Below, piece after piece: positions 1-36,156 of a stretch of DNA of 36,156 nt. The DNA is from Candidatus Sulfomarinibacter kjeldsenii. Lineage in GTDB: Bacteria > Acidobacteriota > Thermoanaerobaculia > Thermoanaerobaculales > Sulfomarinibacteraceae. The notes below the pieces were generated by a model. It was given only the letters and a program-made list of their open reading frames with translations. It had not been told where the DNA came from and ran no database searches. The position numbers and the translations under genes are program-made. The first letter of the stretch is position 1; the number at the start of each line of letters is the position of its first letter. The stretch covers positions 1 to 36,156 of the forward strand of contig JACXWA010000085.1 in the NCBI GenBank assembly GCA_014764485.1. Direction: 5' to 3'.

Positions 1-106
1 CGTCAAGAAATCCTACTTCAACATCACCTGGTACCACACCAAAACCGTCTACTCACTGTTCCAGAACATGGATCGGCTGCAGGTGGACTACATCATCGTT
101 TTCTGA
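1..106 (+). CDS. C-terminal end of a probable outer-membrane beta-barrel protein (partial)
   Basis: An open frame enters from the left edge (first full codon at base 2) and stops at TGA 104-106, leaving 34 residues. The end alternates polar and hydrophobic residues and finishes VDYIIVF. A C-terminal Phe after an alternating strand is the usual signal by which the BAM machinery recognises outer-membrane barrels. The fragment is too short to name a family. It converges with the phosphate-uptake genes, with only 24 bases between the two stops. A porin is one possibility, but this is inference. Confidence 0.5.
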   Translation, partial: VKKSYFNITWYHTKTVYSLFQNMDRLQVDYIIVF

Positions 107-130
107 GACGCGTGCTCTTCGCGCTGAAAC

Positions 131-823
131 TCACTCATCGTCTTGCGGGTTCTCCAGATCGTCGTCTCGGAATCCGATGCGGTCAAAGGGGTTGACGACG
201 CTGGATGCAATGTTCATGAGGTGGGCCGAGATCCTCTTGAGAAAGCGCACGTAGAGCGCTGCGCTCACGGCCTCGCCACATACCAGGTCGGGGTCCTCTC
301 GGACGATCAGGGAATTGAGAATCTCATCGGCACGGCGGGCGATCCACCAGTGCTCCGACATTACCTCTTTGGCTTTGGCCTCGTCGCCGCTCGGGAGCGC
401 TTCGATGAGCAGGGTGAACATGGTCTTGACCGTGGTCTCGATCTTGCGGACGTCGGGCTCGAGGCTGCCGCAATCGAGCTTGCCCGGGTGACGCAGGGCG
501 AGATCGACGATGTTCTTCGTCAAGTCGCCGATGCGCTCGATGTCGATGACGATGCTCACCAGCGCGAGGCCCGCGGCGATACTCTTGCTCGATGTGAGCG
601 CGAGATGGGTCAACACCTTGCGGCGGACCTCGCGCTCATAGGCGTTGATCAGCTGATCCTTGGCGTAGATGTCAATCTCGATGCGCGCGTCGTCGTGCTC
701 GCGGAGCGAGCTCGAGGCAGCGAGAAACATCTCCCGATCCGCCTCCAGCATTTCGAGCGACCGGTCGTAGGCCTGCTGCAAGAGATTGTCTTTGCGGAAG
801 AGTTCGAAAAATTGTTTGAACAT
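131..823 (-). CDS. PhoU-domain protein (phosphate transport regulator-like)
   Basis: The 230-residue, all-helical protein has the layout of two PhoU three-helix repeats. Each repeat carries an acidic metal-site pattern (IDIERIGDLTKNI near residues 92-104, then a weaker second copy ending LKRISAHLMNIASSV). PhoU proteins restrain phosphate uptake by binding transporters or sensor kinases at the inner face of the membrane. The start is set by GAGG six bases before ATG 823. The stop of the upstream Na/Pi cotransporter lies three bases before this ATG, so the two are co-transcribed and probably translationally coupled. It most likely controls the neighbouring transporters rather than a Pst system, since no pst gene is visible. 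Confidence 0.85.
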   Translation of the reverse strand: MFKQFFELFRKDNLLQQAYDRSLEMLEADREMFLAASSSLREHDDARIEIDIYAKDQLINAYEREVRRKVLTHLALTSSKSIAAGLALVSIVIDIERIGDLTKNIVDLALRHPGKLDCGSLEPDVRKIETTVKTMFTLLIEALPSGDEAKAKEVMSEHWWIARRADEILNSLIVREDPDLVCGEAVSAALYVRFLKRISAHLMNIASSVVNPFDRIGFRDDDLENPQDDE

Positions 824-826
824 GTC

Positions 827-1960
827 TCACCTCAAGAAGAAGATTGCCATCGCAGGCACGGCAAAAAAGAAAAACAGAATCCACACCACCGGGATGATGC
901 GGCTGTACATCGCAACATTGGTCATTTTCTCGGCCATGACGATCGGTAATCTGCGGATGGCGGGCAGTGGCCAGATCACCAATATTCCGCAGACGTTAAA
1001 AAGCATGTGCGCAAGAGCCACTGTGACAGCGGGCACCTCACCGACTGCGAGAGCGGCGAGCATCGCCGTGATCGTTGTGCCAACATTGGCACCCAAAGTG
1101 TAGGGAAAGATCTGTTGAATGGTGAGGATTCCGGCCCCGGCAAGCGGCACCGCCAACGACGTCGTGACGCTCGAAGACTGAACGAGGGCTGTGATGAAGA
1201 GGCCGAACATCATGGCGCGCCCAGCGGTACGAAAGATTACCTGATCAAAGAGAGCCTCCACGCGCGAGATGACCAGCAATTTCAAAAGCACTACCAGCTG
1301 TCGCAGGGTTGCGAACATGAGGGCCAGAGAGGCCAACAGCATGAGCCATGGATGCTGTCCGATGAGATGGGCAACGCCGTCAACCGCGGGTGTCGTGGCG
1401 AGCTTGAGAGGACTGGCAAAGGTGAGTCCGCCGATGTCGTAAAAGAGGTCGGCGAGTCGTGTGGAGAGGATGCCGAGGAAGTTGGTGGCCAGCTGAAGCG
1501 GAAACAGAATCAAAACCGCCAAGACATTGAAAAAGTCATGTACGTTCGCGGCCGCATAGGCACGGCGAAACTCGTGGCCGCGGTCGATATGACCAAGGCT
1601 CACCAGAATGTTGGTCACCGAGGTGCCGATGTTTGCGCCCATGACGACCGGGATAGCCGTTGCGACAGGCATGGTGCCGCTGCCCACCAGCGCGACCACA
1701 AGTGATGTGGTGGTCGACGAAGACTGCACGAGACTGGTCACCAGAATGCCAACAAAAAGCCCTATCAGCGGGTTGGACGCACTCTGGATCAGGTCGCCGA
1801 CGAAACCACCGGAGAACATTTTGAAGGCCGTGCCAATCATGCCGATACTGACCAGGAAGCCGTAGAGGATTGCAACCAGAGCGATGACCCGCACCGTGGT
1901 GTTTTTCAGGAACGGTGTCGCGGTGTCGGCGGCAGCCGTTGGATTGGCGCGATCGCTCAT
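827..1960 (-). CDS. Na+/phosphate cotransporter family protein (NptA / PF02690 type)
   Basis: This 377-residue polytopic membrane protein has the two inverted halves typical of the family. Each half carries a QSSS motif (VQSSSTTTSLV and VQSSSVTTSLA) followed by a glycine-rich GANIGTS or GANVGTT signature. The QSSS repeats form the sodium- and phosphate-binding centre in characterised members. About eight to nine hydrophobic segments are visible. GGAGG lies about ten bases before ATG 1960. It is followed almost without a gap by the PhoU-domain gene, a common pairing in bacteria, and preceded by a Pit-type transporter on the same strand. Predicted role: sodium-driven inorganic phosphate transport across the inner membrane. 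Import or export cannot be told from sequence. Confidence 0.9.
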   Translation of the reverse strand: MSDRANPTAAADTATPFLKNTTVRVIALVAILYGFLVSIGMIGTAFKMFSGGFVGDLIQSASNPLIGLFVGILVTSLVQSSSTTTSLVVALVGSGTMPVATAIPVVMGANIGTSVTNILVSLGHIDRGHEFRRAYAAANVHDFFNVLAVLILFPLQLATNFLGILSTRLADLFYDIGGLTFASPLKLATTPAVDGVAHLIGQHPWLMLLASLALMFATLRQLVVLLKLLVISRVEALFDQVIFRTAGRAMMFGLFITALVQSSSVTTSLAVPLAGAGILTIQQIFPYTLGANVGTTITAMLAALAVGEVPAVTVALAHMLFNVCGILVIWPLPAIRRLPIVMAEKMTNVAMYSRIIPVVWILFFFFAVPAMAIFFLR

Positions 1961-2074
1961 GAAGTGAGAGCCTCCTTGTGCTGGATCAATCGCCGCGATT
2001 GCGGTCGACGACCGCGGTTCATTTCGACATCGTAACAGTTTTGGGCCTGGAAGACCGGCGGACGAAATCCGTAA

Positions 2075-2217
2075 TCAGGCGCCCGCCTCGACCGGCGATG
2101 ACCCATCATCTGTGTCGTCTAGGGTGGGACGGAACGGGTCTTGGAAGACTGTCTGGAGGCTGGCCGTGTGCTCGGCGATTTTCAGGCAATCCCAGGCGAG
2201 GCTGTAGGAAAGGATGC
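2075..2217 (-). other. Probable out-of-frame tail of the Pit-type transporter gene
   Basis: Just past the Pit stop codon, the frame one base earlier stays open to TGA 2075-2077. It reads ILSYSLAWDCLKIAEHTASL followed by an acidic end. The amphipathic helix, the final QDPFRP and the acidic tail resemble the end of the neighbouring PhoU-domain protein (FLKRISAHLMNIASS, then NPFDR). Third codon positions are mostly G or C, as in the real genes here. It is too short and lacks a start to be a gene of its own. It is best read as the displaced C-terminus of the transporter. The remaining gap to the Na/Pi gene (1961-2074) shows nothing else. Confidence 0.5.
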
Positions 2218-4233
2218 TCAGTCGAGTCTTGGATGAGTTGTCCCAAGAACCTCGAAAGCGATCTTCGAAATACTGCCCAACTCCTCGATCTGTGAATCCA
2301 GCAGACCAGAGTGATGGTTGGAGACGTGGACATAGGCTCGCATAGCAACATCGCGAGCGCTCTCGGTGATCTCCTGGAGCGAGCTGATCGTTTGCGCGAA
2401 CCGTTCGGTGTTGCCGACCTTCTCGGCACGACCGAGAAGACGCAGCACTTTGAAGATATTGGCGGCGATGATGTTCGACCAACGCTGCAGTTCCTTCTGC
2501 CCTTCGCGGGCCGTTTTGAGCTTCGAGCGGTCGAGGGCGAAAAGTCCGGAAAATGCGATATCGAGGACCTTGCCGACCTCGCGCAGAAAGATCCCGGTGT
2601 GCTCGAATGTGGTGCTGGCCGCGGAGGTCGCATCGGTGATTTTTCGCAGGTTGAAGACATCCAGTGCGGTTTCCTCTTTCTCACGGACCTTGTGAAGGCC
2701 GTGAGTTCGGACCAGGAGCAGGATTGCCGCGGCGCCGATGGCGACGATTCCCCAGACCTTGCCGAAATAAACGATGACGGCGAAGATCCCCGAAACGGTA
2801 AACGCCATCATGGCGGTGAAGAACCAACCACCGATCACAGTCAACACGCCGCTCACGCGATAGACGGCGCTGTCTCGACCCCATGCCTGGTCCGAGAACG
2901 AGGTTCCCATCGCAACCATGAAGGTGACGTAGGTGGTGGACAGCGGGAGCTTGAGCGAGGTGGCGAGCGAGATCAGCGCGCTCGCAACCATGAGGTTAAC
3001 CGCCGCTCGGACAAGGTCGAATGACGGCACCGTACCGTCGGCGGCTGGCGGGGGGCGGAACTCCGAACGATCGAGCCGGTGGTTTGTCCACCGGCGAAGT
3101 GCGGTTGGTGCCAACCGCCCACCGGTTGTGAAGACCGTTGACACGAGTCGGACAACGGCGCGCGACAGGGCGGTGGACTCGAACCTCTCGTAGCCCTCCT
3201 CCTGTCGACCGAGACGAACCTCCGTTTTGGTTACAGTTCTCGCCTTGCGGGACAGCCACAGGGTCACAACCATGATGACGCCGGCGATCAGGAGAAAGAC
3301 GGTGTTGGATCGAACCGGCTGTGACAGCGCCTCCATTGTGGCAGTCAAGGGATCCGCGGTCGCACCGGCCTCCGAGTACGCAGCCAGACCGGCCAACGGC
3401 ACGCCGATGAAATTGACCAGGTCGTTTGCGGCGAAGGCCATGGCGAGGGCAAAGGTGCCGACCAGCACGACAACCTTGAGAATGTGGATCCGGGTGAAGG
3501 TCATCAGAAACTGGAGCACCACGGTGAAGAAGACGAAGGATGCCAACAGAATGAGACCAGTGTGCCCTTTGATCCAGGCAAGGGTCTCGGGGGTGATGAA
3601 GGAGGCTCCTTTTGCACCCTTGATGAGTATGAAATAGATGATTGCGGACAGCGCGGCGCCGCTCCACAGTGCCCCGTATCGTTTCATCCTCCTTTGATAG
3701 TCGAAAGTGAAGAGGAGCCGGGTGGCGATCTGTACCAACGCTCCGACGATAAATGCCACCACGATGGACAGCAAAATGCCGAAAATGATGGCCATTGCCT
3801 TGGCCGTGTTGATGTAGTTGACGACCTCGCGAAACGGCTCTCCGGCCTGGCTGATCTTGAGAAGGGAGACCGCGACCGCTGCCCCGAGGAGCTCGAAGAC
3901 AATTGAGACCGTCGTCGAGGTCGGCAGGCCGAAGGTGTTGTAAAGGTCGAGCAGGATGATATCGGTGAGCATGACGGCGAGGAAGATCGTCATCAGCTCG
4001 GGCATGGTGAAGAACTGCGGGTGGAAGATGCCTTTGCGGGCCACCTCCATCATGCCGGTGGAGAACATCACACCGGCGAGCATGCCGAGACTGGCGATGA
4101 TCATGATCACGGTTCGTGGCGCGACCCTCGACCCGATCGACGAGTTGAGGAAGTTGACCGCGTCGTTGCTGACACCGACGATCAGATCGGAGATGGCGAG
4201 CGCAAAAAGGACAACGATCGCGAACTCGAACAT
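2218..4233 (-). CDS. Pit-type inorganic phosphate transporter (PHO4 family) with C-terminal PhoU-like region, apparently frameshifted near its end
   Basis: The 671-residue protein carries the two PHO4 signatures: SNDAVNFLNSSIGSR near the N-terminus, and FAANDLVNFIGVPL around residue 270. About ten membrane segments fill the first 520 residues. A soluble helical tail from about 535 resembles PhoU, as in known Pit-PhoU fusions. It should import phosphate (possibly as a metal-phosphate complex) using an ion gradient. ATG 4233 is chosen because GAGG lies five bases before it; an in-frame GTG at 4239 is possible. The protein stops soon after SNHHSGLLDSQIEELGSISKIAFEV, where the helical tail should go on. 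A plausible continuation lies in another frame down to 2075, so the end looks disrupted. It heads the minus-strand phosphate cluster. Confidence 0.88.
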   Translation of the reverse strand: MFEFAIVVLFALAISDLIVGVSNDAVNFLNSSIGSRVAPRTVIMIIASLGMLAGVMFSTGMMEVARKGIFHPQFFTMPELMTIFLAVMLTDIILLDLYNTFGLPTSTTVSIVFELLGAAVAVSLLKISQAGEPFREVVNYINTAKAMAIIFGILLSIVVAFIVGALVQIATRLLFTFDYQRRMKRYGALWSGAALSAIIYFILIKGAKGASFITPETLAWIKGHTGLILLASFVFFTVVLQFLMTFTRIHILKVVVLVGTFALAMAFAANDLVNFIGVPLAGLAAYSEAGATADPLTATMEALSQPVRSNTVFLLIAGVIMVVTLWLSRKARTVTKTEVRLGRQEEGYERFESTALSRAVVRLVSTVFTTGGRLAPTALRRWTNHRLDRSEFRPPPAADGTVPSFDLVRAAVNLMVASALISLATSLKLPLSTTYVTFMVAMGTSFSDQAWGRDSAVYRVSGVLTVIGGWFFTAMMAFTVSGIFAVIVYFGKVWGIVAIGAAAILLLVRTHGLHKVREKEETALDVFNLRKITDATSAASTTFEHTGIFLREVGKVLDIAFSGLFALDRSKLKTAREGQKELQRWSNIIAANIFKVLRLLGRAEKVGNTERFAQTISSLQEITESARDVAMRAYVHVSNHHSGLLDSQIEELGSISKIAFEVLGTTHPRLD

Positions 4234-4265
4234 GTTCACCTCGGTATTTGTTTTTTGCGGACCAG

Positions 4266-4305
4266 GTCACCAGATTTCGACCTGATGATTCTACACGTCA
4301 CCAGA
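4266..4305. promoter_or_regulatory. Direct repeat GTCACCAGA in the divergent gap between the Pit transporter and lipid kinase genes
   Basis: GTCACCAGA occurs at 4266-4274 and again at 4297-4305, a 31-base period (about three helical turns), in the gap between two divergent genes. Such an arrangement can bind a regulator. It does not match the enterobacterial Pho box, so control by phosphate is only a guess. Confidence 0.25.
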
Positions 4306-4375
4306 GGTGAAAATTCGACGATCGCGTTTCTATTCCAACGGGGCATTGTGTGATTCCCACACCGGTCGTGTCTGT

Positions 4376-4381
4376 TACGAT
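4376..4381 (+). promoter_or_regulatory. TANNNT -10 element of a probable leaderless promoter (lipid kinase)
   Basis: TACGAT lies exactly six bases before GTG 4388. This would put the transcription start on the start codon. No Shine-Dalgarno sequence and no clear -35 are seen. Confidence 0.5.
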
Positions 4382-4387
4382 TCTGCG

Positions 4388-5281
4388 GTGAGAATCATCG
4401 TCAATCCAGCGGCAGATGGCGGGCGGCTCGGCCGCGAGTGGCCGCAGATCGCTGAACGCCTCTCGGAGAGCGGCCTCTCATCACCGGTCGTCTTCACCGA
4501 GGCGCCGTGGCACGCCACCGAGCTTGCGGCGAAGGCAGTTGCCGAGGGCGTGCAACGAGTCGTGGTCGCGGGTGGCGACGGCACGGTCTGCGAGGCGGCG
4601 GAAGGGCTGCACCGAGCGGGTGGTGGCGAGCTGGCGATTCTGCCCCTCGGCACCGGCAATGACGGCGCGCGGACCCTCGGTGTGCCCCAGGATCTAGAGG
4701 AGGCGGCACGAGCGGTGGTCGATGGCCGGATTCGGTCAGTCGACCTCATCCGCATCGGCGACCACGTCGTCTTCAACGCGATCGGTATCGGCCTCACCGG
4801 CGACATCAACGATCGCGCGATGAGTATCAAGGCGGCCAAGGTCCCCCTGCTGCGTGGGATCCTCGTTTATCTGGTGGCCGCACTCGCGTCCCTTTTTCGA
4901 TACCGCATGCAGAGAGTCCGGATGGTCGCTGGAGACCGGAGCTACAACGGAACCATGCTGATTCTCGCGGTCCACGGCGGCCCGACCACCGGTGGCGGTT
5001 TTGCATTGACGCCTGCCGCTGTGCCCGATGACGGGTTGCTCGACGCCTGTCTGGTGGAGGAGGTCGGCCCCTTCGGAAGGCTCATGCGCCTGGCGGCCGC
5101 GATGAAGGGCACCCTGGGCGCCAAGAAGGGAACCCACGAGCTGCAGGCGCCGTGGCTCGAACTTAATTTCGAGGAGCCCCTGCCCGCCCACCTTGATGGC
5201 AACTCGGTGACTCTCGAGCCGCCGATAGCACGCTTCGAGGTGCTGCCGGGGGCGTTGAATGTGGTGGTGCCTGACAGGTAG
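4388..5281 (+). CDS. Diacylglycerol kinase family lipid kinase (YegS/DgkB/sphingosine kinase-like)
   Basis: The 297-residue protein starts IIVNPAADGG, the nucleotide-binding loop of the DAGK catalytic family. It then has VVAGGDGTVCEA (the GGDGT signature) and LPLGTGNDGA about 25 residues on. Length and motif order match soluble bacterial lipid kinases that phosphorylate diacylglycerol or a related lipid at the inner membrane. The longer frame opens at 4307, but similarity begins at GTG 4388, and a TANNNT element sits six bases before it, so 4388 is taken as the start. It is divergent from the phosphate cluster and is followed by a terminator-like repeat. The lipid substrate is not predictable. 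Confidence 0.88.
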   Translation: MRIIVNPAADGGRLGREWPQIAERLSESGLSSPVVFTEAPWHATELAAKAVAEGVQRVVVAGGDGTVCEAAEGLHRAGGGELAILPLGTGNDGARTLGVPQDLEEAARAVVDGRIRSVDLIRIGDHVVFNAIGIGLTGDINDRAMSIKAAKVPLLRGILVYLVAALASLFRYRMQRVRMVAGDRSYNGTMLILAVHGGPTTGGGFALTPAAVPDDGLLDACLVEEVGPFGRLMRLAAAMKGTLGAKKGTHELQAPWLELNFEEPLPAHLDGNSVTLEPPIARFEVLPGALNVVVPDR

Positions 5282-5332
5282 GGGCGATCATTCGTTCGCC
5301 GTAGGACCTGATTCAGCACCAATCCTTCGCAG

Positions 5333-5446
5333 AGATTCAAGATGCAAGATACAAGATGCAAGATCTGCGACTACAGGAGTTGGTAAGACCGATGGGGTGG
5401 TCGGGCGGCCGTGTATCTTGAGACTTGCATCTTGTATCCTTTTTTT
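5333..5446. repeat. Inverted word-array repeat, family A (CAAGATGC words)
   Basis: The left arm holds four tandem copies of a CAAGAT-type word; the right arm (5412-5438) holds the reverse complement. The central part contains a GGGGTGG/CGGGCGG stretch. Two further family A copies are at 7089-7209 and 29143-29229. Confidence 0.85.
5348..5446 (+). terminator. Terminator-like hairpin with T-run after the lipid kinase gene
   Basis: A perfect 15-base stem (5348-5362 with 5424-5438) encloses a 61-base loop and is followed at once by seven T (5440-5446). The long loop is unusual for an intrinsic terminator, but the T-run and the position after a stop codon support that role. Confidence 0.5.
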
Positions 5447-5473
5447 CAGTGATCACCTTGCGAGGGTCTTCCA

Positions 5474-6112
5474 GTGTCAACCCCTGAAGACGGCGATCGT
5501 CAAAGGGGTGTGTTGCGAGCAAAGGCCATGGATCCATCTCGAAAAGATCTTTCCCAAGCGGACGACGCGCTGGTACTGCGGGCGCAGAACGGCGACCACG
5601 ATGCGTTTGGCGAGTTGGTCAACCGCCACCAGCGCCGGGTATGGATGGTGTGCCGGCAGTATGTGGGCCTGGCCGAGGCCGATGCGGTGGCCCAGGACAG
5701 CCTGGTCAAAGCGTTTACCCGAATCGGCGACTTCGATCGAAGGGCCGCGTTTTCGACCTGGCTCACCCGAATCGCCATCAATACTTGCCTTGACGAACTG
5801 CGCAGGCGACGACGTGAGGCGATCGTAGACGACGAATCCGAAGGCGATGACGAGCTCGGCCTCCTCGATCGGGTGCCAGACGACGCGGCAGGGCCGGAAG
5901 GCCGGTCGATGCAGAAACAGGCAGTTGCCTCTCTCTTGGCCCAGGAGAAAAAGCTGCCACCCCGTCAGCGAGAGATCTTCCGTCTCCGTTTCTACGCCGA
6001 GATGGAGCTCGAAGAGATCGCGTCAGCGCTCGATGTTCACGTGGGCACGGTCAAGACGCAGCTGCACCGTGCGGTGCACAAGCTGCGGGAGGAGTTGGGA
6101 GCATACCGATGA
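5474..6112 (+). CDS. ECF-type RNA polymerase sigma factor (sigma-70 family, RpoE-like)
   Basis: Region 2 is visible as DAFGELVNRHQRRVWMVCRQY, then AEADAVAQDSLVKAF and FSTWLTRIAINTCLDELRRR. Region 4 is visible as LPPRQREIFRLRFYAEMELE followed by the helix-turn-helix ASALDVHVGTVKTQLHRAVH. The length of 212 residues from GTG 5474 fits the family; ATG 5528 (194 residues) is an equally possible start and neither has a strong ribosome-binding site. The stop overlaps the ATG of an anti-sigma factor by four bases, so the pair is translationally coupled. It should direct polymerase to a small stress regulon, very likely including this operon. Confidence 0.92.
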   Translation: MSTPEDGDRQRGVLRAKAMDPSRKDLSQADDALVLRAQNGDHDAFGELVNRHQRRVWMVCRQYVGLAEADAVAQDSLVKAFTRIGDFDRRAAFSTWLTRIAINTCLDELRRRRREAIVDDESEGDDELGLLDRVPDDAAGPEGRSMQKQAVASLLAQEKKLPPRQREIFRLRFYAEMELEEIASALDVHVGTVKTQLHRAVHKLREELGAYR

Positions 6113-6576
6113 AGAGCCATCTCGAAGAGCATGAAATCACTGCGGCGGTGGCCGGTCTCGAGCTCGAAGCGGCAGTTGAAGAGCACCTCGGTTCGTGCGT
6201 GAGCTGCCGCCGGCAGGTGTTCGCAATGCGAGAGGTCATCGACGCCCGACTGGAGGATCTCGAGGCCGAGGCCCCGGACTGGGAGCGGCAACGGCAGGAA
6301 ATCATGCTGCAGCTGCCGGCGACACCAATAGCGCGGCCCAAACGGAGACTGTGGACCCGTCCATTGTTGGCCGTGGCGGCTGTTCTGGTGGCCGCGATCG
6401 GGCTCAGGGCGCTGTGGGAGCCGGCGCCGGTGGTCGACCCGGGGGTTGTCTCCGAACTCCCGGTGGAACAGATTTTGGCCGAGGTTGACGCGATGTTGGC
6501 CGATGACTCCATCCCGGGCTTCGAGCTCCTGGACCAGGGGATGGATGATGCAATTTTCGACAATGGAACGTCGTGA
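6109..6576 (+). CDS. Membrane-bound zinc anti-sigma factor (zf-HC2 / ZAS type)
   Basis: The 155-residue protein has the zinc anti-sigma motif H26-x3-C30-x2-C33 in EEHLGSCVSCRR. A single membrane segment follows around residues 82-102 (LLAVAAVLVAAIGLRAL), then a short acidic periplasmic tail. In this family the cytoplasmic N-terminal domain holds the cognate ECF sigma factor inactive, and the membrane and periplasmic part transmits an envelope signal. Overlap of its ATG with the sigma stop codon (ATGA) strongly indicates that the two are partners. Confidence 0.88.
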   Translation: MKSHLEEHEITAAVAGLELEAAVEEHLGSCVSCRRQVFAMREVIDARLEDLEAEAPDWERQRQEIMLQLPATPIARPKRRLWTRPLLAVAAVLVAAIGLRALWEPAPVVDPGVVSELPVEQILAEVDAMLADDSIPGFELLDQGMDDAIFDNGTS

Positions 6577-6598
6577 GAGGGCGAAAGTGGAGGCAGTC

Positions 6599-7084
6599 AT
6601 GAAAAAGACACTGATCATCATCGCGGTTCTCGCGGTGGCGGGCCCGTTGGCGGCGAACGACTTCGATCTCCCCCCGGGGAAGTGGTGGGAGAACCCGAGA
6701 TTGGTGAACCACATCGGTCTTGCCGATGAACAGCAGGACCAGATCCGGGGAATCGTTTACCAGCACGCGCGGAAGATGATCGACCTCAAGGCCGATGTTG
6801 ACAGGGCGGGGCTCGATCTCGCGGACTCAGTCGACCAGCAGGAGTTTGACCCGGCGCCGGTACGAAGCGCCTACGCCGTTTTTCAGACCGCTCGCCAGAA
6901 GCTCGAAAACGAGCGCTTCGAAATGCTGCTCGAGGTGCGTCTGGTCCTGACCTACGAACAGTGGCGGAAAATCGAGGAGATCAAGCAGCGGATGAAGCAG
7001 AACCGGCCGCAGCAGGAACGCCGCCCCGGTGCCCGTGGAGAAGGGTTCCAACGCCCGCAGGGGGAGCGCCCCCCGGGGTACTGA
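6599..7084 (+). CDS. Secreted LTxxQ-like (Spy/CpxP-type) periplasmic protein
   Basis: The 161-residue product from ATG 6599 begins with a signal peptide (MKKTLIIIAVLAVAGPLAAN). The mature part is helical and charged, with IGLADEQQDQIRGIV near residue 40 and LTYEQWRKIEEIKQR near residue 120. This is the paired 'LTxxQ' pattern of Spy/CpxP-like periplasmic chaperones and metal-sensing stress proteins. The tail is rich in Arg, Pro and Gln. It follows the anti-sigma gene by 22 bases, so it is probably part of the same operon. It could be a target of the sigma factor or an extra sensor feeding back on it. The frame is open further upstream, but the signal peptide fixes the start. Confidence 0.75.
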   Translation: MKKTLIIIAVLAVAGPLAANDFDLPPGKWWENPRLVNHIGLADEQQDQIRGIVYQHARKMIDLKADVDRAGLDLADSVDQQEFDPAPVRSAYAVFQTARQKLENERFEMLLEVRLVLTYEQWRKIEEIKQRMKQNRPQQERRPGARGEGFQRPQGERPPGY

Positions 7085-7088
7085 TCCA

Positions 7089-7209
7089 CCCGCCCAGATC
7101 CAAGATGCGAGATCCAAGATGCAAGATCTCCGATCACCGGAGACGGTGAGACCGTGGGGGCGGGTGGGTGGCCTTTTATCTTGAGACTTGTATCTTGCAT
7201 CTGGGCGGG
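7089..7209. repeat. Inverted word-array repeat, family A (CAAGATGC words)
   Basis: An outer perfect 11-base stem (CCCGCCCAGAT at 7089-7099 with ATCTGGGCGGG at 7199-7209) encloses arms of CAAGAT-type words that pair imperfectly. The centre holds GGGGGCGGGTGGGTGG. It separates the sigma-factor operon from the rplU promoter. Confidence 0.85.
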
Positions 7210-7225
7210 GGCCGCGTGGTAACTA

Positions 7226-7254
7226 TTGACACGAAACGGCCTGTCTGTTACAAA
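7226..7254 (+). promoter_or_regulatory. Sigma-70-type promoter of the rplU-rpmA-obgE operon
   Basis: A perfect -35 TTGACA (7226-7231) is followed after 17 bases by a -10 TACAAA (7249-7254), about 32 bases before the rplU start codon. This is the clearest standard promoter in the window. Confidence 0.75.
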
Positions 7255-7286
7255 TAGCGCCCCTTTGTGTAGGGGAGAGGTGTGGA

Positions 7287-7610
7287 ATGACTGATTACGC
7301 GATAGTCGAGCACGGCGGCAAACAGTACCGGGTCAGCCCGGGCGATGAGCTGCTGGTGGAACGCACTCAGCCCGATCTCAAGAAGGGCGACAACCTGCTC
7401 TTCGAAAAGGTCATGCTGGTGAGCCAGGGCGATGCCGTTCGCGTCGGACAGCCGACGGTTGACGGCGTGGTGGTGCGCAGCCAGGTGGTGGCGCCGGTCC
7501 GTGGCGACAAGATCATTGTTTTCAAGAAGAAGCGACGCAAGGGTTATAAGAAGACCCAGGGCCATCGGCAGGACTACTACAGGGTTCGCGTCGAGGCCAT
7601 CGAAGCCTAG
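7287..7610 (+). CDS. rplU: 50S ribosomal protein L21
   Basis: The 107-residue protein matches L21 throughout. It has the start [17 protein letters not shown], the central strand [16 protein letters not shown], and the basic signature [27 protein letters not shown] at the end, which contacts 23S rRNA. Length is normal. A purine-rich AGGGGAGAGG precedes ATG 7287. It leads the classic rplU-rpmA-obgE order, downstream of a strong promoter. Confidence 0.98.
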
Positions 7611-7618
7611 GGGGCATC

Positions 7619-7873
7619 ATGGCGCATAAAAAAGGACAGGGCTCAACCCGTAATGGCCGTGATTCCAACGCCCAACGTCTCGGCACAAAGGTCGGTGACG
7701 GTCAGCAGGTGACGGCGGGGACCATCCTCATCCGTCAACGCGGCACCCGCTTCAAGCCAGGGAAGCACGTCATGCGTGGCGGCGACGACACGCTGTTTGC
7801 GACTTCCCACGGCTCCGTGAAATTCCAGAATCGGGGCCGTATGGGCCGCTTCATCAGCATCGTTCCCAGCTGA
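7619..7873 (+). CDS. rpmA: 50S ribosomal protein L27
   Basis: The 84-residue protein starts [20 protein letters not shown], the L27 N-terminus that reaches the peptidyl-transferase centre. The family pattern [28 protein letters not shown] follows. It has no cleavable N-terminal extension of the Firmicutes kind. It lies eight bases after rplU in the same operon. Confidence 0.98.
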
Positions 7874-7939
7874 TTGGCGCGCTGAACCCACATGACATTT
7901 CAGGACAAGCGACCGAGCGCGACGGTGTCGCGGCGGTAA

Positions 7940-9617
<1,678 letters not shown>

Positions 9618-9621
<4 letters not shown>

Positions 9622-10001
9622 TGGCGGACGCTCAACTGATGGATTCGCTCCGAACCGCTGCGCAGGCCGCAGCCGACAAGAAGGCGTTCCAGATCGTCGG
9701 CTTCGAGGTCTCCGACCTCACCTCCTACACCGACAGTCTCCTGATCTGTTCCGGCGCCAGTGACCGCCAGGTTGCGGCGATCGCTAACGCGGTCCAGCGG
9801 CAGCTCAAGGAGGCCGGCAGACGGCCCCTCCACGTTGAGGGTGAGAGACGGGCGGATTGGGTGCTCCTCGACTATGGCGAGTTCGTGGTTCACGTCTTTA
9901 CCGAAGAGCGTCGGATTTACTACGGACTCGATGGCCTGTGGGGTGATGCTCCGAAGCTCGATGCGGTGAAGCTCGGAATCGATGAGGGCCATCCGCAGTG
10001 A
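9618..10001 (+). CDS. rsfS: Ribosome silencing factor RsfS (Iojap family)
   Basis: The 127-residue protein contains the family core: KKAFQIVGFEVSDLTSYTDS, CSGASDRQVAAIANAV, then EGERRADWVLLDYGEFVVHVF. RsfS binds ribosomal protein L14 and blocks subunit joining when nutrients are low. It overlaps nadD upstream and rlmH downstream by four bases each. Confidence 0.95.
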
Positions 10002-10480
10002 AGGTGCGCGTGGCCTGGCTCGGCCGACCGACGGCGAGCCCTTATGAACGAGAGGTCGAGACCTATCGCAAAAGGGTCCATCGCAGGTGGCCGGCCGAAG
10101 ACCGTCCGCTACGAACTTCCTCGGGTGGACGCGACAAGGACCCCGGGCGGGTGCTGCGACTCGAGGCCGATATCCTGGTTCGTCATCTCGAGCCCGGTTG
10201 GCGGCTCGTGGCCCTCGACGAACACGGCCAGACCCACACCAGCGACGCATTCGCGAAAAGCCTGCAGAACCAAGCTGACCAGGGTGTAGAGGGCATTCTC
10301 TTTGCCATCGGCAGCGACCTCGGCCTCGATAAAGACCTCGTCGTTCGCGCCGATGAGAAGCTATCGCTGGGGAGCATGACCTTGCCCCACCTTTTGGCCC
10401 GACTTGTGTTGTGGGAGCAGCTTTTCCGCGCTGCCAACATGCTGGGTGGTGGTGCGTATCACCGAGTCGGCGTACAATGA
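9998..10480 (+). CDS. rlmH: 23S rRNA (pseudouridine-1915-N3) methyltransferase
   Basis: The 160-residue SPOUT-class protein starts at GTG 9998, which overlaps the rsfS stop. It has the SAM-knot region LVALDEHGQTHTSDAFAKSL, then FAIGSDLGLDKDLVVRADEK, KLSLGSMTLPHLLARLVLWEQLFRA and a terminal AYHR. It methylates pseudouridine 1915 in helix 69 of 23S rRNA. The usual IGG of the SAM site is IGS here, and the C-terminus runs a few residues past the usual YHK end. Otherwise length and motif order are normal. Confidence 0.93.
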   Translation: MKVRVAWLGRPTASPYEREVETYRKRVHRRWPAEDRPLRTSSGGRDKDPGRVLRLEADILVRHLEPGWRLVALDEHGQTHTSDAFAKSLQNQADQGVEGILFAIGSDLGLDKDLVVRADEKLSLGSMTLPHLLARLVLWEQLFRAANMLGGGAYHRVGVQ

Positions 10481-10518
10481 GGGACGGTCAAATGGAGGAC
10501 CGGAGGCCACACTGTTGT

Positions 10519-10537
10519 GGGCGGAATTGGGCCGCCC
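10519..10537 (+). other. Short GC hairpin between rlmH and the dksA-like gene
   Basis: GGGCGG (10519-10524) pairs with CCGCCC (10532-10537) around a seven-base loop, followed by TTT. It may weaken read-through from the upstream operon or shape the leader of the next gene. Confidence 0.35.
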
Positions 10538-10554
10538 TTTCGGAGGATTGAGCG

Positions 10555-10908
10555 ATGAACAAGAGACAGAGAGAACGCTATCGCAAACAACTACTTGCAA
10601 AGCGGGAGTCCCTCCTGCAGCTCGTCAAAGCAGCGCGTTCCAGCGAAACCGAGGCCAATGACAAAGAAGCGCCGGACCTCGGCGACCGCGCCCTTTCCAC
10701 GGTGATTCGTGATCTGAGCTACCAAGTGACTGCCAAGGAGCGAGACATCCTGCGACGGGTCGATGGCGCCCTCGATCGCATCGAGGAAAGCACCTATGGG
10801 ACCTGCGTTTCATGCGAGAAAAAGGTCCAATTGGGTCGCCTCGACGCGGTGCCGTGGGCGCGTCACTGCATCGAGTGTCAGGAGCTGCAGGATCGTGGAG
10901 AAATCTGA
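10555..10908 (+). CDS. DksA/TraR family zinc-finger transcription regulator
   Basis: The 117-residue protein has a coiled-coil N-terminal half with D41-L-G-D44-R-A46, the DxxDxA tip motif that reaches the RNA polymerase active site in DksA. A four-cysteine zinc finger follows (C84-x2-C87 and C105-x2-C108). DksA-type proteins work with ppGpp in the secondary channel of polymerase to tune rRNA and amino-acid promoters. GGAGG lies eight bases before ATG 10555. It is shorter than E. coli DksA (151 residues) but close to many homologues outside the enterobacteria. An alternative is a TraR/YteA-like member with a different role. Confidence 0.88.
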   Translation: MNKRQRERYRKQLLAKRESLLQLVKAARSSETEANDKEAPDLGDRALSTVIRDLSYQVTAKERDILRRVDGALDRIEESTYGTCVSCEKKVQLGRLDAVPWARHCIECQELQDRGEI

Positions 10909-10957
10909 GGCTTTTCGATCATTCTCCACTTTCACGCGATCATGATCCGGAAAAGCC
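10909..10957 (+). other. Hairpin between the dksA-like gene and holA
   Basis: GGCTTTTCGATC (10909-10920) pairs with GATCCGGAAAAGCC (10944-10957) to give a 12-base stem with a two-base bulge and a 23-base loop. It starts right after the dksA stop codon. No T-run follows, so a processing or attenuation role is as likely as termination. Confidence 0.4.
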
Positions 10958-11000
10958 GAGCGAAGCACGAGACATCAATCCAACCAGAGCGGGGGTGGAG

Positions 11001-12173
11001 GTGAGCGCGCCGATTATTCTCGTCGCCTCGTCCGATGATTACCTGCTCGAGGAAGCGCTCGGTGAAGCGGTGCGGGCGGTATGCGCCGAATTCGGGGATA
11101 TTGATCCCGAAACCTTGTCCGAGGCTCTGACGCCGGAAGACCTCTCCGTCGAACTCTGCTCACCTTCGCTCTTCGCCCCACAGCGCGTCCTGGTGGTGCC
11201 AGACATCCGCACCTGGATCGACATACCAGCGAGACGTCCGCCGGATCCGCGCCCAGCCGAAAAGGCGGCTGTGAATGCGGCGCCGGTAGTGCAGGTGTTG
11301 GGTGAAGGGATAGCCGACGGCATTGCCCTGGTCATGGGCGCTCACTGTCACAGCAAACCCAACGGTGCGCTCGTGGATGCGGTTGACGCTGCCGGCGGAT
11401 TTCGCTGGCAGCCTGTTCCTGAACCACCCAAACCGTGGGAAGACGCCGTTCTGTCGAGGGAACAGGAAGCGATGCTCCGAAAGCTACTTTCAAAGGTGGT
11501 CGGCGATGTCCGGTTCACGCCGGAGGCGAGTCGACTGCTGCTCGAACGTCTGGGTTTCGCCCCCCGGTTGCTCGTTCAAGAGGGACGGAAACTGGCAGCG
11601 GCCAACGTCAACGGGATGGTTGACGAGGAGCTGGTGCTGGCCCTCAGCTTTCCCCAAGAGCGCTCTCTCGACGTTGTTTGGGATGCGGTCTTCGAGCGCC
11701 AGGCTGCGCCGGTTCTCGACATCATGGCGGCCACCGAGGCCGGCATTCAGGTGCGTGACCGGCAGGGACGGACAGTGAACACCAAGGGCGCTCAGTACCT
11801 GCTCTTCAGCCAGGTTGTGTCGATCCTCCAGAACCTCCTCTATCTGAGGAGACTCTCGGAGGAGAATGGGCTCCTCGGGGAGATGTCGCCCGAAAAGACC
11901 CGAGACAACTTCTGGTACCCGAGACGATTCAAAAACGGGCTCGGTCCAAAACTCGTCGAGCTCCTGAAAGCCGACGCGCCTTCGCCGATCCAGCGAGCGG
12001 GAAAGAAGGCGCCGACCCTCTTCGTACTCGGACGGCTGTTCAAAGGAGCCGGCCGATACTCCGATGAAGACCTGGTGCATGCCCTCGCCGACGCAGGTGC
12101 AGTCGAAACCGCCCTGCGCGGGGATATGGCGGCGGAAGCGCTCTCCGTTTGGATCGCTTCGGTCCTTCACTGA
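11001..12173 (+). CDS. holA: DNA polymerase III delta subunit (HolA-like clamp-loader protein)
   Basis: The 390-residue protein starts at GTG 11001, preceded by GGGGGTGGAG. It opens APIILVASSDDYLLEEAL, like the HolA N-terminus, followed by LCSPSLFAPQRVLVVPDIRTW (the 'sLFg.rrlv.v' strand). A helical middle follows (FTPEASRLLLERLGFAPRLLVQEGRKLA), then the C-terminal collar region. HolA is the wrench of the clamp loader that opens the sliding clamp. The protein is about 45 residues longer than E. coli HolA, with an insertion around residues 75-95. The frame is open back to 10812, but that part overlaps the upstream gene and has no similarity. Identification rests on pattern, not on a unique motif. 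Confidence 0.75.
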   Translation: MSAPIILVASSDDYLLEEALGEAVRAVCAEFGDIDPETLSEALTPEDLSVELCSPSLFAPQRVLVVPDIRTWIDIPARRPPDPRPAEKAAVNAAPVVQVLGEGIADGIALVMGAHCHSKPNGALVDAVDAAGGFRWQPVPEPPKPWEDAVLSREQEAMLRKLLSKVVGDVRFTPEASRLLLERLGFAPRLLVQEGRKLAAANVNGMVDEELVLALSFPQERSLDVVWDAVFERQAAPVLDIMAATEAGIQVRDRQGRTVNTKGAQYLLFSQVVSILQNLLYLRRLSEENGLLGEMSPEKTRDNFWYPRRFKNGLGPKLVELLKADAPSPIQRAGKKAPTLFVLGRLFKGAGRYSDEDLVHALADAGAVETALRGDMAAEALSVWIASVLH

Positions 12174-12176
12174 CCC

Positions 12177-12273
12177 GCGCCCACCCGACGGCTATTCGGG
12201 TATACGGCTATACGGCGCGAAGCAGGAACGCTTTTGCGGCCGAAAAGCCGTCCTGCCGCATAGCCGTTTCGCC
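12177..12273. repeat. Inverted word-array repeat, family D (ACGGCTATACGG words)
   Basis: The left arm has GACGGCTATTCGG then TACGGCTATACGG. The right arm has the complement forms AAAGCCGTCC and GCATAGCCGT. A GCGCCCACCCGACGG module sits at the left edge, just after the holA stop. A second family D copy is at 25461-25565. Confidence 0.75.
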
Positions 12274-12319
12274 TTCCGATCTACGCTACGATGATCCCTC
12301 GACGCTATTGGGGAGCATT

Positions 12320-13606
12320 GTGAGCAATTGCGAATCGACGATCGATGAGCTTGCCGAGGCTCGTGAGAGAGTTCGGAGGTTGGAGGCAGTAGTCGAGGCC
12401 GGATTGATGGTCAACTCGACCCTCGATCTGGCCGAACTTGCCGAGCACGTTGTCTGCATCGCAACACGGCTCATTCATGCCGAGCGCGGGAGCCTATTCT
12501 TGGTTGACCGGGAGACCGGCCGTTTGCGATCGATGGTTGCCCAGGGTCTGACCACAGGTCCTCTGACGGTGGAGGTGGGTGAAGGCATCGTCGGTGCAGT
12601 GGCGGCGTCGGGCGACGCAGAAATCCTGGACGATCCATACCTCGATTCACGGTTCGACCCCAAGGTCGACCAACTCACCGGGTTCCAAACGCGGTCACTG
12701 CTGACGGTGCCGGTTCGTGACCGAGAAGGATTGATGATCGCGGTGCTGCAGCTCCTCAATCATCGGGACGGGAACTTCTCAGTTGCGGACGTGGAATTTC
12801 TGGCCGAGCTCGGAGTTCCATTCGCGATCGCGCTGACAACGGCCGATCTCCACCGGGAGATCGTGGCCCGAGAACAGCTGCGTCGCGAGGTCCGGCTTGC
12901 GGCCGAGATCCAGCGGGCCCTGCAACCCGAGGGCCGTGCCGACATCCCGGGTCTCGAGATCGAGGTCCTCTTCGAACCCTGTCACGAGGTAGGTGGTGAC
13001 TACTGGGATGTCATCCCGGTCGGCAATGACCGCTGGTGGATTGTGGTCGCCGATGTCTCCGGCAAGGGTGTTCCGGCCGGCCTCGTGGCGTCGAATATCC
13101 AGGCCTGTTTGTGGTCTCGGCGTACGGCGTCCGAGCCCTTGACCTCGATAGTTGCTGACATCAACGAAATCCTCTGCCGCCTTACCCGCGGTCGCAAGTA
13201 TGCCACCCTGGTGGCGGCGGAGTGGAATTCTGCGAACGAGACCCTGACCTGGGTCAGCGCCGGCCATCCGCCATTGATGCTGAGGCGGAACCGTTCTGTC
13301 CATGACTATGGAGCTACTGGCCGTCCAATCGGCCTACTCCGCGACCAGAGCTTCGAATCCGAAAAAGCGTCGCTCGCCAAGGGCGATACGGTACTGCTCT
13401 ATACCGATGGCCTCCTCGAAGCGGGCGGCATCGGAGGCTCTAATGAGTTTGGGCTCGACAGAATCCGCGCCTGTTTCGACGTTGATGGGAGCCCACGGGA
13501 TGTGATCGAGAGGCTCACCGTCGCCCTCGCCGATCATATTGATGGTGGCGAGCCTGAAGACGACGTTACGCTCGTATGTCTGCGGCGGAAGGGCGCTGAG
13601 AATTGA
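12320..13606 (+). CDS. GAF-domain PP2C-type serine phosphatase (RsbU/SpoIIE family)
   Basis: The 428-residue protein has a short coiled coil, then a GAF domain (about residues 25-175: AERGSLFLVDRETGRLRSMV, FQTRSLLTVPVRDREGLMIA). A SpoIIE-type PP2C domain follows, with VGGDYWD (224-230), VADVSGKGVPAGLVAS, SAGHPP, GDTVLLYTDGLLEA and a terminal EDDVTLV. The metal-binding Asp residues are all present. Such proteins dephosphorylate anti-sigma-factor antagonists in partner-switching pathways in response to a GAF-sensed signal; no such partner is encoded nearby. GTG 12320 has GGGGAG four bases before it. The longer frame from 12149 reads through a repeat and is not used. An NtrC-type regulator follows 107 bases downstream. 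Confidence 0.9.
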   Translation: MSNCESTIDELAEARERVRRLEAVVEAGLMVNSTLDLAELAEHVVCIATRLIHAERGSLFLVDRETGRLRSMVAQGLTTGPLTVEVGEGIVGAVAASGDAEILDDPYLDSRFDPKVDQLTGFQTRSLLTVPVRDREGLMIAVLQLLNHRDGNFSVADVEFLAELGVPFAIALTTADLHREIVAREQLRREVRLAAEIQRALQPEGRADIPGLEIEVLFEPCHEVGGDYWDVIPVGNDRWWIVVADVSGKGVPAGLVASNIQACLWSRRTASEPLTSIVADINEILCRLTRGRKYATLVAAEWNSANETLTWVSAGHPPLMLRRNRSVHDYGATGRPIGLLRDQSFESEKASLAKGDTVLLYTDGLLEAGGIGGSNEFGLDRIRACFDVDGSPRDVIERLTVALADHIDGGEPEDDVTLVCLRRKGAEN

Positions 13607-13713
13607 CGCTCTTCTGACTTCGAATGGGGAGTCGGGCTTCCGGGTTCGCTTTCAGCTTTATCGTGACGAGTCGCTCTTCGGGCTCCGCCGTGACTACAGT
13701 AAAATGAGACACC

Positions 13714-15099
13714 ATGGTGGACAAAAAGATGATTTGGGTGGTGGACGACGATCCGGCGATCAGGGAACTCGTGACCTTCATGGTGACGGAGGCCGGGTAT
13801 GAGGTTGACGCGTTCGCTTCCGGGGCCGAGGTTCTGGCGAGTTCGGGCGGACCGCCGGACGCCATCCTCCTCGATCTCATGATGCCCGGGGTCGACGGCG
13901 TGGAGGTTCTCAAGGAAGTTTCCCGTCTCCATCCGAAACTTCCAGTCATCATGGTGACTGCTGACCACGACGTCCGGCGAGCCGTCGAGGTGACCAAACT
14001 CGGGGCCTACGACTATTTGACCAAGCCGATCGATCAGGAACGGCTTCTGACCACCCTCGGCAACGCTCTGTCTCACGGCAGCCTGGCAAAAGAAGTGGAA
14101 CGTCTCAAGGAAGAGCTTTCGGATCGATACCACCTCCGCAGCATTGTCGGCTCTTCGGCGGCGATGCGAAAGGTCTACGATCAGGTCGAAAAGGTGCTCG
14201 AATCCGAGATTACGGTCTACATCGCCGGTGAAAGTGGGACCGGCAAGGAACTCGTTTCCAAGGCGATCCACTTCGCATCATTGCGTTCGGATGGACCGTT
14301 CATCGATGTCAATTGTGCAGCGATTCCAGAGGGGTTACAGGAGAGTGAGCTCTTCGGTCACGAAAAGGGCGCGTTCACGGGGGCTCTGGCGACACACCCC
14401 GGCAAGTTCGAGCAGGCATCCAGCGGCACCATTTTTCTCGATGAAATCGGCGAGATGTCACCCTCGGCCCAGGCGAGATTGCTCAGGGTCCTTCAGGAGC
14501 GGGTCATACAACGGGTTGGAGGCATCGAGACCATCGAACTCGATGTCCGGGTGATCTCCGCCTCCAATCGCGACCTCGCGAAAATGGTCGAGGAGGGTTC
14601 GTTTCGCCAGGACCTCTATTATCGTTTGGTTGTCTTCCCAATCACCCTACCGCCACTGCGGGACCGGCGGGAGGACATCCCTTTACTGGTCGAGCATTTT
14701 CTCGAGAAATACGCCCGCGATGCCGGCAAGCGGGTGACCCGAGTTGAAGCCCAGGCGATGGATGCGATGGCGGCCCACGGTTGGCCTGGGAATGTCCGCG
14801 AGCTCGAGAACGTGATCCACCGCACGCTTCTAGTTTCTTCAGGGCTCGAACTCAAACTCGAGGATCTACCACCCGGGATTGGTGAGGATCAACCGTCGGC
14901 CGGATTGGGAGCTCAGCCTCCAGCGGACTCGGGGTCCGCCAGCGGCACATTGAATCTCGAGGAACTCGAGCGCGAGACCATCGTTCGGGCGATGGAGAAC
15001 AACAAGGGCAATCTCTCCGACGTCGCGCGCCAGCTCGGCATCGGTAGATCCACCCTCTATCGCAAGCTCGAGCAATTCGGACTCAGAGAGAAGAAGTAG
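13714..15099 (+). CDS. NtrC-family sigma-54-dependent response regulator
   Basis: The 461-residue protein has a receiver domain (phospho-acceptor D54 in LLDLMMPG, conserved K in YLTKPID). An AAA+ domain follows with Walker A GESGTGKE, the sigma-54-contact loop GAFTGA (219-224), FLDEIGEM and a DLYYRL arginine-finger region. A Fis-type helix-turn-helix (LSDVARQLGIGRSTLYRKL) ends the protein. Phosphorylation should trigger ATP-driven opening of sigma-54 promoters. TAAAAT lies eight bases before ATG 13714 and may be part of its promoter. No kinase is adjacent; the PDZ kinase at 29333 already has its own regulator, so this one is orphan or served from elsewhere. Confidence 0.95.
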   Translation: MVDKKMIWVVDDDPAIRELVTFMVTEAGYEVDAFASGAEVLASSGGPPDAILLDLMMPGVDGVEVLKEVSRLHPKLPVIMVTADHDVRRAVEVTKLGAYDYLTKPIDQERLLTTLGNALSHGSLAKEVERLKEELSDRYHLRSIVGSSAAMRKVYDQVEKVLESEITVYIAGESGTGKELVSKAIHFASLRSDGPFIDVNCAAIPEGLQESELFGHEKGAFTGALATHPGKFEQASSGTIFLDEIGEMSPSAQARLLRVLQERVIQRVGGIETIELDVRVISASNRDLAKMVEEGSFRQDLYYRLVVFPITLPPLRDRREDIPLLVEHFLEKYARDAGKRVTRVEAQAMDAMAAHGWPGNVRELENVIHRTLLVSSGLELKLEDLPPGIGEDQPSAGLGAQPPADSGSASGTLNLEELERETIVRAMENNKGNLSDVARQLGIGRSTLYRKLEQFGLREKK

Positions 15100-15203
15100 T
15101 TTTGAGTGTTGAGTTATGAGTTTTGAGTTATCCGCCGCCCACCCACAAACAGCCCCGGGGGGTTGGGTGGGAACTCAAAACTCAACACTAAGAACTCAAA
15201 ACT
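15100..15203. repeat. Inverted word-array repeat, family B (GAGTTTTGAGTT words) between convergent genes
   Basis: The left arm (15100-15131) and right arm (15171-15203) carry tandem AGTTTTGAGT-type words in opposite orientation. The core has CCGCCGCCCACCCAC on the left and GGTTGGGTGGG on the right. The array begins directly after the stop codon at 15097-15099 and ends four bases before the manC stop at 15207. It fills the whole gap between two convergent genes, where a two-way terminator is expected. Confidence 0.85.
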
Positions 15204-15206
15204 GGT

Positions 15207-16242
15207 CTAAAGGACGTCATCCCATCCCTTTTCGCGGAGTGCTTCAACCACTTCCTTGACCCGTTGCGCTTCATCCTTCGGTACGACCAACACCGCGTCC
15301 GGCGTGGCGACAACCACGAGATCGCTGATGCCAACCACTGAGAGTGCCGGGCCCGTGCTGACCAGAACATTGCCGCACGAATCTTTCGAATAAACCCGTC
15401 CGCGGCGGTGGTTTCCGGATGAATCGCCTGGGATCTCTTCGGTGAGTGCTGACCACGAACCCACGTCGGACCACGGGAAGTCGACCGGAACGGTCCAGCA
15501 CTTCTGGGCTCCCTCCATGACCCCAAAATCTACAGATGTTGCGGGCAGGGTCGGGTAGACCTCTGCAACCACGGCATTGGCCTGGGAAGACCCGATGGCT
15601 TCTGCCAGCCGACCGAGGCCTTCGCCGAGCTCGGGCAGTTGGCGGCGGATTTCATCGAGGAGATCGACTGCGCGCCATGCGAATATTCCGGCATTCCACA
15701 GAAACCGTTTCGATTCGAGATAGCGTTGCGCCCGCTCCAGATCCGGCTTTTCAACGAACCGTTGCAGATGGTGAACCGCCCATTCACCGTCCCGGAAGTG
15801 TTCCTGACCGAGTTCGAGATATCCGTATCCGGTTTCAGGTTTCGTCGGTTGGACACCAAAAGTCAGCAGACCGCCTTCCCGCCCGACCAGATTCGCACCT
15901 GCAGCCATCGCTGAGCGGAAGCGTTCCTCCTGACCGATGACGTGATCGGCGGGCGGCGTGGGCGGCAAAACCCGCACAGGCGGCGGTATTTCGCCCCACC
16001 GGCTCAGCGAGAACGTTTCCGGCCGGCAGCTCGGGAAGGATGCCGCGGCTGGCATTGGCGGTTGCAGCGGTTGTCACGACCCACACCCGCTCCGGCGGCA
16101 CCAGCCCTTCGAGCCTCTCGAACGTCATCCGCAGCAGCGGCGTATCGGTGGCAAGAGTCAGAAATTGTTTGGGACGGTCGCGGCGTGAGGCAGGCCAGAA
16201 CCTGGTTCCCGATCCCCCGGCCATGATGACGGCATGAAGCAT
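15207..16242 (-). pseudogene. manC: Mannose-1-phosphate guanylyltransferase, disrupted by an internal deletion and frameshift
   Basis: The gene starts at ATG 16242 with the nucleotidyltransferase signature VIMAGGSGTRFWPASRRDRPKQFL, and runs through NVLAEPVGRNTAACAGFAAH. The family then continues in a different frame with ADHVIGQEERFRSAMAAG, ETGYGYLELG, FVEKPDLERA, WNAGIFAWR and PWSDVGSWSAL to the end at 15207. About fifteen residues that normally lie between the GRNTA helix and the ADHVI strand are missing at the switch. The switch falls near a direct repeat GGGCGGC (15951-15957 and 15960-15966). The intact enzyme would make GDP-mannose for surface polysaccharide. As written, no full-length enzyme can be made. 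Either the gene is a recent pseudogene or the assembly has lost bases here. Confidence 0.85.
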
Positions 16243-16248
16243 GGGTTT

Positions 16249-16254
16249 ATCTTA
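16249..16254 (-). promoter_or_regulatory. TANNNT -10 element of a probable leaderless promoter (manC)
   Basis: On the minus strand TAAGAT lies exactly six bases before ATG 16242. No Shine-Dalgarno sequence is seen. Confidence 0.5.
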
Positions 16255-16258
16255 TCCT

Positions 16259-16295
16259 GCCCGCGTCCGAGTCCGCGCCCGCGTCCGAGTCCGAA
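16259..16295. repeat. Direct word repeat, family F (CGCGTCCGAGTCCG)
   Basis: Two exact copies of CGCGTCCGAGTCCG are joined by CGCC between manC and the HAD hydrolase gene. The complementary form is at 17256-17276, so this family flanks the HAD gene in inverted orientation. Confidence 0.7.
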
Positions 16296-16336
16296 CACCA
16301 CTTGAGAATGCCGGTCTGCAGGGAAATCACCACCTG

Positions 16337-17047
16337 TTACCCCACCAGGTCGAGTATCTCGCTGAGCGAGGAAATACGCCGATAGAGCTCTCCCACAAAG
16401 AGCTCATGGCGGTCGATCAGGGCTGCGCCGAGGCCCGCGTTCTCGGCGCCGCTGTAATCCTCGAGCGGAGAGTCACCGACATGGATCGTCTCTTCAGCCG
16501 AGATCTCCATCCGTTCGAGCGTGCGACGAAAGATCTCGGACGATGGTTTTTCAACCCCCTCATGGGATGACACGGTGACCGTCTCGAAGATTTCGGAAAT
16601 ATGGAGCGAACGGAGGATGTCAGGCAAACGCCGGTCCCAGTTTGAAATTACCGCCAGCCGGACTCCGCGTCCGGCGAGGGCCTCGAGGGTGCTCATGGTC
16701 TCGGGAAAGACCTTCCAAATACTGGCCTCGCAGAATGCCGCATAGAGATCCTCAAGGAGTGGCTCCCAGGGAGCATCATGGTCGAGCCGGCTGAGCACCT
16801 CCCGCACGAAGGCACCCCACCAGGCGAGCTCTCCGCCGGCGATGGAGTTGTACCGATCCTGGCCTGGAACCGACCGGCGCTGCATGGCAGCCCAGGCGTC
16901 CCGAAAGATCGGTCCGACCTCATCGGCTTGGACGGGACGGCCGAGACGACTCAGGTGGTGGGCGTAGAGCTCACCCGGGCTCGGGTCGCAATAGATCATG
17001 GTCCCGCCGGCGTCGAAGGTGATCGCGGCCAGGTGGTTCGTCGTCAT
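16337..17047 (-). CDS. HAD-superfamily hydrolase (HAD-IA phosphatase)
   Basis: From ATG 17047 the protein has 236 residues. Motif I reads ITFDAGGTMI, the DxGGT variant of DxDGT seen in several HAD subfamilies. Motif II is in LAVISNWDRRL, motif III is the Lys in HEGVEKPSSEIF, and motif IV is HVGDSPLEDYSGAENAG. An alpha-helical cap lies between motifs I and II (about residues 20-110). It should be a small-molecule phosphatase in the cytoplasm; the substrate is unknown. The second Asp of motif I, the usual acid/base, is Gly, so some members may act as dehalogenases or have weak phosphatase activity. The frame extends to 17296, but a TANNNT element and similarity both support 17047. Confidence 0.85.
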   Translation of the reverse strand: MTTNHLAAITFDAGGTMIYCDPSPGELYAHHLSRLGRPVQADEVGPIFRDAWAAMQRRSVPGQDRYNSIAGGELAWWGAFVREVLSRLDHDAPWEPLLEDLYAAFCEASIWKVFPETMSTLEALAGRGVRLAVISNWDRRLPDILRSLHISEIFETVTVSSHEGVEKPSSEIFRRTLERMEISAEETIHVGDSPLEDYSGAENAGLGAALIDRHELFVGELYRRISSLSEILDLVG

Positions 17048-17053
17048 CGGGGA

Positions 17054-17059
17054 AGGATA
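17054..17059 (-). promoter_or_regulatory. TANNNT -10 element of a probable leaderless promoter (HAD hydrolase)
   Basis: On the minus strand TATCCT lies exactly six bases before ATG 17047. No Shine-Dalgarno sequence or clear -35 is seen. Confidence 0.5.
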
Positions 17060-17089
17060 GCGGATAACGTTCCCCAACCCATCCGCTTT

Positions 17090-17247
17090 CACCACCAAGA
17101 CACCAAGGTCACCAAGTAATTTCAGGGTTTTCGGGAGAATCTGCCTGAAATCCCTCGAAGTTCCTTTCGATGTCCGAGCATCGCATCCCGATGAGCGAGA
17201 AAAGAACTCGGGAAATTCCCTTGGTGTTCTTGGTGCCCTTGGTGGTG
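17090..17247. repeat. Inverted word-array repeat, family G (CACCAAG words), in the 310-base divergent gap
   Basis: The left arm (17090-17123) has CACCACCAAG followed by two more CACCAAG words and TAATTTC. The right arm (17212-17247) is its near-perfect reverse complement, again with three words and AATTTC. The arms agree at about 29 of 34 positions around an 88-base centre. The repeat fills most of the gap between the divergent HAD and DUF3857 genes (17048-17357), which otherwise holds only family F words at 17256-17276. Confidence 0.85.
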
Positions 17248-17255
17248 AGTCTTTC

Positions 17256-17276
17256 GGACGCGGACTCGGGCGCGGG
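17256..17276. repeat. Family F word, inverted copy
   Basis: The 21-base stretch is made of GGACGCGGACTCGG joined to GCGCGGG. It is the reverse-complement form of the words at 16259-16295, on the other side of the HAD gene. Confidence 0.6.
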
Positions 17277-17357
17277 ATCATCGAAGGATCTGCCATACTC
17301 GGGTGTCATATGAGGGCGCAACGATACCTTTTCACGAAGATCAGCAAAGAAGCATCG

Positions 17358-20300
17358 ATGGTGCATAACCGCACACTCGTTGGGCTGACCCTGTTTCTTC
17401 TGTGTCTTGCGCCGGCAGTACATGCCGGTCCAATTGAGGACCGCGTCCAACGTCATATTGAGGCGGCCGTCGAGGGTGGTTTGACCCCGGTCGACTACCA
17501 TCATCTCGTCTTCGCTTTCAGCTGGCGTACGACTCTCGAAGACTGGACGCTCGCCGAGCGTGGCCTCGACCGTCTTGCCGCTGCACGGCCGATCGATCCG
17601 CTGATGGTGGATGAAATCCGTTTGATGCGCGCGGAAATCGAAATTGACCGCGGCCGCGACGCTGTCGCGCGGGAGCTCTTTCGTACCATGGGTGGGCTCA
17701 CCTCGTGGTGGTTTCACGAACCGGTGGCCCTCGAGGAGCTCACCGATTTCGATCAAGTTGCGGTACCGCCTCCGGCTGAACTGGAGTGGCGGGCGACGCC
17801 GGGCACCGATCCGTCGGGATGGGTTCGTGTGTCGGGTCTCGCCTGGCCTCCGCAACGACAGATGGCCTACCTCGCAACAACGGTGGTGAGCGATCGCGAA
17901 CAGCCGGTGGCGGTGCGGGTGGGGGTAGCGCAGGTTGCGCGAGTTTGGCTCAACGGTGTTGAGCTGGCGACCACGCCGCAGCCCCTGGACCGGGCACCCG
18001 ACCAGGCGGTCGGCGGCGGGTGGCTGCGCGAGGGAGAGAATGCAGTCGTCATTGCTGTTGCTTCTGAGGACGAGCGCTGGTGGCTTCGTGCGCGTCTCAC
18101 CCGACCTGACGGCTCGACCATTGATGGGGTCCGAGAAATTCGGCAGCCGCCCGCCGTGTATCCAGCGATCGACTCTGAGCCGCCAGAAGTCCGCGAGCTC
18201 GGTTCGGAGATCCGCGATGCACTTGCTAAGGGGACCCCTGAGGCTGCGATGGCTCTGGCGGCCTTTCTCGTCGCCCGGCATCCGGAACCGGTAGGGGGAG
18301 GTAGCGCTCGCGCAGCGTGCCGGAATGCTCGCGCCGAGATGCCGGGTGAAGCACGGCTCCTGGAATGGCTCGTCACTACCGAGCCGGGGGCATCGCGGGA
18401 CCTCCTTTCGGGGGCGCTGAAAGAAGACCCTGAGCTGCTGTGGGCCCGACTCGAGCTGGCGGCCTGGTACGGAGAACGAGGGCTGTACGAGCAGGCCCAC
18501 AGTCTGCTGGCCGAAGCGGACACCGCCGGTGCCGTCATTCGCGGCGCCATGCTCGATTTTGATGCGGCTTTATGGGGGCCATTGGTCGTGCCGAAGCTGG
18601 CCGAGTTGGGTCGTGATTATCCACTGTGCGTTCGGGTCAACATGAGTCTCGCCCAAGCGGCTATCGAATCCCGCCGTTGGGATCTCGCTGCGGAAGCCGC
18701 GATGAGGCTCACAGATGTGACGCCAGGAGCAGTCGACGTCATGGAGCTCAACGAGAGGATGGCGGAAAGCTGTGGCGATGGCGTGGCGATGAGGGAGCTT
18801 TTGTCGACGCGTCTCGAGCGTGAATCGAACGCACCACGAACCAGGGTCCGTCTTGCGCGGCTGCTTGCCGCGGATGGGGATCTCGAATCGGCACGGTCGA
18901 TTCTATCGGTAGGCCTCGAACGCTCACCGACCGATGTCGATTTGATGATGGAGCTGGCGAGTGTCGAGCACTCGGTGGCCGACGATGCGGCCGCAGCAGA
19001 GCTTGCTCGAGGTGTGCTCGAGATCCGACCCCAGGACCGCCGCGCTCAACGTCTGCTCGAGCTGCTGGGTGAGGAGAGAGAGAATCTCGACTGGCTTCGT
19101 TCCCCGGACGAGCTATGGCGGATGGCCGATGCGGCTCCGGCTGCGACGCCGGCAGTCGCAATTCTCGACCACCAACAGATCCGATTCCTGCCTTCACGCT
19201 TGACTGAGGAAAGGGTTCAGCAGGTGTTCTTGGTCACCGATGCTGCGCGAGCTGATGAACTGCGCAGCCAACACATCCCCTATGTCGCCGAAAACCAGCG
19301 CCTGCGCGTTCTGCGTTCGAGAATCCTGCGTCGCGACGGCTCCGAGGTAGGTGCCCGCCAGGGTGACACCCCCCGCCTGTCAGAGCCCGAGTTCAACCTT
19401 TACTACGACACGCGTTTGCGAATCCTTCGATTTGATGAGCTTGAAAACGGCGACCTCGTCGAGATCGCCTACGTCCTTTCCGAAACCGATGAGGCCAACG
19501 AGACCGGCCCGTACAATGGCGGGCTGATTCCCCTCGGTCGCGGGGTTCCGGTGGCGCTGATGGAGGTTGAGTTGGTGGCGCCGGGCGGGATTCTTCCGGA
19601 TTGGGAAATTGCCAACCTCGAGGGAGAACCGGTGCGCGACGAGGACCAGGAGGGCGTCGTCCGACTGCACTGGGAATGGCGTGACCTCCCAGCGATCCCA
19701 ACTGACGTACCTGCCGCCCCACAGCTCATGGTAATGCCCTACCTGATCTACTCGAACCACCCTCAGTGGGGTGATCTGGCGGATTGGTATGGACGCCACG
19801 TGGCGTCGAGAGTACGAACGTCGGAGCAGGTGGAGGAAACCGCTCATCGCCTGGTCAATGGTCTCGACGACCGACTCGAACGAATCAACCGCCTCTACCG
19901 TTTCGTAACCATCGATATTCGCTACGTCGGACTCGAGTTTGGGGAGCATCGCTATCGCCCATTTTCTGCTGATTGGGTCCTCCACCATCGCATCGGCGAC
20001 TGCAAGGACAAAGCCGCCCTTCTGGTGGCATTGCTCGACGCCATCGATGTGCCGGCACGAATGGTGATGATCCGGACCGCAGATCTTGGTCCTGTCAGTA
20101 GCGAACTCGCCGTTCTCGAAGTCTTCAACCACGCGATCGTCTACCTGCCCGAGGACGATCTGTGGCTCGACGGAACCGCAACCGGTCACGCACCCTATCC
20201 ACCACCATCGATGGATCAGGACGCATTTGTTCTGGTCGTTGACGGGTCCCTGAGTCAACCTCAGTTCTCGCCGACGGTGGGCGCCGGGAAGACGAATATA

Positions 20301-20894
20301 CGCTTCACCCTCGAACCCGGCGACGCATCCGATGTGGCGATCTCGATCGAGACTCGCGATACGGGTGAAGCAGCCGACCTTCGACGGGGACGGTTTGCCG
20401 GCAGTCGGGATCCACAACGGTTTGCGCGCTGGTTGCAGGAGCTTTTTCCCGGTGCCCAACTCACCGGTGAGCCCATGATGCAACTGGTGCCGGGCCGAGA
20501 TCCGACAATTGTTAAGCTCCAAGGCACGATTTCGAAGACTGCGCTGGCGAGCGGTGGTGGCGTCGGCACGTACCCCGGGGAGCTCGGGTGGGCAGCTCGA
20601 ATGGTGCCGGGCGGTATCCGACATGGGCCTCTGAAGATCAACGTACGACCCGACCTCGAATGGTCCCTCGAGGTCGATCTCGGACGCCCGCCAAAAACCC
20701 TGCCGGATGCGGTTGAACTGGTCACCCCGTTCGGTTCTTTGCGTATTGCAACCGCGGGTCTGAGCAGCGGCTACCGGGTCGATGGCTCTCTGCACTTTGA
20801 AGCAGGGACCTTCGATGCAGAGGAGGTTGGCGGACTGCGGGAATTTCTGGTGACGGTCGAGCGACACCTGGAGAGACGGTTGGAGGCACCATGA
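17358..20894 (+). CDS. Large secreted DUF3857 / transglutaminase-like protein
   Basis: From ATG 17358 the product has 1178 residues and a clear signal peptide (LVGLTLFLLCLAPAVHA). A beta-rich, ligand-binding-like region covers about residues 130-260. Helical TPR-like repeats cover about 290-580, a DUF3857 domain about 608-790 and a transglutaminase-like core about 830-945. The core has an intact Cys-His-Asp set: C882 in GDCKDK, H925 in FNHAIVYL, D938 in LWLDGTA. It is therefore likely an active cysteine enzyme (peptidase or transferase) in the periplasm or on the cell surface. The start is set by the signal peptide; the frame opens 48 bases earlier. Its stop overlaps the ATG of a paralogue of the same length. 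Substrate unknown. Confidence 0.85.
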   Translation: MVHNRTLVGLTLFLLCLAPAVHAGPIEDRVQRHIEAAVEGGLTPVDYHHLVFAFSWRTTLEDWTLAERGLDRLAAARPIDPLMVDEIRLMRAEIEIDRGRDAVARELFRTMGGLTSWWFHEPVALEELTDFDQVAVPPPAELEWRATPGTDPSGWVRVSGLAWPPQRQMAYLATTVVSDREQPVAVRVGVAQVARVWLNGVELATTPQPLDRAPDQAVGGGWLREGENAVVIAVASEDERWWLRARLTRPDGSTIDGVREIRQPPAVYPAIDSEPPEVRELGSEIRDALAKGTPEAAMALAAFLVARHPEPVGGGSARAACRNARAEMPGEARLLEWLVTTEPGASRDLLSGALKEDPELLWARLELAAWYGERGLYEQAHSLLAEADTAGAVIRGAMLDFDAALWGPLVVPKLAELGRDYPLCVRVNMSLAQAAIESRRWDLAAEAAMRLTDVTPGAVDVMELNERMAESCGDGVAMRELLSTRLERESNAPRTRVRLARLLAADGDLESARSILSVGLERSPTDVDLMMELASVEHSVADDAAAAELARGVLEIRPQDRRAQRLLELLGEERENLDWLRSPDELWRMADAAPAATPAVAILDHQQIRFLPSRLTEERVQQVFLVTDAARADELRSQHIPYVAENQRLRVLRSRILRRDGSEVGARQGDTPRLSEPEFNLYYDTRLRILRFDELENGDLVEIAYVLSETDEANETGPYNGGLIPLGRGVPVALMEVELVAPGGILPDWEIANLEGEPVRDEDQEGVVRLHWEWRDLPAIPTDVPAAPQLMVMPYLIYSNHPQWGDLADWYGRHVASRVRTSEQVEETAHRLVNGLDDRLERINRLYRFVTIDIRYVGLEFGEHRYRPFSADWVLHHRIGDCKDKAALLVALLDAIDVPARMVMIRTADLGPVSSELAVLEVFNHAIVYLPEDDLWLDGTATGHAPYPPPSMDQDAFVLVVDGSLSQPQFSPTVGAGKTNIRFTLEPGDASDVAISIETRDTGEAADLRRGRFAGSRDPQRFARWLQELFPGAQLTGEPMMQLVPGRDPTIVKLQGTISKTALASGGGVGTYPGELGWAARMVPGGIRHGPLKINVRPDLEWSLEVDLGRPPKTLPDAVELVTPFGSLRIATAGLSSGYRVDGSLHFEAGTFDAEEVGGLREFLVTVERHLERRLEAP

Positions 20895-23800
20895 TCAATC
20901 TATGGCGCCGCGCAGTCCTGATCGTCGTCTGTGTCGTCCCGTCGCTGGCGGTCAACGCGGGCTGGTGGGAGGTGTGGCAGGCGGGGATGGAGTTCGACCT
21001 CAACAGCGCCCGTGAGCACGCCCTGGCGACCATTGCTGCAGACCCGAACAGTGCCGACGCAGTGGCGGCCGCCTCCTGGTGGCTCGCCAATATCGAGGAC
21101 CTCCCAGAGCCGGAAGAGGTGTTGACGGCAGTTGACAACGGTCGTGATCCGGAGCTCGGGTTCATTCTCGAGCGGGTGGCGGCCCGCCTCGGCGCCCGCC
21201 CGCCTGCCGGAGCCCTGACAACAGCCGAACTGGCGGGTACTTTTGGTGTCTTCAGCGCCCTCGATCTTGACCGAAACGTAGTGCCGCCGGATTCGGAATT
21301 GCCACCTCTCGGTACCACGTGGTCCGATCCTGCAGTTCCGTTTCATTTGCTGATGCGGACCGCCGACGCATGGCATGGACCGCCCCGGGCCATGATGGCT
21401 GACGGCGTCTTTCTCGTCTCCTGGACGTTGGACGCGGCAGCTGAAATGAACGGTTGGATGGTAGTCGAGGCGAGGGGTGGCTACAACCTTGAGCTGGACG
21501 GACGTCCGGTCGATCGGCGCCGAAACTGCGGACAGGTGGATCCAGGCGCCGCGTGGTACCGCCTGCGTCTCGCTCAAGGGTTGCACCGGTTGCGGTTGGA
21601 GGTGGCATCTCCCGATGGCCCCGAGGTTCGTCTCAGCCTGCTCGATGATCAGGGACGCCCGATCAAAGGTGTGACCCGGATAGACCAGGCTGACGGAGGG
21701 TGGGCCAATTCCGAAATCACCGCCGCACTGCCGCCCGCTTCCGCCGAGCTATCACAGCGACTCGAGGCGGAAAACGCATCAGCGCCCGAGTTTCTTCTCG
21801 CTGCGCAGCTGGCCCGCGTGCGCAGCGACCCGGCAGGCGAGTACCGGTGGATTGAGCGTAGCCGAGGGGTTGACACCGAAGATCCGTGGGCGGCCCTTGC
21901 CCTGGCCCGGCATTTCATTACGACGGATGGCGGCGTGCCGGGTGCCGAGCGCGCCCGCTACATCGGTCAGCTCCTGAGGGCGGCGAGTACCATACCCGGT
22001 TCGCGCCTCTTCGAGCGGTCAGTGGCGATGCGTGAGGGGCGAGGAGAGGACGCGGAAAAGATCCTCGATCAGTTGGTGGCCGACCACCCCGACGATTCAC
22101 GTGTTTTGCGAATATGGGTTCGTGAGAGCGTAAGGAGGGGCTGGGTACGTGAGGCCGAGGAAGGGCTGGCTCAGCTGGAAGCGGACCTCCCGGGTTCTCT
22201 GGCCGTGACCGACCTCCGGCTCGAAGTTCTGGCCTCTCTTGAACGGTGGCGTGAGCGGGACTCACTGCTGCGCGCGTTGGCCGTCGCGACTCCGGTCGAG
22301 ACACGGTGGATCGGTCAGATGGCGTCGAGCTGCCTTGTCGGTGAAGCGGCTGCTGCCACTGCGAGCCTGGCCCCTGAGGTGATGGACCCGGACCTCGATG
22401 TTCAGTTGGTGACGCTCCTCCTGGAGAACGGAGATATCGGAACCGCGGGCGCTGAGCTCAAACTGGCGCGGGAGCGATGGGGAGATCTCAGGGTCTTCGA
22501 CGAGCTCGGCCTGTTGCTGGCCGGAGACAACCACGAGGCGCTGCTTGCGACGCTTGCCGGCGCCCTCGACCGGGATCCGTCAAATCTCCAACTCCTGACC
22601 TTGTCGTGGCGCAACGGCACCGAGCCGTTCTTTGCGCCCTTTGCGGTCGAATCCAGCGATTTCATCGGCAAATACCGCGATCTGGGGGAGGATGTCGATG
22701 CTGTGCTGCTTCTCGACCAGGCGGTGGAGCGGATATTCGTAGATGGATCGAGCCTTTATTACTACCACGGGCTGACCCGAGCCAACACGCCGGTGGGAGC
22801 GCGGCGAGCTTCGGTTCTGCAGCCACTGCCGGATGCCCACATTCTCAACATCAGGATCCTCAAGCCGGATGGTGGCGTCGTGGTGCCGAGTGATATTCAG
22901 CCGGGACAGGGCGGCATCACCCTTTCGGATGTCGATCCCGGTGACATTGTCGAGGAGGAGTATGTGGCCTGGGTCGGTCCGACCGGCGCATCTCGCGACG
23001 GTCACCTCCCGCCCTACATTTACCGCTTTGCCGATCCCGACCGCGCGTTCGGTCTCTCCGAGTACATCCTTCTGGTGCCACCCGAGGTTGATATTCAAGT
23101 GGACGGCAACTTCGAGGGGTTGGAGCGCAGCGAGAAGGAGTGGCAGGACCTGCGGATGCTGTATTGGCGCGCGGAGAATGTACCCCCGATGCCTACCGAG
23201 CCATTTGCTCCTCCCGCCCAGGATCTGATGCCCTGGCTCAACTACGGTTTCGGGGTCAGCTGGCAGGACGTGGGTGATGCGGTGCGGGACCGGGTACTGC
23301 CGGCTTTGAGATCATCTCCAGAGCTCCGCGAATGGACCCGGGAGGTGCTGGTCGGCGAGACGCCCGAGGAGCAGCTCGATTCCCTGGTCGAGGCGCTGGT
23401 GGAGACCGTAGAACGCGGGAACGGTGAAATATCGGTGGCAGATACCGCCGGTGAGAGCTTTGGCCGCCGCCGGGGCAACCGTCTCGGCATCGTCGCTGCC
23501 GTGCTCGTGGAGGCAGGTTGGGATGTCGACCTGATACTCACCCGACCTTGGACGGACCGCGATCAACGTCTTCAGGTGCCGACCCTCGACGCCTTTCCAG
23601 TGGCCCTCCTGCGGGTAGCTCTCGATGGGGACGAAATCTGGTTTGACAGTCGCGAGGAACGGCGCGGCGTCGGCTCGATACATGCTCTTTTCCAGGGGAG
23701 CGATGGCCTGGTTCTGCCGCTCTCGGATTCCCGTCTGCCGGTCGTACGCATCGAAACGTTGCCGACCTTTCCCAACCCGGATTTGGTTGACGAACTCGCT

Positions 23801-24427
23801 GTGCGAGCGACCGTCGCCGCAGATGGAGGAGTGAATATCGCCTTCACGATGCCGCTTCGGGGCGGCCAGGCCACCAGGCTTCTCGAAAGACTGGAGAGCG
23901 TTCCAGAGGACCAGGTTGGAATGGTCTACCGGCAGATGGCCCTCTCCATGTTTCCGGGTGCCGACACGGTCGATGGCGAGGTCGAGAAGACCGAAGATGG
24001 CGCCACCATTCGTCTCGAAATCACCGTTCCAGGTGGGTGTGACGCGGAGGACGGCGAACTCGTGTGTCGAAGCTTGATTCTCGCCAACCCGGTGGTACCG
24101 ACGCTGGCTCGTCTTCCGGAACGCACCTATCCCTTGATGTTACGGGTGCCGATAGAGCGCCGGATCCAGCTTGATCTTGTGCCCCCACCTGGGTGGGAGC
24201 CGAAAAAGAGGAAGCCGCGGCAGATGGATGCAGAGTGGGGGTCAGTCAGCGAGACCCTCGAGATGGTCGGCGCTAGCCTCCAGTCGGTCCTGCACATCTC
24301 ACTGCCCGCGCAGACCGTGCCGCCCACGGACTACCGTGTATTCGCGCGTTTCTGTCAGGCAATCGATGAGCTCACTACACGGCCCCCTCGTCTGGAGCGC
24401 ATTGAGTCCCGCCCACCCACCCAGTAA
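20891..24427 (+). CDS. Second secreted DUF3857 protein with a degenerate transglutaminase-like core
   Basis: The product is also 1178 residues and has a signal peptide (MINLWRRAVLIVVCVVPSLAVNAG). Its domain order mirrors the upstream paralogue: a beta-rich region (about 150-270), TPR-like helices (280-570), DUF3857 (about 600-780) and a transglutaminase-like core (800-925). In the core, the segment matching GDCKDKAALLVALL reads RRRGNRLGIVAAVLV, so the catalytic Cys is lost. The segment matching FNHAIVYL reads FPVALLRV, so the His is lost too; only D919 (IWFDSRE) remains. It is probably a non-enzymatic partner of the upstream protein. The four-base overlap of the genes implies coupled translation and perhaps a complex in fixed ratio. 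Confidence 0.8.
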   Translation: MINLWRRAVLIVVCVVPSLAVNAGWWEVWQAGMEFDLNSAREHALATIAADPNSADAVAAASWWLANIEDLPEPEEVLTAVDNGRDPELGFILERVAARLGARPPAGALTTAELAGTFGVFSALDLDRNVVPPDSELPPLGTTWSDPAVPFHLLMRTADAWHGPPRAMMADGVFLVSWTLDAAAEMNGWMVVEARGGYNLELDGRPVDRRRNCGQVDPGAAWYRLRLAQGLHRLRLEVASPDGPEVRLSLLDDQGRPIKGVTRIDQADGGWANSEITAALPPASAELSQRLEAENASAPEFLLAAQLARVRSDPAGEYRWIERSRGVDTEDPWAALALARHFITTDGGVPGAERARYIGQLLRAASTIPGSRLFERSVAMREGRGEDAEKILDQLVADHPDDSRVLRIWVRESVRRGWVREAEEGLAQLEADLPGSLAVTDLRLEVLASLERWRERDSLLRALAVATPVETRWIGQMASSCLVGEAAAATASLAPEVMDPDLDVQLVTLLLENGDIGTAGAELKLARERWGDLRVFDELGLLLAGDNHEALLATLAGALDRDPSNLQLLTLSWRNGTEPFFAPFAVESSDFIGKYRDLGEDVDAVLLLDQAVERIFVDGSSLYYYHGLTRANTPVGARRASVLQPLPDAHILNIRILKPDGGVVVPSDIQPGQGGITLSDVDPGDIVEEEYVAWVGPTGASRDGHLPPYIYRFADPDRAFGLSEYILLVPPEVDIQVDGNFEGLERSEKEWQDLRMLYWRAENVPPMPTEPFAPPAQDLMPWLNYGFGVSWQDVGDAVRDRVLPALRSSPELREWTREVLVGETPEEQLDSLVEALVETVERGNGEISVADTAGESFGRRRGNRLGIVAAVLVEAGWDVDLILTRPWTDRDQRLQVPTLDAFPVALLRVALDGDEIWFDSREERRGVGSIHALFQGSDGLVLPLSDSRLPVVRIETLPTFPNPDLVDELAVRATVAADGGVNIAFTMPLRGGQATRLLERLESVPEDQVGMVYRQMALSMFPGADTVDGEVEKTEDGATIRLEITVPGGCDAEDGELVCRSLILANPVVPTLARLPERTYPLMLRVPIERRIQLDLVPPPGWEPKKRKPRQMDAEWGSVSETLEMVGASLQSVLHISLPAQTVPPTDYRVFARFCQAIDELTTRPPRLERIESRPPTQ

Positions 24428-24500
24428 TCGGTGATCAGTTATCAGTGTCGGCCAGCGGACTCCCTACTGATCAATGTTCACTGATTACTGTTCACTTTTT
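24411..24500. repeat. Inverted word-array repeat, family C (ATCAGTGATCAGT words) with T-run
   Basis: The left arm starts inside the stop codon region (24423) with AGTAATCGGTGATCAGTTATCAGTG. Written in parts, it holds three ATCAGT/ATCGGT-like words. The right arm has CTGATCA, CACTGATTACTG and TTCACT, ending in five T (24496-24500). A CCCGCCCACCCACCC module precedes it within the last codons of the gene. It is terminator-like. A second family C copy is at 33370-33480. Confidence 0.75.
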
Positions 24501-24553
24501 GCGACAGAGAGATTCATGCACCTGGCGATGTTGTGGTTATACTCAGCGCCGAC

Positions 24554-25459
24554 ATGGAAATGCTCGACGGCACAGTCATCGCGATGCACGGCCCGCTGGT
24601 CCGAGTGCAAATTGGAGGCGAAACCCTGGTGGTCTCGTCTCGGCGGCGCCTCAACTGGGAGGGCGGAACGCCGTCGGCGGCCCGTCTGGTCGTCGGTGAT
24701 TCGGTCACCCTGGAGATGCAGGGCGAGGACGGCGTCATCGTCGCCGTCCATGCACGCCGAAACTACCTTCTTCGGAAGGCACCGTCGAAGAACCGCGCCC
24801 AGATTCTGGCGGCGAATGTCGACCAGGCCCTGCTTGTCTTTGCCGCCCGCGAACCGGTGCCCAAACCGGGTCTCCTGGATCGTTTCCTTGTCGCCTGCCG
24901 TCTCGCGGGCATCGACGCAGTCATCACGATCAATAAAGCCGATCAGGGGACCGAGGAGGTCGAGGAATGGCTCCCTGCCTATGCCCACCTCGATAATCGG
25001 GTGCTCCTGGTGTCTGCCCGCACCGGCTGGGGTCTCGGCGCCGTCAAACGGATGCTCGTCGATCGGACCACCCTCTTCTGTGGTCCCTCGGGCGCCGGCA
25101 AGTCGTCACTGCTCAACGCGGTCTATCCCGGGTTTCGGCTCAAGGTGGGTGAGCTCTCGGAGAGCACCGGCAAGGGAAAGCACACCACGAGCGCGGCCGA
25201 GCTCATGCCGTTGCCCTACGGGGGATTTGTGGTCGACACCCCCGGCCTCAGAGAGTTCGGCGTGTGGGAAGTCACCCGGGAAGAGCTCGCGGGTGCCTTT
25301 CCGGAAATCGCGAGCCATAGCGGTGAATGCCGTTTTCCCGATTGCAGCCACGACCACGAACCGGACTGTGCCGTCCTTGCGGCACTCGAGGCGGGCGAGA
25401 TCGCCGATCATCGATTCAAGAGCTATTTGAGGATCCTCGAAGAAGCCCTCGAGCAGTAG
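24554..25459 (+). CDS. rsgA: Ribosome small-subunit-dependent GTPase A (circularly permuted GTPase)
   Basis: The 301-residue protein has an OB-fold start (LDGTVIAMHGPLVRVQIGGE), then the permuted GTPase order typical of RsgA: G4 TINKADQ, G1 GPSGAGKSSLLNAV, G3 DTPGLREFG. A C-terminal zinc site follows (CRFPDCSHDHEPDCAV). RsgA checks and releases late 30S subunits, using GTP. ATG 24554 is chosen from the start of similarity; the frame opens at GTG 24533. TATACT lies ten bases before this ATG. It follows a terminator-like repeat and so is probably its own unit. Confidence 0.95.
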   Translation: MEMLDGTVIAMHGPLVRVQIGGETLVVSSRRRLNWEGGTPSAARLVVGDSVTLEMQGEDGVIVAVHARRNYLLRKAPSKNRAQILAANVDQALLVFAAREPVPKPGLLDRFLVACRLAGIDAVITINKADQGTEEVEEWLPAYAHLDNRVLLVSARTGWGLGAVKRMLVDRTTLFCGPSGAGKSSLLNAVYPGFRLKVGELSESTGKGKHTTSAAELMPLPYGGFVVDTPGLREFGVWEVTREELAGAFPEIASHSGECRFPDCSHDHEPDCAVLAALEAGEIADHRFKSYLRILEEALEQ

Positions 25460-25460
25460 G

Positions 25461-25565
25461 CAAACGGCTATACGGGTAGACGGCTATACGGCAGGCACAC
25501 GATCTTTACAACGCCGACGCCAAGTGCGATCGGTTCGCCGTAAAGCCGTAAAGCCGTAAAGCCGG
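25461..25565. repeat. Inverted word-array repeat, family D (ACGGCTATACGG words) between convergent genes
   Basis: The left arm holds ACGGCTATACGGG and GACGGCTATACGG. The right arm holds three tandem copies of GCCGTAAA, the complement of the TTTACGGC form. It fills the whole gap between rsgA and the convergent cyclase-like gene, touching the latter's stop codon at 25566. No CCCACCC module is evident in this copy. Confidence 0.8.
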
Positions 25566-27902
25566 CTAGCCCACCGCGCGGTGCGGGGCGGCGAGGAAAC
25601 ATGCCAGGTATCCGGGACGGCTGCGGAGAGTTGCCAATGGGGTCGCCATGCCCGCGGTTTCGCGTCGCAAGCTCTCGTAGATCCGGGCGAGCTCGAATCG
25701 GTTGCGGAAGAGCCACATTTCCATTGGTTCGCCGGGTTTGAGCTCTGGCGTCTGGATGGGCACCCGAATCGCATGCAGGAGGACATCGTCCGTGTCCCGG
25801 TACTCACCGAAGATCCACTTCCTATTTCCGTCCTCCAGCAGGTAGGTGATCACGAGGAGGTTTGTTTCGATGCTCTCCTCCGTCGTGAGCGTTGCTTCCT
25901 CCGGCGATCGGTCACCCTGGGTGTGGTGACGGAGGAGGCCGACGAGCGTGCGCTTGAACGGGATCTCCTCTCGTTCCTCCGGCATTTGTGTCAACACCAT
26001 AGCCTCCACCAGCTCCTGGGGTGGAAGACCTTTGAGTCGGGCCACTCCGAGATACCGGAGGCCAACAAACAGGGTGTCGGGCATGCCAGGATCAACAGGG
26101 AAAAGGACCCACCGGGAACTGTCGAGGGTTGCCACCGCCAGAGTCGAGATCTCCATCTCAATCTCCAGCTCCTCGATGAACGGCATCGCAATGACGACGC
26201 CTTCGTTGACCAGTTCGCCGTGGCCGTCGATGGTCGCCGCGTAGGGCCGGGTCGAAATCTGCTCTCTTCCGCTGCGCACCGAAGCCAGCGGTGACAAGAA
26301 GAGATCGACCTCTCCAGGGTCATAGCCGGAATGGACGAGGAATTCAGCGATGTCGGAGACCTCGCGGACACTCTTTCCGGTGGTCAGGCGCGCGAGTTCG
26401 ACGATGCCGTGACCGAAGAACTCGAATCTCTTCGCTTCAGGACCCGGATGCAACATCGGAAGCAGACGATAGACTCCGTAGTTAAGAGCAATACGGATGC
26501 CATGATTGAACGGGAAGCCAACTTCTCGGAGTTGCTCGTAGACCTGTTGAATTTCACACGCAGCGGCGATCACCCGCACGGCTCGCCGCGAGGTGTAGAA
26601 CGCTCCGTCACCGAGGAACTTCTCAAACGTCAGACGACGACGGAGGCGGATCGCCTCGAGGCGGTTTTGGAATACGTACATGAACTGGAGCGCACGCTCT
26701 TCAGCCATCCGCCCAGCCTTACGAACCTCTTCGAGAACGGTGGTGAAATTTGAAAGATCGTAGATCAGCCCGAAGCGGCGGACCGCGGAGTCGACGACGC
26801 CGGGTGCGGTGAAATCGTAGGGGCGGGTCGTCTTTGCGATCGGAGTCTCAGTGGTGCGGCCCCTCAGCACGAGAGAGGTCCCCTGACGCTGCATGGGAAG
26901 GACGCGCCTCCTCAGTGCGGCGAGCAGCTCGAATGTCTTGAGCCGGACACCGAGGTCGCGCAGGAGATTCATCTGGACCACGGAGAGATTCAGGGTGTCG
27001 GCGAGCCCGGCAGTCTGAATGGCATCCAGGAGTTTCGGCTCGAGGAGGGTTTCTGGTCGATCGAGTTTGAGGCCCGAGCCGACCGCAAGCCGGAGGAGGC
27101 TCCCGACCTCAGGTCTGCGGGCAACCAGATCACGGAGGCGCTCGAGCACCTGGTTGTTGGCCTGGACCACGGCCTCGGCTCGTTGTCGAAACCGTGCCTG
27201 CATGTACGAGCTGAGCTGAGAGATGTCCTGTGGGGGGCGGGAATCGATGAGGAGCAACTGGTCCTGGCATATGATTCCGAGCAGTGGTGTGAGGACGGGC
27301 GTGACCTGAACCCTGGCCAACTGTTTGAGATGATCGACTGCAGTCATAGCGGCGCGTCGCAGGAGATCGGCGATGACCGTCGCGATAGCCTGACGTATGT
27401 CGTCGCCATTTCCTCGCAGCGCGCCGGAACGCGGATTGGAGGCCGCCTTCGACACTTTTGCCAGGGCCCGGGTGACCTCGCCGCTATGAAAGAGAAGGAA
27501 GAGATCCGCCAATCCTCGGTGGTAGTCGTTCATCACGACGTTTTCCAGGGTCGCAGACATCGACTTGTGATAGCGGTCGCGGTGGGTCATCATCCGCTGC
27601 TTGTCTTCGCGGTCACCCATTTGCGAGCGAAGTCGGTATTCCGCCTCGGCTTCGACTAAAGCTTCGAGGTCGCGTCGCAGCTTGAGCACCCCTTCGGAGA
27701 GGAGCAACGGATAACCCCAGGTGACAACCTTCTCTTCATCGCGCCCGAAGATTGGAAAGGGGGCGGGCAACGATGCCGCGAGCACGGGGAAGAGATCGCA
27801 CCAACCACCGTCGACCTCGCTCTGTGTCAGATAGACGGGGTTGCGGAGCTCTTCCTGCAGTACCTGCCGGAAAGCATCCGTGGCTTTCTCATCACGTGCC
27901 AT
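25566..27902 (-). CDS. Large protein with a class III nucleotide cyclase-like domain
   Basis: The 778-residue cytoplasmic protein has no membrane segment. Residues 1-365 are helical and charged, with no family I recognise. Residues 373-510 look like a class III adenylate/guanylate cyclase fold. IYDLSNFT (379-386) matches the first metal motif, KFLGDG (428-433) the second with its Asp, GIRIALNYG the central strand, and FFGHGIVELARL the VNxAxRL motif. In the last motif the usual Asn is Glu, while the Arg is kept. So the metal-binding residues are present but the substrate pocket is altered: it may be active on an unusual substrate or be a sensor fold. The C-terminal 250 residues are unknown. 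ATG 27902 is supported by TACAAT six bases before it. It is divergent from a cNMP-binding-fold gene. Confidence 0.6.
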   Translation of the reverse strand: MARDEKATDAFRQVLQEELRNPVYLTQSEVDGGWCDLFPVLAASLPAPFPIFGRDEEKVVTWGYPLLLSEGVLKLRRDLEALVEAEAEYRLRSQMGDREDKQRMMTHRDRYHKSMSATLENVVMNDYHRGLADLFLLFHSGEVTRALAKVSKAASNPRSGALRGNGDDIRQAIATVIADLLRRAAMTAVDHLKQLARVQVTPVLTPLLGIICQDQLLLIDSRPPQDISQLSSYMQARFRQRAEAVVQANNQVLERLRDLVARRPEVGSLLRLAVGSGLKLDRPETLLEPKLLDAIQTAGLADTLNLSVVQMNLLRDLGVRLKTFELLAALRRRVLPMQRQGTSLVLRGRTTETPIAKTTRPYDFTAPGVVDSAVRRFGLIYDLSNFTTVLEEVRKAGRMAEERALQFMYVFQNRLEAIRLRRRLTFEKFLGDGAFYTSRRAVRVIAAACEIQQVYEQLREVGFPFNHGIRIALNYGVYRLLPMLHPGPEAKRFEFFGHGIVELARLTTGKSVREVSDIAEFLVHSGYDPGEVDLFLSPLASVRSGREQISTRPYAATIDGHGELVNEGVVIAMPFIEELEIEMEISTLAVATLDSSRWVLFPVDPGMPDTLFVGLRYLGVARLKGLPPQELVEAMVLTQMPEEREEIPFKRTLVGLLRHHTQGDRSPEEATLTTEESIETNLLVITYLLEDGNRKWIFGEYRDTDDVLLHAIRVPIQTPELKPGEPMEMWLFRNRFELARIYESLRRETAGMATPLATLRSRPGYLACFLAAPHRAVG

Positions 27903-27908
27903 CTCCCC

Positions 27909-27914
27909 ATTGTA
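27909..27914 (-). promoter_or_regulatory. TANNNT -10 element of a probable leaderless promoter (cyclase-like gene)
   Basis: On the minus strand TACAAT lies exactly six bases before ATG 27902. The GGGGAG in between touches the ATG and is too close to act as a Shine-Dalgarno sequence. Confidence 0.5.
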
Positions 27915-27984
27915 TCTTCGAGCCTGCCTATCCCGCCAGATTTCTGCTGCGGCCGGAGATCTGCCGCAAGCTGAGGAGTTTCCT

Positions 27985-27996
27985 CCTACCGGTAGG
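27985..27996. promoter_or_regulatory. Perfect palindrome CCTACCGGTAGG in the divergent gap, possible operator
   Basis: The 12-base palindrome lies midway in the 147-base gap between the cyclase-like gene and the cNMP-binding/DUF4388 gene. A small GAGGA/TCCTC inverted repeat overlaps its left edge. The position suits an operator acting on both genes. No matching regulator can be named. Confidence 0.35.
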
Positions 27997-28049
27997 CGAG
28001 GCTGATGATCGATCGAACACATCAGGGTGGATTGTGGTACATATTTTAA

Positions 28050-29084
28050 ATGCTCTTCGAGGATCTCGTGCGGGCCGTTAGAGATTGCCCTTTCTTTCAC
28101 GGCATGCCCCCTGACGAACAAATGTCGCTTGTGCGCCTCGGTGGGGTTGACGTTCAATCGGTTGGGGGGGTTTTGTTTCGTCCCGGCGAGGTGCCCGCCG
28201 CGCTCTACCTGGTGCTCGATGGTGTGGTCGAGATCTGTCGCGAGGAGAGCCAGGAGGTGGGCCTACAACCAGTAGCCTATATCGGGGCGGGATCGACCAT
28301 ATCCGAGGCCAAGGTTCTCACCGGCACCGCCCTGAACTCCATGGCACACTTTCCCGAAGGGGGAACCACCCTGCAGTGGCCGCGCCCGGTCCTGCTTCGC
28401 CAGCTCTATTCGTCGCGAGATTTTGCCCTACATTATCTGCAGAGTCTGGCGCGGCGCCTCGAGGGGACAGTCGCCAACCTCGGTGCTTACAGCGGCAGCA
28501 ACCTCCGTGGCAAACTCGAGCATTTTGATCTTCCGGCCATCCTCCAGACAGTGGTCGAGTCAGGCGCGACAGGGGTGCTCGAGGTGAACGACCAGGACGG
28601 AAACACCTTTGGTGCAATCCACACCCGGGACAAGATGATCGGGCGTATCCTCTGCGGAAATCTCTCCGGGCCTGAAGCGTTTTTGGAGATCTTGAACTCC
28701 CCACCGAAATTGGGGACCTTCAGGTTCTCGACCTTGTCGTCACCAGGTGAAACCGATCAGTATCTCCCAGTACAACCCCTGCTCTTCGAGGCGGCGCGAA
28801 TCCAGGACGAGTTTGCCCACTTTGCCGATACGGTTCCGGAAACAGCCTACCTTCGCCCAGCTGCCGGACATCTGGTATGGAACTCCGAATCCGATTCCGA
28901 CCTTGTCGAACAGATTTGGCACCAGCTTTCTGCTCAACCGTGCGGATGGGGTCTTCTGGCCGAGATGCTGCCGTTCAGCCGGGGACAGATCGGCCTCGCA
29001 GTTCGGGACATGCTCCTTGCCGGTGTCATTACGGTTGACCGGCCGTACGAGGTGGGAAGCAGCGATCAGGCCCTGGGCGCCTGA
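28050..29084 (+). CDS. Cyclic-nucleotide-binding-fold protein with DUF4388 domain
   Basis: The 344-residue protein has an N-terminal cNMP-binding-type beta roll (about 12-125: FHGMPPDEQMSLVRLG, LFRPGEVPAALYLVLDGVVEI). A DUF4388 domain (about 150-250) follows, starting LRGKLEHFDLPAILQTV and including SGATGVLEV. The last 90 residues are helical and unassigned. In the phosphate-binding cassette the Glu is kept (TISEAKVL), but the Arg that contacts the cyclic phosphate is not visible, so binding of cAMP or cGMP is uncertain. There is no helix-turn-helix, so it is not a Crp-type transcription factor. The ATG follows TACATATTTTAA with no Shine-Dalgarno. It is divergent from the cyclase-like gene and may act in the same pathway. 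Confidence 0.75.
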   Translation: MLFEDLVRAVRDCPFFHGMPPDEQMSLVRLGGVDVQSVGGVLFRPGEVPAALYLVLDGVVEICREESQEVGLQPVAYIGAGSTISEAKVLTGTALNSMAHFPEGGTTLQWPRPVLLRQLYSSRDFALHYLQSLARRLEGTVANLGAYSGSNLRGKLEHFDLPAILQTVVESGATGVLEVNDQDGNTFGAIHTRDKMIGRILCGNLSGPEAFLEILNSPPKLGTFRFSTLSSPGETDQYLPVQPLLFEAARIQDEFAHFADTVPETAYLRPAAGHLVWNSESDSDLVEQIWHQLSAQPCGWGLLAEMLPFSRGQIGLAVRDMLLAGVITVDRPYEVGSSDQALGA

Positions 29085-29142
29085 AGACCCGACAGTCGCC
29101 ACACAGAATTTGTTTGTTTTGTCTGTGCTTGGTCGCCCTTCT

Positions 29143-29229
29143 CCCCAGATCCAAGATGCAAGATCAGAGGTTGGCTTCTCCCGACTCGGGGTGGGTGGGC
29201 GGATCTTGTATCTTGAATCTTGTATCCGG
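29143..29229. repeat. Inverted word-array repeat, family A (CAAGATGC words)
   Basis: The left arm CCCAGATCCAAGATGCAAG pairs with the right arm (29202-29229) made of three ATCTTGTA/ATCTTGAA words. The centre has GGGGTGGGTGGGCGG. It separates the DUF4388 gene from the histidine kinase gene. Confidence 0.85.
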
Positions 29230-29320
29230 ATGAGCAGGCCGCCAGTAATGGGAACGAATGATGTGTGGTGATGGATCGGCGGCAGATGCGTAAAAAGAGC
29301 CCATATCGTACTGTTTTGCC

Positions 29321-29326
29321 TATACT
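29321..29326 (+). promoter_or_regulatory. TANNNT -10 element of a probable leaderless promoter (histidine kinase)
   Basis: TATACT lies exactly six bases before ATG 29333. No Shine-Dalgarno sequence is seen and no clear -35. Confidence 0.55.
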
Positions 29327-29332
29327 TGTGTG

Positions 29333-32008
29333 ATGCGCGCGAGACGCATTCTTCTGACCTTGATCGCCATCGTCATCGTGATCGTGTCGGGGACATCCCT
29401 GATTCGCACGGTGCGGAGCTTCTATCGCCTCGACTTCCCGGTTTCCTGGGTCGAGGAGGGGTTGGTAATCAACGAGGTACCGACCGGATCGACCGCCGAG
29501 GCTGCGGGTCTTATCGTGGGCGACACGGTGATCGAAGTAGACGGTGTATCGGTCGTGCGGTTGGACGATCCCGCATTCATGCTCGCCGGCGGGGCAGACC
29601 ATGATCTCAGCATTCGCCACACCGACGGTACCGTCTCGGAGGTGCGGTTTCGCTCGCCCCCGCCAACATTTAACTCGGTCTATCTTGCTCGTACCGCGGT
29701 TGGGTTTCTTGGGCTGGCTTGTGCACTCGTTGCAGTGTGGGGAACCCGGAGAAGAGAGGCGGCGACCTTTCTGTTGCTCGCCGTTGCGGCGCTGATTCTG
29801 GGAGCCGTTCCCAACCGCATTGCGTCCGCAGAACCTCTATTCCAGATCATTCGACGCGGCGTCGGGGCAGCCCTGCCATTCCTGATCGTTCGGTTCTTCG
29901 CAATCTTCCCGGAGCGCGACCGGTCGATGCGGTTTTGGGATCTGCTGACCCTGGCAGCTGTGGTGGCGTCAGCAGGGACCGTTTTCTTCCCGGACGCCGA
30001 GGCGTGGTGGCCTGCCGTGGCCTCGTTGCTGCGGGTCCTCTTCGTGTCATCGATGATCTTCGGTGTGACCCTCCAAATCTGGCGTTGGCGGTCGGCAGCT
30101 CGAGAGCTGCAAATCAGGCGTCAGATCGAGTGGGCTGCCCTCGGGCTTTTCGTGGGTCTGGTGCCTTTTCTCGTGTTGGTCATGATTCCCCGGTGGGTTG
30201 GCATACCGTTCGAACCGTTTTCGTGGCTCGCGGTCTTTCCGATCAGCGCCATCCCCCTGACCTGGGTAGCGGCGCTCAAGGGCTACCGCCTGTGGGACCT
30301 CGAGCCGATCAGCCGCGATTCTCTTTCGGCCACCCTGGTCGTGGTCACCGGCGGCTTCATCTTTGCTCTTACCAACCACCTTCTCCTCAGATACACCGTT
30401 GGTTTGGGCTCACTCCGTAACCTCTTTGCGTTTGCCACCGGAGTCTTGTTGGTTGTTCTGCTGCAGCCGGTGCGTTTGCGGGTCGAGCGGTTCCTCGACC
30501 AGTGGCTCCACCAGGGACGGCCGGCCCCTCGATCGCTGCTCACGGGAGCAAGCCGTGAGTTGGCGCGGGTGACCGATCCACGCGAAGTGCTCGTGAGACT
30601 GTCGGAGACCTTGACCGAAGGTCTCGAGTTCGATCTGGTGGCGACGTATCTGTTGACCGCGGGCTCGAGTTTCGAGCGCATCACGGGCGACGAGGAATTG
30701 TCACCGATGCGACTCCCCGGCAAGGTTGTGGATGAGGAGTTTCCCGGCGAGCACGAAGAGCCGCTGGCGACACTCGGTTATGCCGTGCGGGTGCCGCTCG
30801 AACGCGCCGGGACGGTGCATGGACTGCTGTATCTCGGATTGCGCCGTGGAGTCTTTCCCCTCGGTTCCGAAGGCGAAGAGGTGGTCGCGACATTTGCCGC
30901 CCAGGCGGCTCTTGCACTGGAAAGTGCCCGGTATCTGGACGACCTTCGACGCCAGGCCGAAGAGTATCGGATCCTCCACGCCAACACCCAGCGGATCATC
31001 GAGTCCTCGGCCGCGGCGATTCTGGTTTGTGATGCTGCTGCCACCATCCTTTCCGCCAACCGGCAAGCCGCCGGCATCTTCGGCCGAGATGCGGGAGCCC
31101 TGGTCGGTTTCAGTCTTGAAACTCTGGTCGATCTGCCCGGAGAGTGGCGCGGCGAGCTCCCCGTCCACGCGGTCAATACCGAAGCCCGCACCCTCTCCGA
31201 TCCACCACGGCGGGTAATTTTGGCGGTCTCGGTGCTTGAGCTCGACAGCGGCAGCTTCAACGGTAGGGTCGTTGTGCTACAGGACGTCAGCGAGCTGCGC
31301 GATCTCCAGGACCGGATGCGTGAGCAAGAACGTCTTGCAGGCCTTGGCCGCCTGGCATCAGGTCTTGCGCACGAGATCAACACGCCACTCACCGGAATTT
31401 CTTCCTTTGCCCAGATGCTCGGCAAGATGACACCGGAGGATGATCCGCGGAGGGCAGTCGTTTCAAAGCTCGTCGATCAGAGTTTTCGCGTTTCCCGGAT
31501 CGTTTCCAATCTGCGGGCGATGGTACGAGATTCGGCCGACAGTCGCATGGTCCTCGATTTGACAACCGTCGCCGTACGAGCGGCGCAAGATGCAGCTCGG
31601 TCTCTGGGTGCTGAAGGAAGGCTCGAGGTGTCGGAGGTTACCGAGCCGGTGATGGTGTGGGGTTCTGTCGGACCGCTGGAACTTGCGGTCGGCAATTTGG
31701 TGCGAAATGCTATCGAGGCGTCACCGCCGGCAAGCGTCGTACATTTTTCTATTGACCCAGGCGCGGAGTGGGCCGAAATTCGGGTCGAAGACTCTGGCCC
31801 CGGTGTGCCCAAGGAGATCGGTGACAAGGTCTTCGAACCATTCTTCACGACCAAGACGGAGCGTGGCGGAACCGGCCTCGGTCTCGCCATCACGCGTGAT
31901 ATGATCGCCCAACTTGGCGGCGAAATCGGGCTCGAGAATCTGGAACACGGCGGCGCCCGCGCTACGATCAGGCTACAAAAATGGCAGGAAACGGAACCGT
32001 CCTCGTAA
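29333..32008 (+). CDS. Membrane sensor histidine kinase with PDZ, GAF and PAS domains
   Basis: The 891-residue protein has an N-terminal membrane segment and then a PDZ-like domain outside the inner membrane (about 40-108: VINEVPTGSTAEAAGLIVGDTVIEVDG, written in parts). Seven or eight further membrane helices follow (about 115-380). In the cytoplasm come a GAF domain (about 400-535), a PAS domain (about 548-655), a HisKA domain with H680 in GLAHEINTPL, and an ATPase domain with NLVRNAIEAS, VEDSGPGVP, FEPFFTTK and GGTGLGLAI. It autophosphorylates H680 and should pass the phosphate to the regulator encoded next, whose ATG lies 28 bases inside this gene. PDZ domains often bind exposed C-termini of misfolded envelope proteins, so envelope stress is a plausible signal (inference). 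Confidence 0.92.
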   Translation: MRARRILLTLIAIVIVIVSGTSLIRTVRSFYRLDFPVSWVEEGLVINEVPTGSTAEAAGLIVGDTVIEVDGVSVVRLDDPAFMLAGGADHDLSIRHTDGTVSEVRFRSPPPTFNSVYLARTAVGFLGLACALVAVWGTRRREAATFLLLAVAALILGAVPNRIASAEPLFQIIRRGVGAALPFLIVRFFAIFPERDRSMRFWDLLTLAAVVASAGTVFFPDAEAWWPAVASLLRVLFVSSMIFGVTLQIWRWRSAARELQIRRQIEWAALGLFVGLVPFLVLVMIPRWVGIPFEPFSWLAVFPISAIPLTWVAALKGYRLWDLEPISRDSLSATLVVVTGGFIFALTNHLLLRYTVGLGSLRNLFAFATGVLLVVLLQPVRLRVERFLDQWLHQGRPAPRSLLTGASRELARVTDPREVLVRLSETLTEGLEFDLVATYLLTAGSSFERITGDEELSPMRLPGKVVDEEFPGEHEEPLATLGYAVRVPLERAGTVHGLLYLGLRRGVFPLGSEGEEVVATFAAQAALALESARYLDDLRRQAEEYRILHANTQRIIESSAAAILVCDAAATILSANRQAAGIFGRDAGALVGFSLETLVDLPGEWRGELPVHAVNTEARTLSDPPRRVILAVSVLELDSGSFNGRVVVLQDVSELRDLQDRMREQERLAGLGRLASGLAHEINTPLTGISSFAQMLGKMTPEDDPRRAVVSKLVDQSFRVSRIVSNLRAMVRDSADSRMVLDLTTVAVRAAQDAARSLGAEGRLEVSEVTEPVMVWGSVGPLELAVGNLVRNAIEASPPASVVHFSIDPGAEWAEIRVEDSGPGVPKEIGDKVFEPFFTTKTERGGTGLGLAITRDMIAQLGGEIGLENLEHGGARATIRLQKWQETEPSS

Positions 32009-33360
32009 TCGATGATGAGCCTGTCCTTCAGGATGTGCTGGGGTCACTCCTGAAGGGCGGTGGCTTCGATTATCTGCAGGCGACGACTGCCGCAGATGGA
32101 TTCCAAATCCTTCGCGAGGAAGAGGTCGACGTCGTCCTCCTTGATCTGATGTTGCCCGATCGATCCGGCCTCGATTTACTGCCCGACATCAAGGAGTTCG
32201 ACCCCAACCTGCCGGTGGTCGTCATTACCGCATACTCGTCGGTGGAATCGGCTATCGAAGCGATGCGACGGGGCGCGTTCCACTATGTCCCGAAGCCGTT
32301 CAAGAACGAAGAGGTGCTGCACCTGGTGCACCGTGCAGCCGAGCGACGTGCGCTACTTGTCGAGAACGTCGTGCTCCGGAGTCGGCTCGAAGGAATGGGC
32401 GAAATCGTCGGTACCAGCCGCCGGATCGAAGAGGTCTTCGAACTGATGCGTCGCGCCGCCCCAGCTCGTTCGACCATCCTGGTGGTCGGTGAATCGGGTA
32501 CTGGCAAGGAGTTGGTGGCGCGAGCCATTCACCGGTTGAGTCCGCGTGGGGATGGCCCATTCGTTCCCGTCCACACCACTGCAATTCCTGCGGACCTTCT
32601 GGAGTCGACCCTTTTCGGCCACGTCAAGGGCGCCTTCACCGGAGCTGTCAGCGGCCGAAAGGGACTGTTCGAGGCCGCACACAACGGCACTCTTTTCCTC
32701 GATGAGGTCGGGACCATTTCTCCGGAGACACAGACCAAGCTGCTGCGTGTGATCCAGGAGCGCGAGATCCGTCGCGTCGGGAGCGTCGAAGCCAAAGGTG
32801 TGGACGCCCGTCTGGTGGCTGCCACCAACACCGATCTCTGGCAGGAGGTTCAGGACGGAAACTTCCGCGAGGACCTCTATTACCGCCTCAACGTCATTAC
32901 CATCGAGATGCCGCCGTTGCGAGAACGGCGCGAAGACATTCCACTTCTGGCAACCCACTTTCTGCGCCAATACAGCGAGGAAAATCAACGCGAGGTCGAA
33001 GGTTTTTCATCGGCGGTCATGGATGCCCTCTCTGATTATCATTGGCCGGGAAATGTGCGAGAGCTCGAGAACGCCATCGAGCGCGCGGTGGTGCTGTGTC
33101 GAGGCGACTCGATCGAGGTTGACGAATTGCCCCAGGCGGTGCGCGGTGATCCATCATCGACACAGGCGACGACCGTATTTCCTGCCCAGGGCCTCGATTT
33201 TCGGGGGTCGGTGGCGGAGTTCCAGGAACACCTCATCCGCGAAGCTCTGAAGCGGTCGGGTGGCGTCCAGCGCCGTGCGGCCGGACTCCTCAAGCTGAGC
33301 CCTACGACCCTCAACGAGATGATCCACCGCCTCGGGATCGAACCGTCCCCCGACGACTGA
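31981..33360 (+). CDS. NtrC-family sigma-54-dependent response regulator, partner of the PDZ kinase
   Basis: The 459-residue protein has a receiver domain with D55 in LLDLMLPD and K in YVPKPF. The AAA+ domain has Walker A GESGTGKE, the sigma-54 loop GAFTGA (217-222), FLDEVGTI and DLYYRLNVI. The C-terminal Fis-like helix-turn-helix reads QRRAAGLLKLSPTTLNEMI. The stretch before the loop reads VHTTAIPADLLESTLFGHVKG in place of the usual VNCAAIPE...ESELFGHEKG, a mild divergence. The gene overlaps the kinase gene by 28 bases, so the pair is one operon and almost surely one two-component system acting through sigma-54. A terminator-like repeat follows the stop. Confidence 0.94.
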   Translation: MAGNGTVLVIDDEPVLQDVLGSLLKGGGFDYLQATTAADGFQILREEEVDVVLLDLMLPDRSGLDLLPDIKEFDPNLPVVVITAYSSVESAIEAMRRGAFHYVPKPFKNEEVLHLVHRAAERRALLVENVVLRSRLEGMGEIVGTSRRIEEVFELMRRAAPARSTILVVGESGTGKELVARAIHRLSPRGDGPFVPVHTTAIPADLLESTLFGHVKGAFTGAVSGRKGLFEAAHNGTLFLDEVGTISPETQTKLLRVIQEREIRRVGSVEAKGVDARLVAATNTDLWQEVQDGNFREDLYYRLNVITIEMPPLRERREDIPLLATHFLRQYSEENQREVEGFSSAVMDALSDYHWPGNVRELENAIERAVVLCRGDSIEVDELPQAVRGDPSSTQATTVFPAQGLDFRGSVAEFQEHLIREALKRSGGVQRRAAGLLKLSPTTLNEMIHRLGIEPSPDD

Positions 33361-33369
33361 CGTCGTCTC

Positions 33370-33480
33370 CCACCCATCCAGTCATCAGTAATCAGTGACC
33401 AGTAATCAGTACCGGCCGCACTACCCCTCGGGCTTCCCTACTGATCACTGATCACTGGGCGGGTGGGAACTGGTTACTGG
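33370..33480. repeat. Inverted word-array repeat, family C (ATCAGTAATCAGT words)
   Basis: The left arm begins CCCACCCATCCAGT and continues with ATCAGTAATCAGTGACC and AGTAATCAGT. The right arm has CTACTGATCACTGATCACTG, then GGCGGGTGGG and an outer ACTGGTTACTGG. The CCCACCC and GGGTGGG modules pair with each other as part of the stem. It begins nine bases after the stop of the response-regulator gene. Confidence 0.85.
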
Positions 33481-33504
33481 AGAAATGGGTGGTAAATACG
33501 CCGA

Positions 33505-33529
33505 CGGCCCCGTGGGGGGTCCGGGGCCG
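33505..33529 (+). other. GC-rich hairpin in the 388-base gap before mnmA
   Basis: CGGCCCCG (33505-33512) pairs perfectly with CGGGGCCG (33522-33529) around a nine-base loop. It is followed by AGAAGGAGG (33535-33543), a strong Shine-Dalgarno-like sequence, and by ATG codons at 33544 and 33553. There is no T-run. This could be a structured leader or small RNA; no convincing gene follows. Confidence 0.4.
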
Positions 33530-33570
33530 CCGACAGAAGGAGGATGTTGATAATGAGGTTACGTATCATT

Positions 33571-33587
33571 CCTGAAAAGGTTTCAGG
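33571..33587. other. Short perfect hairpin CCTGAAA/TTTCAGG
   Basis: CCTGAAA (33571-33577) and TTTCAGG (33581-33587) form a perfect seven-base stem around AGG. It lies just after the GC hairpin and the GGAGG sequence, in the same unexplained gap. Confidence 0.4.
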
Positions 33588-33628
33588 TGCCGCTTGGGCG
33601 AGACGCGCGTCGGGGCATCGACGACACC

Positions 33629-33710
33629 GGTGCCACCCTTCGCATTGTTCGAATGTCCCGCTTCTCGATCCGGTGACGCGTCGCTCGCGAACAATGCGAA
33701 GAGTGGCACC
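33629..33710. repeat. 23-base inverted repeat (GGTGCCAC ... GTGGCACC) downstream of mnmA
   Basis: Arms at 33629-33651 and 33688-33710 match at 22 of 23 positions and enclose a 36-base loop. The tips are GGTGCCAC and GTGGCACC. Unlike the word arrays, the arms are a single sequence with no tandem words. There is no T-run on either side. It might be a REP-like or miniature mobile element, or a structured RNA end. Confidence 0.7.
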
Positions 33711-33748
33711 ATGCCCGCCGAAGCACGGAGTGCCTACCTGGTGCGGCC

Positions 33749-34804
33749 CTAGTCGATCACCCCACCACCCAGACACTCCTCCCCGTCATAGAGCACCGCG
33801 AACTGGCCCGGTGCGATCCCGGGGTCCTCGGTGAGGTCAAACTCTACGATCAGAGATTTGTCAGCGTTGGAAGAAACCCTGCACGGGTCGATGCGTTCTC
33901 CGTGGCGGATCTTCACTGTCAGTTCGGAACGTTGTGGAGGGTCGGCGATCCAGTGGGGCGTCGAAATCAGAAAGGATCGCCGAGCATAGTCGGCAAGCTC
34001 GTCGCCATGGGCGACAAGGATCGCATCATTGTCGAGGTCCTTGCCGACGACGTACCACGGACCGTCGCCGAGACCCAGGCCTCGGCGCTGGCCGATGGTG
34101 TGGAACCAGGTGCCTCTGTGACGGCCGAGGATTTTTCCGGTTGAAGCACGGCGGATCTCGCCCGGGCGATCGCCGAGGTGGTGGCGGACGAAATCGTCGA
34201 ACGGGACCCTGCCGAGGAAACATATGCCCTGGCTGTCAGGTCGATCGGCGTTGGCTAGCCCGAAGCGGTGCGCCTCCTCCCTGACCTCCGCTTTCGTGAG
34301 ATCACCAATTGGAAAGAGACATCGTGCGAGCTGCGCCTGGAGAAGCTGACACAGGAAGTAGGTTTGGTCCTTCTTCGGGTCGGCCCCTCGCAGCAGGTGA
34401 AAACGCCCGTCTCGCCCCTCGACCCGGGCGTGATGGCCCGAGGCGATCCGGTCAAAGCGGTCGCCGGCGCGATCGACAAATGCGCCGAACTTGATCATTC
34501 GGTTGCACATCACATCGGGGCTCGGGGTTCGGCCGGCTTCGAGTTCCGCCAGAGCATAGGCGACGACCGTGCCGAGGTACTCCTGCTGGAGGGAGATCAC
34601 TTCGAGCGGCACATTCGCGGCGTCGCAGACCGACCGCACGTACTCGAGGTCTTCCTCCCAGGGACAGGAGCCAAGGAAGGCCATCTCGTCCTCGAGCCAG
34701 ATTTTGAGGTAGAAGGCGGTGAGCTGGTGTCCACCTTCCTCGACCAGACGCATGAGCGCGACCGAGGAATCTACCCCGCCAGAAGTCAGTACAGCGATTC
34801 TCAT
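33749..34804 (-). CDS. mnmA: tRNA-specific 2-thiouridylase
   Basis: From ATG 34804 the protein has 351 residues. The PP-loop LTSGGVDSSVAL binds ATP. The nucleophile Cys lies in DVMCNRMIKFGAF and the second catalytic Cys in DSQGICFLGR. DQTYFLCQL and the tRNA-binding and beta-barrel end (GQFAVLYDGEECLGGGVI) are all typical. MnmA adds sulfur to uridine 34 of Lys, Glu and Gln tRNAs. The start is marked by the conserved N-terminus and by TATCCT six bases before the ATG. A word-array repeat lies upstream, and a 23-base inverted repeat lies beyond its stop. Confidence 0.96.
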   Translation of the reverse strand: MRIAVLTSGGVDSSVALMRLVEEGGHQLTAFYLKIWLEDEMAFLGSCPWEEDLEYVRSVCDAANVPLEVISLQQEYLGTVVAYALAELEAGRTPSPDVMCNRMIKFGAFVDRAGDRFDRIASGHHARVEGRDGRFHLLRGADPKKDQTYFLCQLLQAQLARCLFPIGDLTKAEVREEAHRFGLANADRPDSQGICFLGRVPFDDFVRHHLGDRPGEIRRASTGKILGRHRGTWFHTIGQRRGLGLGDGPWYVVGKDLDNDAILVAHGDELADYARRSFLISTPHWIADPPQRSELTVKIRHGERIDPCRVSSNADKSLIVEFDLTEDPGIAPGQFAVLYDGEECLGGGVID

Positions 34805-34810
34805 GGACAC

Positions 34811-34816
34811 AGGATA
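34811..34816 (-). promoter_or_regulatory. TANNNT -10 element of a probable leaderless promoter (mnmA)
   Basis: On the minus strand TATCCT lies exactly six bases before ATG 34804. No Shine-Dalgarno sequence is seen. Confidence 0.5.
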
Positions 34817-34822
34817 CTGATC

Positions 34823-34930
34823 GAATTCGGAATGCGGAATTCGGAATTCTGAATTCCCATCCGAACCCACGATTTTTCTGGGCGCTGGGGTGACATTCCG
34901 AATTCAAAACTCCGAATTCAGAATTCGGCG
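34823..34930. repeat. Inverted word-array repeat, family E (GAATTCGGAATTCGG words)
   Basis: The left arm has tandem GAATTCGG-type words up to about 34856. The right arm (34893-34928) has CATTCCGAATTC and CTCCGAATTCAGAATTCGG. A small GGCGC/GCGCC hairpin (34927-34939) adjoins the stop of the zinc-ribbon gene. The array lies between two minus-strand genes, upstream of mnmA. Confidence 0.8.
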
Positions 34931-34938
34931 CGAAGCGC

Positions 34939-35337
34939 CTAACGCATGTACTTCTCGTGCACCAGGTGTTCGAGGTAGCGGTCGGTGTGAACGCCGTAGT
35001 CCTTGAGTAAGCCCTCCGCCGAGACTACGAAGGTCGCTTCCTCACCGGCGATACGGGAAAAGTAGACTCGGTGTGGTTCTCCGGGAGACGTCACCTCGAG
35101 GGTGCAGAGGTCTTCGGAAAGTTCGGACACCAGGCTCTTCTCACACACCGGACAGAAAAGCTCCCAGCGTGTGCCGGGGGCCATCTCTTCACCGGGCGGC
35201 AACTCGACCTCGTAGTTGCCGGGCTGGGGATGCAAGCTGGCGAGAAATCGGCGCTCACCGCTTTCGGCTTGCAGAACCACCCGATCGTCCGGGTTCAGCG
35301 GAGCTTCGCAATGAGGGCACGAGTATTTCCAGCGCAT
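34939..35337 (-). CDS. Small zinc-ribbon protein of unknown function
   Basis: The 132-residue protein has two CxxC pairs, CPHC near residue 7 and CPVC near residue 63, which probably bind one zinc. Between and after them are strands rich in Glu (NYEVELPPGEEMAPGTRWEL). The end, DYGVHTDRYLEHLVHEKYMR, is helical. I recognise no named family. GGGAG lies about five bases before ATG 35337. The gene is on the same strand as the glycosylase gene upstream, 62 bases away, so they may be co-transcribed. A role in nucleic-acid or protein binding is only a guess from the zinc ribbon. Confidence 0.75.
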   Translation of the reverse strand: MRWKYSCPHCEAPLNPDDRVVLQAESGERRFLASLHPQPGNYEVELPPGEEMAPGTRWELFCPVCEKSLVSELSEDLCTLEVTSPGEPHRVYFSRIAGEEATFVVSAEGLLKDYGVHTDRYLEHLVHEKYMR

Positions 35338-35399
35338 GGCAACTCCCTGGGGAAAGAATAGCGAAAAACCAACCCGAAAGGGGAATCGGGGTCTCGATC

Positions 35400-36125
35400 T
35401 CAGGGTAGATCCACTCCCAGTTCTCGCAATTCTCTGGTGGCTTGCTCCGCCCATCCGCGGTTGGCGGCCGGGCTTGCCGGGCTCGGGTGGAGAATACGGC
35501 CGATGGCGACGTCGACATCTTCGAGTGCGGCCTGGGCTCGGCCTTCGGCAAAAGCACCGACGCCGACTACTATCTCCGGCCGCAAGAACTCGACCGTATG
35601 AATCAGGGCGCGGTCGCAAATTTCGAGCAACGGCCCTCTTTCCCCAGCCGGCAGCTTGTCCGGGGTGCGGTTGCGGCCACCCTCCTCGAGGAAGGCCAGT
35701 GGACAGTAGTTAGCGACGAAGAAACGTGAGAAGAAACGAGAGGGAGTGCCGAATACCTCCCGCGCCCAACCCCACAGCCGGGCGCCGCTGACCTCCGAGC
35801 GGGTGCACGCGAGACCCATGATCTGCCTTTTTGGGTGCTCGTGCTCGGGCCGCCGGATCTCGGCAGAAATACCGAGCCAGTCTCGGACAGCGCTCACTTC
35901 GCCAAACGGCACCCCGGTCTGTGCCATCCCCCACGGCCCGGGGTTCATGCCCAGAAACAACACCTCCTTCGGCGCATCGCCGTAGAGATCGAGGTACTGG
36001 GAGTGGGCCTGCCACGCGTAGTCGAGTGGGTTGTAAACGTGGGAAACGGGCGCAGTGAACCGAAGGCGGTCCACCTCCTCAGCCAGCCTCCTGGCAATCT
36101 CGACAAGAAGTGATCCGTTCGCCAT
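35400..36125 (-). CDS. SMUG1-type uracil-DNA glycosylase
   Basis: The 241-residue protein has the SMUG1 active-site motif GMNPGPWGMAQTGVPFGEV (59-77), with Asn instead of the Asp of family 1 enzymes. The second motif is HPSPASPAANRGW near residue 213. VANYCPLAFLEEGGRNRTPDK, written as one stretch, matches the DNA-contacting wedge region. It should remove uracil (and oxidised pyrimidines) from DNA, starting base-excision repair. SMUG1 occurs patchily in bacteria, so acquisition by transfer is possible. The start ATG 36125 has TACCAT ten bases before it and no clear ribosome-binding site. Confidence 0.92.
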   Translation of the reverse strand: MANGSLLVEIARRLAEEVDRLRFTAPVSHVYNPLDYAWQAHSQYLDLYGDAPKEVLFLGMNPGPWGMAQTGVPFGEVSAVRDWLGISAEIRRPEHEHPKRQIMGLACTRSEVSGARLWGWAREVFGTPSRFFSRFFVANYCPLAFLEEGGRNRTPDKLPAGERGPLLEICDRALIHTVEFLRPEIVVGVGAFAEGRAQAALEDVDVAIGRILHPSPASPAANRGWAEQATRELRELGVDLP

Positions 36126-36156
36126 TCCGGAGGTGATGGTAGCAGTTTGTCGAATT

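Follow-up and report, generated by a model that had tools for sequence, protein, structure and literature searches.

The divergent gene P0001 probably encodes an active purine-nucleotide cyclase of an uncatalogued Thermoanaerobaculia subfamily, and P0002 beside it is probably a late neighbour and not a dedicated receptor. Both genes lie in the window, the whole 36,156-nucleotide stretch of DNA analysed here, whose contig is part of an incomplete (67%) assembly of 1.78 Mb; the nearest relatives that bear a name belong to the Thermoanaerobaculales (Acidobacteriota). The two open reading frames were found where the initial annotation had placed them, divergent and 147 bp apart:

25566–27902, minus strand: P0001 gene, 778 aa, divergent class III nucleotidyl-cyclase-like protein

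27903–28049, no strand: intergenic region of 147 bp between the divergent genes

28050–29084, plus strand: P0002 gene, 344 aa, cNMP-type beta-roll, DUF4388 and a C-terminal small helical region

Within-genus comparison gave dN/dS values of ~0.08–0.34 for P0001 and P0002, indicating purifying selection, and therefore neither is a chance open reading frame. A simple-consensus scan of the intergenic region returned no promoter match.

We modelled P0001 with AlphaFold by using an alignment of 77 sequences, and the model reached a mean pLDDT of 87.9. When this model was compared with the PDB by Foldseek, the matches listed were adenylyl and guanylyl cyclases, with E values down to 3e-6 and target TM scores of 0.7–0.79 for CyaB, Rv1900c, and Ma1120. 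The family profile aligned with canonical cyclases at an E value of 3e-8 and with P0004, a full-length relative that bears the canonical Asn, at 2.5e-18 over 524 columns (both hhalign). Pfam shows no significant match for P0001 and 27 family members, the Guanylate_cyc model included, and P0004 is a Guanylate_cyc match (1.9e-9); since P0004 aligns with the P0001 family and also matches the Pfam cyclase family, it bridges the gap between them. Additionally, a joint profile including P0004 retrieved CyaB from the PDB at an E value of 5e-8 (hmmsearch). By predicted fold and homology, P0001 is a class III cyclase. The AlphaFold model and the Foldseek matches bear out the cyclase core that had been proposed from the sequence, and the objection that structure prediction might reveal no cyclase fold falls away. 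The regions of P0001 are as follows:

26913–27902, minus strand: N-terminal mainly helical domain, residues 1–330, shared over its full length with P0004 and belonging to no known family

25983–26810, minus strand: cyclase homology domain, residues ~365–640, seen in the AlphaFold secondary structure, Foldseek, hhalign, and hmmsearch against the PDB

The cyclase domain is longer than first described, extending not to residue 515 but to ~640, and it includes K624-G625. Compared with the canonical class III cyclases (Guanylate_cyc PF00211; CyaB, CyaC, Cya2), P0001 adopts the same fold with the two metal-binding Asp residues, but has a family-specific N-terminal domain, an insertion before the last strands, and no Pfam match in the 27 members. 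P0001 would act as a soluble homodimer-type class III cyclase whose complete catalytic domain is joined to the N-terminal helical domain, and the latter may control activity. P0004, encoded at L034 1117–2877 (minus strand) in another family of the phylum, carries the canonical Asn-Arg pair and offers a useful comparison for the origin of the altered P0001 pocket.

P0002 can be divided into three regions:

28050–28460, plus strand: beta-roll, residues 1–137, with a phosphate-binding cassette that lacks Arg

28506–28811, plus strand: DUF4388/PATAN domain, residues 153–254, Pfam E value 1.2e-8

28842–29039, plus strand: C-terminal three-helix region with short strands, residues ~265–330, from the secondary structure of the model

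The pattern of the C-terminal region suggests that it may be winged-helix-like. The beta-roll scores 24.2 bits against the Pfam cNMP model (3.4e-5), below the curated cut-off of 27.5, and its Foldseek matches are the cNMP domains of CRP, PKG, and PKA; DUF4388 scores 35.4 bits, above the Pfam curated cut-off of 25. In the nine orthologues the cassette follows the pattern E-[SA]-[KR]-[VI]-[IL]-T-G-[TS], which departs from the cNMP cassette G-E-x(n)-R-[ST]-A, and neither a conserved phosphate-binding Arg nor a conserved replacement comes after it. Pfam, Foldseek, and the orthologues thus confirm the earlier description of P0002 as a cNMP-type roll without the phosphate-binding Arg, fused to DUF4388. 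Like CRP/FNR-type cNMP proteins with PATAN (DUF4388), P0002 has both domains, but it has lost the phosphate-binding cassette. Many cNMP-domain proteins elsewhere in the same genomes retain a P-R-[ST]-A cassette, and DUF4388 is common in these genomes, with 9–16 copies. In the literature searched we found no assigned function for the combination of a cNMP roll with DUF4388; cyanobacterial PATAN-REC proteins exert their effect by binding to PilB1, the pilus motor (PMC9090330). Because the P0002 cassette is degenerate, canonical cNMP proteins are present in these genomes, and the PATAN-REC proteins provide a precedent, a role in protein contacts is probably more likely for P0002 than that of a nucleotide receptor. 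Such contacts may involve the adjacent histidine kinase and response regulator, which lie in the following surroundings:

24533–25459, plus strand: RsgA GTPase, convergent with P0001 and kept beside it with or without P0002

29330–32008, plus strand: PDZ/PAS histidine kinase, co-directional with P0002

31981–33360, plus strand: NtrC-type response regulator, neighbour of the P0001/P0002 locus

P0002 might also touch P0001 physically or share divergent control with it, regulating P0001 or the histidine kinase without a nucleotide ligand. This is a tentative reading of P0002, which is compatible with P0001 being an active cyclase. It is consistent with the common 147-bp intergenic region, with the divergent arrangement conserved in one clade, with the degenerate roll, and with the PilB1 binding of cyanobacterial PATAN-REC proteins (PMC9090330); however, P0002 runs in the same direction as the kinase genes and may be part of that group.

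The active site of P0001 was analysed by counting residue conservation over 77 aligned family members, whose near-invariant columns are concentrated in residues 361–520. The positions of interest, all on the minus strand, are listed below:

26757–26759, minus strand: D382, first metal-binding Asp, identical in 77/77

26619–26621, minus strand: K428, base-specifying Lys of K-x-x-G-D, identical in 77/77

26607–26609, minus strand: D432, second metal-binding Asp, identical in 77/77

26421–26423, minus strand: E494, at the base-specifying Asp/Thr position, identical in 77/77

26400–26402, minus strand: V501, at the transition-state Asn position, Val or Ile in 76/77

26397–26399, minus strand: E502, the residue after the Asn position, Glu in 77/77

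26388–26390, minus strand: R505, transition-state Arg, identical in 77/77

26031–26033, minus strand: K624, candidate phosphate-binding Lys of the LKG motif, identical in 77/77

The roles of D382, K428, D432, E494, R505, and K624 are those which we take from established knowledge of class III cyclases. Both metal-binding Asp residues, which the initial annotation had noted in the protein, are kept throughout the family, while the Glu that it read in place of the substrate-binding Asn is off by one residue. Specifically, the P0001 motif F-F-G-H-G-I-V-E-L-A-R and the P0004 motif V-I-G-R-N-V-N-L-A-G-R align without a gap, and thus the Asn position corresponds to V501. The same position is given by profile alignments to canonical cyclases, by aligning the family jointly with two full-length relatives that carry the Asn, and by the ungapped strand-Gly497-helix register of the model. 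Glu502 lies one residue later and was ruled out as an Asn substitute. The family therefore keeps only Arg505 (77/77) of the transition-state Asn-Arg pair, with Val or Ile for Asn. In class III cyclases, a base-specifying pair of Lys with Asp or Thr selects ATP, and one of Glu with Cys selects GTP. The pair in P0001 is K428 and E494, a Lys-Glu combination as in DUF2652, and the substrate would most likely be ATP, less likely GTP or both. Like canonical cyclases, P0001 has the Lys of K-x-x-G-D, an Arg four residues past the Asn position, and the LKG Lys; unlike them, it has Val or Ile for Asn, Glu as the base partner, and an altered phosphate loop. Residue 385, at the position of the phosphate-loop Gly (D-x-x-G-F), is variable in the family (Asp, Asn, Glu, or Ala), and the joint alignment shows that the Gly-rich strand of canonical cyclases is replaced.

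Since the Gly of the D-x-x-G-F loop and the Gly-rich strand are both replaced, P0001 could be a catalytically dead fold, retained to serve regulation by binding nucleotides or dimerising. We consider this unlikely, although the loss of Asn points the same way, none of the 27 members tested matches the Pfam cyclase model, and a canonical cyclase is encoded elsewhere in the same genome. The identity of D382, D432, K428, E494, R505, and K624 in 77/77 members would be surprising in proteins that no longer carried out metal-dependent chemistry, and an active cyclase is known that lacks the Asn: Ma1120 from Mycobacterium avium is an adenylyl cyclase that makes cAMP with Ala in place of Asn, and introducing Asn lowers its activity (PMC4215837). 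Ma1120 resembles P0001 in keeping the Lys and Arg and in having a small hydrophobic residue for Asn (Foldseek target TM 0.77–0.79), but differs in its base partner, which is Asp and not Glu, and in its N-terminal architecture. Mycobacterial DUF2652 cyclase-like proteins combine the Lys-Glu pair with Ile for Asn (PMC4886424), and P0001 shows the whole DUF2652 (PF10851) signature of two Asp, Lys and Glu, Arg, and an aliphatic residue for Asn. Membership of P0001 in DUF2652 was nevertheless rejected: none of the 27 members matches PF10851 at E ≤ 0.1, and hhalign with one DUF2652 member gives a probability of 0.1%. The DUF2652 member examined has Ile after the Asn position, whereas P0001 has Glu. 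The Asn-free Lys-Glu pocket of P0001 gives a clear-cut way of testing how much alteration class III catalysis can withstand.

P0001 homologues are present in 65 of 100 relatives, comprising 36/37 of the same order and 29/63 of the others in the class, and in 18 of 297 genomes sampled across the phylum. Most family genomes carry one copy, and the gene is nearly always single. A single member, L128, is labelled Deltaproteobacteria; it sits inside Thermoanaerobaculia on the cyclase tree, and the label is probably an error. No relatives were found among viral contigs, and a viral origin or spread was rejected. Although the family is strongly conserved, with members in nearly every genome of the order and in many of the class, the current Pfam model misses it, as judged from 27 members. 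Annotations of Acidobacteriota therefore probably understate cyclic nucleotide signalling.

The distribution of P0002 is much narrower: orthologues occur only in nine genomes from three genera of one subclade. P0002 is divergent from P0001 in all eight judgeable genomes, the ninth having a contig break at the site, and on the cyclase tree its presence as a neighbour maps to a single change on a small, young branch (branch support 70). In L080, from a sister genus, the histidine kinase gene is the immediate neighbour of P0001, without an intervening P0002. The altered P0001 pocket does not vary among the members that lack P0002, which make up most of the family, and therefore the change in one pocket did not accompany that in the other. 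The initial annotation had proposed that the pair makes and senses an atypical nucleotide, with P0001 producing it and the P0002 beta-roll binding it. The eight divergent pairs and the departure of both pockets from canonical residues fit this proposal, but we regard it as very unlikely: P0002 has a single origin in a small clade, gene order within this clade is broadly conserved (RsgA and the histidine kinase, for example, are found there whether or not P0002 is present), and the roll has no Arg or conserved replacement with which to hold the phosphate. Asn loss is known in active Ma1120 and in DUF2652 proteins, so an atypical nucleotide is not implied. Nor, for the most part, do the genes prove to be neighbours elsewhere. 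When 78 genes immediately adjoining other members of the family were scanned, cNMP_binding and DUF4388 were absent from the 25 commonest families, and at most two could be hidden. The general idea of a cyclase beside a cNMP domain is shared with Pycsar (a pyrimidine cyclase with a cNMP-binding effector), but P0002 contains neither a TIR nor a transmembrane effector and lacks the receptor Arg that is kept in PycTIR (R97), and P0001 differs from Pycsar in being an order-wide, nearly always single-copy gene. PADLOC gave no match for P0001 or P0002, and Pycsar or another known defence system was rejected. It is most improbable that the P0001 family, through its Lys-Glu pair and invariant E-L-x-R motif, makes a cyclic nucleotide other than cAMP or cGMP for which P0002 is the dedicated reader in one clade. 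P0002 appears to be a lineage-specific, late-acquired neighbour of the P0001 cyclase, and the pairing is not to be read as a new two-part signalling system.

Other P0001 family members adjoin comM, purC, pepA, phoH, or helicase genes, with comM upstream at 15 loci, purC downstream at 24, and pepA divergent at 13. These neighbours are diverse and mostly housekeeping genes, and a conserved signalling partner of P0001 elsewhere was rejected. One branch of the class has purC (SAICAR synthetase) as the next gene downstream of its P0001 homologue, and in several loci the two genes overlap or are a few tens of bases apart (L113 4263, L127 5373, L108 11925, and others). This linkage, confined to one branch, hints at purine metabolism, and our reading of P0001 does not draw on it.

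Two further features of the window were observed. Adjacent genes at 17310–20894 and 20891–24427 encode DUF3857 proteins of ~1180–1190 aa, which are conserved near P0001 in the same family; the first (17310–20894) also contains a transglutaminase core and TPR. A dispersed heptad repeat, (NATCTTG)n, occurs at 5331–5364, 7101–7128, and 29145–29165/29202–29222, and the 1.78-Mb assembly contains ~55 near-matches to it, whereas the reversed pattern has 0. The copies at 29147–29165 and 29202–29220, which lie between P0002 and the histidine kinase gene, are arranged as an inverted repeat, a REP-like intergenic element.
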